The notes beneath the pieces were generated by a model. That model searched no databases, was not told the DNA's origin, and saw nothing but the letters and a program-made list of their open reading frames with translations. This document shows, piece by piece, positions 1 through 52,611 of a DNA stretch of 52,611 nucleotides. Both the position numbers and the translations under genes were made by a program. Origin of the DNA: Candidatus Rokuibacteriota bacterium. GTDB lineage: Bacteria > Methylomirabilota > Methylomirabilia > Rokubacteriales > CSP1-6. The stretch spans positions 1-52,611 of the forward strand of contig QHSQ01000111.1 of assembly GCA_003221615.1 (NCBI GenBank). Direction: 5' to 3'. Position 1 is the first letter of the stretch; each line of letters opens with the position of its first letter.

Positions 1-163
1 CCTCGGCGGCCGCCCGCATCAGGTAGATGCGGCCGCGCGGCGAGTCCATCTCCTCGCCGAGCACGCGATAGGTCGGGCACTGCGGCAGGCAAATCCCGCA
101 GTGCACGCATTTCCTGATCTCGTCGAGCTCGGGCCCGTCGCCGTCGGGGGCGCTGGCCGCCAT
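1..163 (-). CDS. glcF: Glycolate oxidase iron-sulfur subunit GlcF, N-terminal fragment
   Basis: Partial gene: the ATG is at 163-161 and the frame runs off the left edge, so about 54 residues are visible. They contain a ferredoxin-type cluster motif, [12 protein letters not shown], followed by [19 protein letters not shown], the usual start of GlcF/LutA-like heterodisulfide-reductase-type subunits. In the family this subunit passes electrons from the flavin subunits GlcD and GlcE towards the membrane quinone pool. The start overlaps the glcE stop by one base (TGATG), so it is the last visible gene of the korA-korB-glcD-glcE-glcF operon. The CCG-type Cys repeats of the C-terminal half lie outside the window, so function rests on the N-terminus plus context. 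Confidence 0.88.
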
Positions 164-1482
164 CAAAGGCCTCCGACGTAGCGGCCGGGGTTCAGCACTC
201 GCTTGGGATCGAACTCGTTCCGCAGAGCGCGCATGAGGCCGAGCGCGCCCGGCTCGACCGGCCCCCATGGATCGACCGTCCTTCGAAGCTCGACCGGACC
301 GCGCGCGATGACCGCGCTGCCCCCGACGTCGCCGACCCAGGCCCGCACGCGTGTCGTGACGGCGGCCATCTCGGCGACGCTCGCCCCGCCCATGAGAAGT
401 CGTAAGGTCCCGAAGCTGGCACACCCGCTCAGCCTCACGTCCGCGTTGGACGCCGCGGTCCGCACGATGTCCCCGATGGCGTCCACGGTGTCGGCAAGGT
501 GTCCGGCGAGCGAGGTCACGTGAAGGGCCGTCCAGCCTGGTGGCGGCTCCATCGCGGAGCTCACCTTGCTCCAGAACCCTTCGGGCAGCGGGACGACCCC
601 TGCGTCGACTGCCTTCGCCAGCGCGCCCAGACGCTCTCCTTGGTCGCGCACCGCGTCGGCGACGCTCCCGATCGAGACCGCGACACCTGCGCTTCCAGAC
701 TCGGCGAGGAGCCGCCTCGCGGCGTTGTCGTTGAAGAGCTCGACGCGGCTCGGCTGGAGCGGGGAATCGATGAGACGCGCGACGAAGTCCTGCGCCGCCT
801 GAGGCCGATCCAGGGGAACGAGCCAGGAGCGCTCGGAGTCCGGCAGCGGATGGAGTCGAAGCGTGAGCTCGGCGAGCACACCGAGCGTGCCGAGCGCCCC
901 CACCATCAGCTTCGGGACGTCGTACCCGCTGACGGACTTCACGACCTTCGAGCCGCCCCAGGTCACGACGCCGTCGGGTTGAACGAACCGCACGCCGAGC
1001 AACAGGTCACGCAGGCCGCCAAACCGCGCTCGGAGCGGACCGCTCGCGTTGGTCGCCGTGACGCCGCCGAGGGTCCGTGCGGCGATACCAGGCGGATCGA
1101 TCGGCAGCCACTGGCGGTGCGGGGCGAGCAAGGCCGCCAGCGTGCCGGCCGCCATTCCCGCCTGGACCGTGATGGTCAGGTCGTCCGGGTTGTACTCGAT
1201 CACCCGATCGAGATCCGCGAGATCGAGTACGACGTCGACCCGCGACGGCGGGTGGCCGAGCTCGAGCGAGCTACCGGTCCCGCGTGGGACGACCGCCAGC
1301 CCGGCGTCCTGGGCGAGCGCGATCACCCGGCTCAGCTCGTCGATCGACGCCGGACCCACCACCCAGCGCGGGCGGAGCCCATCGACGATCGCGGCATCGA
1401 GGGAGCCGATGTCGTCGCGCACCCGGTCGCGACCGGCGATCGTGACGAGGGCTTCACCGATCGAGCGCGCCGCGACGGGCAT
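163..1482 (-). CDS. glcE: Glycolate oxidase FAD-binding subunit GlcE
   Basis: 439-residue FAD-linked oxidase subunit acting with GlcD and GlcF to oxidise glycolate to glyoxylate. The N-terminal half holds a PCMH-type FAD-binding fold: [16 protein letters not shown] is the typical pyrophosphate loop and [15 protein letters not shown] the second FAD contact. The C-terminus ends [18 protein letters not shown], as in GlcE. It is somewhat longer than common GlcE proteins (about 350-400 residues). It starts 7 nt after the glcD stop and its own stop overlaps glcF, consistent with coupled translation. A different FAD/FMN-linked 2-hydroxyacid dehydrogenase is possible, but the D-E-F order argues for glycolate oxidase. 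Confidence 0.88.
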
Positions 1483-1489
1483 CGCGGTG

Positions 1490-2935
1490 CTAGATCCAGG
1501 CGCCGTCGGGCACGCGCGGTCGTGCCGGACGGAATCCCTCGCCGCAGGCCGGGTGCGAGGGCAGCAGCTTGCCGGGATTCATGATCAGATCGGGATCGAA
1601 CGCGCGCCTCAAGCGATACATGAAGTTCAGGTCCGCTTCGGCGTACTGCAACGGGAGATTTTTGGCCTTGTCGAGGCCGACGCCGTGCTCCCCGGTCACC
1701 GTGCCACCCATCTCGATGCAGGCGCGCAACAGATCCTCGTTCGCGGCCTTCGCGCGCTCGAGCTCCTCGGGCTCACGGTCGTCGTACAGGATGAGCGGGT
1801 GGAGGTTGCCGTCCCCGGCATGGAACACGTTGGCGATCTGGACGCGGTGCCGCGCGCCGATCGCGATCAGCTCGCGCATGATCGCCGGAAGCTTCGAGCG
1901 CGGGACGACGGCGTCCTGGAGGAGATAGGTCGGCGCGAGTCGTCCGACCGCTCCCGCGGCTTCCTTTCGGCCCTTCCAGAGGAGCGCGCGCTCGGCGACG
2001 TCGGCGGCGACGCGGACCTCGAGCGCCCCGCGCTCCCAGCAGATCCGCGCCGCGCGCTCGCCCTGCGCCTCGACCTCGGCGGCCGGGCCGTCCAGCTCGA
2101 TCAGGAGGACGGCGGCGGCGTCCTTGGGATAGCCGGCGCCGGTGCCCTCGTTGATCGCGCGGATCATCAGCTCGTCGAGCATCTCGAGCGCCGCCGGGAC
2201 GATGCCGGCCGCGATGATCGCGGAGACCGCTTCCGAAGCGTCCTCGATCGCGGTGAACGAGGCGAGGATCGTCTTCACCGCTTCGGCGACGTGGAGGAGA
2301 CGGACCGTGACCGCCGTGACGATGCCGAACGTTCCCTCCGAGCCCACGGCCGCGCCCAGGAGGTCGTAGCCCGGCCGCTCAGCCCCCTTGCCGCCCAGGC
2401 GGACCAGCTCGCCTGTCCCGGTCACCAGCTCGAGCCCGAGGACGTGGTTCGTCGTGATCCCGTACTTCAGGCAGTGGGGCCCGCCGGCGTTGGTCGCGAC
2501 GTTGCCGCCGATCGACGAGACCATCTGGCTCGACGGATCGGGCGCGAAGAAATATCCGCTGTTTGCGACGGCTCGGGTGAGAGAGAGGTTGATCAGGCCG
2601 GGCTCGACCGTCGCGCAGCGATTGGGGAGGTCGATTTCCAGGATCGCGTCCATTCTATTGGTGCCGATCATCACGCCGCCGGCGGGGGCCATGGCGCCCC
2701 CGATCAGCCCGGTGCCCGAACCCCGGGGCACGATGGGGACGCGCTCGCGCCGGCACAGCTTCACGATCTCGACGACCTCATCGGCGCGTCTGGGCAGAGC
2801 GACCGCGTCCGGGGCGCCCTTGTAAAAGGTGTGCATGTCGCACTCGTAGACGAGGCGACCTTCGAGCGTACGCACGAGCCCGGCGGCGCCGACGATGCGC
2901 TCGAGCTCCTGGAGAAAGGGGCCACTCAGGGGCAT
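1490..2935 (-). CDS. glcD: Glycolate oxidase subunit GlcD (FAD-linked oxidase)
   Basis: 481-residue catalytic flavoprotein of the FAD-binding type-4/C-terminal FAD-oxidase family. Visible motifs are the FAD pyrophosphate loop VPIVPRGSGTGLIGGA (around residue 70), SSIGGNVATNAGGPHCLKYG (around 140) and the C-terminal HAGDGNLHPLI and GEHGVGLDKAKNLPL segments that carry active-site residues in this family. It ends with the usual FDPDLIMNPGKLLP. The likely substrate is glycolate; D-lactate is the main alternative because the families overlap. The gene begins 22 nt after korB and is followed by glcE and glcF, so the three-subunit enzyme is encoded in order. Confidence 0.92.
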   Translation of the reverse strand: MPLSGPFLQELERIVGAAGLVRTLEGRLVYECDMHTFYKGAPDAVALPRRADEVVEIVKLCRRERVPIVPRGSGTGLIGGAMAPAGGVMIGTNRMDAILEIDLPNRCATVEPGLINLSLTRAVANSGYFFAPDPSSQMVSSIGGNVATNAGGPHCLKYGITTNHVLGLELVTGTGELVRLGGKGAERPGYDLLGAAVGSEGTFGIVTAVTVRLLHVAEAVKTILASFTAIEDASEAVSAIIAAGIVPAALEMLDELMIRAINEGTGAGYPKDAAAVLLIELDGPAAEVEAQGERAARICWERGALEVRVAADVAERALLWKGRKEAAGAVGRLAPTYLLQDAVVPRSKLPAIMRELIAIGARHRVQIANVFHAGDGNLHPLILYDDREPEELERAKAANEDLLRACIEMGGTVTGEHGVGLDKAKNLPLQYAEADLNFMYRLRRAFDPDLIMNPGKLLPSHPACGEGFRPARPRVPDGAWI

Positions 2936-2957
2936 GTGGAACGCCCCATGGGGCGGA

Positions 2958-3986
2958 CTACGAGATCTTCCAGGTGTCTCCCGACGTCAGGAGCTTGGCG
3001 ATGTCGCCGGGCCCGCGCTCCGAGATCGCCTTCTGCTCTTGCTCGAGCATGAGGTCCTCGTACACCGGGGCGTCGACCGCGGTGAGCACACCGACCGGGA
3101 TCGGAAAGTCCGGCGCGAAGAGGTCGGCGAGGAGCTTCGCCGCGTTCACGTTCTTCTCGTCGTGAACCCAGAGCGCGCTCTCCGGAACGTCCTTGGCGCG
3201 CACCACCTTGGGGGTCACGCCCTCCATGATCAGGGCGCGGCGGTCGTCGGGCGGGCCGAAGAGCAGAGGCTTGCCGTGCTCGAGCCGAAGCTCGTGCTGG
3301 ACCTTGGACTCCCGGTCATAGATCACGTTCCACGCGAGATCGTTGTACACGTTGCAGTTCTGGAGGATCTCGACGAACCCTGTGCCCTTGTGCTTGGCGG
3401 CCCGCTTCAGCATCTCGTCCATGTGCGGAATGTTGCGGTCGACGGTGCGCGCCACGAAGGTCGCGCCGCAGCCGAGGGCGAACGCGAGCGGATTGATCGG
3501 ACGGTCCGCCGAGCCAACCGGCGTCGACTTCGTCACCTTGCCGAGCTCGCTCGTGGGCGAGTATTGCCCCTTCGTCAGCCCGTAGATCCGGTTGTTGAAC
3601 AGGAGGATCGTCAGGTTCACGTTGCGGCGCAGGACGTGCAGCATGTGGTTGCCGCCGATCGAGAGCCCGTCGCCGTCGCCGGTGACCACGAAGATCTTCA
3701 GCTCGGGCCGCGCCACCCGGAGCCCGGTGGCGATCGCCGGCGCCCGGCCGTGGATCGTGTGGAAGCCGTACGTGTTCATGTAGTACGGGAAGCGGCTCGA
3801 GCAGCCGATCCCCGAGATGAACACGATGTCCTCTTTCGGAATGCCGAGGTCGGGCATCGTCTTCTGGATCGCCGAGAGAATGGCGTAGTCGCCGCAGCCG
3901 GGGCACCACCGCACATCCTGATCCGATTCGAAGTCCTTCTTCGTGTACTTCGGCGCTTCCTTGGCTCCGGCCCCGCTCGGGGTCAT
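2958..3986 (-). CDS. korB: 2-oxoacid (probably 2-oxoglutarate):ferredoxin oxidoreductase, beta subunit
   Basis: 342-residue thiamine-diphosphate subunit of a 2-oxoacid:ferredoxin oxidoreductase, which converts 2-oxoglutarate, CoA and oxidised ferredoxin to succinyl-CoA, CO2 and reduced ferredoxin, or runs in reverse. The N-terminal WCPGCGDYAIL (Cys28, Cys31) and GIGCSS (Cys62) supply cluster ligands. The ThDP/Mg motif is GDGDGLSIGGNHMLHVLRRN, followed by FNNRIYGLTKGQYSPTS, typical of KorB. The start at 3986 is chosen because it overlaps the korA stop (ATGA) and begins just ahead of the conserved domain; the open frame continues upstream only as an out-of-frame reading of korA. Substrate preference cannot be fixed from sequence alone. 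Confidence 0.92.
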   Translation of the reverse strand: MTPSGAGAKEAPKYTKKDFESDQDVRWCPGCGDYAILSAIQKTMPDLGIPKEDIVFISGIGCSSRFPYYMNTYGFHTIHGRAPAIATGLRVARPELKIFVVTGDGDGLSIGGNHMLHVLRRNVNLTILLFNNRIYGLTKGQYSPTSELGKVTKSTPVGSADRPINPLAFALGCGATFVARTVDRNIPHMDEMLKRAAKHKGTGFVEILQNCNVYNDLAWNVIYDRESKVQHELRLEHGKPLLFGPPDDRRALIMEGVTPKVVRAKDVPESALWVHDEKNVNAAKLLADLFAPDFPIPVGVLTAVDAPVYEDLMLEQEQKAISERGPGDIAKLLTSGDTWKIS

Positions 3987-5854
3987 GGCTTGCTCCCGAG
4001 AAGCTGGTTGATGGCTTCGTGGATTTCCTCGGACGCCAGCGGCAGGCCGCGCACCCGGTTGAACCCAACCGCGTCCACCAGGTATTCGGCGCGGAGTACC
4101 CGCACGAGCTGTCCGCTGTTGATCTCGGGGACCAGCACTTTGCGGTATTCCCGCAAGATGTGGCCGAGATCTGGGGGAAGTGGATTGAGATGGCGCAGGT
4201 GGACCGAGGCGACGGACTTTCCGGCCGTCTGCGCTTGCTCGACCGCCGCCGTGATCGCGCCGTAGGTGCCGCCCCAGCCGACGACGAGGAGATCGCCGGT
4301 GGCCGGGCCGTTGATCGAGGTCGGTGGAATCTCCTGGGCCACGCGCCGGACCTTCTCGGCTCGCGTGCGCACCATGTGGTCGTGATTTTCCGGGTCGTAA
4401 GAGATGTTCCCGGTGACGTCCTGCTTCTCGATCCCGCCGATCCGGTGCTCGAGACCCGGCGTCCCCGGCCGCACCCACGGCCGCGCGAGGGTGGCCGGGT
4501 CGCGGAGATACGGGAAGAAGCCTTCCCTTTCCGTCCTGAACGCGATCTCGATCGGCGGTAGCTTCGTCGCGTCGGGGATGAGCCACGGCTCTGAGCCGTT
4601 CGCCAGGAACCCGTCGCTCAGGACGATCACCGGGACCATGTACTTGGCGGCGAGCCGTACGGCCTCGTAGGCGATGTAGAAGCAGTCGCCGGGCGTGGCT
4701 GGCGCCAGCACGATCACCGGGGCCTCGCTGTTGCGCCCGTAGAGCGCCTGCATGAGGTCGGCCTGCTCCGTCTTCGTCGGCATGCCCGTCGACGGCCCGG
4801 CGCGCTGGATGTTCAGGACGACGAGCGGCAGCTCCGCCGTCACGGCGAGGCCGATGCCCTCGCTCTTGAGCGCGATCCCAGGACCGCTCGAGGCGGTGAC
4901 GCCAAGTGCCCCGCCGAACGAGGCGCCGATGGCGGCGGTGACGGCGGCGATCTCGTCCTCGGCCTGGATCGTCCGCACGCGGAAGCGCTTGTGCATGGCC
5001 AGCTCGTGCAGGATGTCGCTGGCGGGCGTGATCGGGTAGGCGCCGTAGACAACCGGGACCTTCGATCGCTGGGCGGCGGCGAGGATGCCCCACGCCAGGG
5101 CGCGATTGCCGGTCATCGCCCGGTAGAGTCCGGGCGCCATCTCCGCTGGCTCGATCGCGTAGTGCTCGCCGAAGATCTCGGCCGTCTCGCCGAAGGCGTG
5201 ACCGGCCTTCAGCACGCGCGTGTTGGCTTCCGCGATGTCCTTGTTCTTCGCGAAGCGCTTCTCGATCCAGACCAGGGTCGGCTCCAGCGGTCGCGTGTAG
5301 ATCCACGAGACCAGACCGAGCGCGAAGAAGTTCTTGGTCCGGTCCTTTTCCTTCGTGTTGAGCGGAAGGTCCTTGATGGCCTCATGGGTGAGGCCGGTCA
5401 TGTCGACCTTGTGCAGGCGGTAGCGCTCGGCCAGCGCCGGCTCGTCGAGCGGATTCGCCGCGTAGCCCGCCTTGTCGAGGTTCCGCTTGTCGAACGCCTG
5501 CGTGTTGACGATCAGGAGGCCGCCGGTCTTGAGGTCCCGCAGGTGCACCTTGAGCGCGGCCGGATTCATCGCGACCAGACAGTCGAGACGGTCGCCCGGC
5601 GTGTACACGCGCTGGCTCCCGAACTGCAGCTGGAAGCTCGAGACGCCGAAGAGCGTGCCGGCCGGCGCGCGGATCTCGGCGGGGAAGTTCGGCAGCGTGG
5701 CGAGATCGTTCCCCGCCCACGCGGATTCGGTCGTGAACTGCTCGCCGGTGAGCTGCATGCCGTCGCCGGAGTCGCCGGCGAAGCGGATCACTGCCCGATC
5801 CAGCGCTTTGCGCGACTTCTCGACGCCGGTGGCGGGAGTCGCTATCTGGCCCAT
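3983..5854 (-). CDS. korA: 2-oxoacid:ferredoxin oxidoreductase, fused gamma-alpha subunit
   Basis: 623-residue subunit in which the gamma domain (about residues 20-200, beginning VIRFAGDSGDGMQLTGEQF) is fused ahead of the alpha pyrimidine-binding domain (about 250-620). The alpha domain shows VYGAYPITPASDILHELA, the ThDP-contacting Glu in QAEDEIAAVTAAIGAS, and SGPGIALKSEGIGLAV. This gamma-alpha fusion is the common bacterial KorA arrangement. It pairs with KorB, whose start overlaps the korA stop by ATGA. A purine-rich stretch, GAGGAGA, lies about 10 nt before the ATG. It is the first gene of the operon, downstream of the promoter at 5981-6009. No separate ferredoxin-like delta subunit is encoded here. 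Confidence 0.92.
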   Translation of the reverse strand: MGQIATPATGVEKSRKALDRAVIRFAGDSGDGMQLTGEQFTTESAWAGNDLATLPNFPAEIRAPAGTLFGVSSFQLQFGSQRVYTPGDRLDCLVAMNPAALKVHLRDLKTGGLLIVNTQAFDKRNLDKAGYAANPLDEPALAERYRLHKVDMTGLTHEAIKDLPLNTKEKDRTKNFFALGLVSWIYTRPLEPTLVWIEKRFAKNKDIAEANTRVLKAGHAFGETAEIFGEHYAIEPAEMAPGLYRAMTGNRALAWGILAAAQRSKVPVVYGAYPITPASDILHELAMHKRFRVRTIQAEDEIAAVTAAIGASFGGALGVTASSGPGIALKSEGIGLAVTAELPLVVLNIQRAGPSTGMPTKTEQADLMQALYGRNSEAPVIVLAPATPGDCFYIAYEAVRLAAKYMVPVIVLSDGFLANGSEPWLIPDATKLPPIEIAFRTEREGFFPYLRDPATLARPWVRPGTPGLEHRIGGIEKQDVTGNISYDPENHDHMVRTRAEKVRRVAQEIPPTSINGPATGDLLVVGWGGTYGAITAAVEQAQTAGKSVASVHLRHLNPLPPDLGHILREYRKVLVPEINSGQLVRVLRAEYLVDAVGFNRVRGLPLASEEIHEAINQLLGSKP

Positions 5855-5980
5855 CTCGTCGTGTCTCCTCGCTCGCCCTGCGCAGTGATATCCCGCGAGC
5901 CTGGCACGGGAAATTCGCTACTGCTACAGAGGCTAGCCCAGCCGGACGTCGTCAGGTCACGCACCGGCAGACCAAAGGCC

Positions 5981-6009
5981 ATTCTATCGGACCGGGACGG
6001 CACGGGCAA
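5981..6009 (-). promoter_or_regulatory. Sigma70-type promoter for the kor-glc operon
   Basis: Reading the minus strand, TTGCCC (6009-6004) is separated by 17 bp from TAGAAT (5986-5981), close to the sigma70 consensus at both boxes. Transcription would start near 5975, giving a leader of roughly 120 nt before korA. The 206-bp gap between korA and the CBS gene holds no other obvious feature. Confidence 0.55.
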
Positions 6010-6060
6010 GATTCCCTGAGGGTTTGCCGGCCGCATCCGCGCAAAAGCTGCGGAACCCCA

Positions 6061-6606
6061 TCAGCCGGCGTCGACCTCCTGGGGGTGCTTGATGGTGTCG
6101 CCCGGCCGGAGGTTCAGGACCGCTTCGGGAAACAGGCTCGCGAGCCAGCGGACCACGTCGCTCACGGTGACGACGCCGATCGGCCGGCGCTCCCCGTCGA
6201 CCAGGGGGATCGTCCGGTAGCCTGCCACGCTCATGCAGTGGATCGCGTAGGCCACGCGATCGCTCGCGGTCAGCGCCTCGGGGTTCCGCGTCATCACCTC
6301 GCCCAGCGGCGTCCTCCGGGCGTCGAGATCCCGGCCGACCACGCGCGTCAGGACGTCGCGCTCGGTGAAGATCCCCGCGAGTCGGCCCTGGCCGTCCGTC
6401 ACGAGCACGCCCGCCTGCCGATGGGCCAGCATCGTCCTGACGGCCTCGTGCACCATGGCCGCCTCCGGGAGACAGATCGGCTCGGCCGGAGACAGGACCG
6501 CGATGGTGTCGTTCAGCAGAGGTCCACTGGTTTCGCGCAGGTCGTCCGTCTTGTGGAGGTCGTCGTCGATCGTCGCGGAATACTCGTCCTCGAACTCACC
6601 ACCCAT
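6061..6606 (-). CDS. CBS-domain pair protein
   Basis: 181-residue protein with two tandem CBS domains. The first contains HEAVRTMLAHRQAGVLVTDG and GIFTERDVLTRVVG; the second contains VMTRNPEALTASDRVAYAI and RTIPLVDGERRPIGVVTVSDVV. CBS pairs bind adenine nucleotides or S-adenosylmethionine and act as sensors, but no catalytic or transport domain is attached, so its target is unknown. The start at 6606 is preferred over an upstream ATG because GGGGAGGG stands at ribosome-binding distance. It is a single gene, separated from lysR by 67 bp and from the kor operon by 206 bp. Confidence 0.85.
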   Translation of the reverse strand: MGGEFEDEYSATIDDDLHKTDDLRETSGPLLNDTIAVLSPAEPICLPEAAMVHEAVRTMLAHRQAGVLVTDGQGRLAGIFTERDVLTRVVGRDLDARRTPLGEVMTRNPEALTASDRVAYAIHCMSVAGYRTIPLVDGERRPIGVVTVSDVVRWLASLFPEAVLNLRPGDTIKHPQEVDAG

Positions 6607-6673
6607 GACTTCCCTCCCCGATCCGATCCTAACCCCTCGCTCCGGGCGCGGCAATCGTGGGGTCTCTCGCGTT

Positions 6674-7585
6674 TCACGAGCGCGCGGCGACCCGCGCCGG
6701 CTCCTCGTTGGCGTCCTTGAGCAGCTGGATGAATCGGCTGACGGTCGGCGTCAGGGGCTTCTGGCGGCGATGGATCAGGCCGACCGGTCGGACGAGATCC
6801 GCGATTCCCATCTGGACGACCGCCAGGGTGCGGATCGAGGCCTCGTTCTGCACGGTGTGGCGCGGCAAGATCGAGACGCCGGCGGCGATGATGATCGCCT
6901 GCTTGATCGTCTCGATGTTGTCGAACTGCATCACGGTGTTCACCCGCACGTTGTGCTGGCGCAGCGCGCGGTCGATCGCCTTGCGGATCGTCAGACCGGC
7001 GTCGAAGGCGATGAACGTCTCGCCATTGAGATCGTCGGGCATGACGATGCGGCGGCGCGCCAGGCGGTGGTTCGGATGGCACACGAAGGCCATCGGCTCG
7101 GACCGGAGCGGCACGATCGACAGGGCGCGATTGGCCGGCGGATACGACATGATCCCGACGTCGGCCTCGCCCTGCACGACCGCCTCGACAACCTTGTGCG
7201 GATGCAGGCATTCGAGCTGGACGCGCGCCTCCGGGTAGAGGGACATGAAACGCTGCATGTGCCGGCTCACGTCGTGCAGGCCGACCGAATAGATCGCCGC
7301 GACGCGCACGGTGCCATCGACCCGGGCCTTCACGGCGGCGATCCCCGCCTTGGCCTTGTCCCACGACTCGAGGAGCCCGCGGCACGCCTCGTAGAAGGCC
7401 TGACCTTCGGGCGTCACGACGAAGGGCCGCTTGGTCCGGTCCAGGAGCGCCACGCCGAGCTCGGTCTCGAGCTGTTGCATCGCCTGGCTGGCCGCCGACT
7501 GGGAGACGAAGTTCTGGGTCGCGCCGCGCGAGAACGAGCGAAGGCGCACGACGTCGCAGTAGAGCCTCAGGGTCTCGAGGTGCAC
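6674..7585 (-). CDS. LysR-family transcriptional regulator (probable regulator of gltBD)
   Basis: 303-residue LysR-type regulator. The N-terminal winged helix-turn-helix is HLETLRLYCDVVRLRSFSRGATQNFVSQSAASQAMQQLETELGVALLDRT (residues 2-51 or so); the rest is the two-lobed effector-binding domain. The GTG at 7585 is chosen because family members begin right at LETL; an in-frame ATG at 7618 would add 11 residues and place the operator inside the gene. It is divergent from gltB, the arrangement of gltC-gltAB in Bacillus subtilis, so control of glutamate synthase is the likely role. Direct sequence similarity to GltC was not tested, and the effector is unknown. Confidence 0.85.
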   Translation of the reverse strand: MHLETLRLYCDVVRLRSFSRGATQNFVSQSAASQAMQQLETELGVALLDRTKRPFVVTPEGQAFYEACRGLLESWDKAKAGIAAVKARVDGTVRVAAIYSVGLHDVSRHMQRFMSLYPEARVQLECLHPHKVVEAVVQGEADVGIMSYPPANRALSIVPLRSEPMAFVCHPNHRLARRRIVMPDDLNGETFIAFDAGLTIRKAIDRALRQHNVRVNTVMQFDNIETIKQAIIIAAGVSILPRHTVQNEASIRTLAVVQMGIADLVRPVGLIHRRQKPLTPTVSRFIQLLKDANEEPARVAARS

Positions 7586-7591
7586 GGCGCG

Positions 7592-7661
7592 ATTATAAGA
7601 GTTTCTGATACTTATCATCCAACTTTTTGGGGATGATTAATAGTGGGTTTGCCTGTACTAT
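7592..7661. promoter_or_regulatory. LysR-type operator palindrome and probable gltB promoter region
   Basis: Between the divergent lysR and gltB genes, ATTATAAG (7592-7599) and CTTATCAT (7611-7618) form an inverted repeat with 7 of 8 pairs matching around an 11-bp centre, the T-N11-A spacing of LysR operators. The region is strikingly AT-rich against its surroundings. A TACTAT at 7656-7661 is a candidate -10 box for gltB, but its -35 box (ATGATT, 17 bp upstream) is weak. The operator sits next to the lysR start, fitting autoregulation, and upstream of the gltB promoter, fitting activation. Confidence 0.6.
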
Positions 7662-7693
7662 CGTGCAACTGTTTTCACAAAGGGGATGCCGCG

Positions 7694-12269
<4,576 letters not shown>

Positions 12270-12277
<8 letters not shown>

Positions 12278-13709
12278 GGTCACCGGCTTCCTCGAGATCA
12301 AGCGGAAGAAGCCGCCCGCGCGTCCGGTCGCCGAGCGCGTCCACGACTGGAAGGAGTACTACCTGTCCTACCCGGTCGACGAGCTCACCAAGCAGGCCGC
12401 CCGCTGCATGGACTGCGGCATTCCGTTTTGCCACCAGGGCTGCCCGCTCGGGAACATCATCCCGGACTGGAACGACCTGGTCTACAAAGGCCACTGGCGA
12501 GAGGCGATCGATCGCCTGCACGCGACGAACAACTTCCCGGAGTGGACGGGGCGCCTCTGCCCGGCGCCGTGCGAGGGCGCGTGCGTGCTCGGGATCAATG
12601 ACGACCCGGTGACGATCAAGGGCGTCGAGGTCGCGATCATCGAGCGCGCGTTCGACGAGGGATGGGTGGGCGTCGAGCCGCCGGCCGCTCGTACCGGCAA
12701 GCAGGTCGCGGTCGTCGGCTCGGGCCCGTCCGGACTCGCCGCCGCCGATCAGCTCAATCGCGCCGGACATCTCGTGACCGTCTTCGAGCGCGACGACCGG
12801 ATCGGCGGCCTCCTGCGCTACGGCATTCCCGAGTTCAAGATGGAGAAGCGCTTCGTCGACCGCCGGCTCCAGCTCATGGAGAAGGGCGGCGTGCGTTTCC
12901 AGACGAGCGCGCACGTCGGCGTGAACGTGCCGGTCGAGACGCTCCGCCGCGACTTCGATGCGCTCGTCCTGGCCGGTGGGGCCTGCTGGCCGCGCGATCT
13001 CACGATCCCCGGACGCGAGCTCGCCGGCATCCACTTCGCGATGGAGTACCTGACGCTCCAGAACAAGCGGTGCGAGGGCGATCAGATTCCCGACGAGCGG
13101 TTCATCAGCGCGGCCGGCAAGCGCGTCGTCATCATCGGCGGCGGCGACACGGGCGCCGACTGTCTGGGCACGGTGCACCGTCAGGGCGCCGCCTCGGTCC
13201 ACCAGTTCGAGTTGCTGCCGCGACCGCCTGATCAGCGCGCCGCCGACAATCCGTGGCCCCTGTGGCCCAACATCTTCCGCGTCTCCGGAGCCCACGAGGA
13301 AGGCGGCGATCGGGTCTACGCCGTCTCGACGCAGCGCTTTCTGGGCGTCGGCCGTGTGAAGGCGCTCGAGGCCGTGAAGGTCGACATGATTCGCGAGGGC
13401 GGCCGGCTGGACTTCAAGCCGGTTCTCGGCAGTGAGTTCACGCTCGAAGTCGATCTGGTGCTGCTCGCGATGGGCTTCCTCGGCCCCGAGCGCCCGGGCA
13501 TGCTGACCGACCTCGGCGTCAAGCTCACCGAGCGCGGCAACGTGTGGCGAGACGCGAGCTGGATGACCAGCGTCCCCGGCGTGTTCGCCTGCGGCGACAT
13601 GCAGCGCGGCCAGTCGCTCATCGTCTGGGCGATCGCCGAGGGTCGGTCCGCCGCCCGGGGAGTCGATCTCTACCTGATGGGCAAGTCGGAGCTTCCCGCT
13701 CCGCTTTAA
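12270..13709 (+). CDS. gltD: Glutamate synthase small subunit
   Basis: 479-residue NADPH-oxidising small subunit that feeds electrons to GltB. The N-terminal domain carries the Cys motifs [22 protein letters not shown] and [12 protein letters not shown], ligands of the two 4Fe-4S clusters. The FAD-binding Rossmann motif is [17 protein letters not shown] and the NADPH-binding one is [15 protein letters not shown]. It ends with [22 protein letters not shown], the second FAD contact. The GTG start at 12270 overlaps the gltB stop by 8 nt, so translation is probably coupled. Length matches the family. Confidence 0.96.
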
Positions 13710-13716
13710 ACTCGCA

Positions 13717-13760
13717 GGGGCCTCGCCCCCTTTCCGAAACTTCCCCCGGGACTCCGAATG
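13717..13760 (+). terminator. Pair of small GC hairpins between convergent gltD and the transporter gene
   Basis: GGGGC-CTC-GCCCC at 13717-13729 is a perfect 5-bp stem. A second stem, CGGGC-AAA-GCCCG, follows just downstream. Both sit in the 104-bp gap between convergent genes, where a bidirectional terminator is expected, but neither is followed by a clear T run in either direction. Termination activity is therefore a guess from position and folding. Confidence 0.3.
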
Positions 13761-13813
13761 CGCGGGCAAAGCCCGGGCTCGAACCGTGTCACGCTACTTC
13801 AGCCCGCGTTAGG

Positions 13814-15256
13814 CTACCGCAGCGGCTCGCCGACGAGAGCCCACCAGGGCAGCGCGACGGCGAGGATCGCCACCCAGCCGACCAAGGTCATCCACAGACC
13901 GAACCTGAGCATCTCGCCCGCCGACACGTGGCCGCGCTCGTAGATGACGAGCGCCGACGAGCTCTGCGCCGGGTAGTAGACGACCGCATCGCCGGTCATC
14001 ATCACCACCAGCGCGCACACCACCGGGTTGAGCCCGGCTTCACGCCCGACCGACATCGCGATCGGGAGCGCGAGGGCGAGAAAGCCGGAGATGTTCGGCA
14101 CGATCACGCGCAGCACGGTTGCGCCGAGCATCAGGAGCACGACGACGGCGAGGGCGCTGTCGCCGAACGCGGGTAGCCCGCCGACGAGGAGCCGACCGAG
14201 CCACGGCGCCGCCCCGCTCGAGACGAGGGCGTGGGCCAGCGAGATCGAGGCGGCGATCACGAAGAAGTTCGACCATCCCACACCGCGCTCGAGGTCCGTC
14301 CAGACGAGCGGGCCCAGGCCCGGCGTGAGGAGCGCGGCGAAGGCGAGCAGCGCCGGGAGCGCCGGATCGAGATGGTGGACTCCGTCGGTGAGCCACAGGG
14401 CCGAGGCGCTCAGGATGATCGCGATCGTCCGCCACTCCGTTCCCGAGATCGGCCGACGGCGCGCGGGCTCGGGCGTCGGCAGCCCCTCGGTGAAGCCGCG
14501 GCGATAGAGCGCGTACGTGAGGACGCCGCCCAGGAGAAGGATCGCGTAGTAGGGCACCGCCATCAGCGCGAACCAGCCCGTCCACGACATACCGCCGATG
14601 ATCGCGGCGCTCATGACCGGCGTGATCCCGCCGGTCAGGAGCGAGGTCGACGCGAGCCGGTTGATCGAGGAGAGCGCCAGCATGACGGCCTTGGCCACGT
14701 CCGCGCCGCGCGGGATCCGTCCGAGCATGAAGACCTCGTCGTAGATGTGGATGAGGATCCCCGAGCGGGTCGTCGCCGACGGCAGCAGGAAGGTCATGAC
14801 GGGGAAGGACAGGACCAGCTGGAGGTACACCGCCAGGCTGCTCCCCCGCGCGCGCTCGAGGATCGTCCTGGCCAGCCGCTCGGCGAGGCCGCTGCGCACG
14901 ACGGCGACGCCCATCGTCAGCACGCCGATCAGGAAGAAGGGCACGGGGTTGGCGAAACCCTGCAGCGCGTCCCGGAGAGTTCCGGTGGCACCGCTCAGGG
15001 CCAACAGGCTCACGCTCAGGAGCGCGGCGACGCCCGGCGCGAGGATCTCACCGGTCCACAGGAGAATCGTGATCAGCGTGACGATCAGCGCCCGCTGGCC
15101 GGCCACCGGGAGGCCGGCCAGCAGCGGGGGCAGGAACAGCGCGGCGCCGAGGCCGGCGAGAGGGACCACGAGCGCCTTCGTCTTGCGTCGTGTGCCTGCC
15201 GCCACCGCCGCCTCGGTCGGGCTCATCCCGCGGCGCCATCCTCCCACGGATGACAT
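13814..15256 (-). CDS. SLC13/DASS-family anion transporter
   Basis: 480-residue polytopic membrane protein with about a dozen hydrophobic helices. Two substrate/sodium-site-like loops are seen: FLLPSATTRSGILIHIYDEVFML with SSINRLASTSLLTGGITPVM in the first half, and VVPNISGFLALALPIAMSVG with DAVVYYPAQSSSALVIY in the second. This matches the divalent anion:Na+ symporter/citrate-sulfate transporter superfamily. Substrates in the family include dicarboxylates, citrate and sulfate; none can be assigned here. The start is uncertain: an internal Met at residue 11 is also possible. It is divergent from the methyltransferase with only 35 bp between start codons, so the two promoters must be intermingled. 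Confidence 0.78.
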   Translation of the reverse strand: MSSVGGWRRGMSPTEAAVAAGTRRKTKALVVPLAGLGAALFLPPLLAGLPVAGQRALIVTLITILLWTGEILAPGVAALLSVSLLALSGATGTLRDALQGFANPVPFFLIGVLTMGVAVVRSGLAERLARTILERARGSSLAVYLQLVLSFPVMTFLLPSATTRSGILIHIYDEVFMLGRIPRGADVAKAVMLALSSINRLASTSLLTGGITPVMSAAIIGGMSWTGWFALMAVPYYAILLLGGVLTYALYRRGFTEGLPTPEPARRRPISGTEWRTIAIILSASALWLTDGVHHLDPALPALLAFAALLTPGLGPLVWTDLERGVGWSNFFVIAASISLAHALVSSGAAPWLGRLLVGGLPAFGDSALAVVVLLMLGATVLRVIVPNISGFLALALPIAMSVGREAGLNPVVCALVVMMTGDAVVYYPAQSSSALVIYERGHVSAGEMLRFGLWMTLVGWVAILAVALPWWALVGEPLR

Positions 15257-15291
15257 GATCCGGGCTAGACTCTCGCCCGGGAGGCGCCAAC

Positions 15292-15963
15292 GTGCCCACT
15301 CATCAATCGATCACCGGCTCATCGGACGAGGAGCTCCTGCAGCGGATGATCGCGACCCACGGGGAGCGATTCGAGGCGACCTTCTGGGCGTTCTTCGGCG
15401 CTGAGGTCGGGCCGCGCCTGCCAGCACGTCCGGTGATCGTCGACCTGGGCTGCGGCCCGGGGCTCTTGCTGCGCGATCTCGGCGAGCGCGTTCCCGGCGC
15501 GACGCTCTACGGCTACGACGTCACGCCCGCGATGATCGACTACGGCCGGAAGCTCGCGTTCCAGACGGCGAGCGCGACGTTCGTGCTCCACGACGCGGTC
15601 GCTCAGCCGCTGCCCCAGGCGTCCGGCACCGTCCATCTCGCCAGCATGTCGTCGGTCCTTCACGTCTTCGACGAGCCGTTGCCGACGATGGCCGACATCC
15701 GGCGTGTGCTCGCCCCGGGCGGGATCTTCCTGCTGAACGACTGGGTTCGCCAGCCGCTCTCCGCCTATCTTGCCTATCGCCGCGACGTCATGAAGGAGAG
15801 CGGGCCCGACGCGCTCAGACGGGCTTTTCGGCTCTTTCCCGTGCAGAACAAGTACACGGTCGAGGACTGGCGCTGGCTCCTCGCCGAGGCCGGCCTCGAG
15901 ATTCTCGCCCAGACCGAGCTACGCGCCTCGCATCGGATCTTCGTGGCGACGCCGGCCCGTTGA
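15292..15963 (+). CDS. Class I SAM-dependent methyltransferase
   Basis: 223-residue soluble protein with the Rossmann SAM-binding motif VIVDLGCGPGLLLRDLGERV (motif I, about residues 43-62), an acidic ribose-binding segment YGYDVTPAMIDYGRKLA, and the post-motif region RRVLAPGGIFLLNDWVRQPL. The substrate is unknown. The GTG at 15292 is supported by GGGAGG seven bases upstream. Its stop is one base from the stop of the convergent carboxymuconolactone-decarboxylase-like gene, so the two transcripts must overlap at their 3' ends. Confidence 0.82.
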   Translation: MPTHQSITGSSDEELLQRMIATHGERFEATFWAFFGAEVGPRLPARPVIVDLGCGPGLLLRDLGERVPGATLYGYDVTPAMIDYGRKLAFQTASATFVLHDAVAQPLPQASGTVHLASMSSVLHVFDEPLPTMADIRRVLAPGGIFLLNDWVRQPLSAYLAYRRDVMKESGPDALRRAFRLFPVQNKYTVEDWRWLLAEAGLEILAQTELRASHRIFVATPAR

Positions 15964-15964
15964 G

Positions 15965-16270
15965 CTAGGTGCGAAACGCGTTCATCGCAGTGACCAGCGC
16001 CGGCGTGCCGCCGAAGAGGTAGGCCACCTCGACCGCTTCCTGGATCTCGGCATCCGACGCGCCGACGGCGCGTGCACGGCCGGCGATGTTCGCCACGCCG
16101 TCGGGATGCGACAGGAGCGCGTCGACGATCATGGTCATCAAGATCTTGTACTTCGCGGGAATGGCGCCGTCGCGCAAGATACGTTCGCGCTGCGCCATGT
16201 AGGAGCTGACGAACTCCGGGTCCCGCTGTTGCAGTGCGTGGATCCACGGTGGCAGCGTCGCCTGAGCCAT
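15965..16270 (-). CDS. Carboxymuconolactone decarboxylase (AhpD-like) family protein lacking the Cys pair
   Basis: 101-residue all-helical protein of the CMD/AhpD fold: AIPAKYKILMTMIVDALLSH, then ARAVGASDAEIQEAVEVAYLFGGTPALVTAMNAF. Family members with peroxidase activity carry a Cys-x2-Cys and a His in the helix after the first segment; here that stretch reads SHPDGVANIAGRARAVGA, with no cysteine in the whole protein, so thiol peroxidase chemistry is unlikely. The start at 16270 has AGGAGG at good spacing, and the gene has its own promoter (16306-16335). The longer open frame upstream is only read-through of the gap. Function unknown. Confidence 0.72.
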   Translation of the reverse strand: MAQATLPPWIHALQQRDPEFVSSYMAQRERILRDGAIPAKYKILMTMIVDALLSHPDGVANIAGRARAVGASDAEIQEAVEVAYLFGGTPALVTAMNAFRT

Positions 16271-16305
16271 CGAGTCCTCCTCGACCTCTGGGTTGTGAGG
16301 CGACG

Positions 16306-16335
16306 AGGCTAGCGCGGCTCTGCGCTCGGCGTCAA
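16306..16335 (-). promoter_or_regulatory. Sigma70-type promoter for the CMD-like gene
   Basis: On the minus strand, TTGACG (16335-16330) and TAGCCT (16311-16306) are separated by 18 bp. Transcription would begin about 30 nt before the ATG at 16270. The -35 box directly abuts the hairpin that ends the upstream gene. Confidence 0.5.
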
Positions 16336-16358
16336 GGCGCCGCGCGGGCGGCGGCGCC
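16336..16358 (-). terminator. Perfect 8-bp GC hairpin directly after the chlorite-dismutase-family stop codon
   Basis: GGCGCCGC and GCGGCGCC pair perfectly around a 7-nt loop, and the stem begins immediately after the TAA of the upstream gene (16361-16359). There is no T run after it (TTGACG, the next promoter, follows), so it may be a Rho-assisted terminator or an mRNA 3' stabiliser. Confidence 0.45.
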
Positions 16359-17072
16359 TTATCCCGCGAACGGGCTCTGCCAGAGCGCGTACCCCACGAA
16401 GAAGGGGCCGAGCGTCTGGAGGTACTGCGAGGTCTGCGTGGTCTTGCGCATGGCCTGCACGAGATGCGAGAGCGGATGGAGCTGGCGGCCGACCAGGCCG
16501 ATGACGAAGTCGTTGTCGTTGACGTCCAGGCCGTGGCACGCCAGCCGCACGTCGTGGGCCAGATCGGCGTCGCCATAGGCCCGGCCCAGCACGCTGTGCT
16601 CGCGGATGATGGCGCCCTGCTCCTGGGACGTCAGCTTGCTGAACGAGCCGGTCCGGCGCAGCGGGTACCAGATCCCCCACGGCCACGCCGGATTGAGGGC
16701 GGCGCGGCGGGGGCGGCGTAGCAGCCAGTCTTCGAGATCCGTCTCGAAGCCCGAGGCATACGTGCGTCCGAGCATCGTGAGCTCGGGCTTCTGGGTGAGC
16801 CCGGCGAACGGCTCGGCGTTCAGCACTTCGCGGAGCGCCGAGACGAAGAAGATCGGGTCTTCGCTCATCGCCACCACGGCGACGCCGCGCGGGTCGTTGA
16901 CGTCCTGATACAGGACCGCCTCGAGCCGGCTCGACTCGAGCGCGCGCTGGAGCGGCTTGGCGTCCAGACAACCGCCGAATGCCGAGAGCTGCATGAAGAG
17001 GCGCCGATCAGAAGTCTGCCGATCGGCTCCGTGCTCCTGGACGTCGATCTTCGTCGGTTCCGAAGCGCTCAC
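16359..17072 (-). CDS. Chlorite dismutase-family heme protein (coproheme decarboxylase-like)
   Basis: 237-residue protein of the chlorite dismutase superfamily, which includes chlorite dismutase and the coproheme decarboxylase HemQ/ChdC. Recognisable blocks are WGIWYPLRRTGSFSKLTSQE, the helix with a conserved His in IIREHSVLGRAYGD (candidate proximal heme ligand), HDVRLACHGLDVNDNDFVIG and the C-terminal LGPFFVGYALW. The GTG start at 17072 has GGGAGGG upstream. No chlorate or perchlorate genes are nearby. A heme-synthesis role is attractive because the window also holds hemL, hemB and hemD, but these lie 30 kb away, so this is inference. It starts 22 nt after moaA and probably belongs to that operon. 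Confidence 0.7.
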   Translation of the reverse strand: MSASEPTKIDVQEHGADRQTSDRRLFMQLSAFGGCLDAKPLQRALESSRLEAVLYQDVNDPRGVAVVAMSEDPIFFVSALREVLNAEPFAGLTQKPELTMLGRTYASGFETDLEDWLLRRPRRAALNPAWPWGIWYPLRRTGSFSKLTSQEQGAIIREHSVLGRAYGDADLAHDVRLACHGLDVNDNDFVIGLVGRQLHPLSHLVQAMRKTTQTSQYLQTLGPFFVGYALWQSPFAG

Positions 17073-17094
17073 CCGTCCAACCCTCCCGGGGTGA

Positions 17095-18117
17095 CTACCC
17101 GCCCCGCGTGTGCATCTCCAGGTGCGGGTCCTCGCGCAAGCGGCCGATCTGCACGAGCGGCGTGCGGTCCCGCAGCCTCAGCCGCTCCTCCGCACCGCGG
17201 TCGGCGCGCCGACCCCAGGCGCCGGCGATCAGCGCGTGAAGCTCGTCCCGCGACGCCCCGCGGCGGAGGGGCCCCCGGAGGTCGACGCCCTTCTGGGCGT
17301 AGAGGCACAAATAGAATACGCCGTCGGCGGTGAGTCGGCTCCTGTCACAGCTGGCGCAGAACGGCTCGGTCGTCGACGCGATGATCCCGAACACCCCGCC
17401 GTCGGCGAGCGTGTACCGGTCGGCCGGCGCGGTGCTCTCTTCCACCACCGGCTCGATTCGGCCGTACCGCCGCTCGAGAATCTGCAGCATCTCGGCCCGG
17501 CTCACGACCTTGTCGATCGACCATCGCGTGGCGCCGCCCACGTCCATGTACTCGATGAAGCGCACCTCGGCCGGGACCGTCCGGCCGTACTCGATCAGAT
17601 CGGCCAGCTCATCGTCGTTGACCCCGCGCATGACGACCGTGTCGAGCTTCGTTCCGGTGAAGCCGGCCGGCGCCAGCGCGGCGATGCCCTCGAGAACCTG
17701 CGCGTGGCTGGCGCGACGCGTGAGCGCCGAGAAGCGCTCGGGCCGAAGGGTGTCGAGGCTCACGGTGACGCGATGGAGCCCGGCGGCTCGCAGCGCCGGC
17801 GCCTGCTCGCGGAGGAGGACCCCGTTGGTCGTCAGCGCCAGATCGCGGAGCCTCGGCTTGCCCGCGAGGAGCCGGGCGAGCTCCGGCAGGCCGCGTCGCA
17901 GCAGTGGCTCGCCGCCGGTGAGCCGGATCTTGTCGACGCCGAGGTCCATGAAAACCTCGGCGAGCGTGCTGATTTCCTCGAAGTCGAGGATCTGCTCGCG
18001 CGGCAGCCAGACATAGTCCTCTTCGGGCATGCAGTAGCCACAGCGCAGGTTGCAGCGGTCGGTCACCGAGATCCGGAGGTTGCGCAGAGGCCGCTCATAG
18101 ACGTCCTTGACGACCAT
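17095..18117 (-). CDS. moaA: GTP 3',8-cyclase MoaA (molybdenum cofactor synthesis)
   Basis: 340-residue radical SAM enzyme that converts GTP to 3',8-cyclo-7,8-dihydro-GTP, the first step of molybdopterin synthesis. The N-terminal cluster motif is [13 protein letters not shown] (Cys-x3-Cys-x2-Cys); the C-terminal 4Fe-4S site is [18 protein letters not shown]; and the protein ends in the required Gly-Gly (MHTRGG). The start at 18117 overlaps the preceding gene's stop (TGATG) and begins at the family N-terminus; the longer frame is read-through of the neighbour. Together with moeA at 39046-40260 it shows the organism makes Moco. Confidence 0.95.
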
Positions 18118-19820
18118 CAGCGGGCTCCGGCGGCGATCGAGTTCTCGGCGGCAGCCCGCTCCCACTCGCGCAGCAGTCCGGCCTTCTTGACGCCCACGTC
18201 GAAATGGTCCCACGGCAGGCGTTCTTCGATCGACCGGTGGCGCGTCGTGTAGAAGGCGGCGTCGCCCTCCCACTCGCGCAGCGCCCGGCGCCAGTCGCCC
18301 TCGTGGGAAGCCGCCAGCTCGAGAAAGTCGCCGACGCGCCGGTCACCGCGCGCGAGGAGCGCCTGGAGCGCGGCCTCGCGAGGATTCTCGTGGAGCACGC
18401 GCACGTTCGAGAAGTGCCGCACGCCGCGCTTGATGATCTCGAGCTTCGATTGGAGCGACTCGGCGCCGTCGAAGGGCGCCCACTGGAACGGCGTCCACGG
18501 CTTGGGAACGAACGACGAGACCGACAGGGTGAGCCGCCCGAACGGCCGACCGGTCGGGTCGAGGATGCGCAGCCGCTCGAGCATGCGTCCGGCCAGATTC
18601 GGAATCGCCTCGACGTCCTCGGTGGTCTCGGTCGGCTGGCCGATCATGAAGTAGGTCTTCAGATTTGGGATGCCGTGAGCCCGGACAAGGTCGCAGGCGG
18701 TCATCAGCTGGTCGTCGCTGATGGACTTGCGGATGCTACGCCGCAGCCGCTCTGTCCCCGCCTCGGGCGCCATCGTGAGCGTGCGGTGGCCGCCCCGCGC
18801 CAGCGCCGCCACCAGCCCCTCGCTGAGGCTATCGGCGCGCAGCGATGAGATCGAGAGCGCCATCCCGTTGTCCTCGACGATCTTGAGGAGATCGCCGAGC
18901 CACGGATAGTCCGACACGCAGGCGCCGACGAGGCCGATGCGGCGCTCGCCGCTGGCCGCCATCCGCTCCACGGTCTCGCGCAGGGCGTCGACGCTGCGAT
19001 GTCGGACCGGACGGTACACCTGGCCCTCGAGACAGAAGCGGCAGCCGCGCCCGCAGCCCTTGCCCACCTCGAGGAGCGCCATGTGACCGTACTCGGCCTG
19101 CGATGTCTTCACCGCGGCGATCGTCTCGAAGGCGTTCACGTTCCGCAGGCGGCGCTTGGCGACGACCGCGGGCGCGCCGTCTCGCGCGACGACGTCGGCG
19201 ACGGTCCCGTCGACGGCGTACGCGACGTCGTATCGCTCGGGCACGTACACACCCTCGAGGCCCGCGAGCGAAGCCAGCAGGCCCGTACGGTCGCGGTAGC
19301 CAGCGCGGTACGCGGCGATCAGCTCGACGACCAGCTCTTCGCCCTCGCCGACGACCACGAAGTCCATGAAGGGCGCGATCGGCTCCGGATTCGAGAACGC
19401 GCAGACGCCGCCCATCAGGACCAGCGGATCGTGAGGCCGTCGCGCGGCGGCGCGCAGCGGGATCCCCGCCATGCCGAGCAGGCGCAGGACGTTGACGTAG
19501 TCGCCTTCGTAGGTGACCGAGAAGCCGACGAGGTGGAACTCGGTGAGCGGCCGGAGCGATTCGAGCGAGAACGGCGTCATCTGCGCCCGCTGCATCTCGT
19601 CGAGGTCGGCCGGCTCAGGCATGAACACGCGCTCGCAGACCACGTCGGGCATCGCGTTCAGGTGCCGATAAATGGTCTGGAAGCCGAGATTCGACATGCC
19701 GACGGCGTACGTATTGGGATAGACGAGGGCGACGGAGATCTTGCCGCCCCAGTCCTTGATGACGGTTCCCTGCTCCTCGGCGAGCAGGGCTTGTGCTTTT
19801 TTCTTCAGTGACCAGGACAT
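18117..19820 (-). CDS. B12-binding-domain radical SAM protein (TIGR03960-like)
   Basis: 567-residue radical SAM protein. The N-terminal part ([25 protein letters not shown]) resembles the cobalamin-binding-like domain of TIGR03960 proteins; the radical SAM cluster motif is [14 protein letters not shown] at about residue 255. The conserved [20 protein letters not shown] and [13 protein letters not shown] segments follow the barrel. Members are often found beside a DUF2344 (TIGR03936) partner, which is absent here. The reaction is not established for this family. It begins 27 nt after rtcB and overlaps moaA by one base, so it lies in the lgt-rtcB-moaA transcription unit. Confidence 0.82.
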
Positions 19821-19847
19821 CGCGCTAGTGTACCACGCGGCGCGCGG

Positions 19848-21248
19848 TCACCCCTTGATGACCGCCAAAGGTTTGAGTCGCGCGACGCGCGTCGAGATGC
19901 CGAATCGATGTACGACGTCGACGACGTCGTGGACGTCCTTGTACGCCTCGGGCATCTCCTCGGCGAGGGCGTCGCGACCGGTCGCGCGCGCCAGCACGCC
20001 CTGCCGGCGTAGCTCGTCGGCGATGTGCCGGCCGCGCGCCGCCTTCACGGCGGCCGTTCGGCTGAGCCGCCGCCCGGCGCCGTGGCACGTGCTGCCGAAC
20101 GTCTCCCTCATCGCGTTCTCGGTGCCGATCAGTAGATAGGAGTAGCGCCCCATGTCGCCGGGGACGAGCACGGGCTGGCCCGGGAACGCGCGCGTCGCGC
20201 CCTTTCGGTGGACGATGAGGCGCCGCCGCGTGCCGTCGACCTCGTGCTCCTCTTCCTTGGCGATGTTGTGGGCGACGTCGTACACGACGCGGATGCCGAG
20301 CTCGCGAGGAGCGAAGCCCAGGCTCCGCTCGAAGACCTGGCGCGTCCAGTGCGTGAGCACCTGACGGTTGGCGAAGGCGAAGTTGGCCGCGGCGCGCATC
20401 GCGCCGAGGTAGGCGCGCGCCTCGTCGGAGTCGACCGGCGCGCACGCCAGCTGCCGATCGGGCACGCTGATGCCGTAGCGCCGGAGCGCCCTGCCGGTCG
20501 TGTCGAGATAGTCGGTGCAGACCTGGTGGCCGAGCCCGCGCGATCCCGTGTGGATCATGACGGTCACCTGGCCCTCGCGGAGGCCGAGCGCGCGCGCCGC
20601 CGGCCCGTCGTAGACCACCTCGACCGTCTGCACCTCGAGGAAGTGATTCCCCGAGCCGAGCGTGCCGAGCTGACGCCGGCCGCGCTCACGGGCGTGCGCC
20701 GACACGTTGTCGGGCACCGCGCCATCCAGCCCGCCGCCGGACTCGATGTGCTTCAGATCGTCCGAGTCGCCATACCCCGCGCTCACCGCCCAGGCGGCGC
20801 CGCGCTCGAGGACTCGGTCGAGCGCCTTCGGATCGAGCGTGAGCTCGCCGCGTGAGCCCACCCCGGTCGGAATCGCCGCGAAGAGCGCGTCGACGAGCGC
20901 TTCCATGCGGTCGGCGATGGCGTCGGAGCGGAGCGCGGTCCCGAGCAGTCGCACGCCGCAGTTGATGTCGAAGCCGATCGCGCCCGGGCTCACGACGCCG
21001 TGGCGAGCGTCGGTCGCGACGACACCGCCCACCGGCAGCCCGTAACCCTGGTGGATGTCGGGCATCGCCATCGCGGCCTTCACGATGCCCGGCAGGGTCG
21101 CGCCGTTGGCGATCTGCTCCAGCGAGGCGTCCGAGCGAATCGACTCGATCAGCTGATCGTCGGCGATGACGAGGCCTGGCACGCGCATGCCGCGGCTGGC
21201 ATCCTGAGGAATCCGCCAGAGATACGGGCCCACTCGCTCGAGGCGCAA
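19848..21248 (-). CDS. rtcB: RNA-splicing ligase RtcB
   Basis: 466-residue RtcB, a GTP- and Mn2+-dependent ligase joining 2',3'-cyclic-phosphate (or 3'-phosphate) RNA ends to 5'-OH ends, used in RNA repair or tRNA splicing. Metal and nucleotide motifs include MAMPDIHQGYGLPVGGVVAT, GFDINCGVRLL, LGSGNHFLEVQ, HTGSRGLGHQ, YDVAHNIAKEE and the guanylylated His in STCHGAGRRLSR. The TTG at 21248 is chosen: it is preceded by AGGAGGGCAG and gives the usual N-terminus; the open frame extends upstream into lgt. No RtcA or archease gene is adjacent. Confidence 0.93.
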   Translation of the reverse strand: MRLERVGPYLWRIPQDASRGMRVPGLVIADDQLIESIRSDASLEQIANGATLPGIVKAAMAMPDIHQGYGLPVGGVVATDARHGVVSPGAIGFDINCGVRLLGTALRSDAIADRMEALVDALFAAIPTGVGSRGELTLDPKALDRVLERGAAWAVSAGYGDSDDLKHIESGGGLDGAVPDNVSAHARERGRRQLGTLGSGNHFLEVQTVEVVYDGPAARALGLREGQVTVMIHTGSRGLGHQVCTDYLDTTGRALRRYGISVPDRQLACAPVDSDEARAYLGAMRAAANFAFANRQVLTHWTRQVFERSLGFAPRELGIRVVYDVAHNIAKEEEHEVDGTRRRLIVHRKGATRAFPGQPVLVPGDMGRYSYLLIGTENAMRETFGSTCHGAGRRLSRTAAVKAARGRHIADELRRQGVLARATGRDALAEEMPEAYKDVHDVVDVVHRFGISTRVARLKPLAVIKG

Positions 21249-21264
21249 ACTGCCCTCCTCGCGC

Positions 21265-22071
21265 TCAGCTGGTGGCCGGCGATGCCGTGGCGCGGCGACT
21301 CGTCCAGGCCATGCCCGCGACGGCGACGAGCACGCCGATGACGCTCGCCAGCTGCGGGACACGGACCGGGCCGAGCCAGAAGCTGTCCAGCCGCAGGGCC
21401 TCGATGGCGAAACGGCCGATCGAGTAGAGACCGACGTACGCGAAGAACAGAGCGCCCGGCCGATGCCGGAGCCGCGAGCGCAGGACTCCGACGAGCAGCA
21501 GGAAGACCGCGAAGTCCCAGATCGACTCGTAGAGGAAGGTCGGGTGGAAGTACTCGAACTGGGCGTAGCCGAGCGGGCGGTGCTCAGGCGCGATGTAGAG
21601 CTTCCACGGCAGATCGGTCGGGCGGCCGAAGGCTTCCTCGTTGAAAAAGTTGCCCCACCGACCGATGGCCTGTCCGAGCACCATCGACGGCGCGGCGACG
21701 TCGAGCCCGCGCAAGATCGGCAGCCGCCACCGGTACGCGAGCCATGCGCCGACCAGCGGGCCCACGATCAGCCCGCCGTGCATGGCGAGGCCGCCCTCCC
21801 ACACCGCGACGATCTTCGATGGATAGCGGCCGTAGTAGTCCCAGTTGAAGATGACCTCGTAGACACGCGCGCCCGCGAGGCCCGCCAGGATCGCCCACTG
21901 TCCGGCGCTGATGATGTCGTCGGCCGGAAGGCCTTCGCGCTTGGCCTGACGAAAGCCGAGCCACAGCCCCACCACGATCGCGGTGGCCATGAGAATGCCG
22001 TACCAGCGGATGACGATGGGGCCGAGCTGGAACGCGATCGCGCCCGGTGAGCTCATCACGAGAGGCAGCAC
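21265..22071 (-). CDS. lgt: Prolipoprotein diacylglyceryl transferase
   Basis: 268-residue integral membrane enzyme that transfers diacylglycerol to the lipobox cysteine of prolipoproteins. The family signature GRWGNFFNEEAFG is present (about residue 136), as are GGLAMHGGLIVG and YESIWDF. Seven or so hydrophobic helices are visible. The annotated GTG start gives MLPLV; an ATG five codons on is an alternative. Substrates in this window would include CpoB, whose signal peptide ends LAGGC, and possibly ActB. The start lies 13 nt after the stop of the LAGLIDADG-type ORF. Confidence 0.95.
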   Translation of the reverse strand: MLPLVMSSPGAIAFQLGPIVIRWYGILMATAIVVGLWLGFRQAKREGLPADDIISAGQWAILAGLAGARVYEVIFNWDYYGRYPSKIVAVWEGGLAMHGGLIVGPLVGAWLAYRWRLPILRGLDVAAPSMVLGQAIGRWGNFFNEEAFGRPTDLPWKLYIAPEHRPLGYAQFEYFHPTFLYESIWDFAVFLLLVGVLRSRLRHRPGALFFAYVGLYSIGRFAIEALRLDSFWLGPVRVPQLASVIGVLVAVAGMAWTSRRATASPATS

Positions 22072-22084
22072 ACAACGCAGGATA

Positions 22085-22651
22085 TCACGGGGTTAGGAGC
22101 GAATCTGCGACCTGCGGCTCGACGGCGTCGCCGGCGACCAGGAGCTTGTCGAGCGCCGCGACGTCTTCGCGTCTCGCAAGCGAGACGGTCACACGATTGG
22201 CGCGGCGCGGGCGCAGCCCGACGAGGCTACACGCCCAGACGAAGAGCCCCAGGATGTCGTTCGAGTGGTTCGTGAACGAGTAGGCGGGATAGTCGCGCCC
22301 GGCGACGACCCGCCGATGTCGGCAACCGTCCGACTCGATGCAGCCCCGCACGAACTCCTGAGGATTCTGTTCCACGATGCTCCGTTGCCAGGAGTCGAGC
22401 ACGATCGGCCGCTGGTGCTTGCGTCCGGCGCCGTGTTGAGGGAACAACGTGGGCCACGCGTTCCAGTAGGCATTGACGATCGTGACGCTCTCGCGGAGAC
22501 GAAACCCAACGGGATGGCCGGGACGCAGCGCCGAGATTGCGCTCGCGACTCGCTCGATGACAGGGCCCTGACGTTTGTGCAACGAGACTTCGAGGCGATA
22601 CGTTCGCGGTGTTCGGGAGATGTAACCGTCGCCGAGGTACATTCCGAGCAA
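22085..22651 (-). CDS. LAGLIDADG-type endonuclease-like ORF directly 3' of tRNA-Leu, start unclear
   Basis: About 185-190 residues with two LAGLIDADG-like helices, YSYLLGMYLGDGYIS and EFVRGCIESDGCR, each keeping the acidic residue that binds metal in homing endonucleases. Between them is WPTLFPQHGAGRKHQRPIV. Only a TTG (22651) or an ATG (22642) lies near the beginning, and both fall inside the first helix; neither has a ribosome-binding site. The same frame stays open upstream through the whole of tRNA-Leu, which ends 30 nt before. It may be a decayed gene, use a non-standard start, or be read from unprocessed tRNA transcript. Nuclease activity is not shown; related small proteins may be regulatory. 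Confidence 0.5.
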   Translation of the reverse strand: MLGMYLGDGYISRTPRTYRLEVSLHKRQGPVIERVASAISALRPGHPVGFRLRESVTIVNAYWNAWPTLFPQHGAGRKHQRPIVLDSWQRSIVEQNPQEFVRGCIESDGCRHRRVVAGRDYPAYSFTNHSNDILGLFVWACSLVGLRPRRANRVTVSLARREDVAALDKLLVAGDAVEPQVADSLLTP

Positions 22652-22681
22652 GTAACTGTACGCGGCGCTCTGGGATGATGT

Positions 22682-22768
22682 TGGTAGGGGCGGCAGGATT
22701 CGAACCTGCACGTCCTTGCGGACAGAAGGTTTTAAGCCTTCAGTGTCTTCCCGTTCCACCACGCCCCC
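22682..22768 (-). tRNA. tRNA-Leu (UAA)
   Basis: 87 nt including encoded CCA. The acceptor arms are GGGGGCG and CGCCCCT (one G-U pair), discriminator A. The anticodon stem GAAGG/CCTTC encloses CTTAAAA, anticodon UAA. A long variable arm (TGTCCGCAAGGACG, stem-forming) marks a class II tRNA, and the T-arm is GCAGG-TTCGAAT-CCTGC. It is the last of three minus-strand tRNAs here. Confidence 0.95.
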
Positions 22769-22782
22769 GCCGACCGACGGGC

Positions 22783-23154
22783 TCAGAGATTCTTGACCTT
22801 CTCGTTGACCTCGCGGATGCGCTTCTGCCGCTCTTCCTCCTCGGCGAGCGCCTTGGCCTTGCGCTGCCGCTCTGCCTCTTCCTGCTCCTCCATGCCCTTG
22901 TTCGCGCCGCCGATCCACTTGTCGATGTACTGCACCCAGGTCGGCAGGTGCCCCTCGTCGGACTTGAAGACCAGGGCCTGGTGCATCATGCCCAGGCGCC
23001 GCGGATGACAGAGCACCGTGGATTCCACGGGCTCGGAGAAGAGCCGCGACCATTCGCGCGACGGCGCGGCGCTCAGCTGGATGGTCCAGGTGAACTCCTC
23101 ACCCTTGAGGTCGGTCGCCTTCGGCGGACCCACCCGCCTGATTAGCTCGGCCAT
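22783..23154 (-). CDS. Hypothetical protein between tRNA-Cys and tRNA-Leu
   Basis: 123 residues, not recognised. The first 75 residues look like a compact domain (TWTIQLSAAPSREWSRLF, then TVLCHPRRLGMMHQALVFKS). Residues 88-123 are a charged helix rich in Glu, Lys, Arg and Gln with no Pro, a probable coiled coil. There is no signal peptide or membrane helix. GGAG lies 8-9 nt before the ATG, and amino-acid use looks like real coding sequence. It sits between two tRNA genes on the same strand, so it may be expressed from the tRNA promoter. Confidence 0.7.
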   Translation of the reverse strand: MAELIRRVGPPKATDLKGEEFTWTIQLSAAPSREWSRLFSEPVESTVLCHPRRLGMMHQALVFKSDEGHLPTWVQYIDKWIGGANKGMEEQEEAERQRKAKALAEEEERQKRIREVNEKVKNL

Positions 23155-23202
23155 GAACGGTCTCCGGAGATCCTCTCGAAGTTGGTGACGATGTCGATGA
23201 CA

Positions 23203-23278
23203 TGGAGGCGGCGAGCGGATTCGAACCGCTGAGTAGAGGTTTTGCAGACCTCCGCCTTAGCCACTTGGCTACGCCGCC
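23203..23278 (-). tRNA. tRNA-Cys (GCA)
   Basis: 76 nt with encoded CCA. Acceptor GGCGGCG pairs perfectly with CGCCGCC; discriminator is U, as required by CysRS. The anticodon loop CTGCAAA gives anticodon GCA, and the T-arm is AGCGG-TTCGAAT-CCGCT. Confidence 0.96.
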
Positions 23279-23311
23279 CCGATGGAGGGAGCCGGTCGAT
23301 CGAAAAAGGGC

Positions 23312-23386
<75 letters not shown>

Positions 23387-23405
23387 GCCACAGCCGACGA
23401 TGTTA

Positions 23406-24410
23406 TCACGATCGGCTCGTGCCTGCCCGCAGAGCGTCCGCGGCGTCCTCGGGGGGAACGGGGTTGATGAAGACCCCGCTGCCCCACTCGAACCCGGCGA
23501 CCCGCGTCAGCTTCGGAATCACCTCGAGATGCCAGTGAAACGACTCGAGCTGGGCCTCGCGGAACGGCGCCGTGTGCAGCATGAAGTTGAACGGCGGCTC
23601 GCCCAGCACCTGGTTCATGCGTCGAAGGATCTCGCCGAGCGTCTCGGCGACCCCGCGCAGCTCCTCCTCGGTCGATTCTTCGAACGCGGCCCGATGATGC
23701 ACGGGAAGGATCCACGTCTCGAACGGAAACCGCGGCGCGAACGGCGCCAGCGCCACGAAGTCGGGGGATTCGAGAACCAGCCGACCCCGGCCCCGTCGCT
23801 CCTGGCGGATCATGTCGCACCAGACGCATCGCTCCTTGAGATCGAAGTACTGGGCCGAGCCGGCGAGCTCCTCGGCCACCATGATCGGGATGATCGGCGT
23901 CGCGATGAGCTGCGAGTGCGGGTGCTCGAGCGAGGCGCCGGCGGCCTCGCCGTGGTTCTTGAACACGAGGACGTACGCGAATCGCGGATCCTTTTTGAGG
24001 TCCAGCATGCGCTCGCGGAACGCGAACAGAACGTCGGCGACGGCGTCGACCGAGAGGCCCGCGAGGGAGGCGTCGTGCCGCGGCGTCTCGATGACGACCT
24101 CGTGGGCCCCGACCCCGTTCATCCGGTCGAAGAGGCCCTCGCCCGACGGCTCGAGCTCGCCCTCGATCCGGAGCGCCGGAAACTTGTTCGGCACGACGCG
24201 ATAGGTCCAGCCCGGGCCGTTCGGCCGGCCGTCGGGCGGCCGTCCGGCGAGGATCTCCGGCGGCGTCTGTTGCTCGTGGCCCTCGCAGAACGCGCAGGCG
24301 GTGGTGCGCGGGCGCACCGGCTCGGTGACGAAGTCGGACGGCCGGCGCGCACGCTCGGTCGCGATGATGACCCAGCGCCCGACGACCGGATCCTTGCGCA
24401 GCTCGGGCAT
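23406..24410 (-). CDS. galT: Galactose-1-phosphate uridylyltransferase (GalT-type HIT protein)
   Basis: 334-residue HIT-superfamily nucleotidyltransferase. The catalytic HPH lies in GASLEHPHSQLIATP, preceded by VFKNHGEAAG. Zinc-ligand candidates CAFCEGHEQQTPPEI and CVWCDMIRQE are present. A second, domain-duplicated half ends with SFHWHLEVIPKLTRVAGFEWGSG. GalT exchanges UDP-glucose and galactose-1-phosphate; some bacterial members use other sugar phosphates or ADP/UDP, and no other Leloir gene is nearby, so the exact substrate is open. It starts 4 nt after gpsA and is followed by the tRNA group. Confidence 0.85.
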   Translation of the reverse strand: MPELRKDPVVGRWVIIATERARRPSDFVTEPVRPRTTACAFCEGHEQQTPPEILAGRPPDGRPNGPGWTYRVVPNKFPALRIEGELEPSGEGLFDRMNGVGAHEVVIETPRHDASLAGLSVDAVADVLFAFRERMLDLKKDPRFAYVLVFKNHGEAAGASLEHPHSQLIATPIIPIMVAEELAGSAQYFDLKERCVWCDMIRQERRGRGRLVLESPDFVALAPFAPRFPFETWILPVHHRAAFEESTEEELRGVAETLGEILRRMNQVLGEPPFNFMLHTAPFREAQLESFHWHLEVIPKLTRVAGFEWGSGVFINPVPPEDAADALRAGTSRS

Positions 24411-24414
24411 CGCG

Positions 24415-25404
24415 CTAGCGGTCCTCCCGCTTCACGGGCCGCTCGAGCAGCGAGGTCAGTGCATCCGCCGGCGGCTTGCCCTCGAAGAGCACGGCGCCGA
24501 CCTCGTGGCAGATCGGCAGGGTCACCGAGTAGCGGCGCGCGAGCGCCAGCGCCGAGACGACCGTGCGCGCGCCCTCGGCGATCATGCGGGTCTCGCGCTC
24601 GACGGAGGCCGCGGTGCCGCCCTTCGCGAGGGCCATGCCGAGCTGACGGTTGCGCGAGAGGCTTCCGGTACACGTGAGCACGAGATCTCCGAGACCGGCC
24701 AGCCCCGCCATGGTCCCGGAGACGGCGCCGAGCGCCACCGCCAGGCGCGTCATCTCGGCCAGACCGCGCGTGACGAGCGCGGCGCGCGCGTTCTCGCCGA
24801 GGCCGAGGCCGTCGGCGATGCCGGTCGCGATGGCCATCACGTTCTTCAAGGCGCCGCCCAGCTCGACGCCGATCACGTCACGGTTCGCGTAGAGCCGGAA
24901 CTCCCGCGTGCCGAGCCTCCGCTGGAGCGCGGCGGCCAGTGTGTCGTCCCGCGTCGCGATCACCGCCGCGGTCGGACGCGCGAGGGCGACCTCGCGCGCG
25001 AAGGTCGGCCCCGACAGCACGGCGACCCGCGCCTCCGGGAATCGCTCGCTGATCACCTCGCTCATGCGCAGGTGACGCTCGGGGTCGAGCCCTTTCGTCG
25101 CCGACAGGATCGGCACGTCGGCCGGGATGGACGGGAGCGTCTTCAAGGTCGTCGCCACGAACTCCGACGGCACGACGATGATCGCCAGGGTCGCGCCCTG
25201 GAGCGCCTCGTCGAGATCCGTCGTCGGCTCCACCGCGGCCGGCACGTCGATGTCCGCGAGGTACCACGGGCTCCGGCGCCGGGTGCGGATCCCGTCCACG
25301 ACCTCGCGCTCGCGCGCCCACAGACGCACCGCCGTGCCGGTCCGCGCGGCGTGGATCGCCAGCGCCGTGCCCCAGCTTCCGCCGCCGATGACCGCGATGC
25401 TCAC
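24415..25404 (-). CDS. gpsA: Glycerol-3-phosphate dehydrogenase [NAD(P)+]
   Basis: 329-residue enzyme that reduces dihydroxyacetone phosphate to sn-glycerol-3-phosphate for phospholipid synthesis. The N-terminal nucleotide-binding loop is IAVIGGGSWGTALA; later blocks are ILSATKGLDPERHLRMSEV, VLSGPTFAREVA, ELGGALKNVMAIATGIADGLGLGENARAAL and GLAGLGDLVLTCTGSLSRNR. The GTG at 25404 overlaps the plsY stop (GTGA). With plsY and pgsA immediately upstream it makes a phospholipid-precursor cluster. Confidence 0.95.
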   Translation of the reverse strand: MSIAVIGGGSWGTALAIHAARTGTAVRLWAREREVVDGIRTRRRSPWYLADIDVPAAVEPTTDLDEALQGATLAIIVVPSEFVATTLKTLPSIPADVPILSATKGLDPERHLRMSEVISERFPEARVAVLSGPTFAREVALARPTAAVIATRDDTLAAALQRRLGTREFRLYANRDVIGVELGGALKNVMAIATGIADGLGLGENARAALVTRGLAEMTRLAVALGAVSGTMAGLAGLGDLVLTCTGSLSRNRQLGMALAKGGTAASVERETRMIAEGARTVVSALALARRYSVTLPICHEVGAVLFEGKPPADALTSLLERPVKREDR

Positions 25405-26012
25405 TCCGAGCGCCGCTGGCCGAGCTTCGGCTCGTGGCCGGCGAGGAGCCGGGTGATATTCGCGTGGTGGCGCGCGACGACGATCGCGCCGACTGCGAAC
25501 GCGGCGATCACGGACGGCGCCGGCATGCCGAGCAGCAACGCGCCGAGCGGGACGCAGGAGGCCGCGAGGATGGAGCCCAGCGAGACGTATCGGAAGCTCA
25601 GCGTGACGAGAAGCCACACGAGCGCGGCCGGCAGCACCGCCAGTGGCACGATCCGGAGGAACGCGCCCAGGCCCGTGGCAACGCCCTTGCCGCCGCGGAA
25701 CCCGAGAAAGACCGACCAGCAGTTGCCGATGACCGCGGCGACCGCCGAGGCAGCGATGACCCCGGTGTCGACGCCGGAGGGGCGCGCTCCGAGCGCGGCG
25801 CCGGCCACCACCGCGAGGTAGCCCTTCGCGATGTCACCGACGAGGGTCAGGATCGCCGGAAGGCGGCCGACCGTTCGCAGTACGTTCGTCGCGCCGATGG
25901 TTCCGCTCCCATGGCGCCGGATGTCGGCGACGCCGAAGGCGCGCCCTACGAGATAGCCGATGGGCACCGCACCGATCAGGTAGGCGGCGCCGATCGCCAG
26001 GATCGCGCTCAC
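25401..26012 (-). CDS. plsY: Acyl-phosphate:glycerol-3-phosphate acyltransferase PlsY
   Basis: 203-residue membrane protein making lysophosphatidic acid from acyl-phosphate and glycerol-3-phosphate. Family motifs are present in order: RRHGSGTIGATNVLRTVG, VFLGFRGGKGVATGLG, and the C-terminal VARHHANITRLLAGHEPKLG. Five or so hydrophobic helices match the family. The GTG start at 26012 overlaps the pgsA stop, and the plsY stop overlaps gpsA. Its substrate is the product of GpsA, encoded next. Confidence 0.95.
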   Translation of the reverse strand: MSAILAIGAAYLIGAVPIGYLVGRAFGVADIRRHGSGTIGATNVLRTVGRLPAILTLVGDIAKGYLAVVAGAALGARPSGVDTGVIAASAVAAVIGNCWSVFLGFRGGKGVATGLGAFLRIVPLAVLPAALVWLLVTLSFRYVSLGSILAASCVPLGALLLGMPAPSVIAAFAVGAIVVARHHANITRLLAGHEPKLGQRRSE

Positions 26013-26578
26013 GACCAGCGTTCTTCGCCCGGCACGATCGCTCGGTAGTCGGCCTTCCGGAAGAAGCGATAGAAGTAGTCGACGGCCGAGAGGATCGTGA
26101 GACCGAGCGCCGCCCACAGGGTCACGGTCGCCGCGACGCGGAATCCCGGAGGGTCGAACCCCTTCTCGATGATCAACATGGTGATCGCGACGTACTGGCT
26201 CACCGTCTTCCACTTGGCCATGCGTGATGCCGGCACGATCACGCCGACCGACGCCGCGACCGCGCGCAGACCGGTCACCGCCAGCTCGCGTCCGACGATG
26301 ACCACGACGATCCATGCGTCGATCTTGTCGATGGCGAGCAGCGACACCAGCGCGGCGGCGACCAGGAGCTTGTCGGCGATCGGATCGAGGAGCGTCCCCA
26401 GGGTCGTCACCTGGTTGCGCCGCCGAGCGAGCATCCCGTCCGCCCAGTCGGTGATGGCGGCGAGGATGAAGATCGCCGCGGCGATCAGCGCGTGCACGCG
26501 GGACGACGAGATGAGGAACACGATGAGCAGCGGCACCGCAACAATGCGCGTCAGAGTGAGACCGATCGGCAAGTTCAC
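26009..26578 (-). CDS. pgsA: CDP-diacylglycerol-glycerol-3-phosphate 3-phosphatidyltransferase
   Basis: 189-residue CDP-alcohol phosphatidyltransferase. The signature DG-x2-AR-x8-G-x3-D-x3-D is seen in DWADGMLARRRNQVTTLG followed by TLLDPIADK. Four to six hydrophobic helices flank it. It opens with LPIGLTLTRIVAVPLLI, typical of PgsA. The GTG start at 26578 has GGAG a short distance upstream. It makes phosphatidylglycerophosphate from the glycerol-3-phosphate supplied by GpsA, and sits with plsY and gpsA. Confidence 0.92.
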   Translation of the reverse strand: MNLPIGLTLTRIVAVPLLIVFLISSSRVHALIAAAIFILAAITDWADGMLARRRNQVTTLGTLLDPIADKLLVAAALVSLLAIDKIDAWIVVVIVGRELAVTGLRAVAASVGVIVPASRMAKWKTVSQYVAITMLIIEKGFDPPGFRVAATVTLWAALGLTILSAVDYFYRFFRKADYRAIVPGEERWS

Positions 26579-26615
26579 GCTGGAGCTCCGTCGCCGGAAC
26601 GAGTGCGCATCGTCA

Positions 26616-27347
26616 TTATCGGGGGTCGCCCACGATCTTGTCAACGTTCGGCACGTAGCGAGGCACGAGCTTCGTCGTGTCCAGGCGCAGGCACACGTCG
26701 ACATCGGCGGCACGTCCGGCGGCGATGAGGCGGCGCGCCCACGGCGCGTCGCGCTTGAGCCGGCCGACGTCGGCGGCGTACTGGCGGCCCGTGTCCAGGG
26801 CGTCCCTGGCGGCCTGGGTGAGAACGGCCGCGGGAACCGCCGCGAGGATGCGCTCGACCGCGAGCCCGCCACACGTCCAGTCCTCGAGCGAGCGGCGGCC
26901 ATGCGAGCCCGCGCACACGATGGTCACGGCGCGCCCGGCCGCGGCGGCCCACGTCGCGGCGGCGGTGACGTTGACGAGCGCGGCGATGCCGATCGCGTTG
27001 GCGGCGCGAGAGGCGAGCAACGCGCGCGTCCCGTTGCTCGTCGTGAAATACACCGTCTTGCCCCGCACGTGCGGGCTCTGGAACTCGACGGGCGAGTTGC
27101 TGAGATCGAAACCGGGAATCGGCTCGCCCTGCCGCTCGCCGGCGACCAGGGCACTCCCATTGCGCGCCTCGCTGGCCCGGCGCCGGGCGTCCTGCGGATC
27201 GGCAACCGGCACGATCGCGTCGCAACCGTTCGAGAGCGCGGTGATGATCGTCGTCGACGCGCGGAGCACGTCGATCACGAGCACGGTCGTGCCTCCCAGA
27301 TCGGCCGGGACAACCGCCTCGGCTGTCGGCGCGACGTCGATCCGCAC
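26616..27347 (-). CDS. comB: 2-phosphosulfolactate phosphatase-family protein (ComB)
   Basis: 243-residue ComB-family protein. Recognisable stretches are VLVIDVLRASTTIITALSNG near the start and FDLSNSPVEFQSPHVRGK followed by VYFTTSNGTRAL in the middle. In methanogens ComB hydrolyses 2-phospho-3-sulfolactate during coenzyme M synthesis; bacterial homologues are common without coenzyme M and their role is generally unknown. No comA or comC is in the window. The gene begins 3 nt after argG and 37 nt before pgsA, inside the arginine-phospholipid operon, which gives no clear hint of function. Confidence 0.82.
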   Translation of the reverse strand: MRIDVAPTAEAVVPADLGGTTVLVIDVLRASTTIITALSNGCDAIVPVADPQDARRRASEARNGSALVAGERQGEPIPGFDLSNSPVEFQSPHVRGKTVYFTTSNGTRALLASRAANAIGIAALVNVTAAATWAAAAGRAVTIVCAGSHGRRSLEDWTCGGLAVERILAAVPAAVLTQAARDALDTGRQYAADVGRLKRDAPWARRLIAAGRAADVDVCLRLDTTKLVPRYVPNVDKIVGDPR

Positions 27348-27350
27348 GGC

Positions 27351-28548
<1,198 letters not shown>

Positions 28549-28559
<11 letters not shown>

Positions 28560-29472
28560 CGAGCGAGCCTCCCAGCAGGTGGAGCAGTACGGCCTTCTGC
28601 GCGTGGAGGCGGTTCTCGGCTTGCTCCAGCACGATGCTCTGCTTGCTGTCGAGCACGGTGTCCGTGATCTCCTCGCCGCGGTGGGCCGGGAGGCAATGCA
28701 TCACGAGCGCCGAGGCCTTGGCGAAGCCGATCAGGGTGTTGTTGACCTGATAGCGGCTGAAGGCTTCGAGCCGCTGCTCGTGCTCCGCCTCCTGCCCCAT
28801 GCTCGTCCAGACGTCCGTGTAGATCACGTCGGAGCCGGTCGCGGCCGCCCGCGCGTCCTCGGTGAGCTCGATCCGGCCGCCGAGCCGCCGCGCCGTGGCG
28901 ACCACGCCCGCGTCGGGCTCGTACCCCGGCGGACACGCGACGACGATCGAGGCGCCGAGCAGCGCGCCGAGGAGCATCACCGAGTGGCAGACGTTGTTGC
29001 CGTCACCGATCCACGCGATCCGCACCCTGGCGAAGTCGACGCCGCGCTCCCACAAGGTGAAGAAGTCGGCCAGCGCCTGGCACGGGTGCTCGCGATCCGA
29101 CAGGCCGTTGATCACGGGGACCGACGCGTACCGAGCGAGCTCGGTGATCGTCGAGTGCGAATAGACCCGAGCCATGATCCCGTCGACCCACAGGGAGAGG
29201 TTGCGCGCGACGTCGGGGACTGATTCGCGTGTCCCCAGGCCGATCTCGCGGCCGACCAGGTGCACCGCGCGCCCGCCGAGCTGGATCAGGCCCACCTCGA
29301 ACGTCACGCGCGTCCGGAGCGAAGGCTTCTCGAAGATCAGCGCGCAGGTTTTCCCGGCCAGCGGCGCGGAGAGCCGCCCGGCCTTGCGCCGCTGCTTGAG
29401 GTCGGCGGCGAGGCCGAAGAGCCCGAGCGCCGCGTCGCGCGTCAGGTCGGCGGCGGACAGGAAATGCCGCAT
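28549..29472 (-). CDS. argF: Ornithine carbamoyltransferase
   Basis: 307-residue enzyme making citrulline from ornithine and carbamoyl phosphate. The carbamoyl-phosphate motif SLRTR is at residues 51-55 in [15 protein letters not shown]; other signatures are [14 protein letters not shown], the ornithine-binding VWTSMGQE, and [13 protein letters not shown] with the catalytic Cys. It starts 2 nt after argD and overlaps argG. Confidence 0.96.
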
Positions 29473-29474
29473 CG

Positions 29475-30668
29475 TCAGGCTCGTCCGAGGGCGGTGCCGA
29501 TGATCGCGAGTGCGCGATCGCAGTCACGCTCCTCGACGATCAGCGGCGGCGTCAGCCGCAGCACGCGCTCGCCGGCGGACAGCACGAGCAATCCGGCCTC
29601 GCGGCACGCATCGACGACCGGCCCGGCGGGCCCGGCGAGCTCGGCCCCGATCAGGAGCCCCTTGCCGCGGACGACGCGAACGGCCGGGTTCGAGGCCTGG
29701 ATGGTGCGGAGCCCGTCCATCAGATATCGGCCCATCCGGTCCGCGCGCTCCCAGAGCTTGCCGTCGAGGATCGTGGTGAGGGTCGCGAGCGCCACCGACG
29801 TGATGAACGGCGTGCCGCCGAAGGTCGAGCCGTGCGTGCCGGCCACCAGGACACTCGCGATGTCCTCGCGGGTCAGCATGGCGCCGATCGGCACGCCGTT
29901 GGCGAGAGCCTTCGCCAGGGTCATGATGTCCGGCTCGATGCCGTAGTGCTCGTAGCACCAGAGCCGCCCGGTCCGCGCGACACCCGTCTGGATCTCGTCG
30001 ATGATGAGGAGGGCACCCGACTGATCGCAGAGCTTCCGGAGCCCGCGCAGGTAGTCCTCGTCGGGGACGTTGACGCCGCCCTCGCCCTGGACGCACTCGA
30101 CGAGCACGCCGGCGGTGCGGTTGTCGATCGCGCGCTCCATCGCGCGCAGGTCGTTGTAGGCCACGTGCTTGAAGCCGGGCACCAGTGGCTCGAAGCCGTG
30201 ATGGTACTTCTCCTGACCGGTGGCCGCGACCGTCGCGAACGTGCGCCCGTGGAACGAGTTCCGCGTGGCGACGAACTCGACCCGGTCCGAGGCGATCCGC
30301 TCGCGGGCGTACTTCCGGGCGAGCTTGAGGGCCGCCTCGTTGGCCTCGGCGCCGGAGTTCGAGAAGAACACGCGGTCGGCGAACGAGTGCTCGATCAGGA
30401 GCTTCGCCAGATGGATCTGCGGCGCCGAATGATAGAGATTGGAGACGTGCAGGAGCGTCGCCGCCGCCTCCTGGATGGCGCCGGTCACGCGCGGATGGCA
30501 GTGCCCCAACGAGGTCACGGCGATGCCGGCGCCGAAGTCGAGGTATTCGCGCCCGTCGGAATCCCATACGCGGACGCCTTCGCCGCGCACGAGCACGATG
30601 GGCGCCCGGGCGCCGTAGTTCGGGGTGTGATACTTCGCCGACCATTCGAGGAGCGTCTTGGTATCCAT
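29475..30668 (-). CDS. argD: Acetylornithine aminotransferase
   Basis: 397-residue class III PLP-dependent aminotransferase (EC 2.6.1.11). Conserved stretches are LDFGAGIAVTSLGHCHP, NSGAEANEAALKLARKYA, NSFHGRTFATVAATGQ, LIIDEIQTGVARTGRLW and the PLP lysine in TLAKALANGVPIGAM. Two starts are possible: the GTG at 30683, which overlaps the argB stop (GTGA), or the ATG at 30668, which has GAGG upstream and matches the usual N-terminus; the latter is used here. It may also act as succinyldiaminopimelate aminotransferase, as in other bacteria. Confidence 0.94.
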   Translation of the reverse strand: MDTKTLLEWSAKYHTPNYGARAPIVLVRGEGVRVWDSDGREYLDFGAGIAVTSLGHCHPRVTGAIQEAAATLLHVSNLYHSAPQIHLAKLLIEHSFADRVFFSNSGAEANEAALKLARKYARERIASDRVEFVATRNSFHGRTFATVAATGQEKYHHGFEPLVPGFKHVAYNDLRAMERAIDNRTAGVLVECVQGEGGVNVPDEDYLRGLRKLCDQSGALLIIDEIQTGVARTGRLWCYEHYGIEPDIMTLAKALANGVPIGAMLTREDIASVLVAGTHGSTFGGTPFITSVALATLTTILDGKLWERADRMGRYLMDGLRTIQASNPAVRVVRGKGLLIGAELAGPAGPVVDACREAGLLVLSAGERVLRLTPPLIVEERDCDRALAIIGTALGRA

Positions 30669-30679
30669 CGCCGTCGACC

Positions 30680-31543
30680 TCACAGAACGATTTCCGTTCC
30701 GATGCCTTCGCGTGTGAAAAGCTCGAGCAGGATCGCATGCTGCTGGCTGCCGTCGATGATGTGGGCCTTGGCGGTGCCAGCCTCCAGCGCCCGGAGCGAC
30801 GACTCGACCTTCGGCAGCATACCCCCGTCGATCACGCCTTCCTTAATGAGGCGCTCCGCATCCTTCCGGGTCAGGGTGCTCACGAGCCGCCGGTCGACGT
30901 CGAGGATCCCTTGAACGTCGGTGAGGTGGATCAGCTTCTCGGCGTGCAGAGCCGCCGCGATATCCCCGGCGACGAGATCCGCGTTGATGTTGTACGTCTC
31001 CCCGCCGATCCCGACCCCGACCGGCGCGATCACGGGGATGACGCCGTTGTCCGTGAGGAGTCGGATGGCCTCGGTATTGACCGCCTCGACCTCACCCACG
31101 AGCCCGATGTCGACCTCTTCGCCGGTCGGCAACCGATGCGGCCGCCGACGCGCCCGGAGGAGGCCGGCATCCTTGCCCGAGAGGCCGATCGCCCGGCCGC
31201 CGTGGAGGTCGATGCGGGCGACGATCTCCTTGTTGATCTTGCCGACGAGCACCATCTCGACGATTTCGACCGTCTCCTGGTCGGTCACCCGCATGCCACC
31301 GACGAAATGCGGCACCTTGCCGAGCCGCTTCATCAGGGCGCCGATCTGCGGGCCGCCGCCGTGGACGATGACCGGGTTGATGCCGACCAGGTGCAAAAGG
31401 ATCACGTCCAGGGCGAACGGATCCTTGAGGTCGGCCCGCTCCATCGCCGCGCCGCCGTACTTGATGACGATGGATTTCCCGCGGAACTCACGGATATAAG
31501 GAAGCGTCTCCAGCAGGATCTCGACCCGCCGGGGGTCTATCAC
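30680..31543 (-). CDS. argB: Acetylglutamate kinase
   Basis: 287-residue amino-acid kinase phosphorylating N-acetylglutamate, usually the feedback-controlled step. Motifs: VIKYGGAAM (phosphate binding), VIVHGGGPQIGALMKRLG, RIDLHGGRAIGLSGKDAGL, YNINADLVAGDIAAAL and GGMLPKVESSLRAL. The start is the GTG at 31543-31541, which lies in the last copy of a 44-bp tandem repeat and overlaps the stop codon of the repeat-encoded mini-ORF by GTGA. Initiation may therefore depend on reinitiation from the repeat. Confidence 0.95.
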   Translation of the reverse strand: MIDPRRVEILLETLPYIREFRGKSIVIKYGGAAMERADLKDPFALDVILLHLVGINPVIVHGGGPQIGALMKRLGKVPHFVGGMRVTDQETVEIVEMVLVGKINKEIVARIDLHGGRAIGLSGKDAGLLRARRRPHRLPTGEEVDIGLVGEVEAVNTEAIRLLTDNGVIPVIAPVGVGIGGETYNINADLVAGDIAAALHAEKLIHLTDVQGILDVDRRLVSTLTRKDAERLIKEGVIDGGMLPKVESSLRALEAGTAKAHIIDGSQQHAILLELFTREGIGTEIVL

Positions 31544-31675
31544 AGGCGCGCCTCGCCTTTCGGGCTACGGCTGCGCACAGCCATCACAGGCGCGCCTCGC
31601 CTTTCGGGCTACGGCTGCGCACAGCCATCACAGGCGCGCCTCGCCCTTCGGGCTACGGCTGCGCACAGCCGTCAC
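31540..31675 (-). repeat. Three 44-bp tandem repeats with coupled 14-codon mini-ORFs between hslU and argB
   Basis: Units at 31541-31584, 31585-31628 and 31629-31672 are nearly identical. On the minus strand two units read MAVRSRSPKGEARL then TGA, and the first reads VTAVRSRSPKGEARL then TGA. Each TGA overlaps the next ATG (TGATG) or GTG (GTGA). A four-codon frame (MAVR, 31686-31672) links the hslU stop to the array, and the last TGA overlaps the argB GTG. Each unit also contains GGCTG-TGCG-CAGCC, able to form a hairpin, and the palindrome GGCGCGCC. The repeat is certain from sequence; translation of the mini-ORFs is inference. Confidence 0.9.
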
Positions 31676-31685
31676 CGGACAGCCA

Positions 31686-33049
<1,364 letters not shown>

Positions 33050-33053
<4 letters not shown>

Positions 33054-33145
33054 GAGGCCGGCTCGCACCGGGGGTGGCCTGAGAGAGGCACGACCCGGCT
33101 CCGCACGCCCGGTCTCGCCGAAGGCGCGACGGGACCCGGCGTCAC
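33050..33145 (-). repeat. Intergenic repeat copy with a 31-codon mini-ORF joining hslV and hslU
   Basis: 33061-33130 is a diverged copy of 33684-33760. On the minus strand a GTG at 33145 overlaps the hslV stop (GTGA) and opens a 31-residue frame containing [19 protein letters not shown]; its TGA (33052-33050) overlaps the hslU ATG (ATGA). The other copy keeps the same frame and a similar peptide. There is no ribosome-binding site. The repeat relationship is clear; translation is inferred. Confidence 0.6.
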
Positions 33146-33798
33146 AGGACTTCGACCGTCAGGTGGTCGTTGGTGAACACGCAGATGGTCGCGGCGACCC
33201 GCATCGCCTCGGTCGCGATCGCCTTGGCGTCGAGATCGGAGTTGGCGATGAGCGCCCGCGCCGCCGCGAGCGCGTAGGGACCGCCCGAGCCGATGCCGAT
33301 CAACCCGTCGTCGGGCTCGATGACGTCGCCGGTCCCGGACACGATGAACGAGTGCTCGCGATCGGCCACCGCCAGGAGCGCCTCGAGTCGACGCAGCACG
33401 CGATCGGAGCGCCAGTCCTTGGCCAGCTCGACCGCCGCGCGCGACAGGTTCCCGCGATGCTCCTCCAGCTTGGCCTCGAAGCGCGCGAAGAGCGTGAACG
33501 CGTCGGCGGCCGCCCCGGCGAACCCGGCCACGACCCGATCGCCGTAGAGCTTGCGCACCTTCCGGGCGCCGGCCTTGACGATGGTGTTGCCGATCGAGAC
33601 CTGTCCGTCTCCGGCGACGGCCACCTGACTACGGTGGCGTACCGCGACCACGGTCGTCGACCGGATCTGTTGTCGCGGCGACCGTGAGCCCGCCCTGGTC
33701 CGAGGGTGGCTTGCGAGAGGTGCGACCAGGCTCCGCGCGCCCGCTCTCTCCGAAGGCGCGGTGTGGCTCCCCACGCCCGTTCGTTCCCTCGCGCTCAT
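33142..33798 (-). CDS. hslV: ATP-dependent protease subunit HslV with repeat-derived N-terminal extension
   Basis: Core of 170-odd residues is a canonical Hsl[78 protein letters not shown]. The nucleophile should be the first Thr of TTVVAV. No ATG, GTG or TTG lies just before it: the codon three before that Thr is ATC (33666-33664), and the first GTG (33651) would delete both threonines. The only canonical start that keeps the nucleophile is the ATG at 33798, which overlaps the xerC stop (ATGA) and adds about 47 residues translated from an intergenic repeat. Either the extension is removed like a propeptide, or initiation uses ATC. Confidence 0.88.
33684..33760 (-). repeat. Intergenic repeat copy read in frame into hslV
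   Basis: About 77 bp similar to 33061-33130 and more distantly to the repeats at 46861-47037; the plus-strand core is GAGGGTGGC, then CGACCAGGCTCCG, then CCGAAGGCGCG. On the minus strand it is translated as [20 protein letters not shown] within the N-terminal extension of HslV, the same frame as in the neighbouring copy. Confidence 0.65.
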
Positions 33799-34676
33799 TT
33801 CGCGCGGGCGCGCGGGTGGGCGGCGTCGTACACGCGCATGAGCTGATCGGCGGCCACGTGCGTGTAACGCTGCGTCGTCGACAGGCGGCTGTGGCCGAGG
33901 AGCTCCTGGATCATCCGGAGGTCGGCCCCGGCGTCGAGCAGATGGGTCGCGAACGTGTGGCGCAGGGTGTGGGGACTCACGCGCCTGGTGATCCCGCTCA
34001 TCGCGGCGCTCCGCCGCACGATCGTGTGGAGCGACCGGACCGTGAGCCGTCCGCCGCGCTGGTTGGCGAAGAGCGCGCCCGCTCCGGCGCCTCGCCCGTT
34101 CAGATAGGCGCCGAGCGCGCTCGCCGCCCGGTTGCCATACGGCACGATCCGTTCTTTGCGCCCCTTACCGAGCACGCGCACCGTCTGCTGCGAGCGGTCG
34201 AGATCGTCGAGGTCGAGGCCGGCCAGCTCGGACACGCGGAGCCCGGTCGCGTAGAGAAGCTCCAGCACCGCGGTATCGCGCGCGCGTGCTGGGCCGTCGG
34301 GCGCCCTGGCTTCCATCAGGGACATCGCCTCGTCGATCGGCAGGAAGGAGACGAGCTTCTTCGGGGGGCGCGGGCCTCTCACCTCGCGCGCGACGTTCCG
34401 CTCGAGGACACCGCGCCTGACCAGGAACCGGAACCAGCTGCGCACGGCCGCCAGCTTCCGCGCGATCGTGGTCGCGTCGAGCCCACGCGCGTGCAGGTGG
34501 GCGAGGTAGCCTCGAATGGTCCGCGTGTCGACGCCGCCGAGCCAGGTGGCGGGATCGCCGCCTCCGGCGTACTGCGCAAACTCCAGGAGATCGGTCCGGT
34601 AGCTTCGGAGCGTGTGCGGCGAGGCATCCTTCTCGAACGAGAGGTGACGGAAAAACGCAGCCAGCGAATCCTTCAT
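33795..34676 (-). CDS. xerC: Tyrosine recombinase XerC
   Basis: 293-residue tyrosine recombinase for chromosome-dimer resolution. The N-terminal SAM-like core-binding domain (about residues 1-90) includes [18 protein letters not shown]. Catalytic residues are in [12 protein letters not shown] (Arg), [10 protein letters not shown] (Lys), [14 protein letters not shown] (His, Arg), [15 protein letters not shown] (His and the nucleophile Tyr). The ATG at 34676 overlaps the topA stop. Housekeeping context (topA upstream, hslV downstream, as in several other phyla) argues against a mobile-element integrase. Confidence 0.94.
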
Positions 34677-36925
34677 GTCACCGGTAGCTCGACCTCCCGC
34701 TCGAAGTCGCACCCCTCGCGAGCGCAGCTGCGGACGACGCGGTTCTTCAGGGCGCGCTCGGTGACGAACGCAGCCCCGCACTTCGGACACGGCTCGGGAA
34801 CCGGCCGGCGCCAGACCACGAACTTGCAGTTCGGATACGCGGAGCAACCGAAGAAGGTCCGGCCCTTGCGCGAGCGGCGCTCGACCAGCTGCCCGGTGCA
34901 GCCGGGCTCGGGGCACGCGATGCCGAGCGTGACCGGCTTGGTCGTCTTGCACTCCGGGTAGCCTGAGCACGCGATGAATTTCCCGAAGCGCCCATGCTTG
35001 ATGACCATGGGCTTGCCGCACGTGGGGCAGTTCTCGTTCGCCGGCTCGTCCTCGGCGCGGCCGCTGCCGTCGAGGTTGCGGGTGTAGCGGCAGTCGGGGT
35101 AGGCCGAGCATGCCAGGAACTTCCCGAACCGCCCGCGCTTGTCCAGGAGCTCGCTGCCGCACTCCGGGCACAGCTCGCCGGTGGGCTCGCCCACCTTCTC
35201 GCTGCGCATCTCGCGCTTGGCCCGGGCGAGGTCGCGCTTGAACGGCTCGTAGAATTCCCGAACCGTGTCGACCCACTTGCGCTCGCCCTCCTCGATCTTG
35301 TCGAGGTTGTCCTCCATCTGGGCCGTGAACTCGACGTTCATGATGTCCTGGAAGTACGGAATCAGCTTGTCGGTCACTGCCATGCCGAGCTCGGTCGGCG
35401 ACAACGTCCGCCGCTCGCGGTGCACGTAGCCTCGATCGTTGATGATCGTGCCCAGGATCGACGCATAGGTGGACGGCCGGCCGATCCCGAGCTCCTCGAG
35501 CGCCTTGATCAGCGAGGCCTCGGTGAAGCGGGGCGGCGGCTGGGTGAAGTGCTGCTTGGGATCCAGCGCGAGGAGCGTGAGGACTTCGCCCTCTTGGAGG
35601 AGCGGGACTGCCCCCTCGGGGTCCTGCTCGGGCTGCGCCTCTTCTTCCTCGCGGCTCTCTTCATAGACGGCGGTGAAGCCCTTGAACTTGAGGGTGGCTC
35701 CCTGCGCCCGGAACAGGCACTGTCCGGCCTCGATGTCGGCGCTCACGGTGTCGTAGACAGCGGGCACCATCTGGCTTCCCAGGAAGCGCTCCCAGATCAG
35801 GCGGTAGAGCGCCATCTGATCCTTGGTGAGAAACTGCGCGACCGCTCTGGGCTCGTTCCGGAGCTCGGAGGGCCGGATCGCTTCGTGCGCCTCCTGGGCG
35901 CTTCCGCGTGAGCGGTAGGTCGGCGGCGCCTCGGGCACATACTCGTCCCCGATGCGCGCGATCACCCACCCGCGCGCCGCGGCCTGGGCCTCGCGCGCCA
36001 CGCGGACCGAATCCGTCCTCATATAAGTGATGAGGCCCTCGGCGCCCTCCGACCCGAGGTCGATGCCTTCGTAGAGCTGCTGGGCGATCGTCATGGTCTT
36101 GCGCGCCGTGAAGCCGAGCTTCTTGCCCGCCTCCTGCTGCAAGGTCGAGGTGATGAACGGCGGCGCCGGATTGCGGCGGCGCTCGCCGCGCGTGACCGAC
36201 TTGACGACGAAGCGGGCGCCGTCGAGCGACGCCATGAGCGCGCGAGTCGTCTCCTCGTTGCCGAGCGACGCTTTCTCGCCCGCGACCTCCTTCAGGGTCG
36301 CCACGAACTCGGGCGGGCGCGCGGCCTTGAGCTTCGCGTGGAGCGACCAGTACTCGACCGGGACGAACGCCTGGATCTCGCGCTCCCGGTCGACGATCAA
36401 CCGCACCGCCACCGATTGCACGCGCCCGGCCGAGAGGCCGCGCTGGACCTTTTCCCAGAGCAAGGGCGAGAGGCTGTAGCCGACCAGGCGATCGAGCACG
36501 CGCCGCGCCTGCTGGGCGTCGACCTTCTTCAGATCGATCTTGCCCGGCTGCAGGAAGGCAGCCTTGACCGCGCGCTCGGTGATCTCGTTGAATGTGATCC
36601 GGTAGACATTCTTCTTCGCGACGTCGAGCTCTTCGGCGAGGTGCCAGCCGATCGCCTCGCCCTCGCGATCGGGGTCGGTCGCGACGTACAGTGCGTCGAC
36701 CTTCTCGGCGGCCTTCTTGAGGTCGTCGAGGATCTTCTTCTTGGCCGGCGAGACCACGTACTTCGGCTTGAAGTTCTTCTTGGGGTCGACGCCGAGCTGA
36801 GACTTCGGCAAGTCCCGGACGTGGCCCATCGAGGCCTTGACGATGTACTTCGAGTCCAGATACTTCTGGATCGTCTTGACCTTCGTGGGTGACTCCACGA
36901 CGACCAACGACCGTTTCGCCGCCAC
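34673..36925 (-). CDS. topA: DNA topoisomerase I
   Basis: 750-residue type IA topoisomerase relaxing negative supercoils. TOPRIM domain at the N-terminus (KRSLVVVESPTKVKTIQKYL, ATDPDREGEAIGWHLAEEL); catalytic Tyr in EGLITYMRTDSVRVA. The C-terminus carries four zinc ribbons beginning CPECGSELL, CPTCGKPMV, CPEPGCTGQL and CPKCGAAFV. The GTG at 36925 is chosen because GAGGAG lies 7 nt upstream and it overlaps the dprA stop (TAGTG). Full length for the family. Confidence 0.96.
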   Translation of the reverse strand: MAAKRSLVVVESPTKVKTIQKYLDSKYIVKASMGHVRDLPKSQLGVDPKKNFKPKYVVSPAKKKILDDLKKAAEKVDALYVATDPDREGEAIGWHLAEELDVAKKNVYRITFNEITERAVKAAFLQPGKIDLKKVDAQQARRVLDRLVGYSLSPLLWEKVQRGLSAGRVQSVAVRLIVDREREIQAFVPVEYWSLHAKLKAARPPEFVATLKEVAGEKASLGNEETTRALMASLDGARFVVKSVTRGERRRNPAPPFITSTLQQEAGKKLGFTARKTMTIAQQLYEGIDLGSEGAEGLITYMRTDSVRVAREAQAAARGWVIARIGDEYVPEAPPTYRSRGSAQEAHEAIRPSELRNEPRAVAQFLTKDQMALYRLIWERFLGSQMVPAVYDTVSADIEAGQCLFRAQGATLKFKGFTAVYEESREEEEAQPEQDPEGAVPLLQEGEVLTLLALDPKQHFTQPPPRFTEASLIKALEELGIGRPSTYASILGTIINDRGYVHRERRTLSPTELGMAVTDKLIPYFQDIMNVEFTAQMEDNLDKIEEGERKWVDTVREFYEPFKRDLARAKREMRSEKVGEPTGELCPECGSELLDKRGRFGKFLACSAYPDCRYTRNLDGSGRAEDEPANENCPTCGKPMVIKHGRFGKFIACSGYPECKTTKPVTLGIACPEPGCTGQLVERRSRKGRTFFGCSAYPNCKFVVWRRPVPEPCPKCGAAFVTERALKNRVVRSCAREGCDFEREVELPVT

Positions 36926-37818
36926 TACGCTCTCCTCGCGCGCGTCTCGAGCGAGACCCACCGCTGTCCCGCAAGCTGCCGGGCCCATCCGCCCAGCTCG
37001 AGGGTCACGAGCAGCGCCGCCGCGCGCTCGGGCGCAAACCCGGCGCGCGAGATCAGGTGCTCGATGTGCTGCGGCTCGTCCGGAGCCAGCAACTGAAGCA
37101 TGCGACCCTCGTCAGTCCCCTTCTCGGGCGCTTCGTGCTCGCCCGACGGCGCCGACAGCCCGCGTACGGCGCGGCGCCACTGTTCTGGCAATTCTGACAC
37201 GATGTCCTGCCAGCATGTAACGAGTTTAGCACCGTCCTGTATGAGGCGATTGGCGCCGGCGCTCGTCGGCGACGTGATTCGGCCAGGAACGGCGAAGGTT
37301 TCGCGTCCGAGATCGCCGGCGAATCCCGCCGTGATGAGGGCGCCGCTGCGCTCGGCGGCCTCGACGACGACGACGCCGAGCGCCAGCCCGGCCAGCGTGC
37401 GGTTGCGCGCGGGAAAGTGGCCCGCCAGCGCCGGCATGCCCGGCGGGAACTGCGACAGGATCGCGCCGTGCGATTCGATAGCGCGCACGAGCGGGCCGTT
37501 CTCGGGCGGGTACACGACGTCCACACCGCATCCGAGCACGGCCAGCGTGCGTCCGCCTGCCGCCAGCGCGCTCCGGTGCGCGGCGGTGTCGATCCCGCGC
37601 GCGAGGCCGCTCACGATCGTCACCCCGCGCGCGGCCAGGTCCGACGCGAGCCGTTCGGCCGCGGCGATCCCGTACGGCGTCGCGCGGCGCGAGCCGACGA
37701 TCGCGACGGCGAGCGCATCGTCCGTGTGAAGCTCGCCACGCACGAAGAGCGCGGGCGCCGACGGGATCGCGCCCAGCAGCGCGGGGTAACGCGGATCTCC
37801 GGGACGGAGCTCGATCAT
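36925..37818 (-). CDS. dprA: DNA-processing protein DprA
   Basis: 297-residue DprA/Smf, which loads RecA onto incoming single-stranded DNA during transformation. The Rossmann core has VAIVGSRRATPYG, VTIVSGLARGIDTAAHRSAL, GRTLAVLGCGVDVVYPPEN and the C-terminal winged-helix segment (about 225-290). It begins directly with LRPGDPRYPALLGAIPSAP, so the N-terminal SAM-like domain of longer DprA proteins is missing; total length is about 60 residues short of typical. No competence pilus genes are in the window. Confidence 0.92.
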   Translation of the reverse strand: MIELRPGDPRYPALLGAIPSAPALFVRGELHTDDALAVAIVGSRRATPYGIAAAERLASDLAARGVTIVSGLARGIDTAAHRSALAAGGRTLAVLGCGVDVVYPPENGPLVRAIESHGAILSQFPPGMPALAGHFPARNRTLAGLALGVVVVEAAERSGALITAGFAGDLGRETFAVPGRITSPTSAGANRLIQDGAKLVTCWQDIVSELPEQWRRAVRGLSAPSGEHEAPEKGTDEGRMLQLLAPDEPQHIEHLISRAGFAPERAAALLVTLELGGWARQLAGQRWVSLETRARRA

Positions 37819-37870
37819 CGGTGTCGCGCGTCGCGGGTGTTCAGGTCTCGCGTCGCGGATTGTCAGTATA
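37819..37870 (-). promoter_or_regulatory. Possible dprA promoter with two direct repeats
   Basis: On the minus strand a TATACT (37870-37865) makes a good -10 box but no good -35 box stands upstream. Between it and the dprA ATG, CCGCGACGCG occurs twice, about two helical turns apart, which could be an operator. The rest of the 102-bp gap shows nothing else. Confidence 0.3.
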
Positions 37871-37920
37871 GCGAAGCGGCCGGGATCGCCAGAGAACCAG
37901 AACAGATACGGCGCGGGGCC

Positions 37921-39003
37921 TTACCGCCGCGCGGCGGAGTGGGTCGCGATCAGCGATCGAGCCATCGTGGCCGACTCGGACTTCGGATATTCGCTGACGA
38001 CGCGCTGCCACGCTTGCTGCGCGCGCGGCAGGTCGGTGAGACGGAGATGGCAGAGCCCGATCTTCAGGAGCGCGTCGGGCGTCTTCCCTGGACCGTGCTC
38101 GAACACCTTCTCGAACTCGGCGAGCGCTTGACGGTAATCGCGCTGCGCCCAGTACGCTTCCCCGATCCAGTACTGCGCGTTCCCGGCGAGCGGATGCTTG
38201 GGGTACTTCGCCATGAAGTCGATGAAGTCGAGCACGGCCTGTCCATGCTCGCGTGAGCGAAAGGTGGCGAGCGCCGCCGCGTACTCCTGCTCCGGATTGT
38301 CCCCGGCTTTCGGGGTCGGTTTCGACGTGACGTTTGGCGTCGGCGCAACCGTCGGGGCGGGCGATGGCGTCGGCGCACGCGCGACGTTCGGCGCCGGCGC
38401 GGATGTCGTCGGCGGCGCGCCCGTCGGCGCGGGTGCCGGCGCGACTCGCGGCCGCTCGATGGCCGCTGCGGGTGGCGCCGCCGGCGTTGGCGATGGCGCC
38501 GGCAACCCCACCGCTGGAGGCGGCGGTGCCGGTGCTGGAGGCGGCGATACGGATGCTGGCGCCGGCGGCACCGGCGCGGGAACCGGGGACATCACGGTCG
38601 GCGTCGGTGGGGTCGGTGCGGGGACCGGCGACATCACGGCCGGATCGGGCGACATCGGCGCTGGGACGGGCGATGTCGCGGGCCTGCCCGACGGCGGCGT
38701 GCTGCCGGGCTGAGTCGCGAGTGCCTCGACCTTCGTCTGCGTCGCGGCGAGCGCCGAATCGGCGGCGTCGGCGCGCCGGGTCAGCCGCGCGACCTCGTCG
38801 CCGAGTGTCCTGACGTCGAGGGCCTGGAGCTGCGATGTGACATTGGCAAGATCGCGGGAGGTGACTTCCTGAGCGACACGCATCTCGGCGAGCTCCGACC
38901 GGAGCCGGCCAACATCGGATCCGAGTCGGTCCACCGCGCGCCGACTCGCGCAGCCGCCAGCGAGGATCGCCAGCGCGGCCAACACGCAGAGGCCTCGGCT
39001 CAT
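37921..39003 (-). CDS. cpoB: Cell-division/Tol-Pal-associated lipoprotein CpoB (YbgF)
   Basis: 360 residues. A lipoprotein signal (LCVLAALAILAGGC) ends at a lipobox Cys about 18 residues in. A coiled-coil segment follows (VDRLGSDVGRLRSELAEMRV, typical YbgF trimerisation region), then a Pro/Ala-rich linker of more than 100 residues containing the repeated MSPVPAP, and a C-terminal TPR domain with YAAALATFRSREHGQAVLDF and QYWIGEAYWAQRDYRQALAEFEKV. CpoB couples peptidoglycan synthesis to outer-membrane constriction with Tol-Pal, but no tol or pal gene is visible here. An upstream in-frame start at 39021 would lie in the promoter. Confidence 0.85.
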   Translation of the reverse strand: MSRGLCVLAALAILAGGCASRRAVDRLGSDVGRLRSELAEMRVAQEVTSRDLANVTSQLQALDVRTLGDEVARLTRRADAADSALAATQTKVEALATQPGSTPPSGRPATSPVPAPMSPDPAVMSPVPAPTPPTPTVMSPVPAPVPPAPASVSPPPAPAPPPPAVGLPAPSPTPAAPPAAAIERPRVAPAPAPTGAPPTTSAPAPNVARAPTPSPAPTVAPTPNVTSKPTPKAGDNPEQEYAAALATFRSREHGQAVLDFIDFMAKYPKHPLAGNAQYWIGEAYWAQRDYRQALAEFEKVFEHGPGKTPDALLKIGLCHLRLTDLPRAQQAWQRVVSEYPKSESATMARSLIATHSAARR

Positions 39004-39011
39004 CCGAGCCG

Positions 39012-39041
39012 ACCGTAGCACGCGGCCGAAAACGATGTCAA
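39012..39041 (-). promoter_or_regulatory. Sigma70-type promoter for cpoB
   Basis: On the minus strand, TTGACA (39041-39036) is a perfect -35 box, 18 bp from TACGGT (39017-39012). Transcription would start within a few bases of the cpoB ATG at 39003, implying a leaderless or almost leaderless mRNA. The box sits just after the moeA stop. Confidence 0.5.
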
Positions 39042-39045
39042 CGAC

Positions 39046-40260
39046 TCAGCGCGATCTCGGCTCGAGCGCTCGCAGAACGATGACGTCCACCGCTTCGCCG
39101 GCCGCGATCGTGGTGTCGGGCGCGACGACGGCGAGCCCGTCGGCGAGCACCATCGAGCGAAGGATCGCCGAGCCCTGGTCGCCGGTGAGGCGCGCGCCGT
39201 AGCTCAACCCGTCCGGCGTCAGCGTGACCCGAAGATACCCGCGTCGCGAACCCGGGTTCGCGATCCGGTCGAGGGCCCGCGCCCGAATCCGCGGTCGGTC
39301 GATGACGTCGGCGCCGGCCATCCGGCGCAGCGCGGGGCGCACGAAGAGCTCGAAGGTCACCATCGCCGAGACGGGATTGCCCGGTAGCCCGAAGACCGGC
39401 CGGCCGTCTCGTGTCCCGAACGTGATCGGCTTACCCGGGCGCATCGACACTTGCCACAAATGCAGCTCGGCGCCGCTCCGTTCGAGCGCTTCGCGGACCA
39501 GATCGAGCTCACCGACCGAAACACCGGCGGACGTCACCAGGACGTCGGCCGCCGCGAGGCCCCAGCGTACACGCTCGGTGATCGCCTCGAGCTGATCGGG
39601 AGCGACGCCGAGATTGGTGGGCTCGCCCCCCGCCTCGATGACCTGCGCCATCAGCGAATACGTGTTGGTGTTCGGAATCTGGGCCGGTCCCGGCTGCGTG
39701 CCGAGATCCGCGAGCTCGTTGCCGGTCGAGAGAATCGCGACACGCGGGCGGCGATACACCCGCACCTGCGAGTAGCCGAGCGTCGCCAGGAGCCCGACTT
39801 CGGCAGCGCCGACCACGCCGCCGGGCTTCACGACGAGGTCGCCGGTTCGGACGTCCTCCCCCGCGGGGCGGACGTAGGCGCCCGGGGCGATGCGGCCGCG
39901 GACCGTGACCCGTCGGTCATCGGCGGCGACGTCCTCCTGCGGCACGACGGCGTCGGCGCCTTCGGGGAGCGGCGCGCCGGTGAAGATCCGCATCGACTCC
40001 CCGGCTCGTAGTGGGCGTGACGGCATCGCGCCGGCGATGATCCGACCGACGATCGCGAGCTCGACGGGCTCCCCGTTCGTGTCCTGAGCGCGAACCGCGT
40101 AGCCGTCCATCGACGAGTTCGGCCACGGCGGAATCGTCGCGCGCGACACAATCGGCTCGGCGAGCACCCGCCCCAGCGCGCCCATGATGTCCACTCGCTC
40201 GACCGACAGCGGTCCTACGCGTGACAAAATTCCTTCGAGCGCGCCCTCGACCGTCAGCAC
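39046..40260 (-). CDS. moeA: Molybdopterin molybdenumtransferase MoeA
   Basis: 404-residue protein inserting molybdate into adenylylated molybdopterin. Domain I carries PPWPNSSMDGYAVRAQD; the MoCF-biosynthesis domain includes ILSTGNELADLGTQPGPAQIPNTN and VTSAGVSVGELDLVREALE; then KPITFGTRDGRPVFGLPGNPVS. The C-terminal beta-barrel domain (about 330-404) is present. It starts with GTG. A large inverted repeat lies 37-165 nt upstream of the start. With moaA it supports Moco synthesis. Confidence 0.94.
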   Translation of the reverse strand: MLTVEGALEGILSRVGPLSVERVDIMGALGRVLAEPIVSRATIPPWPNSSMDGYAVRAQDTNGEPVELAIVGRIIAGAMPSRPLRAGESMRIFTGAPLPEGADAVVPQEDVAADDRRVTVRGRIAPGAYVRPAGEDVRTGDLVVKPGGVVGAAEVGLLATLGYSQVRVYRRPRVAILSTGNELADLGTQPGPAQIPNTNTYSLMAQVIEAGGEPTNLGVAPDQLEAITERVRWGLAAADVLVTSAGVSVGELDLVREALERSGAELHLWQVSMRPGKPITFGTRDGRPVFGLPGNPVSAMVTFELFVRPALRRMAGADVIDRPRIRARALDRIANPGSRRGYLRVTLTPDGLSYGARLTGDQGSAILRSMVLADGLAVVAPDTTIAAGEAVDVIVLRALEPRSR

Positions 40261-40296
40261 ACCGTTACTCTACTACACGACTACACGCGCCGTGAG

Positions 40297-40425
40297 CCGA
40301 GGGGTGGGCCGGGGATGCTCCCCGCGACCTGTGTAGGCACGGTGACTTGAACGACCAACCCGGGAGGTTCACCTCTCGTGGTGTTCGCGCGCAGGTCGCG
40401 GGAGGCACGCCGGCCCGCCCCTCGG
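40297..40425. repeat. Long imperfect inverted repeat between actF and moeA
   Basis: Left arm 40297-40331 and right arm 40392-40425 match as inverted copies at 30 of 34 positions (CCGAGGGG, GGGCCGG and CCCGCGACCTG blocks). The 60-bp centre has its own small inverted repeat, GAGGT-TC-ACCTC. It fills most of the 182-bp gap between two same-strand genes, so it would be transcribed as the 3' end of the act mRNA or the leader of moeA. No T run follows either arm. It matches no riboswitch I recognise. Confidence 0.75.
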
Positions 40426-40442
40426 TGCCCGGTGACGTGGAG

Positions 40443-41552
40443 CTAGTGGCCGGTGTGGGGAAGGTTGAGGACGGGCTTGAACTGAGCGAAGAACCAGCGG
40501 CGGCTCAGCACGAACAGCGCGAGGAAGCCGGCGGTGATCGCGAGATCGCGCAGCGTGAACGGGAGCCGGGCGGTCGACGAGACCGAGGGAAACACCACGA
40601 ACACGCGCTCGAGGAAGATCCCCACCAGGCCGAAGATCGCGACGACGACGAGCGGAGCGTGCCGCTGGGGCGGCCGGCCGGTGAGGCGCTTGAGCAGGTA
40701 CGCGAACGGGATGATCCAGCCGACCACCAGCACCACCCACGCCAGGGTCGTCCACGGCTGCACGAAGACCCGCTGGATGAAGAATCGAGTCTCGACCGGC
40801 ACGTTGCCGTACCAGATCACGATGTACTGCGACCAGAAGAAGTACATCCACACGATCGACAGGGCGAACTGCAGCTTGGCGACGTCCTGGACGGCGGCCG
40901 GCGGGATGGAGGCGCGCCCGCGGGCGTTGGTCCGGACCGTGAGGATCGACAGGAGGCAAAACGCGGTGTAGAGCGTGCTGACGGCGAAGTAGCCGCCGAA
41001 CAGGCCGCTATACCATTTGGGGTCCAGCGACATCACGAGGTCGAATCCCCACAGGGAGACCGTCACGAGCCACAGCATCAGGAGGATGACGGCGACCCGG
41101 TTTCGGTGCGCGCGCTCCCGCTCGTCTTCCGGGGGGATCGCGTCGCGCAGGAGCGCCCGCACGAACGCGAAGCACACGGCGAAGAGGACCGCCGCGCACG
41201 CGTACGTCCGCAGCCAGAAGAACGGCACGTTGAGCCAGCCCGCCTTCGCCGGGATCGGCGTGGTCACCCACGGATAGAGGACGGTCTGGCCCGTATAGAG
41301 CACCAGCAGCAAGAGGAACGAGATCGGCAGGAAGCCGGCGGTCGTCAGCGCGATGCGCCGCACGCTCGGCGACCAGCGCGCCTCGGTGACCTGCATCATG
41401 CCCGCGATCGCCGGTCCGGTCACGGCGAGACCCGACCAGAAGACGAGGTTCACCAGGTAGATCGACCAGACCTGTTGCGCGTCGCCGGAGTTCACGCCGA
41501 CCAGGAAGACCACCGCGCCGAGCGCGGCCACGAGACTCCAGAAGACGGTCAT
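40443..41552 (-). CDS. actF: Alternative complex III subunit ActF
   Basis: 369-residue polytopic membrane protein with about ten hydrophobic helices and no cofactor motif. It matches ActF of the quinol:cytochrome c oxidoreductase called alternative complex III: EARWSPSVRRIALTTAGFLP and KWYSGLFGGYFAVSTLYTAFCLL are typical, with WGFDLVMSLDPKWY resembling the NrfD-related paralogue ActC. The ATG at 41552 overlaps the actE stop (ATGA); the long frame upstream is an out-of-frame reading of actE. It is the last gene of the act operon; no terminal oxidase gene follows. Confidence 0.88.
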   Translation of the reverse strand: MTVFWSLVAALGAVVFLVGVNSGDAQQVWSIYLVNLVFWSGLAVTGPAIAGMMQVTEARWSPSVRRIALTTAGFLPISFLLLLVLYTGQTVLYPWVTTPIPAKAGWLNVPFFWLRTYACAAVLFAVCFAFVRALLRDAIPPEDERERAHRNRVAVILLMLWLVTVSLWGFDLVMSLDPKWYSGLFGGYFAVSTLYTAFCLLSILTVRTNARGRASIPPAAVQDVAKLQFALSIVWMYFFWSQYIVIWYGNVPVETRFFIQRVFVQPWTTLAWVVLVVGWIIPFAYLLKRLTGRPPQRHAPLVVVAIFGLVGIFLERVFVVFPSVSSTARLPFTLRDLAITAGFLALFVLSRRWFFAQFKPVLNLPHTGH

Positions 41553-42055
41553 TTCTGGGCGATCGAACGCAGGAAGTTCACGATATGCCATGCCTCCTGC
41601 GTCGACATGGCCTCGCCGTAGGCGGGCATCACCGCGCCGCCGACGACGATGTAGCTGTGCCAGTAGCCGTCGGTGCGCTGCTTCTGGAGCTCGGCGTTGG
41701 TCAGATCCGGGGTCGGGATGAACTTCGTCGCCACCGGCCCGGTCGTGCCCCCCTTCCCCTCGGGACCATGGCACGGCACGCAGAAGGTGGCGAAGCGCTC
41801 CTTGCCGATCGCCACGGAAGCCTCGGAGACCTTGACCGGATTGGGCTGCTTGGCCGCGACGTCGCGCTGCTCCTTGGGGATGATCAGGTCGCCGCCGCGC
41901 GGGACCACGCCCGGCGGCATCGAGAACACGCGCTCGCCCGGAACGATCCGCGCGGTCTGCGTCATGTTGTCGTTCCAGCGCACGACGATCGCGCCGCCCC
42001 ACGCCCCGGCCGCGGCTCCCACCACCAGCAGCATCAGGATGAACACGTATTTCAT
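41549..42055 (-). CDS. actE: Alternative complex III monoheme cytochrome c subunit ActE
   Basis: 168 residues. An N-terminal hydrophobic helix (YVFILMLLVVGAAAGAWGG) acts as signal or anchor. The heme c site is FATFCVPCHGPEGKGGTTGP (CxxCH) with the distal Met ligand probably in GGAVMPAYGEAMS. In the complex it hands electrons to a soluble cytochrome or to the oxidase. It starts 10 nt after actD and overlaps actF. Confidence 0.9.
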   Translation of the reverse strand: MKYVFILMLLVVGAAAGAWGGAIVVRWNDNMTQTARIVPGERVFSMPPGVVPRGGDLIIPKEQRDVAAKQPNPVKVSEASVAIGKERFATFCVPCHGPEGKGGTTGPVATKFIPTPDLTNAELQKQRTDGYWHSYIVVGGAVMPAYGEAMSTQEAWHIVNFLRSIAQK

Positions 42056-42065
42056 GAGGGTTGGT

Positions 42066-42602
42066 TCATCGTGATTTGACTTCTTCGGCGCCCGACGTGC
42101 GTAAGAGCTCGTGGACCGTGGCGGCGCGTTCGGGGGCGCAGTGGACCGCCACGCCGAAGCGGTCGTTGGTGAACCGCGGATCGTAGGCGGCGCTCGTCCG
42201 CAGGCGCGGAAGCCGCCCGAGCACCACCATGCCGATGACCGTCGCGAACCCACCGAACAGCACCATCAGCTCGAAGGCGATGATGAAGAACGGCGGCAGC
42301 GACGAGCCGCTGATGCCCCCACCGGTCGGCTGCAGGTACTTGCCGCCCGTGACCTGGCCCCACACCATCGAGCTCCAGATCGTCAGCAGGAAGGCCGAGA
42401 CGATCCCGGCGAGGCCGCCGATCAAGGTGAAGAGCCGCACGCGGCTGACCGGACGGTCGCGCTCGAGCACTTCCTCGATCTCGTGGACCGGTAGCGGCGT
42501 GTAGACCGTGACATCGTGGTAGCCGCGCGCGCGGAGCTCTTCGAGGGCGCGCACGGTGGTGTCCACGTGGGCGAAGACGCCGAGGACGGTCTCAGTGGCC
42601 AT
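42066..42602 (-). CDS. actD: Alternative complex III subunit ActD (DUF3341)
   Basis: 178-residue protein with two transmembrane helices (LFTLIGGLAGIVSAFLLTIW and FFIIAFELMVLFGGFATVIG) flanked by soluble segments; the conserved YTPLPVHEIEEVL near residue 35 is typical of ActD. It has no cofactor motif and is structural in the complex. Its start overlaps the actC stop by 11 nt. Confidence 0.9.
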   Translation of the reverse strand: MATETVLGVFAHVDTTVRALEELRARGYHDVTVYTPLPVHEIEEVLERDRPVSRVRLFTLIGGLAGIVSAFLLTIWSSMVWGQVTGGKYLQPTGGGISGSSLPPFFIIAFELMVLFGGFATVIGMVVLGRLPRLRTSAAYDPRFTNDRFGVAVHCAPERAATVHELLRTSGAEEVKSR

Positions 42603-43932
42603 GGGCTCTGTCCCGGACCGGCGGCGGAATCGTCTCCTTGACCTCGACGATCGAGAGCGACGGCATCAACCTGATGAAGCCGAGGAACAGGAGGAAGAAG
42701 AACGAGAAGCTGCCGATCACGATCATGGTGTCGGTCGGGCTCGGATAGTAGATGCCCCACGTGTACGGATAGAAGTCGTGGCCGAGCGACGGCACGATGA
42801 TGTTGAAGCGCTCGAACCACATCCCGATCAACACCAGGATCGACACGACGTAGAGCACGACCGGGCTCGTGCGGGCGCGCTTCCAGAAGAGCACCAGCGG
42901 TGCCACGCAGTTGCAGAAGTACATGGTCCACAGCGCCCAGGCGTAGGTGGCCGTCACCTTCCAGAAGAGCGAGGCCTTCTCGATGTGCTCGCCGCTGTAG
43001 AGCGAGGTGAAGATCTCGCAGATGTAGAAGTAGGTCAGGACGAGACCCGTGACGAGAATCAGCTTGCCCATCGCGTCCAGGTGCTTTTCCTGGATGTACG
43101 CGTGCAGGTTGAAGAAGTGTCGCATCGGCAGGATGAGGATCAGCACCATCGCGAACCCGGAGAAGATCGCGCCGTCGACGAAGAACGGCGCGAAGAGCGT
43201 CGAGTGCCAGCCGGGAACCAGCGCCATCGCGAAGTCCCAGGACACGACGCTGTGGACCGAGAGGACCAGCGGCGTCGCCAGCGCTGCCAGGAGCCCGTAC
43301 GCACGGCGATAGTGCCGCCACTGCGTGTCGGAGCCCTCCCATCCGAGCGCCAGCATCGAGAAGATCCGCTTCCGCCAGCCCGTCGAGGCGTCGCGGAGCG
43401 CCGCGATGTCAGGGACCAGCCCGACGATGAAGAAGACGGTGCTGATCGAGAGGTACGTCGAGATCGCGAACACGTCCCACACGAGCGGTGAGCGGAAGTT
43501 CGGCCAGAGGAAGCGCTGGTTCGGGTACGGCAGCAGGTAGTACGCGAACCACATGCGCCCGGCATGGATGAGCGGGAACAGCCCCGCGGTCATGACCGCG
43601 AAGATCGTCATCGCCTCCGCGCCGCGGTAGATCGACGTCCGCCAGCGGGCCCGGAAGAGATAAAGGATGGCCGAGATCAAGGTGCCGGCGTGGCCGATAC
43701 CGATCCAGAACACGAATGTGGTGATGTACATCGCCCACATCTGGGGCACGCGCTTGCCGGCCATGCCCATGCCCCACCAGACCTGCCCGGCCCAGGCGGC
43801 GAAGAAGCCGGCCAGCAACAGCGCCACGAAGCACATCCAGGCGAAGTAGAGGTTGCCCGGCGGCTCCAGGGTGCGGAGGACGTCGCGGTTGACGTCGGCG
43901 AACGTGGGAGAAGTGGTCCGGCCGTCGCTCAT
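42592..43932 (-). CDS. actC: Alternative complex III membrane subunit ActC (NrfD-like)
   Basis: 446-residue NrfD/PsrC-like membrane protein with about ten helices. Features include the quinone-site region FWIGIGHAGTLISAILYLFR, TAGLFPLIHAGRMWFAYYLLPYP, and SVVSWDFAMALVPGWHSTLFAPFFV. In the family it oxidises quinol and may take part in proton movement. It starts 4 nt after actB. Confidence 0.93.
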   Translation of the reverse strand: MSDGRTTSPTFADVNRDVLRTLEPPGNLYFAWMCFVALLLAGFFAAWAGQVWWGMGMAGKRVPQMWAMYITTFVFWIGIGHAGTLISAILYLFRARWRTSIYRGAEAMTIFAVMTAGLFPLIHAGRMWFAYYLLPYPNQRFLWPNFRSPLVWDVFAISTYLSISTVFFIVGLVPDIAALRDASTGWRKRIFSMLALGWEGSDTQWRHYRRAYGLLAALATPLVLSVHSVVSWDFAMALVPGWHSTLFAPFFVDGAIFSGFAMVLILILPMRHFFNLHAYIQEKHLDAMGKLILVTGLVLTYFYICEIFTSLYSGEHIEKASLFWKVTATYAWALWTMYFCNCVAPLVLFWKRARTSPVVLYVVSILVLIGMWFERFNIIVPSLGHDFYPYTWGIYYPSPTDTMIVIGSFSFFFLLFLGFIRLMPSLSIVEVKETIPPPVRDRAHGH

Positions 43933-43936
43933 CGGC

Positions 43937-46840
43937 TCACGCGTGTCCGCCGCGGACGACCTTGCGGAGATAGGTAATCGAGGGCCGTGTACCGATCTCC
44001 TCCAAGACGTGGTAGGCCCGTGGGGAATGAGTGAGCTTCGTCGCGCCGCTCCCCTCGTCCTTGAGGTTGCCGAACGTGATCGCCTGCGTCGGACACGTTT
44101 GCTGGCACGCCGTCAGGATGTCCCCGTCGCGAACCGCGCGCTTCTCGTCGCGCGCCCGGTCCTTGCCGGCGATGATGCGCTGCAGGCACATCGTGCACTT
44201 CTCCATCACGCCGAGCTGGCGCACGGTGACGTCCGGATTCAGCTGGACCTCGAGCGGCGTCGGAAACTCGTACTGGAACCAGTTGAACCGACGCACGTGG
44301 TAGGGGCAGTTGTTGCCGCAGTAGCGCGTCCCGACGCAGCGGTTGTAGACCTGACCGTTGAGCCCTTCCTCGGTGCGGTACGCCGCGTACACGGGACAGA
44401 CCGGCTCGCACGGCGCGACCTCGCAGTGCTGGCAGAGCATCGGCAGGAACATGTTCGTCGGATGCTCGGGCTTGCCCTCCGCCCAGCGCTCGAGGCGCAG
44501 CCAGTGGAGCTGGCGACCGTACGCCGCCGACGCTTTCCCCACCACCGGCACGTTGTTCTCGGCCTGGCAGGAGACCACGCACGCCTGGCAGCCCACGCAC
44601 GCGTCGACGTCGATCGTCATGCCCCAGCGCGGACCGGGATATTTCTGATCCTCGTACAAGGTCGGCGCGGCCGCTTCGGGACCACGCCCGCGCAACGCCT
44701 GCTCGCGCGCCGCCCCGAGCTCGACGTGCTGCGCCAGCTCGCGGTCGTCCTGATCGTGCGTCGCCTGGAGCACGGCGAGCGGACGCCGCGTGCCCAGCTT
44801 CGTCAACGTCACCTTCACGCTCATGAACGCGAGGCCGCCTGAGGTTGAATCGGCCGCCGCGGGCAGGATGTCCATCGGGTTCAGTGACCGCGGGTCGGCG
44901 GCGACGTATCGAGGACGCTGATACGGCGTGTAGCGATGCCCCATCGGGATCGCGACCGCCGAAGGATGGAGCGTCGGCGAGATGTACGCGGGCAGCTCGA
45001 GCGTGCCCTGCGGCGACTTCACCGCGATCATGTCGCCCTGAGCGACGCCCAGCTTGCGCGCGGTGTCCGTCGAGATCTCGACCCACGCGTCCCAGACCGC
45101 CTGGGTCATCGTGTCCGGCGCTTCCTGAAGCCAGGAGCTGACCGCGCTGCGCCCGTCGTAGAACCTGAGCGATGGATAGGCGAGCAGCGTGAGACCGCCG
45201 CCGTCGCCCGCGAGCTTCGGCGGGGCGACTTCACCGCCGCTGACCTTGGCGCTCACCGTGGCGGGCGCGACGTCGCCGAAGACGCCGCCGCGCCTGAGCG
45301 CGCCTTCAAGCTCTCCCTTAACCAATGGCGCCCAAGCGGCCTTCAAATATTGCTCGAACGTCGGCCACGGAATCGGCCCTTTTCCCTCCTCGGCCCCGAG
45401 CGCGGCGCGCCCGATGCGCAGGAGCGTGTCGCCCATCGGTCGCGAGTCGCGCACCGGCGACATGGTCGGCTGAAGGAACCCGAGCACGCCGTCGCGGGGC
45501 GAGTAGTCGCCCCACGACTCGAGCCAGTGAGTGCCCGGGAGCACGACGTGCGCCAGCTCGCTCGTCTGGTCCGGCACGTTCGCGAAGCTGGCGACGAGGG
45601 CGACCTTGCGGATCGCGTCGGCGAGCTTGAGCCCCGAGGGCAAGGTGAACGCCGGATTCACGCCCGGGCCGAGGATGAGGACTTCGATCTCGCCGCCCGC
45701 CATTGCGCCGGCCAGGTTCGCGACCTCCGAATACGGAGTGACCTTGCCGTAGGCCGAGTCGGCGCCGAATCGCACGGTCTTTCCGACGTTGCCGGCGGCC
45801 GCGTTCAGCAGATTGATCGCGATCTGCGTCTGGGTTGCATTGGTGCCGGTGACGGAGACACCGCCACCGATCGCGAGCCCGGGCTTGGCGTGCGCGAAGG
45901 TCTTCGCGACGCGCTTGATCGTCTCGACGCTCACGCCGCTCTCGTCGGCGGCGCGCTTGACGTCGACCGAGGCGACGGCCTCGCCGAACCGGCGATCCGC
46001 CATTCCCTCGTCGACCATCACGCGCAGGATCGCGAGCGCGAGCAGCCCTTCTGTTCCGGGGGCATTGCGGACCCATTCGTCCGCGTTCGACGCCGTCAGC
46101 GACTGACGCGGCTCGACGTGGATGAACGTGCCGGCGCGGCCGTCGCGGAACGAGTGCATGCGCGCGAAGGTCCGCGCGTAGTTCACGTTCGAGAGCCAGG
46201 TCTCGATGAAGTCGGCGCCGAAAGACAAGACGGCCTCGGCGTCCTCGAACGCGTAGTACGGGATCGCGTCGCGATTGAACGTGATCTTGTTGGCGGCGCG
46301 GATCGACTCGTAGGCGAAGGGCTCCAGGGTGACCCGGGGACGCGTCCCGAGCGCCTGCACCCAGCGGTCGAGCAGGCCACCGAGGTTTCCGTTCTCGAGC
46401 TGCGTGACGACGGCGATCGCCCGGCCCTTGCCGCTGGTCCTGAGCGCGGCGATCTTGTCCGCGACGATCTTCGACGCGGCGTCCCACGCGGCGGCCTTGA
46501 ATCCGGCGCCGCCTTCGCGAACCATCGGTCCGGCGATCCGGTCGGGATGATAGAGACCCTGGAGCGCGGCCTGGCCCCGCATGCAGAGCGCGCCCGCGTT
46601 GACCGGATGGTCCGGGTTTCCCTCGAGCTTGACGACGCGCCCCTCGCGATTGCGCGCGATGACGCCGCAGCCGGCCGGGCACTCCCGGCACACGGTCGAG
46701 AACCAGGAGGCGACACCCGGCACGAGCTGCTCGTTCGGCACCACCAGCGGAAGAATGGTCTCGCTGGCTTGCTGGCATCCGCCGCTCGCGGCGGCCGCGC
46801 CGGACACCGTGACGATCTTGAAGAAGTCGCGTCGGTTCAT
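43937..46840 (-). CDS. actB: Alternative complex III iron-sulfur subunit ActB (MopB-like plus ferredoxin domain)
   Basis: 967-residue fusion. Twin-arginine signal MNRRDFFKIV, with Cys22 in a possible lipobox. A molybdopterin-oxidoreductase-like domain spans about 45-690. The ferredoxin-like domain (about 740-960) has cluster motifs CVGCQACVVSCQAENNVP, CQHCEVAPCEPVCP, CVGTRYCGNNCPYH and CTMCLQ. Unusually, the MopB-like domain keeps a complete 4Fe-4S motif (Cys51, Cys54, Cys58, Cys86), which well-studied ActB1 domains lack as far as I recall. It follows actA across a repeat-filled 196-bp gap; the last repeat-encoded mini-ORF stop directly abuts its ATG (TAAATG). Confidence 0.94.
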   Translation of the reverse strand: MNRRDFFKIVTVSGAAAASGGCQQASETILPLVVPNEQLVPGVASWFSTVCRECPAGCGVIARNREGRVVKLEGNPDHPVNAGALCMRGQAALQGLYHPDRIAGPMVREGGAGFKAAAWDAASKIVADKIAALRTSGKGRAIAVVTQLENGNLGGLLDRWVQALGTRPRVTLEPFAYESIRAANKITFNRDAIPYYAFEDAEAVLSFGADFIETWLSNVNYARTFARMHSFRDGRAGTFIHVEPRQSLTASNADEWVRNAPGTEGLLALAILRVMVDEGMADRRFGEAVASVDVKRAADESGVSVETIKRVAKTFAHAKPGLAIGGGVSVTGTNATQTQIAINLLNAAAGNVGKTVRFGADSAYGKVTPYSEVANLAGAMAGGEIEVLILGPGVNPAFTLPSGLKLADAIRKVALVASFANVPDQTSELAHVVLPGTHWLESWGDYSPRDGVLGFLQPTMSPVRDSRPMGDTLLRIGRAALGAEEGKGPIPWPTFEQYLKAAWAPLVKGELEGALRRGGVFGDVAPATVSAKVSGGEVAPPKLAGDGGGLTLLAYPSLRFYDGRSAVSSWLQEAPDTMTQAVWDAWVEISTDTARKLGVAQGDMIAVKSPQGTLELPAYISPTLHPSAVAIPMGHRYTPYQRPRYVAADPRSLNPMDILPAAADSTSGGLAFMSVKVTLTKLGTRRPLAVLQATHDQDDRELAQHVELGAAREQALRGRGPEAAAPTLYEDQKYPGPRWGMTIDVDACVGCQACVVSCQAENNVPVVGKASAAYGRQLHWLRLERWAEGKPEHPTNMFLPMLCQHCEVAPCEPVCPVYAAYRTEEGLNGQVYNRCVGTRYCGNNCPYHVRRFNWFQYEFPTPLEVQLNPDVTVRQLGVMEKCTMCLQRIIAGKDRARDEKRAVRDGDILTACQQTCPTQAITFGNLKDEGSGATKLTHSPRAYHVLEEIGTRPSITYLRKVVRGGHA

Positions 46841-47040
46841 TTACCGAGTGCTCCAGCCCCGATCCGACCGAAGGTGGCGAGTGACAGGCACGCGTGGCTC
46901 CGTTTTATCGACGGCTTGAGCCCGGATTCGACCGAGGGTGGCGAGTGATGGGCACGCGTGGCTCCGTTTCATCGACGGCTTTGAGCCCGGATCCGACCGA
47001 GGGTGGCGAGTGACCGACACGCGTGGCTCCGTTCTTTCAA
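46841..47040 (-). repeat. Tandem repeats of about 64 bp with chained mini-ORFs between actA and actB
   Basis: Copies begin at 46861, 46925 and 46990 (the last partial); each has GAGGGTGGCGAGTGA-like and CACGCGTGGCTCCG cores. On the minus strand a TTG at 47040 overlaps the actA stop (TTGA) and encodes 23 residues including RSHACRSLATLGRIRAQ; its TGA overlaps an ATG (46972) that opens 43 residues starting MKRSHACPSLATLGRIRAQ and ends in TAA just before the actB ATG. The repeat core resembles those at 33061-33130 and 33684-33760. Translation is inference. Confidence 0.85.
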
Positions 47041-47630
47041 TGGTGACAGGTCACGCAGTCGAGCGGGGCGTGTCTGCCCGCGGTCGCGTTCTGCTCGCGA
47101 TGGCATTCCACGCACCAACCCATCGTCAAGGGGGGCGGCGCCGGCTTGAAGCCAACGAGATGCAGCAGGTCGACCGTCAGCTTGGGCCCGGTCTCGGCCG
47201 CGTAGGTCGTCATCGTCTCGACCGGACCGTGACACGTCTGGCACTTGAGACCCGCGCGGATGTGCGCCTTGTGCGGGAAGTACGTGAACTCCGGAAGCTT
47301 GTTCACTCGCACCCAGGGGATCGGCGTTTTCGTCGCGAAGAACTCGGCGATCTTCTTGATCTCCGGTTTGTCCGCGGCGGCGATCTTGTGGCATCCCATG
47401 CACCGCTCGACGGATGGCAATCCCGCGTATTCCGATCGACGGGCGTCGCTGTGACAATACTGGCAGTCGATCTTGTATGTGCCGGCGTGCACGTTGTGCG
47501 GGAAGTTGATGGGCTGCGCCGAGGGTTTCGCGGCGGCGGCCGGCTGGCGGCTCCACGACGAGATCGCCAGGAAGACCAGAACGGCTAGGAGCGCCGCGCC
47601 GAGTGCGCCTACTCCGGCCTTAGCCGTCAT
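47037..47630 (-). CDS. actA: Alternative complex III pentaheme cytochrome c subunit ActA
   Basis: 197 residues: an N-terminal membrane helix (GALGAALLAVLVFLAISSW), then five CxxCH heme sites, CQYCH, CMGCH, CQTCH, CVECH and CVTCH, with extra His residues (NFPHNVHAG, FPHKAHIRAG) for bis-His ligation. This is the standard ActA layout. It accepts electrons from ActB on the periplasmic side. It is the first gene of actABCDEF, downstream of the promoter at 47673-47702. Confidence 0.95.
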   Translation of the reverse strand: MTAKAGVGALGAALLAVLVFLAISSWSRQPAAAAKPSAQPINFPHNVHAGTYKIDCQYCHSDARRSEYAGLPSVERCMGCHKIAAADKPEIKKIAEFFATKTPIPWVRVNKLPEFTYFPHKAHIRAGLKCQTCHGPVETMTTYAAETGPKLTVDLLHLVGFKPAPPPLTMGWCVECHREQNATAGRHAPLDCVTCHH

Positions 47631-47672
47631 CGACAGTCGATCGCCCTCCGACAGATTCTAGATTGCTCGTGA

Positions 47673-47702
47673 ACGCTATCACGTGCTCCCGGCGGCCGTC
47701 AA
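47673..47702 (-). promoter_or_regulatory. Sigma70-type promoter for the act operon
   Basis: On the minus strand, TTGACG (47702-47697) and TAGCGT (47678-47673) are 18 bp apart, the same arrangement as the promoter at 16306-16335. The start would be about 35-40 nt before actA, whose ATG has GGAGGG upstream. The rest of the 129-bp gap to hemL shows only a short GC stem. Confidence 0.48.
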
Positions 47703-47759
47703 TCGATTCACATGGTTCGAGTGGATCAACGGAGCGCGCGGGGCGAGGTGCGCGCGAGC

Positions 47760-49037
47760 TCAGGCGGCGGCCAGCGCCTCGGCGGCAGCGCGTGCGGCGA
47801 ACGCGATATCGGCGTCGGTGTGCGCGAGCGAGACGAAGGCGGCCTCGAATTGCGAGGGCGCCAGGAACACCCCGCGCTCGAGCATTCCGTGGAAGTAGCG
47901 CGCGTAGCGCTTGGTGTCGGAGCGCTTCGCGGAGGCGTAGTCGGTCACGGGGCCGTCGCAGAAGAAACCCGTGAGCATCGATCCCACGCGGTTGACCGTG
48001 AGCGACACGCCGGCTTTCGCGGCGCCGCTTCCGAGCCCTCGCTCGAGCTCGGCCCCCAGCGCGTCGAGCCGCGGATAGACGTCGCGATCGCGGAGGCGGG
48101 CCAGGGTCGCGAGTCCCGCCGCGACGGCGAGAGGATTCCCCGACAGGGTTCCCGCCTGATAGACGGCGCCGAGCGGCGCCACGTGGCTCATCAGTCGTCG
48201 CGATCCGCCGTAGGCGCCGACGGGAAGCCCGCCGCCGATGACCTTGCCCAGACAGGTGAGATCGGGGCGCACGCCGTAGAGCTCCTGCGCGCCGCCGTAC
48301 GCCACACGGAATCCGGTGATGACCTCGTCGAAGATCAACACCGCCTCGTGCGCCCGCGTGATCTCGCGCAGTCCCTCGAGGAACCCCGGGCGCGGCGGCA
48401 CGACACCCATGTTCCCCGCCACCGGCTCGACAATGACCGCGGCGATCTCGCGGCCGCGCTCGCGGAAGATCGACCGCACGGCGTCGAGGTCGTTGAACGG
48501 CGCGGTCACGGTCAGCTGCGCGAGCGGCGCCGGCACCCCGGCGCTGTCCGGAATCGAGAACGTGGCCCCCCCGGAGCCGGCTTTCACCAGGAGACTATCG
48601 GCGTGACCGTGATAGCACCCGTCGAACTTCAGCAAGATCGGCCGGCCGGTCGCGCCGCGCGCCAGCCGGATCGCGCTCATGGCGGCCTCGGTCCCCGAGC
48701 TGACGAGCCGCACGAGCTCGATCGACGGATAGGCCGCGGTGATCGCCTCGGCCATCTCAACCTCGAGCCCGGTGGGCGCCCCGTAGCTCGTGCCGCGCGC
48801 CGCCGCGTCGGTGACCGCGGCGACGACGCTCGGCGCCGCGTGACCGAGGATCAACGGTCCCCAGGAACCGAGGAAATCGAGATACGACCTGCCGTCGACG
48901 TCCCAGATGCGGGCGCCCTCACCGCGCGCGACGAAGAACGGCTCACCGCCGACGCCGCGAAACGCCCGGACCGGGCTGTTGACGCCGCCGGGAATCAGAC
49001 GGGAGGCGGCTTCGAAGAGGCTCTTCGAGTCGCGCAT
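47760..49037 (-). CDS. hemL: Glutamate-1-semialdehyde 2,1-aminomutase
   Basis: 425-residue PLP enzyme producing 5-aminolevulinate in the C5 pathway. Conserved features: [19 protein letters not shown] at the start, [16 protein letters not shown]-like [48 protein letters not shown] and the PLP lysine in [16 protein letters not shown]. The ATG overlaps the stop of the ubiquitin-like/JAMM gene (TGATG). Its product is the substrate of HemB, encoded four genes upstream. Confidence 0.96.
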
Positions 49038-49855
49038 CAGAGGCTCCGTCCAAGCAGCGCGCCGATGCCCAATCGCTCCCAGAGCCGGCCGGCCGTGAAC
49101 GAGAGCCGTTCGTGCCAGCGCCAGCGAGCCGGGTCGAGCTCGATCTGGACGAAGTCGCGCTCGGACGCGCTCCAGCGGAACCCGGCGACCGCCTCCGCCC
49201 GCCCGGCCATCACCGAGGTCACCAGGTAGGTCGCGGACGGATACGTCGGCTCGCCGCTGATCTGCGCCTGCTGCCGGTCGGTCGGCGAGAAGTAGGCGCC
49301 GGCATCGATGTGCGAATGATAGATGACCGCGATCGAATAGCCCTCGCCCTCGAGGCGACCGATGCGCAGCAGATCTTTTGGATCGATGAAGTACGCCGTG
49401 CGGGCGTCCCGCGGATGGCGCTGCGGATCCCTGGCGTGCAGCTCGTCCTGGATGTTCCGGCAACGCACGAGACGACGCAGCTGGCCTTGCTCGAGGATCA
49501 CCCCGCACGATTCGCGCGGATACTCCTCGACGGCCTGGCGGCGGATGGCCTCGAGCTCCTCGGCGGTGACGATCGCGCGCGCGCCGCCGGCGAGCGCGGG
49601 GATGATCGCGACCTCGTCACCGTCCTTGAGGGGCGTGGAGAGCCCCTGGAGGGATTCGATCGCCTCGCTGTTCACGTAGATGTTCACGTGGTGGTGTACC
49701 TCGCCGCCCGCGTCGCGCATGAGCCCCTTCAGGCCGCCGTAGGAGGCCTCGAGCTGATCCAGCAGCCGGCTGATGTCGTTCGCAGCGACCTCGATGCGGT
49801 CGCGATTGTCGGTGGCCCGACGGAACGACGTCGGGATGTAAACCGTCACGGACAT
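49037..49855 (-). CDS. Fused ubiquitin-like sulfur carrier (CysO/MoaD-like) and JAMM metalloprotease (Mec-like)
   Basis: 272-residue fusion. Residues 1-93 are a MoaD/ThiS/CysO-like beta-grasp domain ([17 protein letters not shown], then [13 protein letters not shown]) ending in Gly-Gly. Residues 94-240 are a JAMM domain: [10 protein letters not shown] supplies the Glu and [19 protein letters not shown] the HxH-x(7)-S-x2-D zinc motif. In Mycobacterium, CysO thiocarboxylate carries sulfur to CysM and the separate protease Mec releases cysteine. Here both are one chain and cysM is 2 nt upstream, so that pathway is likely. The internal Gly-Gly must be freed by cleavage before it can be thiocarboxylated. 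No E1-like MoeB/ThiF gene is nearby. Confidence 0.86.
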
Positions 49856-49857
49856 GC

Positions 49858-50781
49858 CTAGCCTCCAGGACTCAGGTACCGCTCGCCGGTGTCGGGCAGG
49901 ACCGTGACGACCAGCTGGCTCGGCGTCATCTCGGCGGCGACCATGCACGCGGCGAAGGCTGCCGCGCCGGCCGAGACGCCGACCAGCAGCCCCTCCTCGC
50001 GCGCGAGCCGTCGCGACCACGCGAGCGCGTCCTCGTCGCGCACCTGGATGATCCGGTCGATGATCGTGCGATTCAGGACGCCGGGTACGAACGACGCGCC
50101 GATCCCCTGGATCGCATGGGGCCGCGCCTTGCCGCCCGCGAGCACGGGCGATGCCGCTGGCTCGACCGCGACGATGCGCACGGCTGGAATCTTCGCCTTG
50201 AGGACCTCGCCGACTCCGGTCAAGGTCCCACCGGTCCCGACGCCGACGACGAACGCATCGAGCCGACCGCCGACCGCGTCGAGGACTTCCAGCGCGGTGG
50301 TGCGCCGGTGCGCCTCGGGGTTCGCCGGGTTCTCGAACTGCTGCGGCATGAAATAATCCGGGTGCTCGCGAAGCAGCTCCCGCGCCGCGTGGACCGCGCC
50401 CGTCATGCCCTCGATCGCCGGCGTGAGGTGGAGCTCGGCGCCGAACCGCGCGAGCAGGCGCTGGCGCTCGACGCTCATGTCGTCGGGCATCGTCAGGATC
50501 AGGCGGTAGCCTCGCACCGCGGCCGCCATCGCCAGCCCGATGCCGGTGTTGCCGCTGGTCGGCTCGACGATGGTCGCGCCCGCCTTGAGGACGCCCCGCC
50601 GCTCGGCGTCCTCGAGCATCGCGACCGCGATGCGGTCCTTGACGCTGCCGCCCGGGTTGAGCGACTCGACCTTGGCGGCCACCACCGCTCCGCCGGGCTT
50701 GGGCAAGCGGTTGAGCCGGACCATCGGCGTCCGTCCGACCAGCTCCAGAACCGAGCTCGCGATCTTCGTCGGCGTCGTCAT
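49858..50781 (-). CDS. cysM: Cysteine synthase (O-acetyl/phosphoserine sulfhydrylase family)
   Basis: 307-residue fold-type II PLP enzyme. The PLP lysine is in NPGGSVKDRIA; the substrate loop is PTSGNTGIGLAMAAA; the phosphate-binding loop is VGTGGTLTGVGEVL; the C-terminal VLPDTGERYLSPGG resembles CysK. Being beside the CysO/Mec fusion suggests use of a protein thiocarboxylate as sulfur donor (CysM role), but free sulfide with O-acetylserine (CysK role) cannot be excluded. The ATG at 50781 overlaps the rrf2 stop (ATGA). Confidence 0.9.
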   Translation of the reverse strand: MTTPTKIASSVLELVGRTPMVRLNRLPKPGGAVVAAKVESLNPGGSVKDRIAVAMLEDAERRGVLKAGATIVEPTSGNTGIGLAMAAAVRGYRLILTMPDDMSVERQRLLARFGAELHLTPAIEGMTGAVHAARELLREHPDYFMPQQFENPANPEAHRRTTALEVLDAVGGRLDAFVVGVGTGGTLTGVGEVLKAKIPAVRIVAVEPAASPVLAGGKARPHAIQGIGASFVPGVLNRTIIDRIIQVRDEDALAWSRRLAREEGLLVGVSAGAAAFAACMVAAEMTPSQLVVTVLPDTGERYLSPGG

Positions 50782-51218
50782 ATGTGATACATCGGGCGCG
50801 CCGCGCTCCGGCGCGCGAGCGCGCGGGCGGCGAGGTCGCCGAAGGTGAGCTGATCGACCACCTTCGAGACCGCGTTCGAGATCTCGTCCCACAGCTCGGC
50901 CAGGTCGTGCCGCTCGCCGGTGCTCCGGCCGCCGCGGCGCTGCGCTTCGAAGGGCGCGCCGGTGCCCTCCACCGCTCGCAGGACGTCCCCCACCGTGATG
51001 TCCTCCGGCGGGCGCGTGAGCTGGTAGCCGCCCGCAGAACCACGCTTCGACGTCAAGAGCCCCGCACGCTTCAGCGCGAGCAACACTTGCTCGAGATACC
51101 GCTGCGGGATCGCCTGGCGCCGCGCGATCTCCTGGATGGCCGTCAGACCGCGCTCCCGGTGAAGCGACAGATCCAGCACTGCCTGGATCGCGTACTCGCC
51201 CTTGGCCGAGATGCGCAC
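50778..51218 (-). CDS. Rrf2-family transcriptional regulator (CymR-like)
   Basis: 146-residue winged-helix regulator: MRISAKGEYAIQAVLDLSLH, then the recognition region IPQRYLEQVLLALKRAGLL and wing SKRGSAGGYQLTRPPEDITV. The protein has no cysteine, so it cannot hold the Fe-S cluster of IscR or NsrR. This resembles CymR, which in Bacillus subtilis senses cysteine status through a complex with CysK; the overlap with the cysteine synthase gene here makes a CymR/CysK-type pair plausible. It starts 9 nt after hemB. Confidence 0.88.
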   Translation of the reverse strand: MRISAKGEYAIQAVLDLSLHRERGLTAIQEIARRQAIPQRYLEQVLLALKRAGLLTSKRGSAGGYQLTRPPEDITVGDVLRAVEGTGAPFEAQRRGGRSTGERHDLAELWDEISNAVSKVVDQLTFGDLAARALARRSAARPMYHI

Positions 51219-51227
51219 GCTACTGGC

Positions 51228-52214
51228 TCAACTGACACCGCCGCGCTCGAGCAGGCGGGCGACGTCGCGCGCGAAGTACGTGATGACGACGTCGGCGCCC
51301 GCGCGGCGGATGGCGGTGAGCGCTTCCATCATCGCGCGCTCCTCGTCCAGCCAGCCGAGCTTGCCCGCGGCCTTGATCATCGCGTATTCACCGGACACCG
51401 AGTAGGCGGCCAGCGGGACGCCGAACTCGGCCTTGGCCCGCGAGATGACGTCGAGGTACGGTAGCGCGGGCTTGACCATCACGATGTCGGCGCCCTCGTC
51501 GAGGTCGAGCGCGATCTCGCGCATCGCCTCGCTGGAGTTCGCCGGATCCATCTGGTACGCGCGGCGGTCGCCGAACTGCGGCGTCGAGTCGGCCGCGTCG
51601 CGAAAGGGGCCGTAGAAGCTCGAGGCGTACTTCGCCGAGTAGGCCATGATCGGCGTGTCGGTATAGCTGGCCTCGTCGAGCGCCTCGCGGATCGCGCCGA
51701 CGCGGCCGTCCATCATGTCCGAGGGCGCCACCATGTCCGCGCCGGCCTCGGCGTGCGAGACGGCCACGCGCGCGAGCAGCTCGAGCGTCGGATCGTTGCG
51801 CACGGTGCCGCCCTCGACGACGCCGCAGTGCCCGTGGCTCGTGTACTGGCAGAGACACACGTCGGTCACGACCAGGAGGTCCGGCACCACGTCCTTCACC
51901 GCTCGCACCGCTTGCTGCACGATGCCGTCCTCGGCATAGGCTTCGGAGCCCCGCGGGTCCTTGTCGAGCGGCAGGCCGAACAGCAGCACGCCGGGGATCC
52001 CCATGCTGGCGACGTCCTTCATGTCCTTCACCATCTCGTCGATGGAGAGGCGGAACTGGCCGGGCATCGAGCCGATGGGCTCGCGGATGCCCCGGCCGTG
52101 GACGACGAACAGCGGATAGATGAGATCGTCGACGGCCAGCACCGTCTCGCGGACCAGCTTGCGCAGCAGTGGTTTCTCGCGGAGACGTCTCGGGCGGAAC
52201 ATCGCATGCGCCAT
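51228..52214 (-). CDS. hemB: Delta-aminolevulinic acid dehydratase (porphobilinogen synthase)
   Basis: 328-residue enzyme condensing two 5-aminolevulinates. Zinc-type active site: [16 protein letters not shown] carries the three Cys ligands. The Schiff-base lysines are in [16 protein letters not shown] and [12 protein letters not shown]. The ATG at 52214 has AAGGAG upstream and overlaps the hemD stop (TAATG). Full length. Confidence 0.96.
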
Positions 52215-52611
52215 TACACGCTCCTTCTGGGTCGGCGGCCCGCATTCCACGCGGCACGGGCGAAGTAGTCGGCGAGGGCCCGCGCGAGCGCGGGGATCGT
52301 ATACTCGCCCGGCATGACGTCGGTCGCCAGGCCGTACTCGGCGGCCGTCGCCGCCGTGATCGGGCCGATCGACGCCACGGCGACGCGCCCGCGCCAGGCG
52401 CGCCGCTCCTCGTCGCTGAACTGCTCGGCGAAGTTTCTGGCGGTGGACGAGCTCGTGAACGTCACCGCGTCGACGGCGCCCGACGCGAGCGCCTCGCGCA
52501 GCCGCACGACTCCGTCCTCGATGCGCCGGGTCTGATACGCGGGCACTTCGGTCACCAGGGCGCCGAGCCGGCGGAGCTCGACGACGAGCACGTCGCGCGT
52601 CTCCTTCGCCC
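52214..52611 (-). CDS. hemD: Uroporphyrinogen-III synthase, C-terminal part
   Basis: Partial: the frame enters from the right edge, and about 132 codons of the C-terminal half are visible. The pattern [25 protein letters not shown], then [18 protein letters not shown] and [16 protein letters not shown] is typical of HemD, which closes and inverts the tetrapyrrole ring. Whether it is fused to a SAM uroporphyrinogen methyltransferase upstream cannot be seen. Its TAA overlaps the hemB ATG. Confidence 0.9.

Follow-up and report, generated by a model that had tools for sequence, protein, structure and literature searches.

MIRUs (mycobacterial interspersed repetitive units) share the orientation of the genes that flank them, and reportedly follow a DTGA insertion rule put forward by Supply and co-workers in 1997. 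Two papers describe them as mycobacterial repeats (PMC12548453; PMC2734929), with lengths of 40–100 bp and 41 locations on the M. tuberculosis H37Rv chromosome (PMC2734929). The MIRU junction rnc-fpg measures 358 bp, as against a few bp in non-tuberculosis mycobacteria (PMC2734929), and the elements appear to be mobile, inserting at start codons with minimal impact and carrying an ORF coupled at -4 (2025 review, PMC12548453). Our literature search gave, among the matches listed, no report of such repeats in Rokubacteria, which does not prove their absence, and none of such elements outside mycobacteria.

The window analysed here, a stretch of 52,611 nucleotides from Candidatus Rokuibacteriota, an uncultured soil bacterium, belongs to a genome of 7.24 Mb in 596 contigs. 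On its minus strand hslV, hslU and argB are consecutive, with the protein families of all three confirmed; upstream and downstream of them lie what we take to be xerC and argD, respectively. The preliminary description had named hslU (31686..33053, minus strand; TIGR00390, 654.7 bits, cut-off 362) and argB (30680..31543, minus strand; TIGR00761, 253.3 bits, cut-off 151.3), and both names hold above the curated cut-offs. The gap between the two genes consists of three 44-bp units and a 14-bp remnant (Tandem Repeats Finder: 31539-31675, period 44, 3.1 copies, 97% matches), and the unit core, at up to three mismatches, has three copies in the window and none in 100 shuffles. The hslU stop codon TGA (31688-31686) shares bases with a GTG (31689-31687) and an ATG (31686-31684). 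GTGA recurs on the minus strand at 31689, 31675, 31631, 31587 and 31543 (spacings 14, 44, 44 and 44), and these 4-nt overlaps connect in series hslU, the remnant ORF VMAVR (31672..31689; MAVR if begun at ATG), unit 1 with the 48-nt ORF VTAVRSRSPKGEARL (31628..31675), units 2 and 3 with the identical ORF VMAVRSRSPKGEARL (31584..31631 and 31540..31587) and argB, all on the minus strand and each small ORF closed by its own stop. GTGA links the remnant and unit 1 at either end, unit 2 is joined by GTGA/TGATG overlaps, and unit 3 terminates at the argB start, a GTG that overlaps the unit's stop. Since the hslU stop and the two inter-unit links read GTGATG, 1-nt TGATG links exist as well. These were among the links that the preliminary description had listed; its chain of overlapping ORFs on 44-bp tandem repeats is confirmed by Tandem Repeats Finder and the GTGA positions, with a 4-nt link additionally present at every step. 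The period of 44 equals 15 codons minus 1 and also 16 codons minus 4.

In GC-rich DNA, chance will frequently put a TGA behind an A, G or T, and because the unit copies are near-identical the chain in the window amounts to about three independent links. Taken alone, this junction is poor evidence for design; the strength of the case comes from comparing junctions and genomes.

The window units are diverged copies of a dispersed family with the core GAGCCGCAGCCGNAGGCGAGGCG. A search for this core at up to two mismatches was positive for 18 of 23 genomes from the window's taxonomic family and for one of 16 others; as a control, reading the pattern backwards gave one match across the 39 genomes. 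A narrower core resembling the window units matched four of the 39 genomes only at the same threshold, the pattern being too narrow. A second pattern, composed of both conserved ends and a closing RTGA, was searched in 59 genomes and gave 220 matches, distributed over 22 of 35 genomes of the taxonomic family and none of the 24 others (the control gave no match in any of the 59), with up to 64 in one genome and seven in the window's own. The hslU-argB units of the window deviate in sequence from this pattern, yet they align to the consensus: unit 1 scores 57, where 2000 shuffles reach at most 54, and the indels of the alignment (-3 in all, then +1, +1 and +1) sum to zero and restore the frame. 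The hslU-argB array would read as an old, diverged set of units of the dispersed family. Other units of the family precede hisH (protein over its NCBIfam cut-off), an mlaF-like gene (protein below its cut-off), uvrC and further genes.

The orientation of the units was surveyed in 100 stretches fetched around matches, that is, chosen by match, which together with the window comprise 1.82 Mb; genes were called with our own simple dicodon-model gene finder. On these calls the family sits mostly between co-directional genes and in sense orientation: of the 122 places, co-directional genes flank 90 in sense and 6 in antisense, divergent genes 13 and convergent genes 1, with 5 intragenic and 7 at contig edges. 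The sense bias of 90:6 has a binomial p of 2.5e-20, on a background in which 624 of 830 junctions of at least 20 bp are co-directional. All six antisense cases belong to genomes G016 and G026, without which the ratio is 78:0, a subtraction made after the data had been seen.

Chaining was scored by a strict rule under which, from the upstream gene A through the downstream gene B, each start codon must share bases with the preceding stop. The 90 sense places reduce to 81 distinct junctions, the remainder sharing a junction or having no complete neighbour. Strict chains are present at 42 of the 81; dinucleotide shuffles of the gaps, scored under the identical rule, give 22.1 (sd 2.7, maximum 29 in 100 shuffles), and gaps flipped in place give 21. 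Forty of the 42 chains include at least one relay ORF and two do not; among the forty, those of L174 and L244 pass via an ORF of full size (246 and 225 codons) missed in the gene calls. Relay units are joined by GTGA or ATGA, in rows of up to six (L236), and the relay peptides include MNVAVRAAAGGEASP (44 bp), MKVGRAAAAGEASQ (41 bp), VIVAVRAAAAAAGEASL (50 bp) and VNVVVRAERRPRRLGGARREASL (68 bp), each ending at a stop; another predicted unit peptide is VNVAVRAAAEGEASL. The 39 junctions that fail come from 12 genomes, with ten failures in G011, and among the failures listed several have their first start within a few bases of the stop (L162, L165, L168) or deeper in gene A (L168, L171). In architecture, the internal ORF of the family is predicted to be coupled to the neighbouring gene at -4. 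Three orthologous sets of junctions with gaps of 40–400 bp are chained in 7 of 11, 9 of 13 and 10 of 11 cases (shuffled: 3.4, 6.1 and 6.4), and at gaps of 10–39 bp the same sets show no excess over shuffles. Junctions of 30–400 bp that lack the core likewise exceed their shuffles (24 of 95 chained, 15.5 when shuffled). Relays therefore occur beyond this element, and either direct selection or other elements would be at work at such junctions too.

Comparison of species reveals empty and filled forms of the same junctions. Among 41 non-redundant hslU-argB junctions of Rokubacteria, 11 have a bare -4 overlap and 34 are strictly chained, bare overlaps counted as chained, and the number of units varies between species from 0 to 4. 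L040 is the empty form of the window's junction (...CTGTGATAGACC...), in which the argB start GTGATAGACC directly overlaps the hslU stop. G007 holds four 44-bp units which, on our reading, are unlike the window's in sequence (MASRSRSPKGEARQ, then a stop); the exact core GAGCCGCAGCCGAAGGCGAGGCG is present in one of them, and argB itself starts with unit sequence. The preliminary description had expected that units could be added or lost with the overlaps still reaching argB, which these relatives bear out. A -4 overlap is also found at 6 of 33 junctions of hisH with the presumed hisB and at 10 of 32 junctions of mlaF with the presumed mlaE. Six sites with a clean single copy have a gap of 40 (= -4+44; before hisH in G000, G020, G019 and G007, before mlaF in L295 and L307), and the two-unit site L174 has a gap of 84. 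Other middles also occur, such as a 65-bp insert (L286) and 50-bp units (L292), and hisB-hisH junctions carry 0, 1, 2 or 4 units depending on the species. In some hisB-hisH and mlaE-mlaF junctions the gap contains TAG or TAA stops and no chain, and junctions with a 4-bp gap, for example GTGAGCCTATGA (L258), resemble scars left by units since lost. In L283, L286, L292 and L293, which represent the same mlaE-mlaF junction in different species, subfamilies of the element retain its ends (approximately GCGAGCCG ... GAGGCGAGYCT) and differ in their palindrome-like middles.

A duplication of the target was sought at 51 distinct junctions, taken from the three orthologous sets and the 81 sense junctions and selected for having both a unit link and DTGA at gene B. 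The base at +1 after the DTGA of the first unit equals that of gene B in 31 of 51 cases (permuted 15.5; reached by 0 of 1000 permutations), the base at +2 in 24 (14.8; 6 of 1000) and the base at +3 in 29 (22.5; 8 of 1000), and from +4 onward the observed match is reached by at least 50 of 1000 permutations. The unit adjoining gene B behaves alike at +1 and +2 and more weakly at +3, with an extra excess at -1 (2 of 1000) and +5 (23 of 1000). When the very first link of the chain is compared with gene B the signal is weak (p 0.014–0.035 after TGA); the unit's own link is clearer. We read this as a short target duplication of approximately DTGANN. By comparison between species, the empty -4 sites and the duplication at +1 and +2 would place insertion at DTGA stop/start sites.

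Unit length follows 3n-1 in 136 of the 150 matches listed (out of 220), with 14 off the rule; the classes are 44 bp (73 matches), 50 bp (17), 59 bp (1), 65 bp (20) and 68 bp (25), and units of 41 bp obey the same rule. Among sense arrays, 29 of the 45 distinct tandem spacings leave a remainder of 2 on division by 3, and a subfamily with off-rule spacings such as 42, 43, 45 and 60 bp is found in G010, G016 and G026. The preliminary description had proposed the unit length in relatives as a check and a possible refutation: the 3n-1 relation holds up, extending to 41, 44, 50, 65 and 68 bp, with exceptions such as spacings of 42, 43, 45, 60 and 70 bp. L167 (7465-7679) contains an antisense array with a period of 69 (0 mod 3), through which one 118-codon ORF reads and links both genes. 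Across 108 distinct cores of the 44-bp type the bases are mostly near-fixed, including most third codon positions, whereas base 13, at the second position of its codon, varies freely (C 44, G 30, A 26, T 8). Since a second-codon base varies and most third positions are fixed, the peptide is not the conserved thing, and selection on it was rejected on the same grounds; what the family keeps is DNA identity and frame.

We regard the array, with a probability of roughly 0.8, as a small, dispersed and probably non-autonomous mobile element of Rokubacteria that would work like MIRUs. The element would insert at a stop/start DTGA and duplicate approximately DTGANN, by which a stop/start overlap would be restored at either end. 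On leaving gene A, ribosomes would then terminate and reinitiate through every micro-ORF into gene B, so that the insertion and any later tandem gain or loss should cost little. Insertions that interrupt the relay, or that point the wrong way, would be lost to selection, and tandem copies could subsequently be gained or lost with the relay uncut. Mobility and relay translation are what we infer here; the distribution, orientation, overlaps, insert size, duplication and frame from which we do so are read from sequence comparison.

The resemblance to MIRUs extends over several features. Both are short, scattered and intergenic (units of 41–68 bp in the present family), both have variable tandem copies and an internal ORF at -4, the present family by architecture alone, and with 90 sense to 6 antisense places the family also has their orientation. 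In both systems a junction is long with repeats and short without (for MIRUs, PMC2734929). The host differs, Candidatus Rokuibacteriota being another phylum and not mycobacterial, and the present family is documented by pairs of empty and filled sites, a duplication reaching 2 bases past DTGA, and frame-preserving length classes. On this basis the family appears to be a MIRU-type element in another phylum, its kind assigned by architecture and not by sequence homology. Overlaps of -4 with ATGA/GTGA, as seen in the relay links and at empty sites, are themselves standard for termination–reinitiation (PMC12548453); unlike the plain overlaps of operons, one overlap has here been multiplied by a repeat element into a series of micro-ORFs. 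There is about an even chance that the family forms an independent, non-mycobacterial class of mobile element whose target duplication is the stop/start overlap, each insertion adding a relay and in-frame tandem growth leading to genome-wide reinitiation chains that could set the product ratios of neighbouring genes.

Beside this reading, the preliminary description had suggested that the copy number of the units could be a tuning device for argB; in such a device, more units would pass fewer ribosomes on to it. Each reinitiation step is expected to lose ribosomes, and copy number at hslU-argB does range from 0 to 4 between species. The same element, however, also precedes hisH, the mlaF-like gene, uvrC and others, no tie was found between copy number and arginine or argB, and 11 of 41 hslU-argB junctions make do with the bare overlap, so that evolved tuning of argB specifically is unlikely. 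The other half of the suggestion, repeats growing at the junction without breaking the operon, is the better supported one. Coincidence would require only the frequency with which TGA follows A, G or T in GC-rich DNA, a tandem duplication then chaining automatically, and it draws on the 22 of 81 junctions that still chain when shuffled and on the near-identity of the three window units. The observed 42 of 81 nevertheless exceed all 100 shuffles and are twice the flipped control, and neither the 136 of 150 listed matches in five 3n-1 length classes nor the sense bias fits with chance, which we consider a very improbable explanation.

A repeat of the REP/RAYT type, a hairpin moved by a Y1 (TnpA-REP) transposase with the ORF chain as a by-product, resembles the present family in being short, dispersed and intergenic with a possible hairpin in its core. 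The near-invariance of the 108 cores, the location of the free base in a GNA loop and the covariation of core positions 4 and 21 (C-G 93, G-C 13; paired in 106 of 108, shuffled 82.6; the sole covarying pair) would suit it, as would the confinement of the compensatory G4-C21 form to G010, G016 and G026, each with one match to PF01797 (Y1_Tnp). This transposase family, however, was found in 6 of 35 genomes of the taxonomic family, those three included, and in none of nine genomes of the window's genus, nor in the element-rich G011, G020, G021, G025 and G032. Of six folds, all three of RNA and two of the three of DNA do not improve on shuffles, the sixth being the window unit folded as DNA (z -1.68, 14 of 200 shuffles as good), and both the strong sense bias and the 3n-1 lengths would be left unexplained; to our knowledge, sense orientation and overlapping ORFs are not features of REP. 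We rejected REP/RAYT for the window's genus on the missing transposase and consider it improbable for the family as a whole, although the subfamily of G010, G016 and G026 could be REP-like relatives. With five of six folds at shuffle level and a single covarying pair that stems from one subfamily, a structured RNA was likewise rejected, as was a known RNA, Rfam giving no match at E<=1 in window positions 31000-33900. A control of argB by an attenuator or by an arginine-rich leader peptide encoded in the repeats is suggested by three Arg in 14 residues with argB next in line; the same family, however, stands before histidine, transport and repair genes, its core varies at a second codon position and holds most third positions constant, and the Rfam search was blank. 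A leader of this kind was rejected because the family precedes genes of unrelated pathways, and is hardly credible.

The finding is real, and more general than the argB case from which it started: the family in Rokubacteria is new, with MIRUs as its known precedent. A second large family, in an uncultured phylum, would make insertion into coupling sites a general route for repeats within operons. The arrays would provide natural series of up to seven reinitiation steps (six units, L236), which would bear on how far ribosomes carry through chained overlaps. They also call for care in annotation, where such units risk being annotated as genes or misread as leaders with a regulatory role.

Several further repeats were noted. 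The hslV-hslU junction (window 33050-33145, minus strand) is, on our reading, also a relay, which joins hslV through GTGA and hslU through ATGA. In sequence it belongs to a second dispersed family, with 85% identity over 61 bp to the xerC-hslV junction and matches in L171, L172, L188, L236, L239 and others. The xerC-hslV junction (window 33651-33798, minus strand) carries a copy of this second family, and because that copy reads in one frame with hslV the start of hslV is uncertain. Arrays of units lie at contig ends in L166, L198, L215, L218, L222 and L240; tandem units thus seem to break assemblies, and true copy numbers may be higher. At window 46855-47033 a 64/65-bp tandem repeat of 2.8 copies, partly similar to L240 6264-6380, occupies a co-directional junction and forms no strict relay.
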